Below, piece by piece: positions 1 to 64,000 of a stretch of DNA of 64,000 nt. The stretch lies in assembly GCA_000710935.1 (NCBI GenBank), contig BAYV01000109.1:124001-188000 (forward strand), in the 5' to 3' direction. The notes under the pieces were generated by a model. That model was not told the origin of the DNA. It made no database searches and saw nothing but the letters and a program-made list of their open reading frames with translations. Numbering within the stretch: the stretch's first letter is position 1; each line of letters begins with the position of its first letter. The translations under genes and the position numbers were made by a program. Source of the stretch: Iodidimonas nitroreducens (GTDB lineage: Bacteria; Pseudomonadota; Alphaproteobacteria; Sphingomonadales; Rhodothalassiaceae).

Positions 1-484
1 GATCATTGGAAAAGCCCAGCAAAGGAATATCGGATTGGCGCAAAAGCGGGGCCACCGCCTGCACCGATGCGGCCAGAAGCGGCCCCAAAACCACCGAAAC
101 CCCTTGATCCACAGCCTGTTGTGCGGCCAGCCTCGCCCCTTCCGCCGTGCCCGCCGTATCGAAAGGCAAAAGCCGCAAGCGGGGATCATAGGCATCAAAC
201 AAGGCCAAAGCCGCCGCATCGCGCAAGGCCGCCCCCACATCCGCCGCCGGGCCGCTCAGGGGCACCAGAAGCGCAATCCTGATTTCGCCCTGATCGGGTG
301 CCAAAAGCCCTTGATCAGGCGCATCAGCATCCCCCCCGGAGCGATCCACCCCCGAAAGTGCGGTGGGCGACCGCCCCGACTCACCCATAGCCGATCCATC
401 CGAAGGCGGGGCCGTGGCACAGCCCGCAAGCAGCATGATCATCCCCATCATCGCGGGGCCGATAAGAAAACGCATGGACATCAT
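1..484 (-). CDS. Penicillin-binding protein activator (LppC/LpoA-like lipoprotein), 3' part beyond window
   Basis: Reading leftwards from about 484, the frame stays open to the window edge. It starts with a lipoprotein signal peptide ending in a lipobox LLAG|C (Cys22 from the ATG at 484; an ATG at 475 is equally possible). After a low-complexity linker comes a segment like the periplasmic leucine-binding fold (IRIALLVPLSGPAADVG, then VVLGPLLAASVQAVAPLL). This is the pattern of alphaproteobacterial LppC-family proteins, which stimulate peptidoglycan synthases from the outer membrane and commonly lie divergent from rsmI. Only the first ~160 residues are visible, so the C-terminal domain cannot be judged. 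Confidence 0.8.
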   Translation of the reverse strand, partial: MMSMRFLIGPAMMGMIMLLAGCATAPPSDGSAMGESGRSPTALSGVDRSGGDADAPDQGLLAPDQGEIRIALLVPLSGPAADVGAALRDAAALALFDAYDPRLRLLPFDTAGTAEGARLAAQQAVDQGVSVVLGPLLAASVQAVAPLLRQSDIPLLGFSND

Positions 485-573
485 CCCGGCTTCTATGGTG
501 AGTTCACTCTTGAACACTGGTTGGCATATAGACTAACGCTGCATCATAAAAGCCGCAAACAGAAGGCAACAAA

Positions 574-1488
574 GTGGCACAGGCTGATTTTGATGATGAG
601 GCCAGCCTTGGGCCCCGCTCTGCCGTGGGGTCCATCCCCAGCGCCGGGCTTTATATCGTGGCCACCCCGATTGGCAACCTGGGTGATATCAGCCATCGCG
701 CTCTGGCCATTCTGGCAGCCGCTGATCTGATCGCTTGCGAAGATACCCGGGTCAGCCTCAAGCTGCTCAATCATTATGGCTTGAAGCGCCCATTGATATC
801 CTATCACGACCATAATGCCAAAACGAGCGGGGCCAAAATTCTCGATGCTCTGGCCGCCGGGAAAAGGGTCGCCCTGATATCGGATGCCGGAACGCCGCTG
901 ATTTCCGATCCCGGCTATCGGCTGGTGGCCGATGCCCGCGCCGCCGGGCACAAGGTTATCCCCATTCCCGGTGCCTGTGCGTTCATCACCGCTTTATCCG
1001 CCTGTGGCCTGCCCACCGACAAGCTTTTGTTTCTTGGCTTTTCACCCCCCAAATCATCGGCCCGCAAAAAATTTGTCGAACCCTATCGATCCGTGGATGC
1101 CACCATGGTGCTTTATGAAAGCCCAAGCCGCCTGCCCGCCGCCCTTGCGGATTTTGCCGAAATTCTAGGGGCCGGGCGCGAAGCCGCCATCTGCCGCGAG
1201 ATGACCAAAAGCTATGAGGAAATACGCCGGGGCAGCCTTTTGGATCTGGCCGCCAGCACAGCCGCTCAGGAACACCGGATCAAGGGCGAAATCGTTTTAG
1301 CGATCGCCCCGCCGGAAGGCGAGCGGCCCAAAAGCGATCAGATCGATGATCTGATCAAAAAGGCGCTACAGGATTTATCGGTGCGCGAAGCCGCCGCCGC
1401 CATCGCCTGGATGACCGGGGAAAAGCGCCGCACCATTTATCAACGGGCTTTGGCCCTGCAAGGCCAGATCAGCGATGACCCGCAATAA
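574..1488 (+). CDS. rsmI: 16S rRNA (cytidine-1402-2'-O)-methyltransferase RsmI
   Basis: The 304-residue protein matches the RsmI family, which 2'-O-methylates C1402 of 16S rRNA in the decoding centre using SAM. Visible motifs are GLYIVATPIGNLGDIS (residues 25-40), EDTR (56-59) and the SAM-loop signature ISDAGTPLISDPG (102-114). Length is normal, with a somewhat long N-terminal lead of about 24 residues. The start is GTG at 574, preceded by AAGG eight bases upstream; no better ATG lies nearby. It is divergent from the lipoprotein gene and followed six bases later by yraN, the standard alphaproteobacterial order rsmI-yraN-gshB. Confidence 0.95.
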   Translation: MAQADFDDEASLGPRSAVGSIPSAGLYIVATPIGNLGDISHRALAILAAADLIACEDTRVSLKLLNHYGLKRPLISYHDHNAKTSGAKILDALAAGKRVALISDAGTPLISDPGYRLVADARAAGHKVIPIPGACAFITALSACGLPTDKLLFLGFSPPKSSARKKFVEPYRSVDATMVLYESPSRLPAALADFAEILGAGREAAICREMTKSYEEIRRGSLLDLAASTAAQEHRIKGEIVLAIAPPEGERPKSDQIDDLIKKALQDLSVREAAAAIAWMTGEKRRTIYQRALALQGQISDDPQ

Positions 1489-1494
1489 CCCGCA

Positions 1495-1899
1495 ATGACA
1501 TTGGCCCCGCATCATAAACCGGCACAAAAGGGGCGCAAAAAGGCCGAAATTCTGGGCCGCCGGGCGGAAGGGCTGGCGGCGCTTTATCTGAAGCTCAAGG
1601 GTTATCGCATCATCGCCCGGCGCTATCGCAGCCCCTTGGGTGAAATCGACCTGATCGCCCGGCATCACAACAGCCTTGTGTTCATCGAGGTAAAAGCCCG
1701 CAAAACCCTGACAAGCGGGCTTGAAGCGGTGCCGCCGCGCCAGCAGCAGCGATTGATGCGCGGGGCCCTTCATTTCATCATGCGCCACCCCCTTGAGGCA
1801 GATCTCTCCCTGCGCTTTGATGTCATCATCATCCGCCCTTTCAAATTGCCAAAGCATCTGATCCATGCGTTCGCGGGGGCAAAGCCCGGCCAGCTATAA
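1495..1899 (+). CDS. yraN: YraN family protein (UPF0102, endonuclease-like fold)
   Basis: This 134-residue protein carries the UPF0102 core: GRRAEGLAALYLKLKGYRIIARRYR (residues 21-45), GEIDLIA (49-55) and FIEVKAR (63-69). The Asp and Glu-x-Lys of these motifs resemble the PD-(D/E)XK nuclease/Holliday-junction resolvase fold, but the family's biochemical role is not settled. The start lies six bases after the rsmI stop, so co-transcription with rsmI is likely. Length is typical. Confidence 0.9.
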   Translation: MTLAPHHKPAQKGRKKAEILGRRAEGLAALYLKLKGYRIIARRYRSPLGEIDLIARHHNSLVFIEVKARKTLTSGLEAVPPRQQQRLMRGALHFIMRHPLEADLSLRFDVIIIRPFKLPKHLIHAFAGAKPGQL

Positions 1900-2074
1900 A
1901 CCCAAAACCCATCAGGCCATCAACCGGCACAGCCGGGCACGAGAAAATGATGACAAGGGGCCGGGATGGCCTTTCCCCCTGATCGGCAACAGCTTATACA
2001 GGGCTGCGCCAGAGGCTGCCCGCGATGGTTGGCCAGCGGATGAATGATGGATGATCTTTTGACGGAGAGAAAAG

Positions 2075-3013
2075 ATGGGTTTGGCCGTTGGCTTGCAGAT
2101 GGATCCGATCGAGACAATCGATATCAATGGCGACAGCACCTTTGCTCTGGGGCTTGAGGCTGAACGCCGGGGCCACAGCCTGTTTCATTATCTGCCCGGG
2201 GATCTGAGCTGGCAGCAGGGCCATGTGACCGCTATAGGCCGCCCGATCAGCTTGCGTCGCGAAAAGGGCAATCATGTCTCTGCCGGAAGCCCTGAAAAGC
2301 GCGATCTTGCCGATCTCAATACCATCCTGATGCGCCAGGACCCGCCTTTTGATCTGGGCTATATTTCCGCCACCCATATTCTGGAACATATCCACCCCAA
2401 AACCCTGGTGGTGAATGATCCGGCTTCGGTGCGCGATGCCCCGGAAAAGCTGTTTGTCACCCATTTTGCCGATCTGATGCCCCCCACATTGATCACAAGG
2501 CGCAAGGATGAAGTGGCGGCCTTTCGGGCCGAACATAAGGATATCATCGTCAAGCCGCTTTATGGCAATGGCGGGGCCGGGGTGTTTCGCCTGCAGCCGG
2601 GGGATGAAAATTTAGGCGCATTGATCGAGCTGTTCACCGGCATCTATCGCGAACCGATCATGGTGCAGCGCTATATCCCGCAGGTGCGCCAAGGTGATAA
2701 GCGCATCATTTTGGTGGATGGCGAGGTGGCGGGCGCGCTCAACCGCGTGCCGGCATTGGGCGAAGCACGATCCAATCTCCATGTGGGGGGGCGTGCTGAA
2801 ATCGCGGTGCTAAGCCGCCGCGATCAGGAAATTTGTGATCGTTTGGGGCCGGAATTGAAAAAACGCGGCCTTATTTTTGTTGGCATCGATGTGATCGGCG
2901 ATTGGCTCACCGAAATCAATGTCACATCCCCCACCGGGATTCAGGAAATCGACCGTTTCGATGATGCCAATATTGCGGGGCTGGTCTGGGATGCCATCGA
3001 AAGCCGGCTTTAA
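2075..3013 (+). CDS. gshB: Glutathione synthetase GshB
   Basis: This 312-residue ATP-grasp enzyme joins gamma-glutamylcysteine and glycine to make glutathione in the cytoplasm. The N-terminus ([21 protein letters not shown]) is the typical GshB N-terminal domain, and the ATP-grasp body contains [14 protein letters not shown] and [11 protein letters not shown] near the C-terminus. The ATG at 2075 is preceded by GGAGAG. It follows yraN after 175 bp in which I see no gene. Its TAA overlaps the convergent hisE stop by a few bases, leaving no room for a separate terminator. Confidence 0.95.
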
Positions 3014-3357
3014 AGGGTTCGGCGCTTTTTTTCGTCCAGACCCGAAAGCCCTTCGCGGCGGGTGAGTTCGGCCATGATATCATCGGGCGCGATCCCTGCA
3101 TCCGCCCATAAAACCATCAGATGAAACAACAGATCGGCAGATTCTGAAATGATCCCGGCCCGATCATCCAAAACCCCGGCCAGCGCTGTTTCCACCGCTT
3201 CTTCCCCCAGCTTTTGCGCAATTTTCTGGCGGCCCTTGCCATAAAGCCGGGCCACATAGCTCTGCTCGGGATCGGCGGATTTGCGCGCGATCAAGGTGGC
3301 ATAAAGCCGGTTGAGGGCGGCCCAATCAATGGGGGCTGCTGGCTGCTCATCGGTCAT
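3010..3357 (-). CDS. hisE: Phosphoribosyl-ATP pyrophosphatase HisE
   Basis: A 115-residue protein, last gene of the his cluster. It hydrolyses phosphoribosyl-ATP to phosphoribosyl-AMP and pyrophosphate, the second step of histidine synthesis. The all-alpha MazG-like core is visible: [13 protein letters not shown] (acidic metal-binding helix) and [13 protein letters not shown]. Its start overlaps the stop of hisF by one base, so translation is probably coupled. No hisI (cyclohydrolase) is fused or adjacent, so that activity must be encoded elsewhere. Confidence 0.95.
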
Positions 3358-4130
3358 CAGATCATCTCTTTTGTTTGGCGTATATTAATCCCGGCCCGGG
3401 CCATATGGGCCTTCGCCTCGCCCACAGTATAATGGCCGAAATGAAAGATCGAGGCCGCCAGAACTGCCGAGGCATGGCCATCGCGCACCCCCGCCACCAG
3501 ATCATCAAGGGAGCCAACCCCGCCGGAAGCAATCACCGGAACCGGCACGGCATCGGCAATCCGCCGCGTTAAATCGAGATCGAAACCGGATTTTGTGCCA
3601 TCGCGATCCATCGAGGTGAGAAGGATTTCGCCCGCCCCCAAAGAAGCCGCGCGGCAGGCAAATGCCACGGCATCTATCCCCGTGGCCGTGCGGCCGCCAT
3701 GGGTGAAGATTTCCCAGCGATCCGGCCCCACCGATTTGGCATCCACCGCCACCGTGATGCATTGAGAGCCGAATTTTTCCGCTAATTGAGCGATCAATTC
3801 GGGCAATTGCACCGCCGCGCTGTTGATGGCGATCTTATCGGCCCCGGCCAGAAGCAATTTCCGAACATCATTCACAGATCGCACCCCGCCGCCAACGGTG
3901 AGCGGCATGAAACACATCTCGGCGGTGCGGGCCACCACATCAAGCAAAGTATCGCGCCGTTCATGGCTGGCGGTGATATCCAGAAAACACAGCTCATCCG
4001 CCCCCGCCGCATCATAAACGCGGGCCTGTTCCACGGGATCGCCCGCATCCAGAAGATCAACGAAATTGACCCCCTTCACCACCCGACCATCCTTCACATC
4101 GAGGCAGGGAATGATCCGCGTTTTCAACAT
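3357..4130 (-). CDS. hisF: Imidazole glycerol phosphate synthase subunit HisF
   Basis: A (beta/alpha)8-barrel of 257 residues that forms the cyclase half of IGP synthase with HisH. It uses ammonia from HisH to convert PRFAR to imidazole glycerol phosphate and AICAR. The start [20 protein letters not shown] contains catalytic Asp11; AVDAK supplies the second catalytic Asp near residue 130; phosphate-binding loops VGGGVRS and [11 protein letters not shown] are present. It overlaps hisA by seven bases. Length is normal. Confidence 0.97.
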
Positions 4131-4894
4131 GATGCGGAAACCAGCTGAAGGGCGGCCCGCAAATCCACGGCCCCATCATAAAGCGCCCGGCCGATCACCA
4201 CGCCATCGACCTTTCCGCCCGGCATCTCGCCGCCCTTGATGCCATCGGCTGCGGCCTGCGCCGTTGCGCACAGGGCCATGATATCATCCATGCCGCGCAC
4301 CCCGCCCGAGGCAATGATCGGCAGGCGCACCGCCCGGGCGAGATCGGCCACCGCCTGCCAGTTCACCCCCATCATCATGCCATCGCGATCAATATCGGTG
4401 AAAATGATCGCCTCAACGCCCACATCCTCGAACCTGCGGGCAAGATCGGCGGCGGGCAGATCGGATGTTTCCGCCCAGCCTTCGGTGGCGACAAAGCCAT
4501 TGCGGGCATCGATCCCCACAAGGATGCGGCCCGGAAACTGCTGGCAGGCCGCCTTCACCAAGGCCGGGTTTTTGACCGCCGCCGTGCCCAGAATAACCCG
4601 CGACACCCCCAATTGCAGCCAGCGATCAATGGTTTCAAGGGATCGGATACCGCCGCCCAATTGCACCGGCACCGAAACCGCCTTCAGAATATCTTCCACC
4701 GCTGCCGCATTTTCCGGTCGGCCCGAAAAGGCACCATCCAGATCCACCAGATGCAGATATTCACAGCCCGCTTTGACAAAATCCAGCGCCTGGGCTGCGG
4801 GATCATCATGAAAGATGGTGGCTTTGGCCATATCGCCCTTTTGCAGGCGCACGGCCTTGCCGTCTTTCAGATCAATCGCCGGATAGAGTTTCAT
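4124..4894 (-). CDS. hisA: ProFAR isomerase HisA
   Basis: A 256-residue barrel enzyme that isomerises ProFAR to [22 protein letters not shown] carries catalytic Asp8, and FTDIDRDGM supplies the second catalytic Asp; LGGGIRS and [11 protein letters not shown] are the phosphate loops. I chose the ATG at 4894 rather than the in-frame ATG at 4903 because 4894 gives an ATGA four-base overlap with the hisH stop, and because family members begin MKLYPAID. Confidence 0.96.
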
Positions 4895-5547
4895 GGCTGC
4901 CACTCCAGAAAATTACGCAAGAAACGAAGGCCGGTTGTCTGGCTTTTTTCAGGATGAAATTGCACCCCCGCCACATTTCCCCGGGCCACCGCCGCGGTCA
5001 GCGCCATGCCATGATGCACCCGGGCAAGGCAGGCTTCAGGCGATTGCAGCGCCAGATGATAGCTATGAACGAAATAAGCATGATCGCCCGCCGCAATCCC
5101 GGCAAACAGCGGATGCGCCTCGCCTGCTTCGGTCAGTTCCAAAGCATTCCAGCCCATATGGGGGATTTTGAGATCGGGGCTTTGGGGACGGATCGCCTCG
5201 ACCGTGCCCGGAATCCAGCCAAAACCCTGATGTTCACCATGCTCCAGCCCACGCGAGGCCAGCAATTGCATCCCCACACAAATGCCCAGAAAAGGCCGGG
5301 CATCATGCAAAGCCACCTGCTCGATCGCCGCCATCATATCGGGAATGGCATCGATCCCGGCCCGGCAATCACCAAAGGCCCCAACGCCGGGCAAAAGGAT
5401 GCGATCGGCCTTGCGCACCGCCGCCGGATCGCCCGTAACCGTGATCTGGAAAGAAAGCCCCGCATCCAGAGCCACGCGCTGAAGCGCCCGCGAGACCGAA
5501 CGCAGATTGCCCGATCCATAATCGATAACAACAAGGGTTTGCGCCAT
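4891..5547 (-). CDS. hisH: Imidazole glycerol phosphate synthase glutaminase subunit HisH
   Basis: A class I glutamine amidotransferase of 218 residues that feeds ammonia to HisF. The nucleophile elbow GICVGMQ places Cys at residue 90, and the catalytic His/Glu pair is in FHPEKS (His198, Glu200). LLPGVGAFGDC is the oxyanion-strand region typical of HisH. It starts three bases after the hisB stop and overlaps hisA by four bases, consistent with one polycistronic message hisBHAFE. Confidence 0.97.
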   Translation of the reverse strand: MAQTLVVIDYGSGNLRSVSRALQRVALDAGLSFQITVTGDPAAVRKADRILLPGVGAFGDCRAGIDAIPDMMAAIEQVALHDARPFLGICVGMQLLASRGLEHGEHQGFGWIPGTVEAIRPQSPDLKIPHMGWNALELTEAGEAHPLFAGIAAGDHAYFVHSYHLALQSPEACLARVHHGMALTAAVARGNVAGVQFHPEKSQTTGLRFLRNFLEWQP

Positions 5548-5550
5548 AGG

Positions 5551-6144
5551 TCAGCCGCCAATCGTGCCTTTGGTGGAGGGAATGGCATCCTTCCGCCGGG
5601 GGTCGATTTCAATGGCCATCCGCAAAGCCATGGCCATGCCCTTGAAGCAGGATTCGATCTTATGGTGATTATTCACCCCATAAAGAACCTCGACATGCAA
5701 GGTGATCCCCGCCCCAAAAGCAAAGGCGCGGGCGAATTCCTCGAATAATTCGGTATCCATCTCGCCCAAACGGGCCTGAGTGAAGGGCACTTTCCACACC
5801 AGAAAGGGCCGCCCCGAAATATCCACCGCCACCCGGCTCAGGGTTTCATCCATGGGCACATAGGCATGGCCATAGCGGGTGATGCCCCGCCGTTCGCCCA
5901 GCGCTTTTTTCAGCGCCCCGCCCAAAGCAATACCCACATCCTCGACCGTATGATGGGCATCGATATGCAGATCGCCCACCGCCCGGATATCAATATCCAT
6001 CAGGGAATGGCGCGCCAGTTGCTCCAGCATATGATCGTAAAAACCGATGCCGGTCGAGATATTAGACCGCCCTTCTCCATCAAGGCCAAGACTGACGGAA
6101 ATATCGGTTTCCCGGGTTTTGCGATCGATCTGGGCGCTGCGCAT
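5551..6144 (-). CDS. hisB: Imidazoleglycerol-phosphate dehydratase HisB
   Basis: A 197-residue, monofunctional IGP dehydratase, step six of histidine synthesis. The metal-binding motifs are present: [46 protein letters not shown] and NNHHKIES. I chose the ATG at 6144 because AGGA sits eight bases before it. The in-frame ATG at 6153 has no usable spacing, and the frame further upstream has no family similarity. It is the promoter-proximal gene of the his operon, divergent from hslV. Confidence 0.95.
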
Positions 6145-6246
6145 GAAAGCCATCCTGAAACTGAGTGCTTTTGATAAAAGCATGGGTGCCTTAGAACCAT
6201 CCTGCCTATAGCAGGGTGATCCGTCCCCGCCAAGCCCGCCAGATGG

Positions 6247-6275
6247 CTTGCTATCCGGCTCGGCGGTTTTATATA
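6247..6275 (+). promoter_or_regulatory. Candidate hslVU promoter
   Basis: In the his/hslV divergent gap there is a CTTGCT element (6247-6252) and TATATA (6270-6275) separated by 17 bases. The CTTG start of the -35 element fits the heat-shock sigma-32 type expected for hslVU, but a housekeeping promoter would look similar. Position alone supports it. Confidence 0.4.
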
Positions 6276-6297
6276 TGCAGGGCAATCGATCAGAACA

Positions 6298-6335
6298 CCC
6301 GATTTCCTGAAGTGAGCCCGATTTCCTGAAGTGAG
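6298..6335 (+). repeat. Perfect 19-bp tandem duplication in the hslV leader
   Basis: The unit CCCGATTTCCTGAAGTGAG occurs twice, head to tail (6298-6316 and 6317-6335), ending five bases before the hslV ATG. The second copy contains the purine-rich GAAGTGAG that would serve as ribosome-binding site, so the duplication provides two copies of it. Confidence 0.95.
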
Positions 6336-6340
6336 ACAGA

Positions 6341-6901
6341 ATGACCTCAGAACGTGATAATTTTCCCGGCTGGCACGGCACCACGATTTTATGTGTAAGA
6401 AAAGCAGACACAGTGGTGATGGCGGGCGACGGGCAGGTGACCATGGGGCAAACCATGGTGAAGGATAATGCCCGCAAGGTGCGACCTTTGGCCAATGGCG
6501 CGGTGATCGCGGGCTTTGCCGGAGCCACCGCCGACGCCTTTACCTTGCTCGAACGCCTTGAAGCCAAGCTTGAACGCTATCCCAACCAGCTTACCCGGGC
6601 CTGTGTGGAATTGGCAAAAGACTGGCGCACCGATCGCTATTTGCGGCGTTTGGAAGCCCTGATGGCGGTGGCAGACAAGGATGTGAGCCTGCTGCTGACC
6701 GGCACCGGCGATGTTTTAGAACCACAAGATGGCGTGATCGGCATCGGATCGGGCGGCAATTTCGCGCTTTCAGCGGCCCGCGCCCTTTATGACATGGATC
6801 TGGGTGCAGAAGACATCGCCCGCCGATCCATGGCCGTGGCGGCGGGCATCTGCGTTTATACCAATGACAATATCATCATCGAAAAGCTAGAATCCGCATG
6901 A
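6341..6901 (+). CDS. hslV: ATP-dependent protease subunit HslV
   Basis: The 186-residue proteolytic subunit of the HslUV (ClpYQ) heat-shock protease, a T1-family threonine peptidase. Autoprocessing before TTILCVRK would expose the catalytic Thr14 and remove a 13-residue propeptide (ending WHG). Such a longer propeptide is usual in alphaproteobacteria, whereas E. coli loses only Met. [14 protein letters not shown] and KVRPL (substrate pocket) are conserved. It overlaps hslU by four bases (ATGA). Confidence 0.97.
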
Positions 6902-8211
6902 CCTCTTTTTCTCCCCGTGAAATCGTCTCTGAGCTCGATCGCTATATCATCGGCCAGAATGATGCCAAACGTGCTGTGGCCATTGCTCTGCGCAATCGCT
7001 GGCGACGCCAACAGCTTGACGACGCTCTGCGCGACGAGGTACTGCCCAAGAATATCCTGATGATTGGCCCCACCGGCGTGGGAAAAACCGAGATTTCCCG
7101 CCGTTTGGCGCGCCTTGCCAATGCCCCCTTCATCAAGGTGGAAGCCACCAAATTTACCGAAGTGGGCTATGTGGGCCGGGATGTGGAACAGATCATCCGC
7201 GATCTGGTGGAACAGGCCCGCACGATGGTCCGCGAAAATCACCGCCGCACAGTAACATCGCAGGCCGAACTTGCCGCCGAAGAGCGGGTGCTCGATGCCC
7301 TTGTGGGGAAATCCGCATCCCCCGATACGCGCCAAAGCTTTCGCGTTCGCCTGCGTCAGGGTGAATTGGATGACAAGGAAATCGAGCTGGATCTGGCCGA
7401 TAGCGGCCCAGGCGGGATTCCCAGCATGGATATTCCGGGAATGCCAGGGGCCCAGCTTGGCATGATCAATCTGCAGGATATGCTGGGCAAAGCCTTTGGC
7501 GGCCAGCGCACCAGCCGCAAAAAAGTGACGATACGCGATTGCCATAAGCCCCTGATCGCCGAAGAAAGCGACAAGCTGATCGATGATGATGCCATCACCC
7601 GCGAAGCCATTGAGGCCGTTGAACAGAACGGCATCGTGTTTCTGGATGAAATCGACAAGGTATGCGCCAGCGAAGATCGCCGCGGCGGTGATATCAGCCG
7701 CGAGGGCGTGCAGCGCGACCTGCTGCCGCTGATCGAGGGCACCACCGTTTCCACCCGCTATGGATCGGTGAAAACGGATCATGTCCTGTTCATTGCATCG
7801 GGTGCTTTTCATCTGGCTAAGCCATCGGATCTCTTGCCCGAACTGCAAGGCCGGCTGCCCATTCGGGTGGAGCTTTCCGCCCTTGATAAAAAGGATTTCG
7901 AGCGCATCCTCACCGAACCGGAAACATCCCTGATCCGCCAATATAAGGCTTTGATGGAAACCGAAGGTGTGTCCCTTGATTTCACCGCCGATGGCATTGC
8001 CGAAATTTCCGAAATTTCCGCCGATGTGAACGCTTCGGTGGAAAATATCGGGGCCCGGCGCCTGCATACCGTGCTGGAACGGGTGCTGGATGAAATCAGC
8101 TTCGATGCCTCGGACCGCAATGGCGAGCAGGTGACCATCGATGCCGCCTATGTGCGCAAACATCTGGGCGATCTGCCGAAAAACACCGATCTATCGCGCT
8201 TCATTCTTTAG
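6898..8211 (+). CDS. hslU: HslUV protease ATPase subunit HslU
   Basis: A 437-residue AAA+ unfoldase that caps HslV and threads substrates into it. Walker A is GPTGVGKT (57-64) and Walker B is FLDE (248-251). The pore motif GYVGRDVE (90-97) follows Walker A, and the variable I-domain spans about residues 110-240. The C-terminal tail ends LSRFIL, matching the segment that inserts into HslV. It converges with the Smr-domain gene 19 bases later, where no convincing terminator is seen. Confidence 0.97.
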
Positions 8212-8230
8212 GCTTTTAAGGCTTCAGGCT

Positions 8231-8890
8231 TCAGCGGTGGCGACGCAACAGCACATAAAGCGCGCCATCGCCGCCATGCCCATCATGGGCCGGGCCATAG
8301 CTGTGCACATAAGGGGAAAGCTGCGGGGATTCCAGCCATAAGGGCACCATCCGGCGCAGCACACCCGAGCCCAGATCGAAGCTATCGCGGCGGCGAAAAG
8401 CCACCGGTACGCCAGTGGTTTGAGGATTTTGCCGCCCACCTTTGCCGGTAATCACCAAAATCGCCCGATCCCCGCGCCCTGCAGCCATCATGACATGCCG
8501 AACCAACCGCTCCAGCGCCTGTTTCTGGGTCAGACCATGCAGATCGATGCGGCTATCAATGGGCTGATGCCCGCGCGCCAAGCGGCGCTGGGTGCGGCGA
8601 TCAAGCTGGCTGCGAATCTCGGCCGCCGCCTTTGTCGAAAGGGAAGGATCGGTCTGATTTATATGGGGGAGGGGCAGCAAATCCTGAAGATCACGCGGAT
8701 TGGCCGCGCCTTCGCGATATAGGGATTTTGGAAGCGCGCCGGGAAAGGTGTTTTTGGGGAGAGGAGGGGCTTTGGGCCGGTTTTTAAGGGGTCGCACATC
8801 GCGGGTCAGTTGATCCCACAATTTTTGATCCTGATTTTGATCAGTCCCGCCGATCCGGTTTTTTGGCCGATTTTTCGGCTTGTTGCTCAT
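8231..8890 (-). CDS. Smr-domain (MutS2 C-terminal-like) protein
   Basis: A 219-residue protein with a lysine/arginine/proline-rich, probably disordered N-terminal half and a C-terminal Smr domain. Recognition is by IDLHGLTQKQAL, the LDLHG motif, followed by ILVITGKGG. Smr domains bind or nick nucleic acid; those in alphaproteobacteria next to mltA are uncharacterised. The ATG at 8890 overlaps the mltA stop as ATGA, so the two are co-translated from one message. An upstream extension of the frame falls inside mltA and is not supported. Confidence 0.85.
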   Translation of the reverse strand: MSNKPKNRPKNRIGGTDQNQDQKLWDQLTRDVRPLKNRPKAPPLPKNTFPGALPKSLYREGAANPRDLQDLLPLPHINQTDPSLSTKAAAEIRSQLDRRTQRRLARGHQPIDSRIDLHGLTQKQALERLVRHVMMAAGRGDRAILVITGKGGRQNPQTTGVPVAFRRRDSFDLGSGVLRRMVPLWLESPQLSPYVHSYGPAHDGHGGDGALYVLLRRHR

Positions 8891-10164
8891 GATTTTTCTG
8901 CAGATGCAAACAAACGCTGGGCCAAGGGCGTGGGAAGCAACAACCACAGCCGCCCATAATGAGCCATATGCCCCGCCAGATAAGCGGCTTCATCGCCAAA
9001 GCCCCAAAAAACATCGCCACGCACGCCCCCCCGGATCGCCCCGCCGGTATCCTGAGCCACCATCAGGCGTTCCAAAGGCTTTGGAGCCTCATCCGGCGCT
9101 GTTTCCCGATCCGGCATGCCGCCAGCCAACCACAAAGGTGCCCCCAAAGGCAGATAAGCACGATCAACGGCGAGGCTGCGCCCCGGGGTGAGGGGCACCC
9201 CTTCCGCCCCCAAAGGACCGGGGCCATCCAGCCGGCGAAAGAAAATATAGGAGGCATTTTCCACCATCAAATCCGCACCCGCCACCGGATTATCCCGCAG
9301 CCAATCGGCAATCGCCGGGGCCGACACATGATCGGGATGCAAAATCCTGCGCTCGACCATCAGGCGGCCCAGGGATGTATAGCCATGGCCATTGGGCCCA
9401 TCATAGCCCAAGGCGATCATCGACCCATCCGGCAATAAAGCCCGCCCCGAGCCCTGGATCTGCAAGAAAAACACATCCACCCTGTCATCGGCCCATAAAA
9501 GCTCCAACCCCCGTCCGGCAAGAGCCCCCCGGGCAATCTCATGGCGGCTGGGAAAGGGCTGCAAGCGCCCGTTTTCCACCTTTCCCGCAATGCTCCGCCC
9601 GGCCAGATCGTCGCGAAAGTCTCCCAGATCAACCGTCACCAATTCAGGCGGACGACGATAGATCGGGACCTGATAGCGGGCATCAGGGGTTCGGCTGGCC
9701 CGGATCAGGGGCTCATAATAGCCGGTGAAAAGCCCGCGCGCCGATCCATCGAACCGCACCGAGAGGGGGGTAAAAAACTGCTCGAAAAAATCCCTGATTG
9801 CCTGATCAGACGAAATCGCCTGATCGGATGGGGCGCCGCTTTCATCAAGGGCCATCGCCCGATCACACACCGCCTGCCAATCTCCCACCTCCCCGCCAAT
9901 CGCCACAGGGCTGATAGGGCGATCGGCTGGCAGGGTCTGCTTTTTCTGGCAACTCGTTACAAAAGCGGCGAGGGCGGGCGACAGATCATCGCGGCCCCAT
10001 CCGGGCAGATCGGCAAAGGCTGCGGGCACAAAAGCGATCCCCTTTACGGGGATCGTCTGTCGGGAAAAGGGCCAAAAAAACAAAAGCCACAAAAGAGCGG
10101 CGAGCCCCAAGCCGACCAAAAGAATGCCCAGCCCTTTTCGCCCATTGATCATATCTGTGATCAT
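8887..10164 (-). CDS. mltA: Membrane-bound lytic murein transglycosylase A (MltA)
   Basis: A 425-residue periplasmic enzyme that cleaves peptidoglycan to 1,6-anhydromuropeptides. It has a single N-terminal membrane segment (about 11-32, GLGILLVGLGLAALLWLLFF) instead of a lipobox. Further on are FTGYYEP, VFFLQIQGSGR and the 3D-like motif VAQDTGGAIRG with the catalytic Asp. The start could also be the ATG four codons in (10152). It follows the Tim44-like gene and precedes the Smr gene, a common alphaproteobacterial trio. Confidence 0.92.
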   Translation of the reverse strand: MITDMINGRKGLGILLVGLGLAALLWLLFFWPFSRQTIPVKGIAFVPAAFADLPGWGRDDLSPALAAFVTSCQKKQTLPADRPISPVAIGGEVGDWQAVCDRAMALDESGAPSDQAISSDQAIRDFFEQFFTPLSVRFDGSARGLFTGYYEPLIRASRTPDARYQVPIYRRPPELVTVDLGDFRDDLAGRSIAGKVENGRLQPFPSRHEIARGALAGRGLELLWADDRVDVFFLQIQGSGRALLPDGSMIALGYDGPNGHGYTSLGRLMVERRILHPDHVSAPAIADWLRDNPVAGADLMVENASYIFFRRLDGPGPLGAEGVPLTPGRSLAVDRAYLPLGAPLWLAGGMPDRETAPDEAPKPLERLMVAQDTGGAIRGGVRGDVFWGFGDEAAYLAGHMAHYGRLWLLLPTPLAQRLFASAEKS

Positions 10165-10197
10165 ATCTGCGATCCTGGCCTTGTGCGTTCGACATCC

Positions 10198-10872
10198 TCA
10201 GGCGCTGCTGGTGGAAACCAAAAGCCATGCGGGATCATCGCCGCCCAAATCCCGTTCAAATGTCCAGATATCATGCACGGTGACCGTATCGGCACTGTTA
10301 CCTTCGATGATTTCATCCTCGGCATTTTTGGTCACCGAAACAATTTCCGCCTCATATTCCACAGTGATTGTGGCGGTCTTTTCCTGTAGTTCAGCCTTCA
10401 CGATCTTTACATCCGCCAGATCGATCACTTGACCTTCGATCTTGTGATCGGCCTGTTCCCGGGCGGTGATGGCGGCTTCAAAATCGGCATAGACAGACGG
10501 ACTGAGCAGGCCGCGCAATTCATCGCGATTGCCCTGCCAGAAAGCATCGAGAATCATCGGATAAACGGCTTGGGCCCCCTGATAAAAATGATCGGGATCG
10601 AAATCCCCATCGATCCGGCGCATGGCCCGGAACGCCTTCCGCACTTCGGGATCGGCTTCCAACCGCACCACGGTTTCACCATAAGGGGATTCAAGAGGCT
10701 GCCCCGCACCATCCACCGGATGGCCCTGTTTTGTCTGACCCACCCGAAGCTGGGCATCGGCATCCGGCTCATCCCCCGTGCGGCGGCCAAGAACGCTGCG
10801 CAGGCGCAAGGCGATAAACCCTGCCACCATCGCCAGAAGAATGATGTCGATAAACTGAAAACCCTCACCCAT
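10198..10872 (-). CDS. Tim44-like domain inner-membrane protein
   Basis: A 224-residue protein with an N-terminal membrane anchor (IDIILLAMVAGFIALRL), an acidic/polar linker and a C-terminal Tim44-like (TimA) domain. The domain is recognised from AFRAMRRIDGDFDPDHFYQGAQAVYPMILDAFWQGN and from the VKAELQEKTATITVEYEA strands. Bacterial homologues lie at the inner membrane; their cargo or partners are not firmly established. It is divergent from fxsA, and its C-terminal residue is 33 bases from the mltA start. Confidence 0.88.
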   Translation of the reverse strand: MGEGFQFIDIILLAMVAGFIALRLRSVLGRRTGDEPDADAQLRVGQTKQGHPVDGAGQPLESPYGETVVRLEADPEVRKAFRAMRRIDGDFDPDHFYQGAQAVYPMILDAFWQGNRDELRGLLSPSVYADFEAAITAREQADHKIEGQVIDLADVKIVKAELQEKTATITVEYEAEIVSVTKNAEDEIIEGNSADTVTVHDIWTFERDLGGDDPAWLLVSTSSA

Positions 10873-10985
10873 TGCGATATCCCGCGAACTGGAAACTGAA
10901 CCAAGCGCCTTTTATACAGGATCGCGACCAAAGACAAACCCAAGGCTGATTGTTGATTGCCATTGGCGCATCACATCCTACATCT

Positions 10986-11001
10986 ATAAGCATGATCTTA
11001 T
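10986..11001. promoter_or_regulatory. Inverted repeat between Tim44-like gene and fxsA
   Basis: ATAAG-CATGAT-CTTAT lies in the divergent intergenic region 34 bases before the fxsA ATG. It could be an operator or simply part of a promoter; no regulator is suggested by the neighbours. Confidence 0.25.
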
Positions 11002-11034
11002 GATAGATAAGCCTCTCTCTTTGAAAGGACAAGC

Positions 11035-11496
11035 ATGGCGCTCCTCTTCCTTCTGGCGCTTATAGCCGCACCGCTCGCTGAAATCAGCGTTTTTATTGCT
11101 GTGGGCGGTGAAATCGGCGCCCTTCCGGTGCTTTTGCTGACCATCGCCACGGCCGTGATCGGTGTGACCCTTGTGCGCGCCCAGGGGTTTGAAACCATCC
11201 GACAGGCCCGCGCCGAGCTTGATGCCAACCGCGCCCCCCTTTTGGAACTGATGCATGGGGCTTTTCTCGCCTTGGCCGGGCTGATGCTTCTGATCCCCGG
11301 CTTCATTTCTGATTTTCTGGGCGCATTGCTTTTGATCCCGCCTTTGCGCCTGTGGATCATTCTGGGCATTTTGCGCCGAACCCGGCCTCAAAGCAACCAT
11401 GTGATCATCGAAGGCACCTTTTGGGAAAATGGCAAAACACCCGATGACCAAACACCGGATCAACCCCCCGATCAGCATCTGCCCCCCCGATCATGA
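11035..11496 (+). CDS. fxsA: FxsA family cytoplasmic membrane protein
   Basis: A 153-residue integral membrane protein of the FxsA family. Hydrophobic segments lie at about 2-20, 25-45 and 73-105 (LALAGLMLLIPGFISDFLGALLLIPPL), and the conserved start is LLFLLALIAAPLAEISVFI. In E. coli, overproduction of FxsA relieves F-plasmid exclusion of phage T7; its normal role is unknown. The ATG follows GAAAGGACAAGC. It sits upstream of secB in the same direction. Confidence 0.88.
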   Translation: MALLFLLALIAAPLAEISVFIAVGGEIGALPVLLLTIATAVIGVTLVRAQGFETIRQARAELDANRAPLLELMHGAFLALAGLMLLIPGFISDFLGALLLIPPLRLWIILGILRRTRPQSNHVIIEGTFWENGKTPDDQTPDQPPDQHLPPRS

Positions 11497-11683
11497 TGGA
11501 TCAGGCTATGAGCAGGCAAAAATGAACCACGCCGGGCTCTTTTGATATCTGATCAGCGGTTGTTTGATCCGCCGGTTCGTGCTAGCGAAATCGCCATCGC
11601 TGTTTGGCGCGGGCAGGGTGCCCGTTCTTTTCAGCACCCCTATCATCATAATATTGATCAGCAGTGTGAAGGAACGTCAGATC

Positions 11684-12274
11684 ATGGCGGAAAATGAACC
11701 CATCGGCGGCACCCAGAACTCAGGCCAGAACTCAGGCCAGAACTTTGGCACAGCCGCCTCGCAAACCAATGCGCCCGCAGCCGCTGTTCTGGCGCAATAT
11801 GTGAAAGATCTTTCTTTCGAAAATCCCAATGCCGCGAAAACCTTTCAGGCCATGTCCAATCCCGATGCGCCAAAGCCGGGAATGGAAGTGAATGTGAATG
11901 TGGGTGCCCGCCGCATGGGCGACGAAGCTTTTGAAGTGGAATTGAAAATCAATGCCACATCAAAGCTGGGTGACGAGACCGCCTTCGCCGTTGAACTGGT
12001 TTATGCCGGGCTTTTCGGAGCGCGCAATCTGCCGGAAAATATGGTCGAGCCCTTTTTGCTGGTGCAGGCACCGCATATCCTGTTTCCTTTTGCCCGCCGG
12101 ATCATTGCCGACACGGTGCGCGATGGCGGCTATTCACCCCTGATGCTCGATCCCATCGATTTTGCCGGACTGTATCAACAGCAGCGCGGATCAGTTGCAC
12201 AAGCCCAGCCGCAGCAAAGCGGCTCTGCCGGGCTTGGCACCCTTGATCTGGGTGAGCCTCAAGGCAACGCCTGA
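11684..12274 (+). CDS. secB: Protein-export chaperone SecB
   Basis: A 196-residue chaperone that keeps precursor proteins unfolded and hands them to SecA. The core DLSFENPNAAKTFQA, the central beta strands (FEVELKINATSKLGDETAFAVELVYAGLF) and HILFPFARRIIADTVRDGGYSPLMLDPIDFAGLY are all present. I chose the ATG at 11684, preceded by AAGGA, because the upstream frame has no family match. The N-terminus has an in-frame tandem repeat (QNSG-QNSG-QNFG). A strong terminator follows the gene. Confidence 0.96.
   Translation: MAENEPIGGTQNSGQNSGQNFGTAASQTNAPAAAVLAQYVKDLSFENPNAAKTFQAMSNPDAPKPGMEVNVNVGARRMGDEAFEVELKINATSKLGDETAFAVELVYAGLFGARNLPENMVEPFLLVQAPHILFPFARRIIADTVRDGGYSPLMLDPIDFAGLYQQQRGSVAQAQPQQSGSAGLGTLDLGEPQGNA
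11713..11748 (+). repeat. In-frame 12-bp tandem repeat in secB N-terminus
   Basis: Unit CCAGAACTCAGG occurs at 11713-11724 and 11725-11736, followed by a degenerate third copy CCAGAACTTTGG (11737-11748). The unit is a multiple of three, so copy-number change would keep the frame. It encodes QNSG repeats in a tail outside the folded SecB core. Confidence 0.9.
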
Positions 12275-12307
12275 TCAAAAAAGGGCAAGGCCTGATCGAA
12301 ACCTTCA

Positions 12308-12338
12308 GCCTGCAAGCTCACCGCTTGCAGGCTTTTTT
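12308..12338 (+). terminator. Rho-independent terminator after secB
   Basis: A perfect ten-base stem GCCTGCAAGC / GCTTGCAGGC (12308-12317 and 12323-12332) with a five-base loop TCACC, followed by six T residues. It lies between convergent secB and dnaQ and is oriented for secB. Confidence 0.9.
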
Positions 12339-12354
12339 GATCATCAAAAGACCA

Positions 12355-13044
12355 TCATGCGGTCCAGATCGGGTTTTTAAGGCTTTTGACAAAGGCCTCA
12401 TGCGCTTCCAATTCGCCCTCATCGGGCTGATGGGGGCGCGGTTCCCTGCGCGGCCCGGTTTGGCTTTCAAAACCCGGTGTCATAAGGCTCTGATCACTTG
12501 GGGCCATCATCTCCCCCAGCCCCAGGCCCTGCTGCCGACCGCCCCGCAATTCAAGATAGACCTGAGCCAGAATCTGGCAATCGAGCAGGGCATCATGGCG
12601 TTCGCGCATGGAATTATCGATGCCAAAGCGCTTGCACAAGGCATCAAGGGAAAGTTTCTGCCCGGGAAAGCGCTTTCGCGCCATATCAAGGGTATCGATG
12701 AAGCGGGTTTTCGGCAGCGGCGGGCGTTCAATCCGGATCAATTCGGCATTGAGGAATTTCATGTCAAATTCCGCATTATGCGCCACCAGCGGATCCTCAT
12801 CCACAAAGGCCAGAAATTCATCAATCACGGCATCAAAACCGGGCTTGCCTGCCAGCATGGCATCGCTGATCCCGTGGATGGCTTGGGCCCCGGGGTCCAT
12901 GGGCCGGTCGGGATTGATCAGGGTCATATAATGGCGGCCAGTGGGCAGATAATCGATCAGCTCAACCGCCCCGATCTGCACCAATCGATGGCCCTGCGCC
13001 GGATCGAGGCCGGTGGTTTCCGTATCAAAAACAACTTCGCGCAC
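12355..13044 (-). CDS. dnaQ: DNA polymerase III epsilon subunit (proofreading exonuclease)
   Basis: A 229-residue DEDDh 3'-5' exonuclease. Exo I is FDTETTGLD (Asp7, Glu9), Exo II is AHNAEFDMKFLNAEL and Exo III is HDALLDCQIL, with the expected His and Asp. IDTLDMARKRFPG and LDALCKRFGID are typical of replicative epsilon subunits rather than stand-alone RNase T-like enzymes. The C-terminal tail would bind the polymerase alpha subunit. It lies six bases after coaE in the same direction, the standard aroE-coaE-dnaQ order. Confidence 0.95.
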   Translation of the reverse strand: MREVVFDTETTGLDPAQGHRLVQIGAVELIDYLPTGRHYMTLINPDRPMDPGAQAIHGISDAMLAGKPGFDAVIDEFLAFVDEDPLVAHNAEFDMKFLNAELIRIERPPLPKTRFIDTLDMARKRFPGQKLSLDALCKRFGIDNSMRERHDALLDCQILAQVYLELRGGRQQGLGLGEMMAPSDQSLMTPGFESQTGPRREPRPHQPDEGELEAHEAFVKSLKNPIWTA

Positions 13045-13050
13045 GGCGTT

Positions 13051-13716
13051 CTATCCTTCCCATAATCCGTCAGGCCACGCATCCCCCAACCACGGCCAGC
13101 TTGATCCGCTTTTCTTTGAAAGATCGCGCAGCATCACAGCAATATCATGGAGCATCACCCGTTTTCCATCCCCGGAATTGAGGCAATAATCAGCACGGGC
13201 GCGTTTTTCGGCATCCGGCATCTGTTGGGCCAGAATGGCATCCAATTTTTCTGCATTCATCTGCGGGCGCGCCAAAGCCCGCTGGCGCTGGGTGGCCGCC
13301 GGCGCGCTGACCACAGCAACAAAATCAACCCGGCGATCCCCACCGGTTTCAAACAAAAGCGGAATATCAAGAACGGCCAAGGCGCAGGAATGAGAATTGG
13401 CGGCGATTTGACGCTCGGCTTCACGCAAAAAATCATATTGGGCGGCCAGAACCCGGGGATGAAGAATGGCTTCAAGGCGGGCCAGCCGATCCTTATGGCC
13501 AAAAACCATCGCCCCCAAAGCCGCCCGATCCACCCCCAAAGCGGTCACGGTTTCAGGAAACGCTTCAGCAATAGCCGCTAAAGCCGCGCCGCCCGGGCCC
13601 ATCAGCTTATGCACACAGGCATCGCTGTCAAAAACCGGTATACCAAAGCGGCGCAACATTTTGGCCGCTTCGCTTTTGCCCATGGCAATCGAACCCGTGA
13701 GCCCTAGAATGATCAT
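13051..13716 (-). CDS. coaE: Dephospho-CoA kinase CoaE
   Basis: A 221-residue P-loop kinase catalysing the last step of coenzyme A synthesis. The P-loop is GSIAMGKS (8-15), where family members more often have GSIGMGKS. FDSDACVHKLMGPGG (substrate lid) and LDIPLLFETGGD (Walker B-like) follow. The C-terminus extends about 15-20 residues past the usual end. It overlaps aroE by four bases. Confidence 0.95.
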   Translation of the reverse strand: MIILGLTGSIAMGKSEAAKMLRRFGIPVFDSDACVHKLMGPGGAALAAIAEAFPETVTALGVDRAALGAMVFGHKDRLARLEAILHPRVLAAQYDFLREAERQIAANSHSCALAVLDIPLLFETGGDRRVDFVAVVSAPAATQRQRALARPQMNAEKLDAILAQQMPDAEKRARADYCLNSGDGKRVMLHDIAVMLRDLSKKSGSSWPWLGDAWPDGLWEG

Positions 13717-14582
13717 GATCCCGAGCTTTCCAGTGCCTTTAACAAAGCGCTGCGCACGTCGTCATCGGCTTCCGGCCGTACCCCGAAAAAGCTGTGAAAA
13801 GCGGGCACGGCCTGATGGATCAACATCCCCAAACCATCCACCGCCACAAGCCGCCGGGCCTCGGCCTCTTTCAAAAGGGGGGTTAAAAGCGGTTTATAAA
13901 CAATATCATAAACCACCGATCCCTGGGCCATCAAAGATAATTCAATCGACAAAGACGGCTGACCCACCATGCCCAGCACTGTGCTATTGACCAGCAAAGA
14001 CACTTCTTTCAACAGCATGGTGCGATCCTGCCAGGGCTGGGCGCGCACCCGATGATCGCCATAGGAACACGCCAAATCATCTGCCAAAGCCCGGGCGCGA
14101 TCCCCCGTCCGATTGACCACAAAAACCTGCTCGAGCCCGGCATCGAGCAAAGCCGCAATGATCGCCCGGGCCGCACCCCCCGCCCCTAAAACCAAAGCCC
14201 GCGCCCCTTTTGCCTGCCAGTTCGGCGCGCTTGCCTCCAAATGGGCAAAAAAACCATAGGCATCGGTGTTGCGGCCTTCCAGCCGTCCTTTGGCATCGAT
14301 GGAAATGCAATTGATCGCCCCGATCCGCCGGGCCAGAGGATCAACGCGATCCACAAGGGCCATAGCCGCTTCCTTATGGGGAACAGTGATATTCACCCCG
14401 GAAAAACCGAGCGGATAAAGGCCCCTGATCGCTGAGGCCAGATTTTGCGGTCGCACCATCAAGGGCACATAATCCCCCGCAAGACCATGACGATCGAGCC
14501 AGAAACGGTGCAGATGCGGTGACAGGGAATGACCAATCGGCCATCCCATCACGCCTGCCAGTTTTGGTGTTTGGTGAGCCAT
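13713..14582 (-). CDS. aroE: Shikimate dehydrogenase AroE
   Basis: A 289-residue NADPH-dependent enzyme of aromatic amino-acid synthesis (dehydroshikimate to shikimate). GWPIGHSLSPHLHRFWL binds shikimate, NITVPHKEAAM contains the catalytic Lys, and VLGAGGAARAII is the nucleotide-binding loop. The AroE C-terminal signature DGLGMLIHQAVPAF is present. The start abuts the maf stop (one-base overlap) and the stop overlaps coaE. Confidence 0.96.
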   Translation of the reverse strand: MAHQTPKLAGVMGWPIGHSLSPHLHRFWLDRHGLAGDYVPLMVRPQNLASAIRGLYPLGFSGVNITVPHKEAAMALVDRVDPLARRIGAINCISIDAKGRLEGRNTDAYGFFAHLEASAPNWQAKGARALVLGAGGAARAIIAALLDAGLEQVFVVNRTGDRARALADDLACSYGDHRVRAQPWQDRTMLLKEVSLLVNSTVLGMVGQPSLSIELSLMAQGSVVYDIVYKPLLTPLLKEAEARRLVAVDGLGMLIHQAVPAFHSFFGVRPEADDDVRSALLKALESSGS

Positions 14583-15184
14583 TATTCCAAAATCAGCTTT
14601 TCTGTCCGCAAAATTTCCAAAAGCGGCAGTAAAGGCAAGCCCAGAATGGAGAAATAATCACCTTCGATCTTCTCGAAAAGCTGCACGCCTTCCGCCTCCA
14701 AACAATAGCCGCCGACAGATTGATATAAAGCCTCACCCCCCAAAGCGAGATAGTGATCAAGAAAAGCATCGGAAAAATGCCGCATCCATAAAATGGCCTG
14801 CTAATCCCATTGCCAAAGGATCGCCCCATCAAAAGTTAGGGCCACCGCACTATGCAGATGATGTGTCTGCCCGCGTAAAGAGAGAAGCTGTTGGCGCAGG
14901 CTGCTTTCATCCGCTGCTTTTGATAAAAGTGTTTGATCATGGATCAGGGTTTGATCCGCCCCGATCACATAAGAGCCTGGCCAATCATGGGATATGGCCA
15001 GCGCCTTTTCCCGGGCTAAAGCGGGGGCAATGGCCAAGAGATCAGGCTGATCCTGCGCCAGACAATGATCCTTGATCGGCTGTTCATCCATGGCGCTTGC
15101 TTTCACCTCAAAGGAAAGGCCCGCATCGCGCAAAATCTTTGCCCGCACCGGACTTTTCGAGGCGAGGATCAAAGGCTTGTTCAT
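14582..15184 (-). pseudogene. maf: maf-family nucleotide pyrophosphatase gene interrupted by an in-frame amber codon
   Basis: From the ATG at 15184 the frame encodes a Maf/YhdE-type protein: LILASKSPVRAKILRDAGL, then GADQTL with the catalytic Asp. At codon 128 (14801-14803) it meets TAG, directly after ILWQWD. The same frame continues without a shift for 72 more codons to 14582, giving the rest of a normal Maf: MRHFSDAFLDHYLALGGEAL and EKIEGDYFSILGLPLLPLLEIL. Total length without the stop would be about 200 residues, as expected. Codon character is normal on both sides, so the event looks recent, or it is a sequencing error, or the stop is suppressed. It overlaps the upstream regulator gene by four bases. 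Confidence 0.9.
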
Positions 15185-16032
15185 TCCTTTTCCTTTTGAT
15201 GCGAGCTTGCTTCCCGGGCCGAATGCAACCTTAAAATCGCTGCTGCGGTTTCCTCAATGGAGCGCCGGGTAACATCGATCACCGGCCAATGATTGTCGCT
15301 GCACAAACGCCGACAGGCCAGAACCTCAAGCTTCACCGCCTCCATATCCACATAAGCTGTAGACGGAGCTTCGCGCATGGATCGCAGGCGATTGGTGCGC
15401 ACCTGCACCAAACGATCCGGGCTTGCGGTTAATCCCACCACCAGTGCATTCAAGGGTCCATAAAGCTCGGGCGGCAATACAGCATTGGGAACAAAAGGAA
15501 TATTGGCCGTTTTAAAGCCCTTGTTTGCCAGATAGATACTGGTCGGCGTTTTTGAGGTGCGCGACACCCCCACCAGAATAATATCGGCCGACAGCAGATC
15601 ATGGGCCATCTGCCCATCATCATGGGCCATGGTGTAATGCAGCGCATCGATCCGATCAAAATAATCGCGATCCATTTCATGCTGCCGGCCCGGCAGGCCG
15701 CGTGATTGCGCCCCTAAAAACTGGCCCAGAGCGCTGATCACCGGATCCAGAACCGATACATGCTGAATATTAAGAGCCGAACAATGACGGGTCAATTCCC
15801 GACGGATGTCCTCATTGACAAGGGTATACATCACCAGCCCGGGGCGATCTTCGATGAATTCCATGATCCGTTCCATCTGGCGCGCTGTGCGCACCATAGG
15901 CCAGATATGTTTTTCTGCGCGGGCCTCTTCAAATTGAACCAAAGCCGCCTTGGCCATGGCCTCCAGGGTTTCCCCGGTTGAATCAGATACCAGATGCAGA
16001 TGAAAACGCTGAGGAGCCGGGGGCTTTTCCAT
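15181..16032 (-). CDS. ppsR: Pyruvate, water dikinase (PEP synthase) regulatory protein, PSRP/DUF299
   Basis: A 283-residue bifunctional Ser/Thr kinase and pyrophosphorylase family member that switches PEP synthase (or pyruvate phosphate dikinase) on and off. HLHLVSDSTGETLEAM lies near the N-terminus and the P-loop-like motif GVSRTSKT at 155-162. The ATG at 16032 is chosen; a GTG at 16047 would add five residues, and neither has a clear Shine-Dalgarno. The gene is the homologue of the one flanking the Caulobacter and Rickettsia origins (RP001 type), opposite hemE. Confidence 0.92.
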   Translation of the reverse strand: MEKPPAPQRFHLHLVSDSTGETLEAMAKAALVQFEEARAEKHIWPMVRTARQMERIMEFIEDRPGLVMYTLVNEDIRRELTRHCSALNIQHVSVLDPVISALGQFLGAQSRGLPGRQHEMDRDYFDRIDALHYTMAHDDGQMAHDLLSADIILVGVSRTSKTPTSIYLANKGFKTANIPFVPNAVLPPELYGPLNALVVGLTASPDRLVQVRTNRLRSMREAPSTAYVDMEAVKLEVLACRRLCSDNHWPVIDVTRRSIEETAAAILRLHSAREASSHQKEKE

Positions 16033-16047
16033 GAAAGGGGGAAACAC

Positions 16048-16404
16048 TCATCTAAGAAAAGGGGGTGAGAAAGCTGTGGATAAAGATCGAACAAAAATCC
16101 TATCAACGAGAATGCCGAACAAATGTCCGCAAGTGAACTTTTTTATTCCGTATTCATTCTTGTTTTTCAACACCCACTGATAAAGGGGATAACCAATCAA
16201 GGCATAGGGCCTGAACGCCTAAGATTTGCCCTTAAAGGTCAAAAAAAAATCTTTGGATTGATATCTGTTGAATCTACCCAAGAAACTGTTGATAACTGTG
16301 GGGATAAAGATTGATCCCCGGTTTTCACAAGATACCACTACCACTTCAATCTTATAGATTCTTATAAAGTTTAAGATAGTAGTAGAAGGCAGGCAGATCC
16401 CATC
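16048..16404. other. Candidate chromosomal replication origin (oriC/Cori-like)
   Basis: This 357-base AT-rich gap lies between the divergent PEP synthase regulator and hemE genes, the position of the origin in Caulobacter crescentus and Rickettsia. It contains a perfect DnaA box on the minus strand (TGTGGATAA, 16075-16083). Near-matches are TGTTGATAA at 16287-16295 and TGGGGATAA at 16299-16307 (one mismatch each) and AGGGGATAA at 16184-16192 (two mismatches). AT-rich stretches at 16139-16170 and 16345-16385 could unwind. Two GANTC sites (16270-16274, 16357-16361) fall inside. I found no TTAA-N7-TTAA CtrA site. Most genes to the left point left and, just to the right, point right, as expected for leading strands. 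Confidence 0.75.
16075..16083 (-). promoter_or_regulatory. Perfect DnaA box
   Basis: TGTGGATAA, the complement of the TTATCCACA consensus, lies 43 bases upstream of the PEP synthase regulator start and inside the candidate origin. Confidence 0.8.
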
Positions 16405-17448
16405 GTGATTGAAAAACCCATTCTCAGTGTCTTGAAAGGCGAGCGTCACACCCGGCCCCCTTTCTGGTTCATGCGTCAGGCTGGTCGCTATCTGGCGGAA
16501 TATCGTGCGGTGCGAGCCAAGGCGGGAAGTTTTCTCGATTTGGTCTATAACCCCGATCTTGCCACCGAAGTGACCTTGCAGCCGGTTCATCGTTTGAAAA
16601 CCGATGGAGCGATTCTTTTTTCCGATATTCTGATTGTTCCCCATGCTTTGGGTCAGGATGTCGCCTTCAAACAAGGTGAAGGCCCGGTCCTTGATCCCAT
16701 CACCTCGCGGGCTGATTTTGCCAAATTATCCCTTGATGCTTTGGATGAGCGAGCGGCACCGGTTTATCAAACCGTGCGGCAGGTGCTGGTGGCTTTGCCT
16801 CCTTCTGTCACCCTGATCGGTTTTTGCGGCGGCTTATGGACGGTGGCAAGCTATATGGTGGCGGGTCGCGGGGGGGATGAACAGGCTGCGGCCAAGGCCT
16901 GGGCCTATCATGATCCCGAAGGCTTTGATCAGCTTCTCGCTCTTTTGGAAGAGGCTAGCTTTCATTATCTTGTGGGGCAGATCGATGCCGGGGCGGAAGT
17001 GATCCAGATTTTTGAAAGCTGGGCGGGTAATCTTCCAGAACCGGTTTTTGAACGCTTTGTCATCGCCCCCACGCAGCGCCTGGTGGCGCGATTAAAGGCG
17101 GCGCGGCCAACCATACCCATCATCGGCTTTCCCCGTGCTGCTGGGCCTTATCTGGGCGATTATGCGCAAAAAACCGGAGTGGATGCGATCTCCCTCGATA
17201 GTGGGATGAAGCTTTCCTATGCTGATCAGTGTTTACCGGCCAAAATGGCCGTGCAGGGTAATCTCGATCCGCAATATGTGGTGGCGGGTGGTGATCTGAT
17301 GGAGATTGAAACCGCGCGGATTTTGAAAGCCCTGAGGGGACGCCCGCATATTTTCAATTTAGGCCATGGCTTTGTTCCCCATACGCCGGTGGCCCATGTG
17401 GAAAGGCTTGCCGCTTTCCTTCATGAATGGCACGATCAATCCCAATGA
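16405..17448 (+). CDS. hemE: Uroporphyrinogen decarboxylase HemE
   Basis: A 347-residue barrel enzyme that decarboxylates uroporphyrinogen III to coproporphyrinogen III in heme synthesis. The signature FWFMRQAGRYLAEYRAVR lies at residues 18-35 with the substrate-binding Arg residues. AILFSDILIVPHALG (catalytic Asp) and FNLGHGFVPHTP near the C-terminus complete the picture. The start is GTG at 16405; there is no nearby ATG, and the spacing to AGGCAG is plausible. It is immediately right of the candidate origin. Confidence 0.97.
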   Translation: MIEKPILSVLKGERHTRPPFWFMRQAGRYLAEYRAVRAKAGSFLDLVYNPDLATEVTLQPVHRLKTDGAILFSDILIVPHALGQDVAFKQGEGPVLDPITSRADFAKLSLDALDERAAPVYQTVRQVLVALPPSVTLIGFCGGLWTVASYMVAGRGGDEQAAAKAWAYHDPEGFDQLLALLEEASFHYLVGQIDAGAEVIQIFESWAGNLPEPVFERFVIAPTQRLVARLKAARPTIPIIGFPRAAGPYLGDYAQKTGVDAISLDSGMKLSYADQCLPAKMAVQGNLDPQYVVAGGDLMEIETARILKALRGRPHIFNLGHGFVPHTPVAHVERLAAFLHEWHDQSQ

Positions 17449-17476
17449 TAGCCAAAGCGAGAACAGGATCTTTTTC

Positions 17477-17902
17477 ATGACACTTTATCTTTGGATAAAG
17501 GCACTTCATCTGATTGCGGTGATTTTCTGGATGGCGGGCATGTTCATGTTGCCGCGCTATTTTGCCTATCACGCCGAAGCGATCAAAGGCTCTGATGAAG
17601 ATCGTAAATGGATTGATCGCGAGCGGAAATTGCTGCGTATCATCATCAATCCATCCATGATCGCGACCTGGATTTTTGGTTTATCCCTCGCAGCCTCCTA
17701 TGGCTTTGCTGAAGCCTGGCTTCATGTGAAATTGCTGTTTGTGGTGGGCCTTACCGTGCTGCACATCATGCTGGCGCGTTGGCGTAAGGTTTTTGAACGG
17801 GGTGAGAATGTCCGCAGTTCAAAATTCTATCGGATGATCAATGAAATCCCCACCATCAGCACGATTATCATTGTCATTCTCGTGATTGTGAAACCGTTCT
17901 GA
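17477..17902 (+). CDS. hemJ: Protoporphyrinogen oxidase HemJ
   Basis: A 141-residue, four-helix membrane protein of the HemJ type, the oxygen-dependent protoporphyrinogen IX oxidase found in many alphaproteobacteria. LYLWIKALHLIAVIFWMAGMFMLPRYFAYH carries the essential His11, and LHVKLLFVVGLTVLHIMLARW the later conserved Lys/His region. The ATG at 17477 is chosen because it matches the family start and AGGAT precedes it; the longer frame overlaps hemE. It lies 28 bases after hemE, probably in one operon. Confidence 0.93.
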   Translation: MTLYLWIKALHLIAVIFWMAGMFMLPRYFAYHAEAIKGSDEDRKWIDRERKLLRIIINPSMIATWIFGLSLAASYGFAEAWLHVKLLFVVGLTVLHIMLARWRKVFERGENVRSSKFYRMINEIPTISTIIIVILVIVKPF

Positions 17903-17961
17903 TAGAATTTCTTTGATTTAGCTTGACTTCAGGGCGTTAGCTGATAGCGTTCAGTCTGAAT

Positions 17962-17981
17962 GGCACCTTCGGGCCTTTTTT
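17962..17981 (+). terminator. Weak hairpin plus U-tract between hemJ and rho
   Basis: GGCACC-TTC-GGGCC forms a short, bulged stem followed by six T residues at 17976-17981. It may end the hem operon or act as an attenuator in the rho leader. The stem is weak, so confidence is limited. Confidence 0.4.
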
Positions 17982-18140
17982 CTTCAGGGTCTTTGAAATT
18001 GCCGGATATGCCCTTTGATTGTCTTTCCTGTCGGCATATTTTTGTATTTTTCCCCTCTTTATCATCAGGTTCACTGTCTATTCGGCTTGATGATCCCCCC
18101 TTCCCAGACCTTTCCAATATCCATCCAGAGTTCCTATCCC
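17982..18140 (+). promoter_or_regulatory. Pyrimidine-rich rho leader
   Basis: The roughly 160 bases before the rho ATG are dominated by C and T runs (for example TTTTTCCCCTC and GATCCCCCCTTCCC) with little G and no obvious hairpin. This is the composition of a rut site, and rho genes are known to autoregulate by Rho-dependent attenuation in their leaders. Confidence 0.4.
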
Positions 18141-19397
18141 ATGAATCTTCAGGATCTGAAAAATAAAACGCCCAGTGATCTTTTGGCTCTTGCTGAAGAA
18201 CACGGGATTGAAAATGCCAGCACTTTGCGCAAACAGGATATGATGTTTGCCATTCTGAAAAATCTTGCCGAACGGGGCGAGGATATTTCAGGCGGTGGCG
18301 TGATCGAAATTTTGCAGGATGGATTTGGTTTTTTGCGGTCGCCAGAAGCCAGCTATCTTGCGGGTCCTGATGATATCTATGTCAGCCCCAGCCAGATCCG
18401 GCGTTTTGGTTTGCGCACCGGCGATACGGTCGAAGGCCAGATCCGGGCGCCCAAGGATGGGGAGCGTTATTTTGCTCTGCTCAAAGTCAACACCATCAAT
18501 TTCGATGAGCCGGAAAAAATTCGCCATAAGGTGAATTTCGATAATTTGACCCCGCTTTATCCTGATGAACGGATCAATCTCGATCCTCAGGATCCCACGA
18601 TCAAGGATCTGACCCCACGCATTATCGATCTCGTGACCCCGATTGGCAAAGGCCAAAGGGCTTTGATCGTGGCGCCGCCGCGCACGGGTAAAACCATGGT
18701 TTTGCAAAATATTGCCAAGGCCATCACCCATAATCACCCGGAAATTTATCTGTTGGTTCTGTTAATTGATGAACGACCGGAAGAAGTGACCGACATGCAG
18801 CGCTCGGTGAAGGGTGAGGTGGTGTCCTCGACCTTTGATGAGCCTGCAACCCGCCATGTGCAGGTTGCTGAAATGGTGATCGAAAAAGCCAAACGGCTGG
18901 TGGAACATAAAAAAGATGTGGTGATTCTGCTCGATTCCATCACCCGTCTTGCGCGGGCTTATAATACAGTGGTTCCCAGCTCGGGCAAAGTGCTCACCGG
19001 CGGTGTGGATGCCAATGCTTTGCAAAGGCCAAAGCGCTTTTTTGGTGCCGCGCGCAATATCGAAGAGGGTGGCTCTTTATCGATCATCGCCACCGCTCTG
19101 GTCGAGACGGGATCGCGCATGGATGAGGTGATTTTTGAAGAATTCAAAGGCACCGGCAATTGCGAACTGATCCTTGATCGGAAGGTTTCCGATAAGCGCG
19201 TTTTCCCCGCTATCGATATTCTGAAATCCGGCACCCGGAAAGAAGAATTGATCCTCCCCAAAGATCAACTGGCCAAGACCTGGGTCTTGCGGCGTATTCT
19301 GCAGCCCATGGGCACCACCGACGCCATTGAATTCCTGATCGGGAAGTTGAAGGAAACGAAAACCAATGAGGACTTCTTCACCTCGATGAATAATTGA
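18141..19397 (+). CDS. rho: Transcription termination factor Rho
   Basis: A 418-residue hexameric RNA helicase. The N-terminal [20 protein letters not shown] helix bundle leads to the cold-shock-like RNA-binding domain ([22 protein letters not shown], 62-83). Walker A is APPRTGKT (178-185), [13 protein letters not shown] holds Walker B, and RLARAYN begins the Q/R-loop region. I chose the ATG at 18141 because it matches the family N-terminus. The frame stays open upstream, but that part is the pyrimidine-rich leader and has no similarity. Confidence 0.97.
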
Positions 19398-19410
19398 GCG
19401 CATTTAAAAA

Positions 19411-19445
19411 CCCCCCGATGATCATGAATCAGCATCGGGGGGTTT
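19411..19445. terminator. Strong hairpin between rho and the dienelactone hydrolase gene
   Basis: CCCCCCGATG (19411-19420) pairs perfectly with CATCGGGGGG (19433-19442) around a 12-base loop. AAAAA precedes and TTT follows, so it could end transcripts from both convergent genes. It stands three bases from a parS site. Confidence 0.75.
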
Positions 19446-19447
19446 GA

Positions 19448-19463
19448 TGTTTCACGTGAAACA
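19448..19463. promoter_or_regulatory. parS: parS site 1
   Basis: The perfect 16-base palindrome TGTTTCACGTGAAACA is identical to the bacterial chromosomal parS consensus bound by ParB. It lies between rho and the dienelactone hydrolase gene, about 3 kb from the candidate origin. Confidence 0.95.
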
Positions 19464-19493
19464 TGGGGTTCAAATGGTTCTCTCGTCTCAATC

Positions 19494-20198
19494 CTAACCG
19501 ATATTCTCTTTTAAAAATGCGGCTGTTCGGGCATTGGCCTTTTCGGCGGCCGCCTGATCAAAATGAGTGCCACCCGGGCGGGCAAAAGCGTGATCCACAT
19601 CCGCATAGTCATGCATAATCACATGATCATGACCATCGAGCGCCTGATGGATGGCGGCCTGCGCCTGTTTATCAACAAAGCCATCTTCGCGGGCGATGTG
19701 GAGCATTAATTTGCCTTTGATATGGGCCGCTTCATCCAGCTTTCCATCAATACCCACACCATAATAACCAATGGCCGCATCGGCATCGGTTCGGCAGGCA
19801 CTGAGATAAGCCAGCATTCCACCCAAGCAATAGCCGATTACTGCCACCTTGCCGCTGCTCCCTTCGATATCGCGGGCGGTGGTGATGGTTGCGGCGATAT
19901 CTTCGATGCCCTTATCAAGATCAAAGCCTTTATAAAGTTCGAAAGCCCGATCCCAATCTTTGGACAATTTGTCATTCAATTGAATATCGGGTTCCTGTCG
20001 CCAAAAAAGATCTGGGCAAATGGCGATATAACCATCTTCGGCCAGCTTGTCGCAAATCAGGCGCATCGGTGTGTTGACGCCGAAAATTTCCTGAATGGCC
20101 ACAACCACAGACCCCGATCCGCTTTCAGGATAAGCAACATAGGCTTTAAAACGGCCTGATTGATCCTTGGCGTCGATATTGATGGTGCGTGCGGGCAT
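19494..20198 (-). CDS. Dienelactone hydrolase family protein
   Basis: A 234-residue alpha/beta hydrolase of the DLH type. The nucleophile is Cys124 in GYCLGG, with Asp172 (REDGFVD) and His203 (DHAF) completing the triad, and Glu36 (QEIFG), characteristic of true DLH enzymes, is present. Family members hydrolyse dienelactones or related cyclic esters; the substrate here is unknown and no chlorocatechol pathway genes are nearby. With ogt and DUF255 it forms a minus-strand block between rho and mnmE. Confidence 0.88.
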   Translation of the reverse strand: MPARTINIDAKDQSGRFKAYVAYPESGSGSVVVAIQEIFGVNTPMRLICDKLAEDGYIAICPDLFWRQEPDIQLNDKLSKDWDRAFELYKGFDLDKGIEDIAATITTARDIEGSSGKVAVIGYCLGGMLAYLSACRTDADAAIGYYGVGIDGKLDEAAHIKGKLMLHIAREDGFVDKQAQAAIHQALDGHDHVIMHDYADVDHAFARPGGTHFDQAAAEKANARTAAFLKENIG

Positions 20199-20242
20199 TG
20201 TTGTCTCCTTGGTTTGAAATGATTTATTGCGATAAATGCCGA

Positions 20243-20704
20243 TTATAAGGGAAGCTGAGGCGCAATGCCTTCCAAGCGGATGAGGGCGGCTTTGGAGTCG
20301 AGGCCGCCCATTCCGGAATAGCCGGTTAGATTGCCTTGAGCGCTCAACACCCTGTGGCAGGGGATGATGATCGGGATCGGGTTGGTTCTGCAGGCATTGC
20401 CCATGGCGCGGGCCTTCGTGCCGATCTTATGGGCCAGGTCGCCATAGCTTTGAGTGGTGCCATAGGGGATCTGGCTGATGGCAGACCAGGCCCGCTTTTG
20501 AAAATCACTGCCATGGGGATTTAACGGCAGATCGAACAGGGTGCGGACTCCATCGAAATAATCCTGTACCTGCTGGGCTGCTTCGATCAAAAGGGCGCTG
20601 GGCTGCTGGCGATCGCCCCATCCCCATTCCAAAGCGATGATATGATCATCCTCTTCAAACAAGGTGAGATCGCCCAAGGGGCTGTGAAGAGATAAAATGC
20701 CCAT
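20243..20704 (-). CDS. ogt: Methylated-DNA--[protein]-cysteine S-methyltransferase (Ogt type)
   Basis: A 153-residue suicide repair protein that takes the methyl group from O6-methylguanine. The active site is IPCHRV with acceptor Cys116; the helix-turn-helix region YGTTQSYGDLAHKIG and MGNACRTNPI are conserved. The ATG at 20704 is chosen: GGAG lies upstream, and a longer frame overlaps the preceding gene. It starts four bases after the DUF255 stop, so the two are probably one transcript. Confidence 0.93.
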   Translation of the reverse strand: MGILSLHSPLGDLTLFEEDDHIIALEWGWGDRQQPSALLIEAAQQVQDYFDGVRTLFDLPLNPHGSDFQKRAWSAISQIPYGTTQSYGDLAHKIGTKARAMGNACRTNPIPIIIPCHRVLSAQGNLTGYSGMGGLDSKAALIRLEGIAPQLPL

Positions 20705-20708
20705 GGGT

Positions 20709-22736
20709 TTAGTCTCCGCCCTCGAAGATCGGATCACCGGTTCGCGCGCTTTTCAAAAGCGTTGCAAAAGCCTGAGGATCAGTGATCGGTTGGCTGCATT
20801 TTTGCTGGGTGCATAAGGTCATCTGATCAGCCTTAAGGCTTTGATCTTGAATATAGTTCAGGATTGCATTGGGCAGGGATAAACCATGAAGGCTGGCTTT
20901 CAAGGCTCCCTCCAATGGTTGCACATCCTTTTGCATCAGGCTGATTTCAAGGCCGTTGAACAGGGTATCGCAGGCATTGAGAAAGGACAGATGAGGGAAA
21001 AACTGGGCAATGGCCGGTTCTGAATAGGTTGCCAGCAAATGATCCGCGCGCGTTTTCCATTGCAGATCGCCGGTGATGGCGAACAGGCGTGCAAAATTTT
21101 CCAGCATCGTCGCATTGCCGGATGGCTGGGCCCCATCATGGGCGGATTTTGGGCGCATCAGCAAATCTTCGGCATCTTTTGCCGCCGTGAAATAGCCCCC
21201 CGTTTCTTCATCCTTGAACAGGTTTTCCACCCTTTCAGCCCAAAAGAGGGCCTGTTCAAGATAAAGGGTATCGGCCGTAGTTTCATAAAGCGTCAGGCCC
21301 GCGCGGATCATCTGGGCATGATCATCGAGAAGGGAGACGGTCGTGATCCGGCCCCCCCGCGCGGCATGATAAAGGCGGCCATCGGGGCCGCTCATGGTGT
21401 TTTTGATCCATGCGAACACATGGCGGGCCCGTTCCAGCCAATCTGGCCGCTCGAAAACCGAAGCGGCCTTGCAGGCGGCGGCAATCATCAGGCCATTCCA
21501 ATCGCATAAGATCTTATCATCAAGGGCTGGGCGCACCCGCTCTGTGCGATCACGAAACAGGATCGCCCGGCATTGAGCCAGGCGGTTTTCCGTTTCATTA
21601 TTCTGGGGAAAGGCGCTGTGCAGGCGATTGAGGATGGTGACCCCTTCCCAATTTCCTTCATCGCGCACATCATAATGCTCACAAAAGAGCGCGGCATCCT
21701 CGGGGCTGAGCAGAGCAGCGATCTGCGCCTTTGTCCAGACATAGAATTTGCCTTCCACGCCTTCGCTATCGGCATCCAAAGATGCAGCATAGGCCCCTTC
21801 GGCGGTGATCATTTCACGTTCGAGCCACTCCATGCTTTCAGCCACACGCAGGCGATAAAGGGAGGATCGGGTTTCGCGCCAAACTTCGGTATAAAGGGCG
21901 ATGAGCTGGGCATTGTCATAAAGCATTTTTTCAAAATGCGGCACCAGCCAGCGTTCATCCACCGTATAGCGCGAAAATCCCCCGCCCAGATGATCATAAA
22001 GTCCGCCCATCGCCATTTGATCAAGGGCACGTTCCACGGCCTGAAACCAGTTTTCCTGTTGGGCTCGGATGGCGCCGCGCCACAGAAATTCGAGCATATG
22101 GGGTTGGGGGAATTTGGGTGCTCCTGCCATGCCGCCATGGCGCGGGTCCATATGATGGAAAAGCTTGGTAGCGATTTGATCCAGCAGATGGGGCTCTATT
22201 CTTGGCTGCGAGCCATGAAGGGATTTAGTTTCATAAAGCTTTTCCAGATGCTCCAGCAAGATGGTGCTGTTTTCAGCCACCTGTTCGCGATTGCTGTGAT
22301 AGAGGGCTGCGACCCGATCCAGCACCTCGATAAAGCCCGGACGCCCATACGAAGCCTGTGCCGGAAAATAGGTGCCACCCCAGAAAGGCTCGCCCTTTGG
22401 GGTCAGAAACATCGTGAGCGGCCATCCCCCCGGCTGTCCCATCAGCGATAAAGAGGACATATAAAGCGTATCGATATCGGGGCGCTCTTCGCGATCCACC
22501 TTGATATTGATGAAAAGCCTGTTCATTTGTTCGGCAATGTCTGGATCCTCGAAGCTTTCATGGGCCATCACATGGCACCAATGGCAGGCAGCATAGCCCA
22601 CCGAAAGCAGGATCGGCTTGTTTTGGGCCTGGGCTTCAGCCAAAGCTTTTGGCCCCCAGGGCCGCCAATCCACCGGATTATCGGCATGCTGGAGCAGATA
22701 GGGGCTTGATTCAAATCGCAATTGGTTGTCTGACAT
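20709..22736 (-). CDS. Thioredoxin-domain protein of the DUF255/YyaL (SPATA20-like) family
   Basis: A 675-residue protein. The N-terminal DUF255 domain has a thioredoxin-like fold with CHWC (Cys51, Cys54) in [17 protein letters not shown]. The remainder is an (alpha/alpha)6-barrel like that of glycoside hydrolases and N-acylglucosamine epimerases ([33 protein letters not shown]). The family is widespread from bacteria to man but its reaction is not established. The ATG at 22736 ([18 protein letters not shown]) matches the family start. Confidence 0.9.
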
Positions 22737-22835
22737 GCGCGGGTAACCTATTTTTCTGGGGATGCTGGCTCGGTGGCGATTCCGATCCATGCACAGGCTA
22801 CGCGGGTGGGCCGCAAGCCGCAAGGAGGCCAGACC

Positions 22836-23078
22836 ATGAAAATTACCGTGGATATCGATTGTACGCCAAAAGAATTGCGCAGCTTTTTCGGCTTGCCTGA
22901 TTTAGAGCCCTTGCAGCAGGAAATCATGGCGCAAATGCAACGCCGGGCGAGCGAGGGGCTGAGTGCCGAAGATCTTCAGCAGATGATGAGCGGCTGGATG
23001 ACCGGGGCCAGCACGGGCATGGAGCAGTTTCAAAAGCTTGTGCAGGCTGCCATGACCAGCACCAAGCCTAAAAGCTGA
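22836..23078 (+). CDS. Small conserved protein (DUF6489-like)
   Basis: An 80-residue protein starting [31 protein letters not shown], followed by a helical, Met/Gln-rich tail. I recognise the pattern of small alphaproteobacterial proteins annotated DUF6489. No function is known. The ATG at 22836 has a very strong ribosome-binding site, AAGGAGG, six bases after which the start follows. The stop is three bases before mnmE, suggesting co-transcription with tRNA-modification genes. Confidence 0.8.
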
Positions 23079-23081
23079 GCC

Positions 23082-24488
23082 ATGGACGCCGCACAGGACA
23101 GTATTTTTGCGCTGGCCAGTGGCCATGGCCGGGCTGGGGTTAGTGTTGTGCGGCTGTCTGGCCCCCGGGTGATGGCGGCTTTGGCCAGCCTGACGCGGAA
23201 AAGCCCTCCGCCGCCGCGTCTGGCATCAGTGCGCCGACTTTATGATCCGCAATCAGGGGCTTTGCTGGATGAGGCTTTGGTTCTGGTTTTTGCCGCACCC
23301 GCCAGCTTCACCGGTGAGGATGTGGTGGAATTGCATCTTCATGGTGGGCGGGCGGTGGTAGCCTCGGTTCTGGAGGGTTTATCAAAAATCAAAGGCCTGC
23401 GAGGCGCAGAGCCGGGGGAATTTACCCGCCGTGCTTTTGAGCAGGGGCGGATGGATCTGACGGAGGCCGAAGCCATCAATGATCTGGTGATGGCACAAAC
23501 AGCGGCCCAACAGCAACAGGCGCTGCGGCAGATGGGCGGCGCCCTCGGGCGGATTTATGAAGATTGGCGCCAGCGGCTGATGCATGCCTATGCCCGGATC
23601 GAGGCCGATATCGATTTTCCCGATGAAGATCTGCCAGAAGATATAGTGGATACGCTCCGCCCAGATATGATGCGCCTGCTGGATGAAATCAGCACCCATC
23701 TTGGCGATGATCATCGGGGCGAGCGACTGCGCGAGGGCGTGTCCATTGTTTTGCTGGGTGCGCCCAATGTTGGAAAATCAAGCCTTTTAAATGCGTTATC
23801 TAAAAAGGATGCCGCGATTGTTTCAGATATTGCGGGAACCACCCGCGATGTGATTGAGGTGCAGATGAATCTGTTGGGCTATCCTGCCAGCCTGATCGAT
23901 ACGGCGGGCATCCGGGAAGCCGGAGACAGTATTGAAAGCGAAGGCGTGCGCCGAGCGCTGGACAAGGCGCATCAGGCGGATATTCGGGTTCTTCTGCTCG
24001 ATGCCGCTGCGCATATCATTGGGGATGGAGATGATCCCGGAGATCACGCGCCTGTCTTTGATCTTTCGCATCTGCCAGCCGATCTTGTGCGCTTGCGGGA
24101 TGATGCAGATATCATCCTTTTGAACAAGGCGGATCAACTCACCCACCCCCCTTATGGGCGCCAGCCAGGTGAGGAGAGGCTTTTTGTGATCTCGGTGACC
24201 GCAGATCGCGGGATTGCGGACTTATTGGAGGCGCTATCGCATCGGGTGATGGAATTATGCGATGTGCGGGAAGCCCCGGCGCTCACCCGCATTCGCCACC
24301 GCCAAGCCCTTGAAGACGCCCAAGCCTGTTTGCAACGCTACATGCAGGCGGATGCCGAGCATAGGGATCCGGTGCTGGCCGCGGAGGATATCCGCATGGC
24401 GGCGCGGGCGGTGGGGCGGATCACCGGGCAGGTGGATGTGGAGTCGATGCTGGATATCGTCTTTTCCTCATTCTGCATTGGAAAATAG
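23082..24488 (+). CDS. mnmE: tRNA uridine-5-carboxymethylaminomethyl(34) synthesis GTPase MnmE
   Basis: A 468-residue GTPase that, with MnmG, adds the cmnm5 group to wobble U34. The N-terminal folate-binding domain (GRAGVSVVRLSGP; FTGEDVVELHLHGGRAVV) precedes the G domain, with P-loop GAPNVGKS at 226-233, DIAGTTRD (G2) and DTAG (G3). The C-terminal catalytic Cys465 is in the terminal CIGK. Length is normal. It belongs to the mnmE-mnmG-rsmG-parA-parB cluster. Confidence 0.97.
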   Translation: MDAAQDSIFALASGHGRAGVSVVRLSGPRVMAALASLTRKSPPPPRLASVRRLYDPQSGALLDEALVLVFAAPASFTGEDVVELHLHGGRAVVASVLEGLSKIKGLRGAEPGEFTRRAFEQGRMDLTEAEAINDLVMAQTAAQQQQALRQMGGALGRIYEDWRQRLMHAYARIEADIDFPDEDLPEDIVDTLRPDMMRLLDEISTHLGDDHRGERLREGVSIVLLGAPNVGKSSLLNALSKKDAAIVSDIAGTTRDVIEVQMNLLGYPASLIDTAGIREAGDSIESEGVRRALDKAHQADIRVLLLDAAAHIIGDGDDPGDHAPVFDLSHLPADLVRLRDDADIILLNKADQLTHPPYGRQPGEERLFVISVTADRGIADLLEALSHRVMELCDVREAPALTRIRHRQALEDAQACLQRYMQADAEHRDPVLAAEDIRMAARAVGRITGQVDVESMLDIVFSSFCIGK

Positions 24489-24524
24489 TGTAAAATCTTG
24501 TGGCTTACGAGGAGTGCTGGCCGA

Positions 24525-24540
24525 TGTTTCACGTGAAACA
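24525..24540. promoter_or_regulatory. parS: parS site 2
   Basis: A perfect TGTTTCACGTGAAACA palindrome between mnmE and mnmG. The site creates a spurious minus-strand reading frame beginning MFHVKH, which is not a gene. Confidence 0.95.
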
Positions 24541-24580
24541 TTGCTATTCAGCCACTCTGTTTTCGATAAGGCGCGCCCAA

Positions 24581-24600
24581 CAAACGTGCAATGACGTTTG
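24581..24600. promoter_or_regulatory. Inverted repeat overlapping the candidate mnmG -35 element
   Basis: CAAACGT-GCAATG-ACGTTTG has perfect seven-base arms and a six-base spacer. The right arm shares its last bases with the TTGACC at 24598, an operator-like placement. No U-tract follows, so it is not a simple terminator. Confidence 0.4.
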
Positions 24601-24626
24601 ACCTTTTGATCGCCCGAACATAAGGT
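24598..24626 (+). promoter_or_regulatory. Candidate sigma-70 promoter for mnmG-rsmG-parAB
   Basis: TTGACC (24598-24603) and TAAGGT (24621-24626) are separated by exactly 17 bases, about 60 bases before the mnmG start, in a 200-base gap with no gene. Confidence 0.5.
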
Positions 24627-24687
24627 GCGGCACAGGTGCAAGCGATGATAGGCTTGGCCAAATCAGTCAATCTGAAAAGGGTGCCGG

Positions 24688-26565
24688 GTGAACGATTCCT
24701 TTGATGTGATCATTATTGGCGGTGGCCATGCTGGCTGCGAAGCCGCTGCGGCCTCGGCGCGCATCGGGGCGAGAACCCTTTTGCTTACCCACCGTCTGGA
24801 TCATATCGGGGTGATGTCGTGCAATCCGGCGATTGGCGGATTGGGCAAGGGCCATCTGGTTCGTGAAATTGATGCTTTGGATGGCCTGATGGGGCGGGTG
24901 GCCGATGCCTCGGGGATTCAATTTCGCCTGCTCAATCGGCGCAAGGGGCCGGCCGTGCAGGGGCCGCGTTGTCAATCGGATCGCGCCCTTTATGCTCGCG
25001 CTATGCAAGATCATTTGGCCAATATTGCGGGGCTGACGCTGCGTGCGGCTTCTGTCGAAGATCTGATTATCGATCAGAATGCCGATGCGGGTGCAAAAGT
25101 TACGGGTGTTGTGCTGGCGGACGGTGCGGTGGTGCGCGCCCCGCATGTGGTTTTGACCACCGGCACATTTTTGCGCGGCCTTATTCATCTGGGTCCAAAA
25201 ACCATCCCCGCCGGCCGTATGGGCGAAGCGCCGGCGGTGGGCTTGTCCCTTTCTCTTGAGCGTGCGGGTTTTAGCCTTGGCCGACTGAAAACCGGAACGC
25301 CGCCCCGGCTGGATGGGCGCAGCATCGATTGGTCCCAATGCGAAGAGCAGCCGGGCGATCAGCCGCCGGTCCCATTTTCCACCCTGACCAGCCAGATCAC
25401 GGTTCCACAGATTTCATGCTATATCACCCGTACCACCCGCGAAACGCATCAGGTGATCAGCGATAATCTGCATTTATCTGCGATGTATTCCGGGCGGATC
25501 GAAAGCCGTGGTCCCCGCTATTGCCCATCCATCGAAGATAAGATCGTGCGCTTTGCCGATAAGGATAGCCATCAGATCTTTCTGGAGCCCGAAGGTTTGG
25601 ATAGCCATCTGGTTTATCCCAATGGCATTTCAACGAGCCTGCCCGCAGATGTACAACTGGCCCTGATCCACACCATGCCCGGCCTGCAAAAAGCCGAGAT
25701 CGTGCGTCCCGGCTATGCCATTGAATATGATTATATCGATCCCCGCGAATTGCGCCCAAGCTTAGAGACACGGCGCGTTTCCGGCCTTTATCTGGCAGGC
25801 CAGATCAATGGCACCACTGGCTATGAAGAGGCAGCGGCCCAAGGGCTTTTGGCGGGAACGAATGCTGCTTTGTCTGCGTCAGGTGCTGCACCCTTCATTC
25901 TGGATCGCGCCGATGCTTATATGGGCGTGATGATCGATGATCTGATCACCCGGGGCACCGCCGAGCCCTATCGGATGTTTACCAGCCGGGCAGAATATCG
26001 CCTGCATTTGCGGGCGGATAATGCCGATCAAAGGCTGACGGAAAAAGGCCTGGCCATCGGCCTGGTGGGGCCGGAACGGGCGGCGCATTGGCAGGATAAA
26101 TCCGATCAGTTGGATCGGGCGCGCCAGCAGCTTCAGGCTTTGCATACCACTCCCGATGAGGCGGGTTCCTATGGGATCAGCCTGCGCAAGGATGGCCGCC
26201 GCCGCACGGCTTTCGAGCTTTTGAGCTATCCGGAAATCGATCCCGATGCCTTGCGCCGCGTTTGGCCTGAAGCGATGGCGGCTTTGCAATCCGAGGCTTT
26301 GGAACAGGTGCGGATCGAAGCCCGCTATGCCACCTATCTGGATCGTCAGGCCCATGATATTGCCGCCTTCAGAAAAGACGAAGGGCTGACCATTCCGGCG
26401 GATTTCGATTTTGCCGATCTTCCGGGGCTATCGAATGAATTGCAGGAAAAATTCGCACAGGCCCGGCCCGCGACCTTGGGGGCTGCGGCACGGATTTCCG
26501 GAGTGACCCCGGCGGCCCTGACCCTTATCCTGTCGCATCTGAAAAAACGAACGAAAGCGGCATGA
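24688..26565 (+). CDS. mnmG: tRNA uridine-5-carboxymethylaminomethyl(34) synthesis enzyme MnmG (GidA)
   Basis: A 625-residue FAD protein, partner of Mnm[22 protein letters not shown] (residues 8-28) binds [35 protein letters not shown] and [21 protein letters not shown] are family signatures. The C-terminal helical domain ([18 protein letters not shown]) binds tRNA/MnmE. The start is GTG at 24688. The stop overlaps rsmG by four bases. Confidence 0.97.
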
Positions 26566-27257
26566 GCAGGGGGCTTCAATCTATGGGTTCGCTCAGCGTC
26601 AGATCGCCAGACTTGTGGCCAGCGAGCTTGGCAAAAGAGCGGCTCGATGTTTCACGTGAAACATATGAGCGCTTGTGCCTTTATGAAGCGCTTTTGAAAA
26701 AATGGCAGGCAAAGATCAATCTGATTGGCCCGGTAACCGTGGATCATATCTGGACGCGCCATTTTCTTGATAGTGCTCAGATAGTGGCGCAGGTTCGTGA
26801 TCATTCGTCTTTGTATCCGGGGGCGGAAAAGGGTGAAAAGCCAAGCTGGTTGGATCTGGGGGCCGGGGCGGGATTTCCCGGCCTTGTGCTGGCCTGTTTT
26901 GATGCGGGCCCCGTGCATCTGGTGGAAAGCGATCAGCGTAAATGCAGCTTTTTGCGGCAGGTAATCCGGGAAACCGGGGTGAATGCCACCATCCACCACA
27001 GCCGGATCGAGCAGCTTGCGCCTTTTCCGGTGGATATCATCACCGCCCGCGCCCTGGCCCCATTGGATCAGCTTTTGGCTTATGGGGAAAAATTCTGCAC
27101 ACCTCAAAGTGAATACTGGTTTTTGAAGGGACGGTCCGTGCAAGAGGAATTGACCCGCTGCCAACAATCCTGGACAGTTGAGGCGGAGCTTTTTGAAAGC
27201 TGGACCGACCCCCAGGCAATCCTCATTCAGATAAGGGCGGCAAGCCGTGCAGGATAA
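26562..27257 (+). CDS. rsmG: 16S rRNA (guanine-527-N7)-methyltransferase RsmG (GidB)
   Basis: A 231-residue SAM methyltransferase acting on G527. [16 protein letters not shown] binds SAM, and [15 protein letters not shown] and [19 protein letters not shown] are typical. Near the N-terminus VSRET is encoded by a parS site lying within the gene. It overlaps mnmG by four bases and parA by eleven. The protein is slightly long because of the N-terminal lead before the parS-encoded segment. Confidence 0.95.
26648..26663. promoter_or_regulatory. parS: parS site 3, inside rsmG
   Basis: A perfect TGTTTCACGTGAAACA palindrome in the coding sequence of rsmG, read as VSRET in the protein. A parS inside gidB is a recurring arrangement in alphaproteobacteria. 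Confidence 0.95.
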
Positions 27258-28053
27258 AAAACCCATAAGCCCCCGGATCATTGCCGTTGCCAATCAAAAG
27301 GGCGGGGTGGGGAAAACCACGACCGCCATCAATCTGGCAACCGCCTTATCGGCCATCGGGAAAAAGGTGATGATCCTTGATCTTGATCCGCAGGGGAATG
27401 CCTCCACCGGATTTGGGATTGATCGCGCGCAGCGGTCTTTATCGTCTTATGATCTGGTGATGGGCGAAGCCGATATAGCCTCGGTCTTGGTGAAAACGGG
27501 GATTCCCGGGCTTTATGTGGTGCCCTCGACCATCGATCTTTCCGGCGCTGATATGGAATTGGTGACCATGCCGCGCCGGGCTTATCGCCTGCGGGATATG
27601 CTGGAAAAAGATCCCGGCCTTGCTGGCTTTGATTATGTTCTGATCGATTGTCCGCCGTCGCTTTCCCTGCTCACCTTGAATGCCCTGACGGTGGCGGAAC
27701 AGGTCTTGGTGCCCTTGCAATGTGAATTTTTCGCCCTTGAAGGCTTATCGCTTTTGCTGCGGACGATCGAGCGGGTGCGGTCAAGCTATAATCCATCTTT
27801 GGCCATTGCCGGTGTGGTGCTGACCATGTTTGACAAGCGCAATCGCTTGAGCGAGCAGGTCGCCCGGGATGTGCGCGATTATCTGGGGGATGTGGTGTTC
27901 AAAACCGTGATCCCGCGCAATGTGCGTGTATCAGAAGCGCCAAGCCATGGAAAACCCGCGCTTTTATATGATCACCGCTGTTCGGGCAGCCAGGCCTATA
28001 TGAAATTGGCCAGTGAAGTTTTGCGCAGAGAAGGAAGGGCACGGGCGGCATGA
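27247..28053 (+). CDS. parA: Chromosome partitioning ATPase ParA
   Basis: A 268-residue deviant-Walker ATPase that moves ParB-parS complexes over the nucleoid. KGGVGKTT (18-25) has the signature first Lys, LDLDPQGNASTGFG is Walker A', and VLIDCPPSLSLLTLNAL is the switch II region. The start is GTG at 27247, inside the rsmG end. It is short-form, without an N-terminal regulatory HTH, and chromosomal in context. Confidence 0.97.
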   Translation: MQDKKPISPRIIAVANQKGGVGKTTTAINLATALSAIGKKVMILDLDPQGNASTGFGIDRAQRSLSSYDLVMGEADIASVLVKTGIPGLYVVPSTIDLSGADMELVTMPRRAYRLRDMLEKDPGLAGFDYVLIDCPPSLSLLTLNALTVAEQVLVPLQCEFFALEGLSLLLRTIERVRSSYNPSLAIAGVVLTMFDKRNRLSEQVARDVRDYLGDVVFKTVIPRNVRVSEAPSHGKPALLYDHRCSGSQAYMKLASEVLRREGRARAA

Positions 28054-29021
28054 GCGATCCTCAGCAAACAGCAAAGCCAAAAACGCGGGCGGTTCAGCGG
28101 GGTTTGGGCCGGGGGCTTTCTGCCCTGATGGATGATTATCCGCTGGATGAGGGCCATGATACACAAGGACGGGCCGGTGGGCGCGATGGGGATGGGGTGC
28201 GGGTTTTGCCGATCCATCATCTGATGGCCAATCCGTTTCAGCCCCGGCGGATCTTTGATGCGGAAGAACTGCAATCGCTGGCCGAATCTATTCGGGAAAA
28301 AGGCGTGTTGCAGCCCATTCTGGTGCGAAAATCGGCCAAAGATGGCGCTGATGGGCCGCGTTATGAAATCATTGCCGGGGAGCGGCGCTGGCGGGCATCC
28401 CAAAAAGCGGGCCTGCATGATGTCCCGGTTCTGGTGCGCGATCTGGATGATCGGGCGGCGCTGGAAGTGGCGATCATCGAAAATATCCAAAGGCGCGATC
28501 TTTCGGCCATCGAAGAAGCGCAGGGTTATCTGCGCTTGATCGATGATTTCGGCCATAAGCAGGATGAAATCGCTAAGGCTGTGGGGAAATCCCGCAGCCA
28601 TATCGCCAATCTTTTGCGTCTGCTCAGCCTGCCTGAAGCGGTGCGGCATATGGTGGATGATGGCCGCCTGAGCATGGGCCATGCCCGTGCCTTGATCGGT
28701 ACTTCTGATCCTTTGGCTTTGGCGAAAAAAGCCATCGAGGGGGAATTGAGCGTGCGGGCGGTGGAAAAGCTCGTCAATGCACAAAAAGATCAGCGAAAAG
28801 TGCCAACAGCCAGCCAATCATCATCCTCTTCATCAGTGGGTCATAAGCCCGGCACATTCCGGAAAGACGCCGATACCCGGGCTTTGGAGCAGGATCTCAG
28901 CCAATCTTTGGGTTTTGTTGTGAGCATCGATCATAAGGGGGATGCGGGCGGGCAGGTCACGATCCGCTATGCCTCATTAGAACAGCTTGATGATCTGTGC
29001 CAGGCGCTGATCGAGCGCTAA
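28050..29021 (+). CDS. parB: Chromosome partitioning protein ParB
   Basis: A 323-residue CTP-dependent DNA clamp that loads at parS. RGLGRGLSAL near the N-terminus is the ParA-contact region, GERRWRA (110-116) is the CTP-binding arginine patch, and the HTH lies near 171-193 (QDEIAKAVGKSRSHIANLLR). The C-terminal dimer domain follows a serine-rich linker (SQSSSSSSVG). Three cognate parS sites are in this window. The ATGA overlap with parA indicates coupled expression. Confidence 0.97.
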   Translation: MSDPQQTAKPKTRAVQRGLGRGLSALMDDYPLDEGHDTQGRAGGRDGDGVRVLPIHHLMANPFQPRRIFDAEELQSLAESIREKGVLQPILVRKSAKDGADGPRYEIIAGERRWRASQKAGLHDVPVLVRDLDDRAALEVAIIENIQRRDLSAIEEAQGYLRLIDDFGHKQDEIAKAVGKSRSHIANLLRLLSLPEAVRHMVDDGRLSMGHARALIGTSDPLALAKKAIEGELSVRAVEKLVNAQKDQRKVPTASQSSSSSSVGHKPGTFRKDADTRALEQDLSQSLGFVVSIDHKGDAGGQVTIRYASLEQLDDLCQALIER

Positions 29022-29106
29022 AGCAGTACCACATTGCGTGAGAGCGGCAGGAAAAAGGCTGGTGCGATTCTTTAGAAAACCGTACCAACCCATTGATCCA
29101 AGAGCC

Positions 29107-32100
29107 TTATGATCCAACGGCTCGCGACATGATCGAGCGCAGATGCCGGGCCGCAAAAGACAGCTTCGCCACCGAAAGGGGGCCGCTTGATTTCAGATCA
29201 GCCAAAAGCCGATCTGCCCGCATCCGGGTCATGTCCTGCTCTTTAAACCAGAGGCTCACGGCTTCCGCCCCCTGATCGCTGGCGGTATTTTGCAGGATAT
29301 AGCGGGTGAGTTCCCGTTGTTGATCGGCCAGATCATCCAAAACCGCCCGGGCGGCCAAACGATCCCAATGATCTTCGGTTGAAATCAACTCGCTGGTCTG
29401 GCGCAGCCAATCAAAGCCGATGCATTCCCCCACTTCGGAAAAAGCGCGGCCCACATCCACCACATCCCGGCCCAAAGCCATGGCCACTTTTTGCACATCG
29501 CAGCAAAACCCGAGCATCTGCAGGGAAACCACCCGGCGTGCGAGCTCAAGGGGCGAGCCTTGTTCTTGATACATCGCCACCCGGGTTTGATAGGCCTCCC
29601 GCGACAGGGGGGATAAAACCTCTTCCGGTTGTGCCAAAAGGGCCGCCACCCCATCGCCATAGGTTTCGATCAGGGGTTTGAGGGCCAAAGGGCGATCTTC
29701 ATTGCGCAAAAACCAGATGGTTTGCTGTTTGATCAGGGTGGTCAACTCCAGATGCATCAGGGTTTGAATGGTTGAGGGCACCTGATGATCAAGAGCATCG
29801 ATCTGTGGCCATAGGCTATGCAGCCGGAAAATATCCCGCACCACCAGAAAAGCGCTGAAAATCTGATCAACACCAAGGCCGGTTTCCTCGCGCACCTCAT
29901 AAACAAAGGTCAGCCCGGCGCGATTCACCACCTGATTAACCAAAATGGTGGCGATCATTTCCCGGCGCAAGCGATGATTTTCCAAGGATTTTGGAAAGCG
30001 TTCCACCAGAATATCAGGAAAGCCCAAGCATAATTCAGGCTGTAAAAATGGATCATCCAAAAGATCAGCCCGGGTCATGACGGCTTTCAGACTGAGCTTG
30101 GCATAAGCCATGAGGACCGATAATTCCGGTCGGCTCAGCCCTTTTTGCGTCACCGCAAGTTCGGAAAACTGCTCTTCGCTGGGCAGAAATTCGATATCGC
30201 GATCCAGCGTTCCCTCGCGGGCAAGGGTGCGGATGAGGCCGGCATGGCTTTCCCGGGCGCCTGCAGCTTGCGCCTCGGCGTGGCTAAGGGCTTGTGTCTG
30301 CAGATAATTGTCTTCCAAAACAATAGCGGCCACGGCATCCGTCATCTCGGCTAAAAGCGAGTCGCGGTTTTGGGGTTTTAGGGTGCCTGTGGCCATGGCA
30401 TCGGCCAGCAGGATTTTGATATTGACCTCTTTATCCGAACAATCGACACCGGCGGAATTATCGATGAAATCGGTATTGATCCGGCCGCCGGCGCGGGCAA
30501 ATTCGATTCGCGCTTTCTGGGTCATCCCCAGATTAGCCCCTTCGCCCACACAGCTTGCCCGCAATTCGCTCGCATTGATCCGCAAGATATCATTGGCCCG
30601 GTCGCCGGCATCGGCGTGGCTTTCTTCCGTGGCTTTCACATAGGTACCGATCCCCCCAAACCACAAAAGATCGGCTTTGGCCTTCAGGATATGATGGATC
30701 AGTTGGGTGGGGGTGAGGCTGTCTTTGTCGATCCCCAAAAAGGCTTTGATCTGCGGGTTGAGGCGGATGGATTTGGCACTGCGCGACCACACCCCGCCGC
30801 CTTCGGATATGAGGCTGGTATCATAATCCGCCCAGCTTGATCGGTTGAGCGCAAATAAACGCTGGCGCTCCTTGAAGCTGGCATCAGCATGGGCTTCGGG
30901 ATCGGGATCGATGAAGATATGGCGATGATCAAAAGCAGCGCGCAGGCGGATGGCACGGGATAAAAGCATGCCATTGCCAAACACATCCCCCGACATATCC
31001 CCCACCCCGATCACGGTGAAAGGATCGATGTCCACATTCAGCCCGCGTTCGCGGAAATGGCGCTCCACTGAAACCCAGGCACCCCGGGCGGTAATGGCCA
31101 TGGCTTTATGGTCATAGCCCTGGCTGCCGCCGGATGCGAAGGCATCGCCGAGCCAGAATTTGCGTTCTTTGGCGATCTGGTTGGCAATGTCGGAAAAGCT
31201 TGCGGTGCCTTTATCGGCGGCAACCACCAGATAAGGATCATCCTCATCATGGCAAAGAACCCGATCCGGATGCGTCAGCGTTCCATCCACAAGATTATCG
31301 GTGATCGATAACAGGCTGCAGATAAAGCGTTTATAGCAGGCGATCCCTTCATCCAGAATGGCTTCACGATCCCCGCCCGTGGGCAGATTTTTGGGAACGA
31401 AGCCCCCCTTTGCGCCCACCGGCACGATCACCGCATTCTTCACATGCTGGGCTTTCACCAGCCCTAAAACTTCGGTCCGGAAATCCTGGCGCCGATCCGA
31501 CCAGCGCAAACCCCCGCGCGCCACCGGCCCCCAGCGCAGATGCACCCCTTCAACACGCGGAGAATAAACAAAGATTTCCCGCCATGGCCGGGGCAAGGGC
31601 GCTTCATCCACATCATGGGACCTGATCTTGATGGCAAGGCCTGTAGTGCCATCCGAGCCTTTGTCGCAATCAAGGGATTGATAGAAATTGGTGCGAACGC
31701 TGGCTTTGATCAGGCTGAAAAAGGCCCGCAGGATGCGATCCTCATCAAGGCCCGTGACCTGATCGAGCGCTTCATGAAAGCGGCTTTCAAGGCTAGCCAC
31801 CCGCGCATCACGCTGATCATCTTTTGTCCCATCGGGGGTCCCATCGGGATCAAAGCGGGCCGCAAACAGATCAAACAGATCGCGGCTGATCTGGGGATGA
31901 TCGCGCAGGCATCGGGCCACATAGACCTGACCGAAAGGCAGGCCAAGCTGCCGCATGAAGCGGCTATAGGCGCGCAAAACCACGATCTGCCGGGCGGTGA
32001 GGCTGCAATCAATGGCCAGGCTGTTGAAGCTGTCGTCTTCCACCCGCCCGGTCCAGACATGAACCAAAAGATCTTCGACCAAGGGCTTGAGCGTTTTGAT

Positions 32101-34014
32101 ATCGAGATGGGCACCGGATTTGAGCAGGAAGAAATCATGAATGCAGCCGCCTTCCTCGCGCTCCAGCTCATAGGCATGTTCGCTGATCACCTTCAGGCCC
32201 AGATGCTCGAGCATCGGCAGGCACTGGCTCAGGGGGATGATCTCGCTGCCATGGTACATTTTGAGCCGCAGGGCATCGGGGCGGTCGGTTTCCCGGCGAT
32301 ACAGATCAAAGCCGATGCCTTCACTCTGGCGCAGGGCATGGATTTTGGCAATGTCGAGCACACCATGATCAGGATCGAAATCTTCCTGATAACCAAGCGA
32401 GAAAATCTGGCCATAGCGATTATAAAGATGGATACCATCCTCTTCGCCATGGCGCTCCACCAGATGTTCGCGCAGCAATTCGGGCCAGCCCTTTACGGCT
32501 TCGGCCAGCCTTTGATCGATCATCGCCTCATCGGCTTTGGGAACCTGGCCGGGCTTGGTGCGGATGATGAAATGCCAGCGGGCCATCACATCATCGGATA
32601 GCTGGGCGTAATAAACCGAAATTTCGCCATTGAAGGCATCGCATAAAATGCTTTCAACGGCCTGACGCAGCCCGGAATGATAAACATCGCGCGGCACATA
32701 AACGAGAGCCGAAACAAAACGCTCGAATTGATCGCGACGGATGAAGGCCCGGGGGCGGGGCCGTTCAAGCAGATGCAAAACCCCAAGGCCGGTGCGCAAA
32801 AGCCGCCCTTCCTCGATCTGGAAGAGTTCATCGCGGGGAAAGGTTTCCAGAATATGGCGCAGGGCCTTACCGGCATGGCTGCGTTTGTCGAATAGGGCGC
32901 GCTTTTGCACATTTTCCACCTTGCGGCGCAAAAGCGGCGTGTCATAGGGGCTTTCGGCATAGGCCTGGGATGTGAAAAGGCCGGTAAAGCGGCGCTCGCC
33001 AATCACGCCGCCGTCTTCGTTATAAATTTTGACCCCCACATAATCCATATGCACCGGGCGATGCACTGTGGCCTTTACATTGGCTTTGGTAATGATCACC
33101 GGCTTATCGGGCTGGGCCAGAAAATGGCGGATTTCCGCTGAAATCGCGGTCAGCCCCTGGGTGCCGCGCAGGATGAAGCGATTGGGATCGCGCAAAATGC
33201 CCAGGCCCGATTTTTCCACGGCATGAAAATCGCTGTCTGTTGCATCGCCATCAAAGCGATATTCCCGATAGCCCAGAAAGGTAAAGTGATCCGCCCCCAG
33301 CCAGCGCAGAAAGCGGATGGTTTCTTCCTGATCATCAGGATCGATGGGCGGGGGATTGACCGTCAGCGATGCCACTGTTTCATCGATTTTGGCAATCATC
33401 GCCCGCCAATCTTTCACGCTGGCGCGCACATCATGCAAAATGGTTTCGATCACGCGCTTGATATCTTCGAGCACGGCAGGATCGGATTGGGCATCGATCT
33501 CGATATACATGCATGATTCACGGCCATCACCGCGTTCATGGCCCCGTTCAAAGCTAACGGCCCCGATAAATTTCCGCCGCTTTCCGGTTTCATCGCGATC
33601 CATCATCACAATGGGATGATGCACCGCATGGAGGCGATAGCGATGGGTAACGGCCAAACCGCCGGTGATCGAATCCACCAGAAAAGGCATATCATCATTG
33701 ACGATGGCGATGGCGGTGTGGGCTGTGCCCCAGCCGCCTTTCAGGCTGCGTGGGTTAAAAACCTCGATCTTGGGCTGCCCGGCTTTTCGGGTAGCGCTCA
33801 TCTGCCACAGATGAAAGGCAATGGCATAAAGGGTCTCGGGCGATTGAGCGATCACATCATCGGGCGATGCATGGGCATAAAAAACATCAAGAAAGCGCAG
33901 AAAATCGTCGCGTTCTTTTTTCGGGGCATTTTTCCCTGCGATCTGGATCACCTCGGCGATCACTGCGTCTTTGTGCTCAAAGGGGTTCGAGCCGTTCACA
34001 TCCATCTCATTCAT
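29107..34014 (-). CDS. gdhB: NAD-specific glutamate dehydrogenase, large (GDH-180) type
   Basis: A single 1635-residue protein of the large L-GDH class, converting glutamate to 2-oxoglutarate and ammonia with NAD. The long N-terminal part contains ACT-like regulatory regions. The catalytic domain shows GPVARGGLRWSDRRQDFRTEV, VPVGAKGGFVPK (substrate Lys region), GGSQGYDHKAM and WFGGIGTYVKA. The C-terminus is helical. The length agrees with the family (about 1600). It is monocistronic and convergent with parB; the 85-base gap shows no clear terminator. The gene symbol follows Pseudomonas usage and is tentative. Confidence 0.93.
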   Translation of the reverse strand: MNEMDVNGSNPFEHKDAVIAEVIQIAGKNAPKKERDDFLRFLDVFYAHASPDDVIAQSPETLYAIAFHLWQMSATRKAGQPKIEVFNPRSLKGGWGTAHTAIAIVNDDMPFLVDSITGGLAVTHRYRLHAVHHPIVMMDRDETGKRRKFIGAVSFERGHERGDGRESCMYIEIDAQSDPAVLEDIKRVIETILHDVRASVKDWRAMIAKIDETVASLTVNPPPIDPDDQEETIRFLRWLGADHFTFLGYREYRFDGDATDSDFHAVEKSGLGILRDPNRFILRGTQGLTAISAEIRHFLAQPDKPVIITKANVKATVHRPVHMDYVGVKIYNEDGGVIGERRFTGLFTSQAYAESPYDTPLLRRKVENVQKRALFDKRSHAGKALRHILETFPRDELFQIEEGRLLRTGLGVLHLLERPRPRAFIRRDQFERFVSALVYVPRDVYHSGLRQAVESILCDAFNGEISVYYAQLSDDVMARWHFIIRTKPGQVPKADEAMIDQRLAEAVKGWPELLREHLVERHGEEDGIHLYNRYGQIFSLGYQEDFDPDHGVLDIAKIHALRQSEGIGFDLYRRETDRPDALRLKMYHGSEIIPLSQCLPMLEHLGLKVISEHAYELEREEGGCIHDFFLLKSGAHLDIKTLKPLVEDLLVHVWTGRVEDDSFNSLAIDCSLTARQIVVLRAYSRFMRQLGLPFGQVYVARCLRDHPQISRDLFDLFAARFDPDGTPDGTKDDQRDARVASLESRFHEALDQVTGLDEDRILRAFFSLIKASVRTNFYQSLDCDKGSDGTTGLAIKIRSHDVDEAPLPRPWREIFVYSPRVEGVHLRWGPVARGGLRWSDRRQDFRTEVLGLVKAQHVKNAVIVPVGAKGGFVPKNLPTGGDREAILDEGIACYKRFICSLLSITDNLVDGTLTHPDRVLCHDEDDPYLVVAADKGTASFSDIANQIAKERKFWLGDAFASGGSQGYDHKAMAITARGAWVSVERHFRERGLNVDIDPFTVIGVGDMSGDVFGNGMLLSRAIRLRAAFDHRHIFIDPDPEAHADASFKERQRLFALNRSSWADYDTSLISEGGGVWSRSAKSIRLNPQIKAFLGIDKDSLTPTQLIHHILKAKADLLWFGGIGTYVKATEESHADAGDRANDILRINASELRASCVGEGANLGMTQKARIEFARAGGRINTDFIDNSAGVDCSDKEVNIKILLADAMATGTLKPQNRDSLLAEMTDAVAAIVLEDNYLQTQALSHAEAQAAGARESHAGLIRTLAREGTLDRDIEFLPSEEQFSELAVTQKGLSRPELSVLMAYAKLSLKAVMTRADLLDDPFLQPELCLGFPDILVERFPKSLENHRLRREMIATILVNQVVNRAGLTFVYEVREETGLGVDQIFSAFLVVRDIFRLHSLWPQIDALDHQVPSTIQTLMHLELTTLIKQQTIWFLRNEDRPLALKPLIETYGDGVAALLAQPEEVLSPLSREAYQTRVAMYQEQGSPLELARRVVSLQMLGFCCDVQKVAMALGRDVVDVGRAFSEVGECIGFDWLRQTSELISTEDHWDRLAARAVLDDLADQQRELTRYILQNTASDQGAEAVSLWFKEQDMTRMRADRLLADLKSSGPLSVAKLSFAARHLRSIMSRAVGS

Positions 34015-34164
34015 CCAAAAAATTGATTATCGGGGGGCAATAGGGTCATAAGGGGTGTCATTGTCTTCAGGCTCTCCCCTGATAAGGCCGCATCATGGCA
34101 TCAGCCGGGCAGGCACAGGCCCCCGCAGCCCGAAAAGGGGCGGTTGCCATCAAGGGGAGAATAT

Positions 34165-34230
34165 ATGAACAGCGCATCGGCTTTTTTGCCTGAGAAAATC
34201 AGTCTTTTGCTCATCTCATATTGTGCATAA
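34165..34230 (+). CDS. Possible 21-residue small ORF with a strong ribosome-binding site
   Basis: In the 254-base gap between the RimK fusion and the GDH gene, ATG at 34165 is preceded by AAGGGGAGA at good spacing and opens a 21-codon frame (MNSASAFLPEKISLLLISYCA) ending TAA. It resembles nothing I know. A leader peptide or chance are both possible. Confidence 0.2.
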   Translation: MNSASAFLPEKISLLLISYCA

Positions 34231-34268
34231 GGGTGCAAGGCGAGATCGGCAATCAAAAGATGAATTGA

Positions 34269-35648
34269 TCAGTGGCGTCCATTGCGGCCGCTGCGATCTT
34301 CCAGATGGCCGATCAGGGCGGCGGCCAGATCAAGGCCGGTCACGGTTTCAAATTGTTCCAGATCACAAATCGGGTCCACGTCCACCACCAAAGGCCCGGC
34401 ATCGGATCGCACCAGATCCACCACCGCGGCTTGCAGGCCCAGAGCGGAAACGGCTTTGCTGGCAATCTTTCGTTCAAGGGCGGTGGGCCGGGCTTTCACA
34501 GCCCTGCGCGGGGAAATATCGCCCTGGCTCAGGGGGGATTTCCCCTCAGGATCGGGCTGCAAAAGCAAAGAGGCATGAATTTTTCGCCCCAGAACAAAGC
34601 AGCGCAAAGCCGCACCATTGGCTTGGGCGATATAATTCTGAACCAATATATGCGCCCGCAAGCCCCGCATCGCCGCCAGCACGGATTGCGCCGCTTTCCG
34701 CGTATCCACAATGACCGCGCCCCGATCTTCGCTGCCTTCCAGAATTTTCAGCATCAAAGGCGCGCCGCCCAAAAGCTTCACCAGATGGGCATTGCTGTCG
34801 GTGGCATTGGCAAAGCCCATATCGGGTTGGGGAATGGCCCGCCGGGCGAGCTTTTGGCTGGCATGAAGGCGATCCCAGCAGGCGGCAAGCGCCGCAGAAT
34901 TATTCAGGCTGCGAATGCCGCTGGTTTCAAATTGCCGCAAAAGGGCAAGGCCATAAACCAGATCGGTCGCGGTCAGCCAGGGCAGGGCGATATCAAAGCG
35001 GGGCAGAGCCTCGCCATTCAGATGCGCCCGAAGCTGGCCCTGTTCAACCGACATATAGCAGCGATTGACATCAAGCGCGTGAATTTCATGCCCCCGCGCC
35101 TGTGCCGCTTCGATGATCCGTTCGCAGATGGCCAGCCCGGGGGCCCCATGAAGCAGGGCAATCCGCAAAGGCCGGTCGGCGGCATGAACATGGGGCAGGT
35201 CGTCATAAACCGATAGATCAAGGCTGCCCTGAATACAGGATCGGGTCACATCCACCAGAATGCCATCCTCAAGAGCGCGTCGCCCCAAAAGCATCCGATA
35301 AGACATGGTCTCGCGATTGGTCAGGGAAATTTCAATGGGCCAGAGGCGATCACCCAATCGGGCATGGGTGCGGATGATGGGGCGCAGTTCAGTCTCGCCA
35401 TTCGATGAGGTGATCTCGCGTTGGCCGATGAGTTCGGCTTCGCAGAAAATCTCGATTTCCGGGCGTTCCGGCAGGGGGTGAAGGCCAAAACGGATATAAT
35501 CGGCTTGGTTTTTCCTGAAGGGATGAACGGAAAAGGCGTGAAGGGACGACGTTTGGGCGCCGGTATCGATCTTGGCACGCACGCCGGGAATGGCCAGATC
35601 AGGCAGCGCCACCCATTCTTCCCAGCCCACACTGAAAGTCATCCGCAC
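34269..35648 (-). CDS. Fusion of RimB-like retropepsin (ATP-dependent zinc protease family) and RimK-like ATP-grasp ligase
   Basis: A 459-residue two-domain protein. Residues 1 to about 145 match the PF05618-type retropepsin-like domain: VGWEEWVALPDLAIPGVRAKIDTGAQTSSL, with catalytic Asp28 in DTGA, and the later LLGRRAL. Residues ~155-455 are a RimK/ATP-grasp ligase: LPRFDIALPWLT, PLMLKILEGSEDRGAVIV, HILVQNYI and VVDLVRSDAGPLVVDVDP. RimK adds glutamates to the S6 C-terminus or similar tails, and RimB-type proteases trim them, so maker and trimmer may be in one chain. S6 itself is not in this window, so the substrate is inferred. Confidence 0.85.
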   Translation of the reverse strand: MRMTFSVGWEEWVALPDLAIPGVRAKIDTGAQTSSLHAFSVHPFRKNQADYIRFGLHPLPERPEIEIFCEAELIGQREITSSNGETELRPIIRTHARLGDRLWPIEISLTNRETMSYRMLLGRRALEDGILVDVTRSCIQGSLDLSVYDDLPHVHAADRPLRIALLHGAPGLAICERIIEAAQARGHEIHALDVNRCYMSVEQGQLRAHLNGEALPRFDIALPWLTATDLVYGLALLRQFETSGIRSLNNSAALAACWDRLHASQKLARRAIPQPDMGFANATDSNAHLVKLLGGAPLMLKILEGSEDRGAVIVDTRKAAQSVLAAMRGLRAHILVQNYIAQANGAALRCFVLGRKIHASLLLQPDPEGKSPLSQGDISPRRAVKARPTALERKIASKAVSALGLQAAVVDLVRSDAGPLVVDVDPICDLEQFETVTGLDLAAALIGHLEDRSGRNGRH

Positions 35649-35743
35649 TTCTGCCCTTTAATCCTGATCATGCGTTCGTTTAGCCGTTCACGTAGCGATT
35701 GTGGCCGGTTCAGGGAAAGGGCGCAATCCTTGTTAGCGATGGA

Positions 35744-38700
35744 TCATGTATCCTTATCGGTGAGCCGGCTGATCAGTTTGAAAAAAACCGGGATGAAGAA
35801 GGTGGCGATGAAGGTGGCGGCCAGCATCCCGCCAATGACCCCGGTTCCGATGGCATGGCGGCTCGATGCCCCGGCCCCGGTGCTGAGCGCCAAAGGAACG
35901 GCCCCCAGGGTAAAGGCAAGGGAGGTCATCACAATGGGGCGAAAGCGCAGGCGGGCGGCATTGAGGGCGGCATCTTTGAGCGATTCCCCGGCTTTTCTTT
36001 GCAGCATGGCAAATTCGATGATCAGGATAGCGTTTTTCGCGGAAAGCCCGATCAGGGTCAAAAGCCCGATCTGGAAATAAAGATCATTATCCAGCCCCCG
36101 CAGCCATGTGGCCAGAACCGCTCCGAACACCGCAAAGGGTACAGCTGTGAGCACGGCAATCGGCAGGGTCCAGCGTTCATATTGCGCGGCTAAAATCAAG
36201 AATACCATGATGATACCGAAACCGAACGCCAGCCCACCACTGCCCGAAGCCACTTTTTCCTGATAAGTGGAGCCAATCCAGCCCAGACTGTAATTTTCAT
36301 CCAGGGTTTCGGCGGCCACAGCTTCAATGGCGGCCAAAGCCTCGCCCGAACTATAGCCCGGCGCGGGTTCGCCCATGATTTTTGCGGCAGGAAAGTTATT
36401 GAAGCGGTCGATGACATCAGGCCCCACGATCCGCTCCACACGCACAAGGCTGGCCAAAGGCACCAGATCGCCATTTTGCGCCCGCACAAAAACATGGCGC
36501 AGATCATCGGGGGTGCGGCGGAAATCGGCTTCGGATTGCAGATTGACCCGATAATTGCGGCCATAAAGGGTGAAATCATTGACATAAAGGCTGCCAAAGG
36601 TGCTTTGCATCGTCGCATAAACCTGATCGATGGGGATATCGAGCGCCCGCGTTTTGTCCCGATCAAGGGCAATGAAATATTGCGGCGTGCCCACCGAAAA
36701 CAGCGATCGCACGGCTTGCAGTTCGGGGCGCGCATTGGCGGCTTCCACCAGCTTGTTGGCCATGGCGGCCAATTCATCGCTGCTTTGCCCACCGCGATTT
36801 TGCAAATAGCCCTCAAAACCGCCGGTCATGCTGATGCCATTGATCGGCGGCGGATTGAAGGCAAAGATCTGCGCCCCCTTTAAATCCGAGGCCATGCCCA
36901 TGAATTTACCCACCAAAGCCTGGGCGTTTTGCCCGGGTTCCATGCGTTCCGACCAATCCTTGAGCGGCACGAAAGAGACGCCGCTATAGGTTTTCTGGGC
37001 AAAGGTGAGGATATCGAAACCCGATACGGTGACCACCGATTTCACCGCGGCATCGTCAATCAGCCTTTCGGTCATGGTTGTGGTGATGTCTCTTGTGCGA
37101 TCAAGGGATGCGGCAGGGGGCAATTGATAAGCCATCAGCACATAGCCCTGATCTTCCGAGGGCAAAAGCCCCGCGGGCACCTGTCGGAACAGCACAACCG
37201 TCAGCCCGATCAGGCCGCCAAACAGCAGCAAGGCAAAAACGCTGTGGCGCAAAAGCCCGGAAACCCCACCCATATAGCCATCTGTGGTTTTCGTGAAAGC
37301 CCGGTTAAACCAGCGAAAGGGGGCCGCCGGGGTTTTGTGGGTGGGCTTCAGTAACAGGGCGCATAAAGCGGGTGTGAGGGTGAGGGCGACAAGGCCCGAA
37401 ATGGCCACAGAAACCGCAATCGTTACGGCAAACTGCCGAAACATCTCACCACTCAGCCCGCCCAGAAAGGCCACCGGCACAAACACCGCCGATAAAACCA
37501 GAACGATGGCGATCACCGGCCCGGCCACCTGCTCCATGGCTTTCAGCGACGCCGCTTTGGGGTCGAGCTTTTCCGATGTCATCAGCCGCTCGACATTTTC
37601 GATCACGATGATCGCATCATCCACCACAATACCAATGGCCAGAACCATGCCAAACAAGGTCAGCAGATTGATGGAAAATCCCAAAACATACATGCCGGCA
37701 AAAGTGCCGATGATCGAGACCGGAATGGCCAGCAGGGGGATCAATGTAGCGCGGGCATTCTGCAGGAACAAAAAGACCACAAGGGCCACAAGGATCACCG
37801 CTTCGCCAAAGGTTTTGACCACCTCCTCGATCGAGACCTTCACAAACATCGTGGTGTTAAAAGGGATGTTGTGGGCAATGCCTTCAGGAAAGCGGGTGGA
37901 AAGCTCATCCATTTTATCGGAAACGGCCGCCGCTGTTTCCAGGGCATTGGCACCCGGTTGCAGATAAATGGCGATGGGCACGGCGGTTTTGCCAAGAGCG
38001 GTGGCGGTTTGGCCATATTGCTGGGCGCCCAGCTCGATCCGGGCCACATCCCCCAGATGAAGGCTGGCCCCGGTGGCATCGGATCGCAGGATGATCTGCT
38101 CAAATTCGGATGCCTCGATCAGCCGCCCCCGGGTGGATACGCTATAGGTAAAAGCCTGATCAGCGGACATGGGTTCCTGACCGAACTGTCCGGCGGCAAA
38201 TTGGGCATTCTGTTCGCGGATGGCGGCGGCCACATCGGCGGCGGTCAGGCCATATTGGGCGAGCTTATCGGGCTTCAGCCAGATCCGCATGGAATAATCA
38301 CGGGCGCCAAATTGGGAAGCATCCCCCACACCGGGCAGGCGCTTTAATTCGTCGATCACATTCAAAAGGGCATAATTGCTGATGAAGGTGGAATCATAGC
38401 GCCCATCGGGCGAGGTCATGGCCACCACCAAAAGGATGGAGCTGCCCCGCTTTTCCACCTTGATCCCTTGCCGGCGCACCTCTTCGGGCAGGCGGGCTTC
38501 GGCGATTTTCACCCGGTTATTGACATCGATAGCGGCCTGATCGGGATCGGTGCCGATCTTGAAGCTGATATTCAACGACAGCGCCCCATTGGTGCTGGTT
38601 GAACGCATATAGATCATATTGCTCACCCCGTTGATTTCCTGCTCCATGGGGGCGGCAACGGTGGTGGCGATGGTTTCGGCATTGGCGCCGGGATAGCTGG

Positions 38701-38842
38701 TCGTCACCACCACTTCGGGCGGGATGATCTGGGGATATTGCTCGATCGGCAGGCTGCGCATCGCGATCAGCCCGGCCAGCACGATGACGATTGCCAACAC
38801 GCCGGAAAAAACCGGGCGATTGATGAAAAAGCGGGAAAACAT
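35744..38842 (-). CDS. RND multidrug efflux pump, HAE1 (AcrB-like) family
   Basis: A 1032-residue inner-membrane proton-driven transporter. The N-terminus [25 protein letters not shown] is the first membrane helix. [22 protein letters not shown] carries the Asp-Asp pair for proton relay in TM4, and two large periplasmic loops lie around residues 40-330 and 560-860. Length is close to AcrB. Its ATG overlaps the adaptor stop by one base (TGATG). No TolC-like outer-membrane channel is present nearby, so a channel encoded elsewhere must serve it. Confidence 0.95.
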
Positions 38843-40041
38843 CAGCTGCGGCTCCCCTTTTCAGCCGCATTGACCGGGGCGCTCGATGGCTTGGGATCTG
38901 CGGTTCCCGGGGCCAACGGCTGGCCCGGTCTTACCCGCAAAAGCCCTTTGGTCACAATCCGATCACCGGCTTTAAGGCCTGAGTCTATGATCCAGCCATC
39001 CTGATAAAGGGGGCCGGTTTGGATCGCCGCACGCTGGGCGATATTTTGCGCATCGATGCGATAGACATAAGCCCCGTTCTGATCCTGCATCACCGCCGTT
39101 TGGGGAATGACGATGGCATCGGGCCGGGTCAATCCCCCCAGATGAACCCGCACGAATTGCCCGGGCAACAGATGATGATCGGGATTGGGAACCACGGCCC
39201 GGGCTTTCACCGTGCCGGTGGTGGGATCGATGGTGGCGGCGGTGAAATCCACTCGGCCTTCTGCCGCATGCATCCGGCCATCCGCCGTTTCCAGCCGGGC
39301 GTTCAGCGGGCCATCAACCGATTTGATCAGCTGCCCATTGGCCAGCAGGCGCTGCAGCGTCAGCCAGCTTTCATCGGGGATGGAAAAATCCACATAAAGG
39401 GGATCCAGCCGGGTGAGCCGGGTGAGGTCGCTGTTTTCGGGGGTGGAGCCAACCAGATTGCCCACGGATTGAATCTCGGTCCCCGTCACCCCATCAAAGG
39501 GAGCGCGCACGGTGGTGTAATCCAGATTGATCCGAGCGGCATGAACCCGGGATTTGGCCAAAGCAACACCGGCAATGGCCACTTCGCGATTGGTATAGGC
39601 ATCATCGCGGCGCTGTTCGCTGATATTTTTGTTCGCATAAAGATCGCGCGCACGCTGCCATGTGCGTTCGGCTGATCTCAGGGTGACCTCAGCTTGTAAA
39701 AGCGCGGCTTCGGCCTCCTCCATCGCTGCCTCGAAGGGTTCGGGGTCGATCTCAAACAATATATCGCCCGCTTTCACCTTTGCCCCTTCGCTATAGGGGC
39801 GCTCGATCAAAGTGCCTTCGACCCGGGCTTTGATGATGGCATCCAATGATCCCGCCGTGCGCCCGGAATACACATCCTCGATGGCGATATCTGCGGTTTT
39901 TACGGTCATCGCCTCAACCGCGACCGGGCCCTGATCGCCCTTGTCGTTCTGTCCATTGCCGCCCTTTTCACCGCAGGCAGACAGGAACAAAACCCCAGCC
40001 AGCACAAGGCTGAGGGGGAACGATTGTCGTTCACGCCACAT
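38842..40041 (-). CDS. RND efflux periplasmic adaptor (AcrA-like lipoprotein)
   Basis: A 399-residue membrane fusion protein. The signal peptide ends with lipobox LSA|C (Cys23). The barrel-sandwich half-motif [30 protein letters not shown] and [12 protein letters not shown] flank a helical hairpin (about 100-160, [27 protein letters not shown]). [13 protein letters not shown] and PGQFVRVHL follow. It is promoter-proximal in the pump operon, divergent from the TetR gene across an AcrR-like operator. Confidence 0.95.
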
Positions 40042-40110
40042 AAAAGATCTCCGGTCGCTGCGTTATGAATTAAAGGCTCATCATGCTGGCCTTGCACCAT
40101 GAGGCGCATT

Positions 40111-40134
40111 AATATACATTCTTAAATGTATGTA
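40111..40134. promoter_or_regulatory. AcrR/TetR-type operator between pump operon and regulator
   Basis: The palindrome AATATACATT-CTTA-AATGTATGTA lies midway between the divergent adaptor and TetR genes. Its right half is identical to the half-site of the E. coli acrAB operator (AATGTATGTA) and the left half differs at two bases. Binding of the adjacent TetR protein would repress both directions. Confidence 0.75.
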
Positions 40135-40159
40135 AAGAAAAAATCCTGATTGGGGATGG

Positions 40160-40861
40160 ATGATGGTCAGGCGGACAAAGCAGGAAGCCTATGAAACGCG
40201 GGAAAATCTGCTTGATGCGGCCGAGCGGGTTTTTATGGAGCGGGGGGTTTCGCGCACCAGTCTTGAGCAGATCGCGCAGGCTGCCGGGGTCACCCGGGGG
40301 GCGCTTTACTGGCATTTTGAAAATAAATCCGATTTGTTCAATGCCATGGTTGATCGGGTGCGCATGCCGATGGAGCGCAGCTTTTATCAGCTTCTCGATA
40401 GTACCGACAGCCTCGATGATCTGCAGGCTTTATGCATCAATTGCCTGATCGATATGCATCATGATGAACAGATGCGCCGGGTTTATACGATTCTGCTTTT
40501 GAAATGCGAATATGTGGCCGATATGGCGGGTTTGGTGGAGCGTGAACACACTGCCCGCGCCGAGGTGGTCCGGTCGCTCACCGATTTTTTTACGCGCTTG
40601 CACGGGAATGGCAGGATTTTGCCGGCGGCGGGGGCCTCTCCCCGCACATTGGCTTTGGGGCTGTATGGCCTGATGCGCGGCCTTCATACCGATTATCTGC
40701 GCGCCCCCGATGAATATGATATCGAGCGGGATGCCGCCTTTTTGGTGGGGCATTTTTTCTCGGCCCTCAGGACCAACCCCGCGCTCAATCCAGGGCCCAA
40801 CCCTGATGCGGCCTTAAAATCCTCGAAAAAGCCACAGGGTCTGCCGATCCACCAGATATAA
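40160..40861 (+). CDS. TetR/AcrR family repressor of the RND pump
   Basis: A 233-residue regulator with an N-terminal HTH (residues ~12-60: ETRENLLDAAERVFMERGVSRTSLEQIAQAAGVTRGALYWHFENKSDLF), closely AcrR-like (GALYWHF), and a C-terminal helical ligand-binding domain ending in a proline-rich tail. It is divergent from the adaptor-pump operon with a matching operator between, so drug-relieved repression of the pump is the natural inference. An alternative ATG lies one codon downstream. Confidence 0.93.
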   Translation: MMVRRTKQEAYETRENLLDAAERVFMERGVSRTSLEQIAQAAGVTRGALYWHFENKSDLFNAMVDRVRMPMERSFYQLLDSTDSLDDLQALCINCLIDMHHDEQMRRVYTILLLKCEYVADMAGLVEREHTARAEVVRSLTDFFTRLHGNGRILPAAGASPRTLALGLYGLMRGLHTDYLRAPDEYDIERDAAFLVGHFFSALRTNPALNPGPNPDAALKSSKKPQGLPIHQI

Positions 40862-40903
40862 AAAACCAGCCGATCTGACCGTTTGGCCTGAGCGACTGGT
40901 TTT
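40860..40903. terminator. Bidirectional terminator between tetR and tRNA-Gly
   Basis: AAAAACCAG at 40860-40868 pairs with CTGGTTTTT at about 40895-40903 around a long loop. Because the arms end in A and T runs, the hairpin has a U-tract in both directions, serving tetR and the convergent tRNA. Confidence 0.6.
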
Positions 40904-40910
40904 TAAAAAC

Positions 40911-40985
40911 TGGAGCGGGCGATGAGATTCGAACTCACGACCCCAACCTTGGCAAGGTTGTGCTCTACCCCTGAGCTACGCCCGC
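40911..40985 (-). tRNA. tRNA-Gly (GCC)
   Basis: On the minus strand the cloverleaf is complete: acceptor GCGGGCG pairs with CGCCCGC, the D arm contains GTAGCTCAGGGGTAGAGC, the anticodon loop TTGCCAA gives anticodon GCC, the T arm contains GTTCGAATC, the discriminator is T and the CCA is encoded. It is 75 bases with CCA and no intron. Confidence 0.97.
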
Positions 40986-41019
40986 ATATGGGTCCGGCCA
41001 ATGACCGGGTAACGCCGGG

Positions 41020-41047
41020 ACTATACGCATCGGCAAGAAGGATGCAA
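41020..41047 (-). promoter_or_regulatory. Promoter of tRNA-Gly
   Basis: Reading leftwards, TTGCAT (41047-41042) and TATAGT (41025-41020) are spaced by 16 bases and sit about 35 bases upstream of the mature tRNA 5' end. Confidence 0.65.
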
Positions 41048-41317
41048 CAGACTTTTTTCTCAAACCGGGTAAGACAAAACCGGCATCAGCGTTACCGGCA
41101 GGCGATATAAGGGCCTTGGGGTTGAGAGTCCAGCGAAAAAGAGGGTTTTTGACGGATAAGAAAGCGATCTCTTGTCTGGTCAATCTCTCAAAAGATGTTA
41201 AAAACCGGCCAAGAGTTTCATATATGCCATGATACCCATAGATGGATGGCGGTGGCTGCCCCGCGTTTTTGAAATGGACCGGCAAAAAACAGGCATAAGC
41301 CCTGAAGGACAGGAAAA

Positions 41318-42247
<930 letters not shown>

Positions 42248-42309
42248 TATGATCTTTTTTGCTGTTGGGACCGTTCATAGGAATGAAGACTTTCAGGTGG
42301 AGAGAGACA

Positions 42310-43008
42310 ATGGCTGAATCCGTCTCGCCGAGTGAAGAGCAATTGCCGACCGTGATACCGGTGTTCCCGCTGCTTGGGGCGCTGTTATTGCCGCGCGGTG
42401 AAATGCCCCTCAATATTTTCGAGACCCGCTATGTGCAGATGGTCCGTGATGCCATGGGCTCGGATCGCATTATCGGGATGGTTCAGCCGCGCAGCACGCC
42501 TCAGTCTATTGCAGGCGGGCAGGGCAATGATGGGGCGGGCCTGTATGAGATCGGTTGTGCCGGGCGCATCTGCTCTTTCGCGGAAACCGATGATGGGCGC
42601 TTTCTCATCAGTCTTAAGGGGGTGAGCCGCTTTCGCATCGAAGAAGAATTGTCCAGCCTCACACCTTATCGCCAGATGAAGGTGGATTATGGCGATTTTG
42701 AAGAGGATCGGGCCATTCCCGCCCGCCGTGCCGGGGTGGATCGCGATGCCCTTTTGGGCAGCCTCACCCGCTTTTTGGAACAGCGCGGGCTGAATGCCGA
42801 ATGGTCATCCATTGAAAAAGCTCCTGATGAGCTTCTAGTCAATTCGCTGGCCATGATCTGCCCGTTCGAGCCCGCCGAAAAGCAGGCTTTGCTGGAAGCC
42901 CGCAGCCTGACCGAGCGAACCCAAACCATGATCACTTTGATGGAATTCTCCCTTGCCGATCCCACGATTGATGAAGATGATGATCGCCCGCCGCAGATGC
43001 CGAATTAA
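42310..43008 (+). CDS. Lon protease N-terminal (substrate-binding) domain protein
   Basis: A 232-residue protein consisting of a PUA-like Lon N-terminal domain without ATPase or protease: IPVFPLLGALLLPRGEMPLNIFETRYVQMVRDAM, GCAGRICSFAETDDGRFLISLKGVSRFRI. Stand-alone LON-domain proteins are common in alphaproteobacteria; their role is unproven, perhaps protein binding. The ATG at 42310 follows GTGGAGAG; the longer frame is not supported. It follows the CnoX-like gene by 62 bases. Confidence 0.9.
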   Translation: MAESVSPSEEQLPTVIPVFPLLGALLLPRGEMPLNIFETRYVQMVRDAMGSDRIIGMVQPRSTPQSIAGGQGNDGAGLYEIGCAGRICSFAETDDGRFLISLKGVSRFRIEEELSSLTPYRQMKVDYGDFEEDRAIPARRAGVDRDALLGSLTRFLEQRGLNAEWSSIEKAPDELLVNSLAMICPFEPAEKQALLEARSLTERTQTMITLMEFSLADPTIDEDDDRPPQMPN

Positions 43009-43089
43009 ACCGCGCGCTTTCGTGAAGGCCCGTTCATGCCCCCTCATGCCTGTTTAGGGGGATTGTGATCCCCATAAAGGACAGCCCCG

Positions 43090-43275
43090 ATGGAAAAAGA
43101 TCTGATCGATCCGAAATTACTGGAAATTCTGGTGTGTCCGCTGACCAAAACCACCTTGCGCTATGATCGCGCGGCTCAGGAACTGGTGAGCGAAGCAGCC
43201 GGGCTTGCCTTTCCCATTCGCCATGGGGTGCCGATCATGCTGGCGGATGAAGCCCGCGCGCTCGATCAGGCCTGA
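43090..43275 (+). CDS. Trm112 family protein
   Basis: A 61-residue protein of the Trm112/YcaR type ([38 protein letters not shown]). Eukaryotic Trm112 activates methyltransferases; bacterial versions are less clear. Only one Cys (16) of the usual zinc-ribbon pattern remains, as in many bacterial members. The last codons and stop lie inside a terminator hairpin. Confidence 0.9.
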
Positions 43276-43287
43276 TCGGCTTTTTTT
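43263..43287 (+). terminator. Terminator overlapping the Trm112 stop codon
   Basis: CGATCA-GGCC-TGATCG (43263-43278) is a perfect palindrome giving a six-base stem and four-base loop, followed by GC and seven T residues (43281-43287). The TGA stop (43273-43275) is part of the right arm. Confidence 0.75.
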
Positions 43288-43392
43288 CGTGCCCCAAAAG
43301 CCGGTTGTTCATCGGCTGCTCATCCAAAATTTTCTAAACCCCTATCATGATGCTGAAACCTTTGGGCTTGATCAGGATCGATACAGCCGGAT

Positions 43393-44151
43393 ATGTGGAG
43401 AATGATAGTGGTTGGAAACAAAATCCGGTCGATGATGATCGGCCTGCTTTTGGTTTTTTGGGCAAGCGGGGCTTGGGCCGATCCGGTTCTGGAGGCCGTG
43501 CGCGCTGAAGCCGCCAGCATTTCCGCCGATGATTACCGCCTCATTCGCATTTACACGGATAATTCGGGTAAAACCCGGCAGCGTCGGGCGGCTTATGATC
43601 CTACCCGCCCGGATGGCGAAGAATGGCTTTTGCTGGAACGCAATGAACAGCCGCCATCCGATAAATATCAGCGCAAATATGAACAATCCGAAGAACGCGG
43701 GGCGCCCGAAACCTATGGCCGGATCCTGAATTATCTGGATGGCGAGGTCAGCCTTTTATCGCGCACCAAAGAGCAATCCACCTATCAGATCAGGCGTTTG
43801 GGCGTGGGTTCCATCCTTTTGGAGGGGGACGATATTTCCGACCGGATTTCTGGTGAAGCGGTGATTGATACCCGCACCAACAAGCCGCTGGTCACAGAAA
43901 TCCGCTTAAAGGTCGAAGAGTCTTTCAAGCCCCATTGGCTGGTACGGATCCATGAAGGTACGGGGGTGATCCGCTTTGAAAGGCTGGCCGATGGCACCCC
44001 GGTGATCCGCCAGCAAAGCCTTGCGGTCAGCGGCGGGCAGCCTTTTGGTTCCATCGATTACAGGGTTGAATTTTTATATCGGGATTATCAGCCGGTGCGG
44101 GAAGATCGGCCTTCGGTCAAAACCTCATCCACAGCAAAACACCGTCCTTGA
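43393..44151 (+). CDS. Secreted protein of unknown function
   Basis: A protein of about 250 residues with a signal peptide (MMIGLLLVFWASGAWA, cleavage before DPV) and a mature part rich in beta strands (YRLIRIYTDNSGKTRQRRAAYDP; GVGSILLEGDDISDRISGEAVIDTRTNKPLVTEIRLKV). I do not recognise a named family. The alternation and size recall lipoprotein-carrier (LolA/LolB-like) or other periplasmic beta folds, but no motif proves this. The start is uncertain: ATG at 43393 or 43402, or GTG at 43408, which has the best spacing to GGAG. It lies alone between the Trm112 terminator and the convergent ubiH-type gene. Confidence 0.75.
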   Translation: MWRMIVVGNKIRSMMIGLLLVFWASGAWADPVLEAVRAEAASISADDYRLIRIYTDNSGKTRQRRAAYDPTRPDGEEWLLLERNEQPPSDKYQRKYEQSEERGAPETYGRILNYLDGEVSLLSRTKEQSTYQIRRLGVGSILLEGDDISDRISGEAVIDTRTNKPLVTEIRLKVEESFKPHWLVRIHEGTGVIRFERLADGTPVIRQQSLAVSGGQPFGSIDYRVEFLYRDYQPVREDRPSVKTSSTAKHRP

Positions 44152-44184
44152 GCCTTTTTTTCGGGCCTCAAACAGCCTTATCCA

Positions 44185-45408
44185 TTAAACAGCCTGGCCC
44201 TTCAACAGGCGCGGCAGATGGCCCACCGTGCCCCGAGCATGGCTGATGAAAAACCGCTTTAAAAATGGCATCTTATTGACCAGCCCCAAGCCCAGATCCC
44301 GGGCTTGCCGGATGGGGGCAATATCATTTGAAAATAATCGGTTCAAAGCATCGGTCACAACCGCAAGGGTCACATTATCGGTACGCCGCCAGCGCTGGTA
44401 ACGTTCCAGCACAAAGGGGCTGCCGATATCTTCGCCCCGGCGGGCGGCTTCAACCAGCACTTCGATCAGCGCGGCAATATCGCGCAGGCCCATATTCAGC
44501 CCCTGCCCGGCGATGGGGTGAATGCCATGGGCGGCATCGCCGATCAGGCACAGGCGCCGATCGATGATGCGCTCGGCCATATGCAGACCCAAAGGATAGC
44601 TCCATCGCGGCCCGGCAATGCTGACTTTACCTAGAAAATCCCCCACCCGCTTTTGTACTTCGGCCTCAAAACCACGGGCAGACAGGGCCATGATGGCCTC
44701 GGCGCAATCGGCGCGCACGGTCCACACCAAAGAGGATCGATTGCCTTTAAGGGGCAGGATGGCAAAAGGCCCATCAGGTAAAAAGCGTTCATGGGCAATG
44801 CCGCAATGGGGCAATTCATGATCGATGCTGGCAACGATACCCGCCTGATCATAGCGCCATTGCGGGGTCAGAATTCCGGCCTCGGCCCGCAGGCTGCTGT
44901 TGCGTCCATCGGCGGCAATGATCAGGCGTGCCGCCAGATGCTGGCCATTCGACAGCACAATTTCGGCCTGATGATCGGTGCGGCTGATGGAGAGGGGGCG
45001 AGCGGGCGCGATCTGGTGCAGATTCTGGAATTGCCCGGCGCGGAAAAACAGGGCCTGGCGCAGATGCCGGTTTTCCACCATCTGGCCAAGGGGCTGATCC
45101 CCCACGTCCGCCTCATCGAAATGCAAAAACAAGGGCGAAGCGCCGTCAGACACCCGGATTTCATGAATGGGCTGGGCGGTTTCTTCCAAGGGTGACCAAA
45201 TATCAAGGGCACGAAACATCTCGACCGAGGCAAAAGCAATCGCTGAACAGCGGCCATCATAGGCTTCATGGGTCAGATCGGGCGGCGATGCGGCATCGAT
45301 CACGGCTACCTCAAGCCCATAATGGGCAAGCCCGCAGGCGGCGGTCAAACCGGCCATGCCGCCACCAATAATTGCGATATCAACCTTTATATCACCATGA
45401 TCAGGCAT
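44185..45408 (-). CDS. UbiH/UbiF/VisC/COQ6 family ubiquinone-biosynthesis hydroxylase
   Basis: A 407-residue class A flavin monooxygenase. FAD-binding VDIAIIGGGMAGLTAACGLA lies at residues 9-28, DGRCSAIAFASVEMF at about 50-64, and the second FAD motif GDAAHGIHPIAGQGLNMGLRDIAAL near 292-316, which is diagnostic of the UbiH family. Which ring position it hydroxylates cannot be told; several alphaproteobacterial members (UbiL, UbiM, UbiH) differ in regiospecificity. It is divergent from ftsK. Confidence 0.92.
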   Translation of the reverse strand: MPDHGDIKVDIAIIGGGMAGLTAACGLAHYGLEVAVIDAASPPDLTHEAYDGRCSAIAFASVEMFRALDIWSPLEETAQPIHEIRVSDGASPLFLHFDEADVGDQPLGQMVENRHLRQALFFRAGQFQNLHQIAPARPLSISRTDHQAEIVLSNGQHLAARLIIAADGRNSSLRAEAGILTPQWRYDQAGIVASIDHELPHCGIAHERFLPDGPFAILPLKGNRSSLVWTVRADCAEAIMALSARGFEAEVQKRVGDFLGKVSIAGPRWSYPLGLHMAERIIDRRLCLIGDAAHGIHPIAGQGLNMGLRDIAALIEVLVEAARRGEDIGSPFVLERYQRWRRTDNVTLAVVTDALNRLFSNDIAPIRQARDLGLGLVNKMPFLKRFFISHARGTVGHLPRLLKGQAV

Positions 45409-45606
45409 AAAATCCGTTCCTGTTACCCTGTGTTCGGGCGTCTTGTGCAGATGATGATCATAGTCTAGCGCTGAACGCTTTGCTGTGTCATCTCTCTTGG
45501 GCCGTCTATTGGGTTGGCATTCCTCTTGGGCTCATTTATTTTCGCATGATGATGATACGGGGCAAGACCAACAACAGATGCCACAGAAAAGCAACAGGCA
45601 AAAAGG

Positions 45607-47994
45607 ATGAAGCGCGTGGCACAAGGACAGGCCAATACCCATAAACCGCCACTGCTGCCAGCCGCCATGATACAGGCGCTGAAGCGCTGGGCGCAAACAT
45701 GTTTCGGGCTTTTGATCGCGGCCATCGGGGTGGCGATCATTCTGGCTTTGGCAAGCTTTGATCCTGCCGATCCCACGCTCAATCGCTCTACAGATGCTGG
45801 GGTGAGCAATCTTCTGGGCTTTCCCGGCGCGGCTTTGGCCGATCTTTTGCTGCAAACTCTGGGGCTGGCTTCGGTGATTTTGGCGCTGCCTTTTCTGGGC
45901 TGGGGCTGGCGGGTGGGGGCGGCGCGCGGCCTTCCGTGGTTTTGGACCCATCTTCTGGTTTTGCCGGTGGCGGCTTTGTGTTTTGCCTTGGCGGCATCGT
46001 ATTTTTCGTCATCCAGCTTATCATCGGCCCGTTATTCCCTGATAGGGTCCTGGCCTTTTGATGGTCTTGGCTATGGGGGCTTATTGGGGGATCGGCTGGC
46101 CAGTTGGTTTTATCGTCTTGGTGCGGGCCTTGGCTGGGCACCGCCGGGCTGGGTTGCCGCCCTTGTGGGCTTTGTGGGCGGGGTGCTGGCGCTTTTGGCA
46201 GCATTGGGCATTTCGCGGGCGGAATGGCGCGCGGTTCTGGCGGTTCTGGGCCGTTTTGGGCGCGGCATCGGACGGCTTATCTTGGCTTTATGGGCTTTGG
46301 TGCGCCGGCGTGAAACGGATGAGCCCCCCACCCCCCGGCGCCAGCCCAAAAGCCGCAATGCCCCCCGGTCCACCCCTGAAATCAAGCGTAAAAAGGCCGG
46401 AAAACAAGAAACCCGCGAAGAAAGCAAGCGGGCCAAAAAAGAACGCCAGGGCTCGCTCTTTCCCGATCTCGATGGCTTTCGCCTGCCGCCCCTTGAGCTT
46501 TTGGATGCGCCCAAAGCCGCTGATCCCGATGCCCTTTTGAGCGAGGATGCGCTGGAACAGAATGCCCGGCTTTTGATGACCGTGCTCGATGATTTCGGGA
46601 TTGAGGGCAAGATCGTGCAGGTCCGCCCGGGCCCGGTGGTGACCCTTTATGAACTGGAACCGGCACCGGGGGTAAAATCGGCGCGGGTGATCGGCCTGGC
46701 GGATGATATTGCCCGCTCCATGAGCGCGATCTCGGCGCGGGTGGCGGTGATCCCGGGGCGCAATGCCATCGGCATCGAATTGCCCAATAGCGTGCGGGAA
46801 ATGGTGCCCTTGAGCGCCTTGCTCGCTTCGCGCCCATTTGAAAACAGCAATGCCCGCCTGCCGCTGATTCTGGGCAAGGATATCGGCGGGGGGCCGGTGA
46901 TCGCCGATCTGGCCTCGATGCCTCATTTATTGGTTGCGGGCACCACCGGTTCGGGGAAATCGGTGGGGCTGAATGCGATGATCCTGTCTTTGCTTTATCG
47001 GATGCCGCCCGAACGCTGCAAGCTGATCATGGTCGATCCCAAAATGCTGGAATTGAGCATTTATGACGACATCCCCCATCTTTTGACCCCGGTGGTCACC
47101 GAACCGAAAAAGGCCGTGGTGGCCTTGAAATGGGCGGTGCGCGAGATGGAAGAACGCTATCGGGCGATGTCGAAAATCGGGGTGCGCAATCTGGCTGCTT
47201 ATAATAAGCGGGTGGCCGAAGCCCGGGAAAATGATGAAACCATCAAGCGTAAGGTGCAGATCGGCTTTGATAAAGACACCGGGCAACCCCTTTATGAAGA
47301 ACAGGAATTTGATTTCGAACCCCTGCCGATGATTGTCATTGTGATCGATGAAATGGCCGATCTGATGCTGGTGGCGGGCAAGGATGTGGAAGCGGTGGTG
47401 CAGCGTTTGGCGCAGATGGCGCGGGCGGCGGGCATCCATCTCATCATGGCGACCCAAAGGCCTTCGGTTGATGTGATCACCGGCACTATCAAGGCCAATT
47501 TCCCCACCCGCATTTCTTTTCAGGTGACCTCGAAAATCGATAGCCGCACCATTTTGGGGGAGCAGGGCGCCGAACAGCTTCTGGGCATGGGGGATATGCT
47601 TTATATGGCGGGCGGCGGGCGGATCACCCGGGTGCACGGCGCCTTCGTGTCGGATGCCGAGGTGGAAAGGGTGGTGGAGCATCTGAAAAAGCAGGCCGCC
47701 CCTTCCTATATGGAAGATGTCACCGAAGAGCCCAGCGAAGGCTTTGACAGCCCCTTCATCCCCGGGCCTTCGGGCGATAGCGGCGAGAGCGATGCCTCGC
47801 TTTATGACAAAGCTGTGGATGTGGTTTTGCGCGATCGCCGGGTTTCCACCAGCTATATTCAGCGGCGGCTGCGCATCGGCTATAATCGAGCCGCCTCGCT
47901 GATCGAGGAAATGGAAGATCAAAGCGTGATCAGCGCCCCCAATCATGCCGGAAAACGGGAAATTCTGGTGCCGCCCCGCGATGATGAGGGCTGA
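45607..47994 (+). CDS. ftsK: DNA translocase FtsK
   Basis: A 795-residue septal DNA pump. Four or more N-terminal membrane helices lie at about 30-50, 75-98, 110-132 and 182-202, followed by a basic linker (240-285). The RecA-like motor has Walker A GTTGSGKS (445-452) and Walker [14 protein letters not shown]. The C-terminal gamma winged helix is at about 730-795 ([25 protein letters not shown]) and would read KOPS-type sequences. The linker is short compared with E. coli. It is followed by lolA, the usual order. Confidence 0.97.
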
Positions 47995-48088
47995 TGCCCT
48001 TTAAAAAGCCGCGATCGGGCCCTAAATTCTCCTTTAGCCCCTGTCCTGATAGGATCGGGATGCACGGATTTGATGAAAGGGTTTTCAC

Positions 48089-48808
48089 ATGGCGCGCGAT
48101 TTGGTGGCGGCATTGTTTTTTACACTGGGATCCTTGGCCGGCCTTGATGCCTTGGCCCAGGATCGTGACGCAGAGCCAAGCGAACCGCTTGCACAGTTGA
48201 GCGAGCAGCATGTGGAAAGCGATGGCCTTTCCCAAAGGATCGATAAGGTTGAGGCGTTCCTCAATGGGATCGATACCCTGAAATCCGATTTCATTCAGAT
48301 CGCTGATAATGGCACCATCACCCGGGGGGTTTTGTCTCTGGATCGTCCGGGGCGGTTGCGCTTTGAATATACCGATGAAACACCGCTTTTGCTGGTGAGC
48401 GATGGCACGCTATTGAGCTTTATCGATTATGATGTGGGGCAGGTGACACGCTGGCCCATCGATGATACGCCGCTGGGGATTCTGGTTCAGGACAAAATCG
48501 ATCTGCGGGCGGCGGATGCCATGGTCAACAGCCTTGAGATCGGCGGGCAATCGGTCATTCTCGTGTCTGTGGATGATCCTGCCGATAATCAACAGGGCAA
48601 TCTCACCTTACTGATCGAGGAAACACCGCAGCCCGATGGCCCCCCCAGCTTAAGCCTGCGAGGCTGGGAGGTGATGGACGGGCAAGGCGTGGTCACGCGA
48701 ATCAGGCTGGAAAAAACGCGACTCAATCTGGCGCTGGCGGATGAAGAGCTTTGGTCGTTCAAAGATCCGCGCACATTGCCATCCCAGCGGCGGCGGCGCG
48801 GGCGCTGA
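48089..48808 (+). CDS. lolA: Outer-membrane lipoprotein carrier protein LolA
   Basis: A 239-residue periplasmic chaperone for lipoproteins. It has an N-terminal signal peptide (LVAALFFTLGSLAGLDALA), then a LolA-type half barrel: VEAFLNGIDTLKSDFIQIADNGTITRGVLSLDRPGRLRFEYTDE with the typical pattern Q-x-x-x-[DN]-G-x-x-x-x-G-x-[LF]. The segment between signal and domain is longer than usual. The C-terminus ends in a run of basic residues (RRRRGR). It follows ftsK by 94 bases. Confidence 0.92.
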   Translation: MARDLVAALFFTLGSLAGLDALAQDRDAEPSEPLAQLSEQHVESDGLSQRIDKVEAFLNGIDTLKSDFIQIADNGTITRGVLSLDRPGRLRFEYTDETPLLLVSDGTLLSFIDYDVGQVTRWPIDDTPLGILVQDKIDLRAADAMVNSLEIGGQSVILVSVDDPADNQQGNLTLLIEETPQPDGPPSLSLRGWEVMDGQGVVTRIRLEKTRLNLALADEELWSFKDPRTLPSQRRRRGR

Positions 48809-48913
48809 TTTGATAAGCACAGGGAGTATATCGAGGCCGCACGGGAAATTCCTGACAGTCCCGGATTTCCACCAAAAGGTGAGACAAATTGTCCACGCAC
48901 CGGCTCTGCGCCC

Positions 48914-48941
48914 TTGAAATGCCATAGTGGGTCGTTATGTA
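48914..48941 (+). promoter_or_regulatory. Candidate promoter of the 49-kb small RNA
   Basis: TTGAAA (48914-48919) and TATGTA (48936-48941) are spaced by 16 bases. A start six to eight bases further on would fall at the foot of the first stem-loop. Confidence 0.5.
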
Positions 48942-48948
48942 CGGCTGT

Positions 48949-49059
48949 GTGACAGCCTTCCCCTCCCGGAGTTGTGCCCCCCACTTTCCGGTCTGGCTGT
49001 CACGAGACGCATACTGAGCGTCGGTGCCCGGTCGATACCCCCCTCGACCGGGCATTTTT
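48949..49059 (+). ncRNA. Candidate small RNA with three stem-loops and a terminator
   Basis: A compact non-coding unit in the 320-base gap between lolA and the next gene. Stem-loop 1 pairs GTGACAGCC (48949-48957) with GGCTGTCAC (48995-49003), encloses a second stem CCGGA/TCCGG (48966-48970, 48987-48991) and ends in GTG-CCCCC-CAC. Stem-loop 2 is GACGC-ATACTGA-GCGTC (49006-49022). Stem-loop 3 is an intrinsic terminator. The loops and an internal bulge expose C-rich sequences (CCCCTCC, CCCCC, ACCCCCC) able to pair with Shine-Dalgarno regions, as in alphaproteobacterial trans-acting sRNAs. It is not tmRNA, RNase P RNA or SRP RNA. I cannot match it to a named family. Confidence 0.65.
49025..49059 (+). 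terminator. Strong intrinsic terminator of the 49-kb small RNA
   Basis: TGCCCGGTCGA (49025-49035) pairs perfectly over eleven bases with TCGACCGGGCA (49044-49054), with loop TACCCCCC and five T residues following. No coding sequence runs into it. Confidence 0.92.
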
Positions 49060-49128
49060 CTTGTGGCATGAAGGCGTCGGATATCCCCATGCCGGGGTTT
49101 TCATGACTGGACCAAAGGATTTGATCCT

Positions 49129-49746
49129 GTGACCGATCGCCGATCAGATATCCCTTCAGATCCCGGATCAGACGAAGAGACTTTCGAGGTTTTTGAACGC
49201 TATCCGACCTTAGCGGGAGTGGGGCGGCTCACCGCCTTGATCGAGCGCTGCCCGTGGTTTCGGGCGGTGGGCGATCCCATGAGCAAAGCCCTCATGGCCG
49301 ATAGCCAAAACTATTGCGATGCTTTGGGCTTTCCCGAGGCACAGCCGGCGATCCTGCCCTTGTGGGAGGATGCAGCCGGGGCGGCGGAAAGCATCGATCT
49401 CAACAGCCCCGCCTGGGAAGCGGAAGAATTGATGCGGATGGCGGTTTTGCAGGATGCTTTGGCCGAGGTGGATGAAGAAACGCTGGAACTGGTGCTCACC
49501 CATATTGCCGCTAAAGCCGCCCAAAGCGCCGAGGCTGCTGCCCAGGAGGTGCGGGATTTTCTGTTGATCGATGATGAAGCCTTCGTTCGCGCGGCTACCG
49601 GTGCCGCCGTTCAGATGTGCCATCAGGCGGCCCTGCTTTTGGCCTCGGGCGGCGATTCTGATCATGCCATCAGCCATAAATTCAGGATTTTCGAGCATGG
49701 CCGCTGGCCCGTGGGCATCATGGGCGGCACGCTCAATATTTTCTGA
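49129..49746 (+). CDS. Conserved protein of unknown function
   Basis: A 205-residue, acidic, probably cytoplasmic protein with no signal peptide or membrane segment. Helical predictions dominate (AWEAEELMRMAVLQDALAEVDEETLELVLTHIAAKAAQSAEAAAQEV). I do not recognise a domain. The start is GTG at 49129; the usual SD is weak. It sits between the candidate small RNA and xthA and points the same way, 49 bases before xthA. Codon use is like its neighbours, so there is no sign of transfer. Confidence 0.7.
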   Translation: MTDRRSDIPSDPGSDEETFEVFERYPTLAGVGRLTALIERCPWFRAVGDPMSKALMADSQNYCDALGFPEAQPAILPLWEDAAGAAESIDLNSPAWEAEELMRMAVLQDALAEVDEETLELVLTHIAAKAAQSAEAAAQEVRDFLLIDDEAFVRAATGAAVQMCHQAALLLASGGDSDHAISHKFRIFEHGRWPVGIMGGTLNIF

Positions 49747-49795
49747 TGAATGGCGCTTTTTTTGAATTATTTTCCCTGAAAAGAGACCCCGATTA

Positions 49796-50641
49796 ATGAC
49801 AGCTTCAGCCTATGACACAGCATCGAAGGCTTATCGGCCATCGAAACGCGCCCGTCTGGTCACATGGAATGTCAATTCCGTGCGGGCCCGGATTGATCTT
49901 GTGGATCGTTTCATCAGCCTGCAGGACCCTGATATTTTATGCCTTCAGGAAATCAAGGTGCAAACCGATCAATTTCCCCGCAGCTGGTTTGAAGAGCGCG
50001 GCTATGTTCATCAGGCCATCGCCGGACAGCGCAATCATCATGGCGTGGCGACCTTATCGCGCTTGCCCCTCGAAGAGATTGAAAGCGCCGATTGGTGCCA
50101 GAAGGGCGATGCCCGGCATATCGCGGCACGCCTGCCCGGCGGGGTGAAGCTGCATAATTTCTATGTACCCGCAGGGGGCGATGAGCCAGACCGCGAGGTG
50201 AATCCCCGCTTTGCTCATAAGCTTGATTTTCTTGATGAAATGATCGGCTGGTCAAAAACGCTGGATGAGCCGAGCATCATGGTGGGCGATCTCAATGTCG
50301 CGCCTTTGGAAAGCGATGTGTGGTCGCACCGGCAATTATTGAAGGTGGTCAGCCACACCCCGCCGGAAACCGAACGGATGCACGCCTTGCAAAAAGCCCA
50401 TGATTGGGTGGATGCCATGCGCCATTTCGTGGCGGATGATGAGCCGCTGTTTTCCTGGTGGTCTTATCGGGCGCGGGATTGGCGGGCGTCCAATCGCGGG
50501 CGGCGGCTCGATCATATCTGGGTCAGCCCCTGCCTCAAGGATGGTTTGCGGGGGATGAGCGTGTTCGACGATGCCCGGAGCTGGGATCGTCCATCGGATC
50601 ATGCCCCGGTCATCGTCGATATCGATCTGCCTCTGTCTTGA
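49796..50641 (+). CDS. xthA: Exodeoxyribonuclease III
   Basis: A 281-residue AP endonuclease/3'-exonuclease of base-excision repair. LVTWNVNSVRAR, DILCLQEIK (Glu52), GDLNVAP and the C-terminal SDHAP (His269) form the metal site and catalytic centre. RRLDHIWVSP is typical of the XthA branch. The N-terminus carries about 18 extra residues before the first strand; an internal start cannot be excluded. Confidence 0.96.
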   Translation: MTASAYDTASKAYRPSKRARLVTWNVNSVRARIDLVDRFISLQDPDILCLQEIKVQTDQFPRSWFEERGYVHQAIAGQRNHHGVATLSRLPLEEIESADWCQKGDARHIAARLPGGVKLHNFYVPAGGDEPDREVNPRFAHKLDFLDEMIGWSKTLDEPSIMVGDLNVAPLESDVWSHRQLLKVVSHTPPETERMHALQKAHDWVDAMRHFVADDEPLFSWWSYRARDWRASNRGRRLDHIWVSPCLKDGLRGMSVFDDARSWDRPSDHAPVIVDIDLPLS

Positions 50642-50664
50642 GGGGGTTTTTGGCGCCCGCTCGC

Positions 50665-51363
50665 TCAGTCGTCTTTTGCCGCATTGAGGCGATAGCCCCC
50701 CGGTTCGGTGACCAGAAGCCGGGCATCGGATGGGTCCAGCTCCATTTTCTGGCGCAGGCGATAAACATGGGTTTCCAGCGTGTGGGTGGTCACCCCGGCA
50801 TTATAGCCCCACACTTCATTGAGCAGCTCTTCCCGGCTGACCGATTGACCCCCGGCGCGATAGAGATATTTGAGGATCGATGTTTCTTTTTCCGTCAGCC
50901 GCAATTTGGTGCCCTTGTCTTCTTGCACCAAAAGCTTGTTGGCGGGCTTGAAAACATAGGGTCCGATCTGGAAAACGGCATCCTCGCTTTGTTCATGCTG
51001 GCGAAGATGCGCCCGCATCCGGGCCAGCAGAACACCAAAGCGAAAGGGCTTGGCGATATAATCATTGGCACCTGATTCGAGCCCCAAAATGGTATCGGCA
51101 TCGGTATCGGCACCGGTCAGCATGATGATGGGAACCTTGATCCCCGCTTTGCGCATCATGCGGCAGGCTTCACGACCATCTATATCAGGCAGCCCCACAT
51201 CCAGAATGATCAGATCAGGGCTGATCTCTCGCGCTTTTTCTATGCCCCGGGTTGCAGTTTCTGCTTCCGCGGGTTCAAATTCCTCATGCAGTGCAAGCTG
51301 TTCGGCCAGCCCGCTCCGCAGATCATCATCATCATCAACAAGCAAAATTCGTTTGACCGACAT
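50665..51363 (-). CDS. OmpR/PhoB-type response regulator, orphan
   Basis: A 232-residue regulator. The receiver domain has the acidic pocket LLVDDDDD (residues 7-14) and phosphoacceptor Asp55 (LIILDVGLPDIDG), and ends near KPF (~105). The C-terminal winged helix (about 130-228, LTEKETSILKYLYRAGGQSVSREELLNEVWGYNAGVTTHTLETHVYRLRQKM) binds DNA. No histidine kinase is adjacent. Its target is unknown; it is divergent from ribA across roughly 118 bases. Confidence 0.93.
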   Translation of the reverse strand: MSVKRILLVDDDDDLRSGLAEQLALHEEFEPAEAETATRGIEKAREISPDLIILDVGLPDIDGREACRMMRKAGIKVPIIMLTGADTDADTILGLESGANDYIAKPFRFGVLLARMRAHLRQHEQSEDAVFQIGPYVFKPANKLLVQEDKGTKLRLTEKETSILKYLYRAGGQSVSREELLNEVWGYNAGVTTHTLETHVYRLRQKMELDPSDARLLVTEPGGYRLNAAKDD

Positions 51364-51480
51364 AGGGAATGCGTCTTTCCGTTAAGGGCTTTAAAGAAAG
51401 TCACAGCTTCAGGGTGCCTTTCGGCACGCCACCCGTTATCTATGACACACAGAACATATTTTAACCAGAGCGAGCCGGAT

Positions 51481-52629
51481 ATGGCGATGGGTAAAGCCTT
51501 TTTACAGACACAACAGCGTGACATAGTCGCCATCGGTCGGGCAGCGGGGGATTTGCGCCGGGGCTTGCCGGTTTTGATCGCCGGTGACATGGGGGCCCGA
51601 AGCAGGGGGAAAGGCGCGCCGGTTTTCGCCGTTTTCCCTGCGGAAATGGCTGATCTCCAGCGCTTGGCGCAGCTTGCCCCTTTTGGAAGGGCGCAGCTTT
51701 TGATCAGCCGCGAACGGGCGGCGGTGTTGAAAATTCGTCATAAGGGCCGCGCCGCCGTGCCCTTGGCCTGCCCCGATTGGCTGAGCCCGGCGCAGATGCG
51801 GGCGCTGGCCGATCCCACATTCGATCTGGCCGCCCCCTTAAAAGGGCCGTTTCAGATGATCGATGATGATCTGGCCACCACCGATCTTCACGAGGCGGCG
51901 CTGCGGCTTTTGAAAATTGCCCGGCTTTTGCCAGCCGCGCTCATCTTTCCGTTGGATGGTGATCCGCAATCACTGGCCGATCATCACGGCGTTTTATGGG
52001 TTGAAAAAGAAAAGATCGCCCTGGCCGATGATCGCCAGACAGCGGATTTGCGCATCGTTGCCGATGCCCGCCTGCCTATCGAGGGGGCGGTGGACAGCCG
52101 GATCATTGCCTTTCGCCCGATCAGCGGGGGGATCGAGCATTTCGCCATTCTGCTGGGTGATCCGGCCCCCTCGAAACCGGTGCTGGTGCGGCTTCATTCC
52201 GAATGTTTCACCGGCGATGCGCTGGGGTCTTTGAAATGCGATTGCGGCAGCCAGTTTCGCGGGGCCCTTGAAAGCATCAGGGCGGCGGGTGGCGGGCTTC
52301 TTTTGTATCTGGCGCAGGAAGGCCGGGGGATCGGCCTGATCGCTAAATTGAAAGCCTATGCCCTGCAAGATCTTGGCCATGATACGGTGGATGCCAATCT
52401 GCGCTTGGGCTTTGCCACGGATGAGCGCGTTTTTGCCCCGGCAGCGGCGATGCTGAAAGCCCTGGGCTTTACGAAAATCAGGCTGCTGACCAATAATCCG
52501 GCAAAAGTCAGCGGGCTGGAGGATGAGGGCATCACGATATTGGAGCGGGTGGAACACAGCTTCCCCGCCAATGATCACAATGCCCATTATCTGGCTACAA
52601 AGCGCGATAAAACCGGGCATTTTCTATGA
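51481..52629 (+). CDS. ribA: GTP cyclohydrolase II (RibA), with degenerate N-terminal domain
   Basis: A protein of about 382 residues catalysing the first step of riboflavin synthesis. The C-terminal half is a complete GTP cyclohydrolase II: HSECFTGDALGSLKCDCG provides the zinc cysteines (242, 253, 255 from this start), then YLAQEGRGIGLIAKLKAY and LLTNNPAKVSGLEDEGI. The N-terminal ~180 residues correspond in place to the DHBP synthase half of RibBA, but its acidic catalytic motif is not visible, so it is probably inactive. The start is uncertain (ATG 51442 is also in frame). Confidence 0.88.
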   Translation: MAMGKAFLQTQQRDIVAIGRAAGDLRRGLPVLIAGDMGARSRGKGAPVFAVFPAEMADLQRLAQLAPFGRAQLLISRERAAVLKIRHKGRAAVPLACPDWLSPAQMRALADPTFDLAAPLKGPFQMIDDDLATTDLHEAALRLLKIARLLPAALIFPLDGDPQSLADHHGVLWVEKEKIALADDRQTADLRIVADARLPIEGAVDSRIIAFRPISGGIEHFAILLGDPAPSKPVLVRLHSECFTGDALGSLKCDCGSQFRGALESIRAAGGGLLLYLAQEGRGIGLIAKLKAYALQDLGHDTVDANLRLGFATDERVFAPAAAMLKALGFTKIRLLTNNPAKVSGLEDEGITILERVEHSFPANDHNAHYLATKRDKTGHFL

Positions 52630-53159
52630 CCAGCCCGATCATCACCGTGCGGGCGGCCATTGGGTCCAGCCGGGGTTGGCTCAGCCTTGGGGATCTGGTG
52701 GTGCCCTGCGCCTTGGGTGGGGCGGGGATCGTGCCCGCAGATAAAGCGAGGGAAGGGGATCGGGCCACACCTGCGGGGCGCTATGGGCTGGAGATGGGCT
52801 ATTACCGGGCGGATCGCCTGACCCCGCCCCACTGCGCTTTGCCGCTCATGGCGATCGAGGCGCATTGGGGCTGGTGTGATGATCCCCAAAGCCCGGATTA
52901 TAATCGGCTCATCAAAAAGCCCTCCTTTGCGGCCAGCCATGAGGATTTATGGCGGGCCGATCATCGCTATGATCTTTTCTTTGTGCTCGATTTCAATCGC
53001 CAGCCGGTGGTGCCGGGGCGGGGCAGCGCGATTTTCCTGCATATGACCGATGAAAGCCTGCCGCCCACTTTGGGCTGTGTGGCCTGTCGGCCTGATGATC
53101 TTTTAAAGCTGGCCGTCCTTATGGGCGCAGTGCAGGAAATCGATATCGTGCCGATCTGA
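52626..53159 (+). CDS. L,D-transpeptidase (YkuD-fold) family protein without signal peptide
   Basis: A 177-residue protein with an L,D-transpeptidase catalytic motif: AIFLHM (His139), then eleven residues on TLGCVAC with catalytic Cys151. Unlike peptidoglycan-crosslinking enzymes it lacks a signal peptide and the SHGC consensus is altered to LGC. Cytoplasmic YkuD-like proteins of this size are frequent in alphaproteobacteria and of uncertain role. It overlaps the ribA stop by four bases and converges with yggS. Confidence 0.85.
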   Translation: MTSPIITVRAAIGSSRGWLSLGDLVVPCALGGAGIVPADKAREGDRATPAGRYGLEMGYYRADRLTPPHCALPLMAIEAHWGWCDDPQSPDYNRLIKKPSFAASHEDLWRADHRYDLFFVLDFNRQPVVPGRGSAIFLHMTDESLPPTLGCVACRPDDLLKLAVLMGAVQEIDIVPI

Positions 53160-53168
53160 TCGCCTTTC

Positions 53169-53864
53169 CTAATCGGGGCGGGGGCCGAAAATTGCCGTGC
53201 CCACCCGCACCTGGCTTGCCCCCATCAGGGCTGCCAGTTCAAAATCCCCGCTCATTCCCATGGAAAGCTGCGGCAGATGATGGCGCCGGGCCAGCTTTGC
53301 CAAAAGGGCAAAATGGAGCGCCGGATCATCATCCACGGGCGGCAGGCACATCAGACCGGTGATGGGCAGTTCCAGATCATCGCGGCACAGGGTGATGAAA
53401 TCATCCAATTCATCAAGGGCCACGCCGCTTTTTTGCGGTTCATCGCCGGTATTAACCTGAATGAAAAGGCTGGGCTGTTTGGTGTGTTGCCCCATGGCTT
53501 TGGCGATGGCATGGGCCAGTTTGGGCCGATCCAAACTTTCAATGACATCGAAAAGGGCCACGGCATCAGCGGCCTTGTTGCTTTGCAGATGGCCGATCAG
53601 ATGCAGCCGGGCATCGGGATAATCGCGCAACAAGGCGGGCCATTTGTCCTGGGCTTCCTGCACTTTGTTTTCGCCGAAATGGCGATGCCCGGCCGCCAAC
53701 GCCCGGCGGATGTGATCGGCGCTTTGGCGTTTTGAAACGGCAATGATCAAAGGGCGGGGGCGATCAAGGCCCTGAGCCATCATCACGGCATCGATCCGGG
53801 CTTTGACATCAGCAAGATTGCCAGCCACATCATCAGCGCGATAGGGTTGTTTTGGCATCATCAT
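53169..53864 (-). CDS. YggS/PLPBP family pyridoxal-phosphate homeostasis protein
   Basis: A 231-residue single-domain PLP-binding protein (proline synthase co-transcribed family) that buffers PLP. The PLP lysine is Lys45 in IAVSKRQ; HFGENKVQEAQDKW, HLIGHLQSNK, GLMCLPP and LSMGMSGDFELAALMGASQVRVGTAIFG are conserved. The exact start among three consecutive ATG codons is undecided. It is divergent from the ThiE-like gene across a tandem repeat. Confidence 0.94.
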   Translation of the reverse strand: MMMPKQPYRADDVAGNLADVKARIDAVMMAQGLDRPRPLIIAVSKRQSADHIRRALAAGHRHFGENKVQEAQDKWPALLRDYPDARLHLIGHLQSNKAADAVALFDVIESLDRPKLAHAIAKAMGQHTKQPSLFIQVNTGDEPQKSGVALDELDDFITLCRDDLELPITGLMCLPPVDDDPALHFALLAKLARRHHLPQLSMGMSGDFELAALMGASQVRVGTAIFGPRPD

Positions 53865-53880
53865 CCCGTTTCAAATTCTT

Positions 53881-53944
53881 CTCTGGCCAAATCATTCTCT
53901 GGCCAAACTCTTTTCTGGGTACATCACTCTCTGGCTTCAGGTGA
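53881..53944. repeat. Degenerate 16-bp tandem repeat, four copies
   Basis: CTCTGG-type units begin at 53881, 53897, 53913 and 53929, exactly 16 bases apart: CTCTGGCCAAATCATT, CTCTGGCCAAACTCTT, TTCTGGGTACATCACT and CTCTGGCTTCAGGTGA. The array fills the gap between divergent yggS and the ThiE-like gene and the last copy runs into the latter's GTG start. Confidence 0.85.
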
Positions 53945-54570
53945 AACACAAAATGTCTTTGGTCAAGGCCCTGCCGCCTTGTTTTTATATCATTGATCGC
54001 GATCTGAGCCCGGCCATGATGGGAGTTTTGCATCGGCTTTTGCCGGGCAGCGGGGTTTTGTTGCGGGCTTACCAGGCCCCGGATCGGGCCGGGCTGGCGC
54101 AGCGGCTGGCGGCTGTCACTTCGGCGCGGTCTTTGGTGCTATTGGTGGCGGGTGATCCGGCTTTGGCCCGGGCCTGTGGCGCGCAAGGCGTTCATTGGCC
54201 GCAATGGATGTTGGAAAAAGGGGGGGTGCTGGAAAATAGGGAGGGAATACGGAGACATCCGGGCTGGATCATGACTGCAGCGGCCCATGATCAGCGGGCT
54301 GTGGCGCAGGCCTGGCGGCTGGGCTGTGATGCGGTTTTGTGCTCGCCGGTCTTTGAAACATCGAGCCACCCTGGTGCCAGAACCTTGGGGCCGCATCGGT
54401 TGGCACGCATGATCGGCCATAGCCGCTTGCCGGTGTATGCCTTGGGCGGGATCAACAGCCAAAATATCCACCGCCTGCCCCCCGGCTTGTGCGGCATTGC
54501 CGCGATCAGTGGATTCCACGAAGATCGCTTTGGCCATCTGGCCGCCAGATGCCGCCAGAACAGACGCTGA
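53941..54570 (+). CDS. ThiE/TenI-like (thiamine phosphate synthase fold) protein
   Basis: A 209-residue TIM-barrel protein. GVHWPQ, MTAAAHDQRAVAQAWRLGCDAVLCSPVFETSSHPGARTLGPHRLARM and YALGGI are the typical ThiE/TenI phosphate- and metal-binding strands. The usual ThiE VGxEDLP-like motif is not seen, so it may be a TenI-type or diverged enzyme rather than the main thiamine phosphate synthase. The start is GTG at 53941, or ATG at 53953. Confidence 0.75.
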   Translation: MKHKMSLVKALPPCFYIIDRDLSPAMMGVLHRLLPGSGVLLRAYQAPDRAGLAQRLAAVTSARSLVLLVAGDPALARACGAQGVHWPQWMLEKGGVLENREGIRRHPGWIMTAAAHDQRAVAQAWRLGCDAVLCSPVFETSSHPGARTLGPHRLARMIGHSRLPVYALGGINSQNIHRLPPGLCGIAAISGFHEDRFGHLAARCRQNRR

Positions 54571-54592
54571 GGGAATAGCCTTTAAAACGGGA

Positions 54593-55531
54593 TCAGAAAT
54601 TGAAGCGGGTGCCAAGATAAAGCAGGCCCGAACGTTCTGCCGCATCGCCATTGATGCTAAAGCGTGCACCATAATCGAACAAACGAACCCCACCCGATAC
54701 ACGCAGCCGTTCAGACACCGCATAGGCGGCCCCCAATTCCAGCTTGTGATAGCGATCATAGCCGGTCTCAAAGCCGGGCGTATCCCCACCCAGATGATAT
54801 TCCCCCACCGATAATTGGGTGGTAAAGGCCGACCAAGCATAGCCGAAGCCAATATCGAATCCATCAATATCCTGCAATAGTCCGCCCGATTCGCGGGTCA
54901 TGCTGGCCGCGATGATAAAGCCCAGATAGCCCACACTCATCCCCATATTAAGGGATTCCCGATCATAGGGAGAAAGCGCTGCCCCTGATCCAAAATTTCC
55001 GGGGCCCGCAGCCAGATAACCGGGGGATTGTTCCAGAAGATATTCGGAATTGATCTTAAGCCTGATTTGTTCGCGGGGGGTGCTGTTTTCGCGCGGCGCA
55101 AAGCTCAGGGTCATTTCAGAACCGGCATAGCGCGGGGTGAAGCTGCTCAGGGTGCGGGCCCGGCCATTAGGATCGACCCCGCGATCAAGACCACCCAAGG
55201 CGCTGAGTCGCGGCGTGAAGCTGGTGGAGGGGCGGGCATGAGACGCCGATTCCAAGGGGGCGATATCGCCCGTTTGATCGCTGCTTTCATCGCGCAGATA
55301 TAAAAAGCCCGGCTCTTCCTTCATTTGCTCGCCGCGAAAGGCAAAATCGATTTTCAGGCGATCAGGCTTTTGATCGTCACCTTGCAAAGTGGCGCTTTGA
55401 TCAGCAAAAAGATCAAGAGATTGAAGGAAGCCGCTGGATTTGAAACGCGGCACCTGTTCCGCAGCACCATCTGTGATACAGATGGCGAACATACCCAAAA
55501 GAGCCAATGCTTTGAGGAATGCCTGTTTCAC
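54593..55531 (-). CDS. Putative outer-membrane beta-barrel protein (porin-like)
   Basis: A 312-residue protein with a signal peptide (LALLGMFAICITDGAA, cleavage near residue 24), a linker of about 100 polar residues, then amphipathic strands rich in aromatic residues (GYLGFIIAASMTR, GFGYAWSAFTTQLSVGEYHL, HKLELGAAYAVSERLRVSGGVRLFDYGARFS). It ends in LYLGTRFNF with the C-terminal Phe used by the BAM machine. No named porin family is recognised, and no substrate is suggested. Confidence 0.7.
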   Translation of the reverse strand: MKQAFLKALALLGMFAICITDGAAEQVPRFKSSGFLQSLDLFADQSATLQGDDQKPDRLKIDFAFRGEQMKEEPGFLYLRDESSDQTGDIAPLESASHARPSTSFTPRLSALGGLDRGVDPNGRARTLSSFTPRYAGSEMTLSFAPRENSTPREQIRLKINSEYLLEQSPGYLAAGPGNFGSGAALSPYDRESLNMGMSVGYLGFIIAASMTRESGGLLQDIDGFDIGFGYAWSAFTTQLSVGEYHLGGDTPGFETGYDRYHKLELGAAYAVSERLRVSGGVRLFDYGARFSINGDAAERSGLLYLGTRFNF

Positions 55532-55890
55532 GGTAAAAGCGTCTTCTTCCCTGCAGAGTCCTTTGCGGATCTCTTATGTTGATTGTGTTTCCGAATTATC
55601 AAGCCTGCTTTCATCCGCACCCGCTTTGATCTGCACATGGGCAAAAGCATAAATGAGAGCGAACCTTAGATAAGGATAACGGTGAGAGATTACCATTTCA
55701 TTTCAACGAAATCCAGATGCCACCCTTATTTTTGCCATGGCCTGTTGCACTTGTGCACGGCATGATCTTGGGGGGCGATGTGGAGCTTCGGGTTTCTAAC
55801 GCTGGTCAATTGCCCTAAGGACCGTTATATAGCCGCATTTGACAGCAGTCTGGATAACAATCCGGATAACGACGTGTGTGAAGGGATATC
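55532..55890. other. Intergenic region with candidate regulatory elements
   Basis: The 359 bases between the divergent barrel and DUF3576 genes show no convincing gene. Elements seen are TTGACA at 55839-55844, the direct repeat GGATAAC at 55852-55858 and 55864-55870, and the near-palindrome TGCAC-TT-GTGCA at 55746-55757. The spacing from TTGACA to any TATAAT-like box is not standard, so the promoter is not fixed. Confidence 0.35.
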
Positions 55891-56328
55891 ATGACTATCA
55901 GACTCTTCCTGACGATCATCGGCCTTGCCTTTTCAGCGGCCACACTCTCTGCCTGCGGCATTTTTGGCGGTGAAAAGGAAGATGTGCGCATTGAACCCAC
56001 ATCATCGGGGGTAAATGGCTATTTATGGCGGGCGGCGGTGGAAACCCTGTCTTTCATGCCGATGGTTGATGTGGATCCCCGCGCCGGGGCTTTGATCACC
56101 GATTGGTATGCGCATCCCGATGTGCCCAATGAACGGATGAAGGTTTCCGCCTTTATTCTGGGGGGCCAGTTGCGTGCCGATACCTTGAAGGTGAGCGTGG
56201 TAAGGCAGGTGCGCAATGCATCATCCATCTGGGTGAATGAACCGCTTCGGGCCGGCACCGAGCTTAAGATTGAAGATGCTATCTTGAATCGCGCGCGGGA
56301 ATTGCGGATCGATTCTATAGGGAATTGA
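55891..56328 (+). CDS. DUF3576 domain lipoprotein
   Basis: A 145-residue protein with a lipoprotein signal peptide (LSA|C, Cys22) and a DUF3576-type domain: GVNGYLWRAAVETLSFMPMVDVDPRAGALITDWY and KVSAFILGGQLRADTLKVSVVRQV. Members lie upstream of leuS-lptE-holA in many alphaproteobacteria; function is unknown, probably envelope-related because lptE is close. It precedes leuS by 130 bases. Confidence 0.88.
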   Translation: MTIRLFLTIIGLAFSAATLSACGIFGGEKEDVRIEPTSSGVNGYLWRAAVETLSFMPMVDVDPRAGALITDWYAHPDVPNERMKVSAFILGGQLRADTLKVSVVRQVRNASSIWVNEPLRAGTELKIEDAILNRARELRIDSIGN

Positions 56329-56458
56329 GGCAATATGATCCGCCGAAACGGGCCGGGCTTTGCGCCACGTCAAAAAACAAAATGCTGATCATGTTCCTGC
56401 CAGCCTTTGATTGAGGGGCCCATCATCAAGATCAGCCGAAGAAAAGCCAGGAAGATAT

Positions 56459-59020
56459 ATGTCGCGTTATAATCCTAAAGTCACGGAAGCAAAATGGCAG
56501 CGCCAGTGGGATGAAGCTGCGCTTTTTCGTGCAGAACAGACCCCCGACAAGCCGAAATATTATGTGCTGGAAATGTTTCCCTATCCTTCGGGGCGGATTC
56601 ATATGGGGCATGTGCGTAATTATACCATCGGCGATGTGCTCAGCCGTTTTTATATGAGCCGGGGTTATAATGTGCTGCATCCCATGGGCTGGGATGCCTT
56701 TGGAATGCCTGCCGAAAATGCGGCGATGGAAAAAGGCACCCATCCCGCCGATTGGACCTATGACAATATCGCCGCCATGCGCACCCAGTTGAAACAGGTG
56801 GGGCTGGCCATCGACTGGAGCCGGGAAATCGCCACCTGCGATCCGTCTTATTATGGTCATGAACAGGCGCTGTTTCTGGATTTCATGGAAGCCGGGCTGG
56901 TTTATCGCCGGGAATCCTGGGTGAATTGGGACCCGGTGGATCAAACCGTGCTTGCCAATGAACAGGTGATCGATGGCTGCGGCTGGCGTTCCGGGGCCCC
57001 GGTAGAGCGGCGCAAGCTATCGCAATGGTTTTTGAAAATCACCGAATTTGCCGATGAACTGCTCGATGATCTGAAAGCGCTGGAACGCTGGCCCGAAAAA
57101 GTGCGGACCATGCAGGAAAATTGGATCGGCCGTTCGGAAGGTCTGCAGTTCAGCTTTGAAATCGAGGGTCTTGAGGATCGGCTGGAGGTGTATACCACCC
57201 GCCCCGATACCATTTTCGGGGCCAGTTTCTGTGCTGTGGCCGTGGATCATCCTTTGGCTTTGAAGCTGGCGGAAACCAATGCCGATCTCATGGCCTTCAT
57301 CAAAGAATGTCAGCGCTCCGGCACCTCGCAGGAAGCCTTGGAAGCGGCGGAGAAAAAAGGTTTCAATACCGGCCTTGTGGCCCGGCATCCTTTTGATGAA
57401 GGGTCTGATCTTCCCATCTATGTGGCTAATTTCGTGTTGATGGATTATGGCACCGGGGCCATTTTCGGCTGCCCGGCCCATGATCAGCGCGATCTGGATT
57501 TCGCCCGCAAATATGGCCTTGCCGTGCGCCCGGTGGTGGTGCCTCATGATCAATCACCCGATGCCTTCAGCGTGGGGGCGGAAGCCTATACCGGGCCGGG
57601 GCGGCTCGCTCATTCCCATTTTCTCGATGGCATGAGCATCGAGGATGCCCAGGCCCATGTGATTGGCTTGGCCGAGAAGGGCGGCTGGGGCCGGGGTCAG
57701 GTGACCTTTCGTTTGCGCGATTGGGGGATTTCCCGCCAGCGCTATTGGGGCACCCCCATCCCGATCATCCATTGCGAGCATTGCGGTATCGTGCCGGTGC
57801 CGCGCGATCAGCTTCCTTTGGTGCTGCCCGAAGATATTTCTTTCGATAAGCCGGGCAATCCCATCGCCCATCATCCCGATTGGAAGCACACCACCTGCCC
57901 GCGCTGCCAGAAACCGGCCCTGCGGGAAACCGATACGCTTGATACCTTTGTCGATAGCTCATGGTATTTTATCCGCTTCACCGCGCCCCAAAGCGATCGC
58001 CCCATCGATCGGGCGGCGGCCGATTACTGGTTGCCGGTGGATCAATATACCGGCGGCGTGGAACATGCGATTTTGCATCTGCTTTATGCCCGCTTTTTCA
58101 CCCGCGCCCTGAAGCGGTGTGGCCATCTCGATCTGGATGAGCCTTTTGCGGGCCTGTTTACCCAGGGTATGGTCAATCACATGACCTATCGCGATGAAGC
58201 CGGGCAATGGGTTTTCCCAAGCCTTGTGCGGGAAAATGATGCGGGTGCCCTGATCCGTTCCGATAGCGGCCTGAAAATCACCGCCGGTCGGGTCGAAAAA
58301 ATGAGCAAATCCAAGCGCAATGTGGTCGATCCCGATGATATCATCGATCAATATGGGGCCGATACGGCGCGCTGGTTCGTGCTGTCTGATAGCCCGCCGG
58401 AACGCGATCTGATCTGGACCGAAACCGGCATCGAAGGGGCGTGGCGTTTTACCCAGCGTTTATGGCGTCTGGTTTCGGCAGCCCAAGGGGCTTTGGTGGC
58501 CCCGGGCACGCCGGTGCGCGCCGATCTTTCCGGTGATAGCCTTGATTTGCGGCGTTCGGTACATAAGGCGATCGAGGGCGTGACGGGCGATATCACCGGC
58601 CTTCATCTCAATCGGGCGGTGGCGCGGCTTTATCAATTGGCCAATGCCATTGCTGCAGCCGATGTGCCGAATATCGATCCCGCCTGTTACCGCGAGGCTT
58701 TGGAAATGCTGGTGCGGCTGGTTTCGCCGATGATGCCGCATCTGGCCGAAGAGCTATGGCAAAGCCTGGGGCATAAAACCATGCTCACGGGGGCCCCTTG
58801 GCCTGAGGCCGATCCGGCTTTGCTGGTTGAGGACTCTGTGACCATCGGCGTGCAGGTGGGCGGCAAATTGCGCGATACCATCGATTGTGCGAAAGATGCG
58901 TCCGGCCCCGATGTGGAAGCCTTGGCGCTGGCATCCGACAAGGTGCGTCGCGCCATCGGCGATCAAACCATTCGCAAGATCGTGGTCGTGCCCAATCGTA
59001 TCGTCAATATCGTGATTTAA
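56459..59020 (+). CDS. leuS: Leucyl-tRNA synthetase
   Basis: A class I synthetase of 853 residues. HIGH-type motif [11 protein letters not shown] at 41-51, the CP1 editing domain (about 225-415, with [14 protein letters not shown]), and KMSKS at 614-618. A leucine-specific domain and the C-terminal DALR-type bundle follow. The ATG at 56459 follows AGGAAG and matches the family start [14 protein letters not shown]; the upstream frame has no similarity. Confidence 0.97.
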
Positions 59021-59039
59021 ACCAGATGTGATATCCGCC

Positions 59040-59570
59040 ATGCGCTTTTGCCTTCATCGTTGTATCCTGCCCCTTTTGGCCAGCCTGCTTTTGGCGGGCT
59101 GCGGCTTTTCGCCGATTTATGCGCCCCAGCCTGCCGGGGAAAGCGAGTCTTATCAGGATCTGGCCAGCCAGTTTGCCATGATCGAGGTGGCCCAGCCCGG
59201 GGATCGTTTGGGCCAGCAGGTGCGCAATCGGCTGATCGGGATGCTCAGCCCCCGGGGCACGCCGGATGTGCCGCGCTATGGCTTGCGGGTCGATCTCGAT
59301 GAAAAGCTCGAAGGCTTTGCCTTTCGTCAGGATCGGGCGATCACCCGCCAGAAGCTTCAGCTTGATGCCATGATCACGCTGGTGGATTTGCAAACCGGCG
59401 ATGTGGCCGTGGCCGATGATCTCAGTGCGTGGATGACCTATGATGTGGTGCAATCGGATTTCGCCAATCTCTCGGCTCAAAGGGATGCGCGCGAACGCAC
59501 AGCCAATCAGATCGTTGATCGGATCGTAGCCCGGCTTGCCCGGCATTTCCGCCAGAAAGACCCATCATAA
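59040..59570 (+). CDS. lptE: LPS-assembly lipoprotein LptE
   Basis: A protein of about 176 residues with a lipoprotein signal (LLLAG|C, Cys21) followed by GFSPIYAP, the typical LptE start, and a small alpha/beta body. LptE plugs LptD at the outer membrane during LPS delivery. Position between leuS and holA is the standard context. A GTG four codons upstream (59028) is an alternative start. Confidence 0.9.
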   Translation: MRFCLHRCILPLLASLLLAGCGFSPIYAPQPAGESESYQDLASQFAMIEVAQPGDRLGQQVRNRLIGMLSPRGTPDVPRYGLRVDLDEKLEGFAFRQDRAITRQKLQLDAMITLVDLQTGDVAVADDLSAWMTYDVVQSDFANLSAQRDARERTANQIVDRIVARLARHFRQKDPS

Positions 59571-59641
59571 TCCCATGCCGGATCGGGGGATGGTGGCCGC
59601 AATGGTTTTTGGCCATTCCAGATCGTAGATAGGGACCCGCC

Positions 59642-60673
59642 ATGGTAAAGGCCACAAAACAGCAGACCGAAAAGGCTTTGCGGGCCTTGTCACCCCATAT
59701 TCGGGGCGTTTTGCTTTATGGCCCGGATGAAGGGATGGGCCGCGAATATGCCGATGCTATCGGGCGGCAGATCGTGGATGATCTGGCCGATCCCTTTCGG
59801 GTGGCGCGCCTTGGCCCGGATATGGTCAAGGCCACGGGATCGATTCTTGCCGATGAAATGGCGGCTCTGTCGATGATTGGCGGGCGGCGGCTGATCCGCC
59901 TTGATGGGGCCAGCGATGCGATGGTTCCCGCCCTTGAAGATGCCTTTTTGCATGCGGGCGATAGCCTGCTGCTGGCGATGGCGGGGGATCTGGGCAAAGG
60001 CTCGAAACTGAGAAAGCTGTTTGAGGGGGATGATCATCTGCTGGCAATTGCCTGCTATGCCGATGAGGGGCGCGATCTGGTGGATCTTTTGCGCCGGGCT
60101 TTTCACGATGCCCGGCTCGATCCCAGCCCCGATGCCCTGATCTGGCTTGGGGCGCATCTGGGCAATGATCGTATGGTCACCCGCAGCGAAATCGAAAAGC
60201 TGATCCTTTATAAAGGGGATGATCCTGACCGCACGATCAGCATGGATGATGTGCGGGCATCGGTGGGGGATGCGGCGGCGCTCACCTTGGCTGAAATTGC
60301 GCAAGCGGTCACGGGTGGTGAGGCAGCGGCCCTTGATTATCTGCTGGAAAAGGCATGGATCAGCGGTGAAAGCGCGATTGCCGTCCTGCGGGTTTTGCAG
60401 GCGCGGCTGATGCGGCTGCATCTGGTGCGAGGCCATATGGATAAGGGTTTGTCTGCCAATGAAGCGGCCGGGCGGCTGGCCCCGCCCTTGTTTTTCAAGG
60501 AACGCGATGGCTTTTTGCGCGATGTGGGGCGCTGGCCCCCGGATCGTCTGGCCGCCGCCCTTGATCTGATATTGGAAACGGAAATCCAGTGCAAATCCAC
60601 CGGCATGCCGGCGGAAACCCTTACCGCGCGCTTATGCTTGAAGCTCGCCTTGTCGGTGCGGGGCCGCCGTTAA
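59642..60673 (+). CDS. holA: DNA polymerase III delta subunit HolA
   Basis: A 343-residue clamp-loader subunit that opens the beta sliding clamp. GVLLYGPDEGMGREYADAIGRQIV is the degenerate nucleotide-binding start. LLRRAFHDARLDPSPDALIWLGAHLGNDRMVTRSEIEKLILY and the C-terminal collar helices are typical. It is the last of leuS-lptE-holA. In many relatives this trio adjoins parAB; here about 26 kb of other genes lie between. Confidence 0.95.
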   Translation: MVKATKQQTEKALRALSPHIRGVLLYGPDEGMGREYADAIGRQIVDDLADPFRVARLGPDMVKATGSILADEMAALSMIGGRRLIRLDGASDAMVPALEDAFLHAGDSLLLAMAGDLGKGSKLRKLFEGDDHLLAIACYADEGRDLVDLLRRAFHDARLDPSPDALIWLGAHLGNDRMVTRSEIEKLILYKGDDPDRTISMDDVRASVGDAAALTLAEIAQAVTGGEAAALDYLLEKAWISGESAIAVLRVLQARLMRLHLVRGHMDKGLSANEAAGRLAPPLFFKERDGFLRDVGRWPPDRLAAALDLILETEIQCKSTGMPAETLTARLCLKLALSVRGRR

Positions 60674-60694
60674 GGGCCTCCTGATGGTCAGGCT

Positions 60695-61765
60695 TTAACC
60701 ATGGGCGGCCTTGATGGTGGCGTCTACATGCTGGCGGCGGGCATCGAATTCAGCGGCAATATCTTCATCGCGCTTTTGCAAAGCATCGATATCGATGGCG
60801 GCAAAGGAAATCACCCCCATCTCGTGATAGGCTTTTTGCACATGCTGGCTCCACAGCCCGATATCCTTGACGATGGGCACGATGCGGCTAAATAAAAAGC
60901 CCCTGAATTGCTGCATGGTGGCGCTGTCACGCAGATGCGCCACACAGTCTTCCACCGGCAGATCAAGGCTTTCCCACACTTCGCGGGCTTCAAAACGATC
61001 TCGCATCAGATAGCAGGCTTCGATCAGAAAATCCTCGCGCTCCCGGCGTTCCGCCTCGCTCAATTGGGGATAATAATCGCGCAGGGCCAAACGGCCAAAA
61101 GCCACATGCCGGGCTTCGTCCTCCATCACATAGGCATTCACCTGTTGGGCCAGCGGATTTTGCGCCTGATCGCGGACCATGGCAAAAGCGGCCAGCGCCA
61201 ATCCTTCGATCACCACCTGCATGCCCAGATAGGTCATATCCCAGCGGTTATCCTCCAGCACCTGATCGAGCAGCGATTGCAAGGGCTTGCTCATGGGCCA
61301 GGCGCGGCCGAATTTATGCAAAAGGGCTTTATAAGCCTCCACATGGCGGGCTTCATCCATCACCTGCGTGGCGGCATAGAATTTGCTATCCAGATCGGGC
61401 ACGCTTTGCACGATTTTGGCCGCGCATAAAAGCGCACCCTGTTCGCCATGCAGGAATTGGGAATTGGTCCAGGCCTGATGGGCGCAGCGCACTTCGATCT
61501 GACGGGCCCGGCTGAGCTGCAGAAAACAGGGGGCATCATAGATGGGCAGAACCTGCTCGGGAAGCTGCTGGGGGTTTTCGGGATCAAGCTCCAAAGACCA
61601 GTCGATGCGATCCACAGCATTCCATTGCTTGCGCTTGCCTTTTTCATAAAGCCCCAAAAGGCTTTCGCGGCCATCATCAAAGCGCCAGTCAAAGCGCGTG
61701 GCAAAGCGATTGATCACATCATGATGGTCGGGGGCGTCGATCGGATACAGATCTTTGAGGCTCAT
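60695..61765 (-). CDS. Ferritin-like diiron-carboxylate protein
   Basis: A 356-residue helical protein with the two-iron pattern: HGEQGALLCAAKIVQ (first Glu), MDEARHVEAYKALL (ExxH), VIEGLALAAFAM (Glu) and EDEARHVAFGRLALRDYY (ExxH). This resembles ribonucleotide-reductase-like oxidases or N-oxygenases of the ferritin-like superfamily; substrate and partner are unknown. The ATG at 61765 (MSLKDLYPIDAPD) is chosen because the extension upstream has no ordered similarity. It converges with holA. Confidence 0.85.
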   Translation of the reverse strand: MSLKDLYPIDAPDHHDVINRFATRFDWRFDDGRESLLGLYEKGKRKQWNAVDRIDWSLELDPENPQQLPEQVLPIYDAPCFLQLSRARQIEVRCAHQAWTNSQFLHGEQGALLCAAKIVQSVPDLDSKFYAATQVMDEARHVEAYKALLHKFGRAWPMSKPLQSLLDQVLEDNRWDMTYLGMQVVIEGLALAAFAMVRDQAQNPLAQQVNAYVMEDEARHVAFGRLALRDYYPQLSEAERREREDFLIEACYLMRDRFEAREVWESLDLPVEDCVAHLRDSATMQQFRGFLFSRIVPIVKDIGLWSQHVQKAYHEMGVISFAAIDIDALQKRDEDIAAEFDARRQHVDATIKAAHG

Positions 61766-61860
61766 GGCGCGGCCTTTCGGGCAAGAGCAAAACAAACGAC
61801 CCCATGATGATAGCACGCCACAGGCACCCGCCGAACCAGCGGTTCTGGCAGCCTTTATCA

Positions 61861-63000
61861 TCAGGTCTTGGCTTGTTGCCATTCCGCATGATGAAGAATC
61901 TGGGCGATCAGATTTTCCGGCGGCCCGGGGGCTATGGTCCTGAAATTATGCACCAGCTTATAGGAAAGGCGGGTTTGATAGCGGGCCCTGTCGAAATGTC
62001 TGCCATCTTCGGCTTCGCGCAATAAAGGCAGGGCCAGCTTCAGGATATGTTGCAGCATCCGGGCAAAGCGCGCCTTCTGGATCAGATGGGCAAAAGCCTG
62101 GGGCCCCCGATGATAAAGCTGCAAACGGGCAGCCACCAAACCCATGCCCGCGCGCACCGCAATGGCGGCTTCCAGCATGTCCTTGTCGCCCAAAAGGGTG
62201 ATTCGCAAAACAAGGCTGTCGGTGATCTGTTGGCGATCATGAAGGCGGCGCAAAATGACGAGCAGATGATTCCCCACAGCCGATCCCAAGGGCCCGCGCA
62301 GGGCTTCATCGCGCACGCGAAGAACCAGATTTTCGATGAAGGGTGTTGGCAGATCGAGCTGATCTTCGATCAAAGCCCTGATCCCGGCGCTGGCATGAAG
62401 CACGATATCGGCGGCCAGATCAGCGGGCAGATCATGGCGTTTGGCGATGGCCGCCAGAACAGCCGTGCTTTTGCTGAAACGCCGGGCCGCAAGGCGGGCA
62501 TCATCGCCCTCGATCCGGGCTGATTTATTGTCCAGAACCGCTTCAACCGCCGGTTCCTGCGCCCTTTCGATCAGGGAATGAACCACCGAACGCGACAGAT
62601 CGGATCGTTTGGCGATGGCGGTTTGTTTCTGGCCATCATCCATGCAGATGATGGCTATCAGATCCGCATCGGTGAGTGATAAGCTGTGCATCAAAATGGG
62701 TTCGGCTACATGCACCACATCATAAGCCAGCTTTTGCGCCAGATCCGTTGGCAGAATCGGGGTATGGGCCAAACAATGGGCAAGAGCCGTGCGCACCCTT
62801 TCGCTGGTATCCCGGGCAAAGCGATGCAAAATCTCCACCGCGATCCGGTTTTCATCATCGCTCAGATCATTGCGGGCAAAAGAATTTGCCACAAATTCCG
62901 CTAAAGATTGGCGCTGGGCTTCATCGGCGGTTCCGGCTTGCGCCAAAAGCGTTTTGATTGCGCTGGTTGGAATCGCGTTGTCTGGACTGTTTGCAGACAT
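61861..63000 (-). CDS. DUF2336 domain-containing protein
   Basis: A 379-residue, all-helical protein recognisable as DUF2336 from repeated HEAT-like segments (LAEFVANSFARNDLSDDENRIAVEILHRFARDTSERVRTALAHCLA; LDNKSARIEGDDARLAARRFSKSTAVLAAIAKRHDLPADLAADIV). The family is common in alphaproteobacteria; its function is unknown. It is the only gene downstream of the very AT-rich region at 63.0-63.2 kb. Confidence 0.85.
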   Translation of the reverse strand: MSANSPDNAIPTSAIKTLLAQAGTADEAQRQSLAEFVANSFARNDLSDDENRIAVEILHRFARDTSERVRTALAHCLAHTPILPTDLAQKLAYDVVHVAEPILMHSLSLTDADLIAIICMDDGQKQTAIAKRSDLSRSVVHSLIERAQEPAVEAVLDNKSARIEGDDARLAARRFSKSTAVLAAIAKRHDLPADLAADIVLHASAGIRALIEDQLDLPTPFIENLVLRVRDEALRGPLGSAVGNHLLVILRRLHDRQQITDSLVLRITLLGDKDMLEAAIAVRAGMGLVAARLQLYHRGPQAFAHLIQKARFARMLQHILKLALPLLREAEDGRHFDRARYQTRLSYKLVHNFRTIAPGPPENLIAQILHHAEWQQAKT

Positions 63001-63201
63001 AAAAAGGCTACCGATCGAGGATGGTGATCACAGATATTTGAATCAGGAGATAAGAATAAATTCTTAATCTTTAAGGGGGGTTTATAAATTCAGAATTTTT
63101 ATAGGGACTTCAGGAAATATAGATAAAATATGTACTTAAATATATTGGAATAAACAGACACTATATTGCGAAATATTTATACATTATCTAGGGTCAGGAC
63201 T
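63001..63201. other. AT-rich intergenic region between DUF2336 and truA
   Basis: About 200 bases rich in A and T, unlike the GC-rich flanks, containing the palindrome AAATTC-A-GAATTT (63086-63098). It probably holds the DUF2336 promoter and the end of the truA transcript. I see no gene or clear terminator. Confidence 0.4.
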
Positions 63202-63948
63202 CTAATAATCGATGCGGGTGAGATAAAGCCCGAAGGGCGGGGCGTTAAAGCCCAGAGCGCATCTGTCTTTCGCTTCCAAAATTTCTTTCATCATGATCGG
63301 CGGCCATTTTCCCGCCCCCACCAATTCAAGGCTGCCCACCATGGATCGCACCTGATGATGCAGAAACGATAAGGCAGAAACATGAATATGCAGGCGATCA
63401 TCAAGGCGTTCCACCCGCAAAAGATCAAGGGTTCGGATCGGCGATCTGGCCTGACAGGCGCTGTGGCGAAAGGTGGTGAAATCATGCTGCCCCAAAAGAT
63501 GATTGGCCCCTTCCTGCATGGCATCTGCATCCAGCGGGCGGCTGACATGCCAGGCCAGCCCCTCGGCAAAGCTTAGCCGGCTTGGGCGATTGATGATCTC
63601 ATAGCGATAGCTGCGGCGGCGGGCGGAAAAACGGGCGTGAAAATCATCGCCCACGATCTCAGCCGATAAAACGCTGATGGGATGCGGCTTCAGATGATGA
63701 TTGATCGCCCCCAGAAAGCGCTGGGGGCTGATGGCCTTTTCGATATCCACATGGGCCACCTGCCCATTGGCATGAACCCCGGCATCGGTGCGCCCGGCGC
63801 CATGCACGATCACCTGTTCGCCGGTGAAGGCATGGATGGCTTTGGTCAGGGCCGCCTGAATGCTGGGCGCATTGGCCTGAATTTGCCAGCCCGCAAAAGG
63901 GCGACCATCATATTCGATGAGCAGCTTGAACCGCCGGGCCATCCTCAT
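63202..63948 (-). CDS. truA: tRNA pseudouridine(38-40) synthase TruA
   Basis: A 248-residue enzyme modifying U38-40 in the tRNA anticodon stem. RFKLLIEYDGRPFAGWQ is the N-terminal strand, GAGRTDAGVHA contains catalytic Asp55, and SFLHHQVRSMVG with its Arg near the C-terminus is typical. The ATG overlaps the preceding gene by four bases. Confidence 0.96.
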   Translation of the reverse strand: MRMARRFKLLIEYDGRPFAGWQIQANAPSIQAALTKAIHAFTGEQVIVHGAGRTDAGVHANGQVAHVDIEKAISPQRFLGAINHHLKPHPISVLSAEIVGDDFHARFSARRRSYRYEIINRPSRLSFAEGLAWHVSRPLDADAMQEGANHLLGQHDFTTFRHSACQARSPIRTLDLLRVERLDDRLHIHVSALSFLHHQVRSMVGSLELVGAGKWPPIMMKEILEAKDRCALGFNAPPFGLYLTRIDY

Positions 63949-64000
63949 TCATCCCCGGGGTGCATGGCCTTGGCGGGCACAGCGATGGCCGGGCCGAAGC
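63945..64000 (-). CDS. 3' end of the gene upstream of truA (possibly fmt)
   Basis: The last 18 codons of a frame enter from the right edge and end at TGA (63945-63947), sharing ATGA with truA. The tail reads GPAIAVPAKAMHPGDE. In many alphaproteobacteria this neighbour is fmt (methionyl-tRNA formyltransferase), but the tail is too short and not distinctive enough to confirm it. Confidence 0.45.
   Translation of the reverse strand, partial: FGPAIAVPAKAMHPGDE

Follow-up and report, generated by a model that had tools for sequence, protein, structure and literature searches.

A structured RNA between lolA and xthA in Iodidimonas nitroreducens, probably a divergent counterpart of the Caulobacter regulatory RNA RusT

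The region between lolA and xthA of Iodidimonas nitroreducens carries what we judge, with a probability of roughly 0.8, to be a free-standing small RNA gene, a divergent counterpart of the Caulobacter RNA RusT, whose C-rich loops would block ribosome-binding sites, probably with the assistance of Hfq. In our analysis this reading is based on the gene structure, the covariation, the locus and a shared 11-mer, while the transcription of this copy, the role of Hfq, the targets and the trigger are inferred by analogy. The window analysed here is a stretch of 64,000 nucleotides of contig BAYV01000109.1, and all coordinates are given within it unless a locus is named.

The genes of this part of the window run in the order ftsK, lolA, RNA, ORF205 and xthA, all on the plus strand, and a response regulator of the OmpR/PhoB type is also among the nearest genes. 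The features are the following.

48089..48808, plus strand: lolA, upstream syntenic marker (Pfam LolA, 63.4 bits against a cut-off of 23.6)
48913..48918, plus strand: predicted -35 element CTTGAA (CTTGA invariant in 6/6 aligned family members)
48935..48940, plus strand: predicted -10 element TTATGT (TAnnT, 48936-48940, invariant in 6/6 aligned)
48948..49061, plus strand: predicted small RNA gene, RusT-like, about 114 nt (fold z -5.63, model matches, pair changes)
48948..49004, plus strand: stem-loop 1, an outer stem with a nested inner hairpin (fold; 8/10 outer-stem pairs changed on both sides)
48959..48969, plus strand: TCCCCTCCCGG, presumed seed and paired flank (CCCCTCCCGG invariant in 6/6 aligned family members)
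48977..48982, plus strand: CCCCCC, tip of stem-loop 1 (invariant in 6/6 aligned)
49006..49022, plus strand: stem-loop 2, the middle hairpin, variable in sequence with the helix kept (4/5 pairs changed on both sides)
49023..49061, plus strand: intrinsic terminator with 13 pairs, C6 in the loop and a T-rich tail (terminator scan, fold)
49129..49746, plus strand: ORF205, 205 aa, downstream syntenic marker (kept at the same place in the family loci)
49796..50641, plus strand: xthA, exodeoxyribonuclease III type, downstream syntenic marker (Pfam Exo_endo_phos, 92.1 bits against a cut-off of 24.5)

The region 48940-49065 has a minimum-energy fold of -56.9 kcal/mol, compared with a mean of -37.48 (sd 3.45) for shuffled sequences (z -5.63), and none of the 200 shuffles folded as well. 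This fold contains three stem-loops at the positions given in the preliminary description. The outer stem of stem-loop 1 comprises 10 bp (48948-48957 with 48995-49004), and its inner hairpin spans 48966-48991. In the terminator scan, the hairpin at 49023-49056 has 13 pairs around an 8-nt loop; the intrinsic terminator proposed earlier is thus present, but it is slightly longer than the 11 bp first assigned to it. The C-runs described as exposed in loops are indeed so in the fold: UUCCCCUC is unpaired in the internal loop of stem-loop 1, with the CCGG directly after it paired, CCCCC is exposed in the apical loop of the same stem-loop, and CCCCCC is exposed in the terminator loop. As for the claim that the unit has no coding capacity, the plus strand holds no ORF of at least 60 aa inside it. 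On the minus strand two ORFs (48589-48984 and 48759-49055) overlap the unit; this overlap is presumably due to chance. Judged from its sequence, 48948-49061 on the plus strand is a real structured RNA gene, with transcription predicted.

Conservation within the bacterial family bears out this structure. A DNA search found copies in six of 40 genomes, including that of I. nitroreducens itself, and the five foreign copies share the gene order. A covariance model built from six sequences matched once in each of the seven family genomes searched, in all four genera, although six of these seven genomes had built the model and only one (G003) is independent. An order-wide search with stricter filters reached an E value of 0.01 in 7 of 246 genomes, all of them from the same family. 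The six-way alignment contains 25 consecutive invariant columns, CCCCTCCCGGAGTTGTGCCCCCCAC, beginning with CCCCTCCCGG. The 11-mer TCCCCTCCCGG is present in five of the seven family copies; one copy (L006) has a single base changed in it, and it is absent altogether from the copy of the independent genome (L013). That copy (L013:1501-1607, minus strand) scores 50.2 bits with the family model. Its stem-loop 1 shares little primary sequence with the window RNA, and by eye it keeps the plan of a C-rich inner bulge, tip and terminator loop.

The preservation of the stems by compensatory changes had been put forward as a test in the preliminary description, and the outcome agrees with it: 14 of the 37 pairs were changed on both sides, compared with 6.1 in shuffled alignments, and none of the 500 shuffles gave so high a number. 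Slid controls gave 0-4 such pairs. The number of further pair types was not above that of the shuffles (200 of 500 as high). The scored structure came from the window's own fold, and the cells-paired measure was therefore favoured; RNAalifold, run on the same family alignment, recovers the same helices. The alignment also bears on the suggestion that the region holds only a terminator and chance hairpins in the 3' region of lolA, with no separate RNA gene. A generic promoter scan, which found no sigma-70 site, would fit such an explanation. However, two-sided changes affect 8 of 10 pairs in the outer stem of stem-loop 1, 4 of 5 in stem-loop 2 and 2 of 13 in the terminator, and both the promoter block and the 25 consecutive columns are invariant, so that we regard chance hairpins as extremely unlikely.

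The promoter-like pair proposed earlier is upheld by the conserved CTTGA and TAnnT blocks, but not by the sigma-70 consensus scan. Our promoter prediction is therefore founded on the blocks conserved in the six-sequence family alignment rather than on a consensus scan, and the spacing to the -10 element would place the start of the RNA near 48948. Upstream of the -35 element, GACAAATTGTC forms a perfect short palindrome (48883-48893), which is absent from the aligned family copy L003. In two loci of Caulobacter-like genomes (L112 and L119), palindromes of the type TTGTGA-N-TCACAA, presumably CRP/FNR-like, precede the presumed rusT promoter. The exact sigma-EcfG motif, GGAAC-N16-18-GTT, has one match in the window (15488-15511) and none near the RNA.

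The order ftsK-lolA-RNA-ORF205-xthA is kept in the five foreign family loci and in the G003 locus. ORF205 has no Pfam or NCBIfam match, and its relatives adjoin xthA in several other alphaproteobacterial loci. The RNA sits just 5' of ORF205, with 72 nt between the end of the terminator stem and the start of the ORF, and this position, kept in the family loci, would suit a cis-acting leader or attenuator of an ORF205-xthA unit, in which expression of the genes that follow would depend on whether transcription terminates at 49056. Such a role is at odds with other lineages, in which the RNA directly precedes xthA without ORF205, and with the location of the most conserved bases, which sit largely in loops according to the fold and the alignment. 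The published RusT, moreover, acts in trans (PMC11005374). We consider a leader very improbable, and prefer a free-standing RNA gene.

A free-standing gene of this kind is known from the same locus in Caulobacter crescentus. RusT (CCNA_R0199, 118 nt) is an iron-responsive regulatory RNA encoded on the plus strand between lolA and xth, and it represses TonB-dependent receptors in trans (PMC11005374). As described in that report, it has four stem-loops, the last of which is the terminator; the seed spans nt 45-57, and its C53 sits in the loop of the second hairpin; Hfq binds at stem-loop 3 (nt 72-87) and the regulation is Hfq-dependent; and the RNA is induced by iron starvation or zinc under the control of NtrX (PMC11005374). 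The word "undescribed" in the preliminary description is therefore wrong for the locus, from which RusT has been published, but right, so far as seen, for the present lineage. In its passages on homologs, on orthologs and on Alphaproteobacteria, the RusT report does not speak of a broader distribution (PMC11005374), and the literature on a small RNA between lolA and xthA or xth, on RusT and on R0199 gave no other account of such spread among the matches listed. New here are the spread beyond Caulobacteraceae and the rewired fold.

To relate the window RNA to RusT, we used locus L119 of a Caulobacter-like genome, which we equate with RusT because the published landmarks match; L119 is thus presumably the RusT counterpart, matched by these landmarks alone. 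Counted from the inferred start, its slot holds an RNA of about 118 nt with four stem-loops (fold z -3.45, 1 of 200 shuffles as good), in which the second loop, AUUCUAUCCCCUC, carries position 53 within its C-run, the CCGG after AUUCUAUCCCCUC is paired, and the third stem-loop lies at nt 68-87. The published seed position, mapped on L119, falls in UCCCCUCCCGG, the 11-mer common to the window RNA. If the link to RusT is true, CCNA_R0199 would hold UCCCCUCC around nt 45-57.

RusT and the window RNA are alike in their intergenic position between lolA and xth, in their strand, in their length (118 and about 114 nt), in the terminal intrinsic terminator and, presumably, in the C-rich seed. The 11-mer TCCCCTCCCGG is common to the window RNA and L119, and the two folds agree in leaving the C-run unpaired and the CCGG paired, albeit with different partners, an upstream CCGG in L119 and a downstream CCGG in the window RNA. 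The larger architecture differs more. While RusT has four stem-loops, the window RNA has three, the first of them nested; the seed lies in the loop of its own hairpin in RusT, but the presumed seed of the window RNA lies in the internal loop of the nested stem-loop 1. The window RNA also has two further exposed C-runs, and an extra ORF (ORF205) separates it from xthA, unlike at the RusT locus. Because of the three stem-loops instead of four, we call the RNA RusT-like, a divergent counterpart rather than a canonical RusT. We consider it very probable that the window RNA and RusT are distantly related.

RNAs of this kind probably stand at the same locus in many other alphaproteobacteria. We compared two sets of loci: 80 named loci from an XthA alignment scan, which are the best 80 of a longer list, and a second set from the order of Parvularcula mediterranea, which we take to be Caulobacterales in GTDB. 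XthA is present in all 60 genomes searched from this order, 59 of which supplied a locus (G288 was left out). Among the 80 named loci, 22 of the 28 matches of the family model, from which the family locus L013 was left out, lie in the same-strand slot upstream of xthA or ORF205, compared with an expected 0.49; in the 59-locus set, 26 of 30 matches lie in the slot on the right strand, compared with an expected 1.47. Most of the matches outside the family are individually weak. The best non-family E value among the named loci is 0.011, and the strongest matches in the second set are those of L146 (E 3.9e-5) and L120 (E 0.0086). Neither of the two Kordiimonadaceae loci (L016, L017) gave a match to the family model, and the same was true of the loci from Brucella, Martelella, Ciceribacter and Nitratireductor; the model matched in the slot of one of the five Mesorhizobium loci (L046). 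Sphingomonas sp. SRS2 shows a weak match (G251:C142:7381-7498, minus strand; 29.6 bits, E 0.38).

The 11-mer follows the same address. For this comparison, a slot reached at most 450 nt upstream from ORF205 or xthA and was cut off at lolA in those loci where lolA had been identified, and 123 of 139 loci were counted, 15 slots shorter than 100 nt and L103, from the same genome as L021, being omitted. Outside the window's family, TCCCCTCCCGG occurs in 23 of the 123 slots (8 of 74 named loci and 15 of 49 in the second set) and is absent from 100; lolA bounds 13 of the 23. It occurs in none of the 123 slots on the opposite strand, and nowhere in the remaining locus sequence of 1,705,642 bases over both strands. 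Among the 46 slots in which the gap between lolA and the next gene is 150-450 nt, a run of at least six C is found in 26 on the sense strand versus one on the antisense strand, and CCCCTCCC in 21 versus one. These motifs were picked after the slot sequences had been seen and the loci are mutually related; therefore, the counts are strong but are not independent trials.

Likely copies are found in the Parvibaculum, Parvularcula and Aquisalinus loci, most of them with the 11-mer, and in the Sphingobium, Sphingopyxis and Prosthecomicrobium loci, which have C-rich loops at the right position without the 11-mer. The folds differ among these likely copies. On ten whole genomes reached through the loci, model R1 found the RNA in one at E values up to 5, and the locus search found copies in several of the same ten (for example L092); the first filter of the whole-genome search loses weak copies, and absence there therefore means little. 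We think it reasonably probable that RusT, rather than being peculiar to Caulobacter, is the part so far known of an old RNA family anchored at this locus across several alphaproteobacterial orders, including the window's family, Parvibaculum, Parvularcula, Sphingobium, Sphingopyxis and Prosthecomicrobium. An 11-nt C-rich seed block would have been kept in many of these lineages, while the fold was repeatedly rewired and extra C-loops were gained or lost, the window's family having two of them nested in one stem-loop. A small RNA reported from one bacterial family would thereby become a traceable family with a fixed address between lolA and xthA and a recurring seed, for which an Rfam family could be built, and the targets and the link to iron and NtrYX would become comparatively testable across alphaproteobacteria. 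The case also shows that gene order and a loop motif together can trace short, fast-changing small RNAs that escape ordinary searches.

Comparison with other known RNAs leaves RusT as the relative that we propose. At gathering score, the only Rfam match in the whole window is a tRNA (40914-40985), and no family matches at the place of the RNA, whether here or in six other-lineage loci. The best sub-threshold scores, both set aside, were those of 6C (RF01066; 18.3 of 47 bits) and anti-hemB (RF02837; 16.5 of 49.5 bits). The aR8 RNA (RF00519, suhB) was also rejected, having no match in the window and a separate copy elsewhere in the same genome (G000:C77:10167-10242).

C-rich loops or cores do recur in unrelated alphaproteobacterial small RNAs. 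The aR8, MmgR and SisA-D RNAs, as reported, resemble the window RNA in being short and terminator-ended with a C-rich core, UUUCCUCCCU (PMC12559287). PmaR, described from Agrobacterium and one Rhizobium strain only, has an accessible C-rich loop, but differs in its locus and its one long stem (PMC6234868). GsrN has, like the window RNA, a C6 loop, and its six cytosines are held to pair with G-rich mRNA; the same source gives it a sigma-T promoter and predicted homologs that typically lie beside ecfG/nepR/phyR, C. crescentus excepted (PMC5869019). The window RNA, in contrast, lies between lolA and ORF205/xthA, and phyR, ecfG and nepR are not among its nearest genes. We set GsrN aside because of this locus and because no exact sigma-EcfG motif lies near the RNA.

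The recurrence of such loops, together with three stem-loops where the presumed RusT of L119 has four, could mean that the window RNA is an independent, lineage-specific C-rich anti-Shine-Dalgarno RNA that came to occupy RusT's intergenic region by convergence and not by common descent. However, convergence would have to produce the same locus, strand and approximate length, an identical 11-mer not present anywhere in the searched background, and model matches in the slot far above chance, and we find it rather improbable. Descent in common with RusT accommodates the evidence better. Synteny, covariation and the conserved loops give good support to the identification, made at the outset, of a small RNA of the trans-acting type whose loops are C-rich and resemble an anti-Shine-Dalgarno sequence.

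By analogy with RusT, and from the conservation of the loops, the most likely mechanism is that of an Hfq-assisted, translation-blocking small RNA acting through C-rich loops. Transcription would begin near 48948 from the gene's own sigma-70-type promoter and stop at the intrinsic terminator, giving an RNA of about 114 nt. The outer stem of stem-loop 1 would present two single-stranded C-rich stretches, UUCCCCUC and CCCCC, and these may pair with G-rich sequences at or near the ribosome-binding sites of target mRNAs and thereby block their translation. Hfq would probably bind at the middle hairpin and the U-tail; stem-loop 2 may correspond to stem-loop 3 of RusT, to which Hfq binds. On the same analogy, the targets would most likely be outer-membrane TonB-dependent receptors, and the most likely trigger would be iron stress acting through NtrYX. 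The genome (3.08 Mb) has genes for Hfq and NtrY, the separate aR8 and 43 matches to TonB-dependent receptor barrels, and parts of the RusT circuit are therefore present.

Pairing with the receptors was evaluated for 40 of the 43 start regions, the three weakest matches being left out, in two target tests. Both are weakened by the simple rule used to guess start codons and by control ORFs that may not all be genes. Compared with 41 window ORFs, the receptors formed stronger duplexes with the seed over -40..+20 (p 1.6e-4), whereas over -100..+60 they did not (p 0.096), and the corresponding values for the terminator loop were 7e-4 and 0.21. Neither the apical loop (p 0.36 and 0.40) nor the whole interior of stem-loop 1 (p 0.17 and 0.34) showed a preference for receptors over these ORFs. 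Against 130 control ORFs the receptors again gave the stronger seed duplexes, and the p value was 1.5e-6 for the seed, 4.0e-6 for a generic anti-Shine-Dalgarno sequence and 4.6e-9 for the aR8 core; among starts with a good Shine-Dalgarno sequence only (20 versus 14), it was 0.083 for the seed and 0.015 for the generic sequence. Ten of 200 reorderings of the seed separated receptors from controls as well. Since the generic sequence, the aR8 core and some reordered seeds do similarly, we claim no target specificity.

The genome's own aR8 RNA lies upstream of one of the TonB-dependent receptor barrel matches (C77:11318-13009). In Sphingobium sp. Leaf26, an aR8 RNA (RF00519) is found between ftsK and lolA (L078:3660-3735), and two C-rich RNAs therefore flank lolA in that strain.
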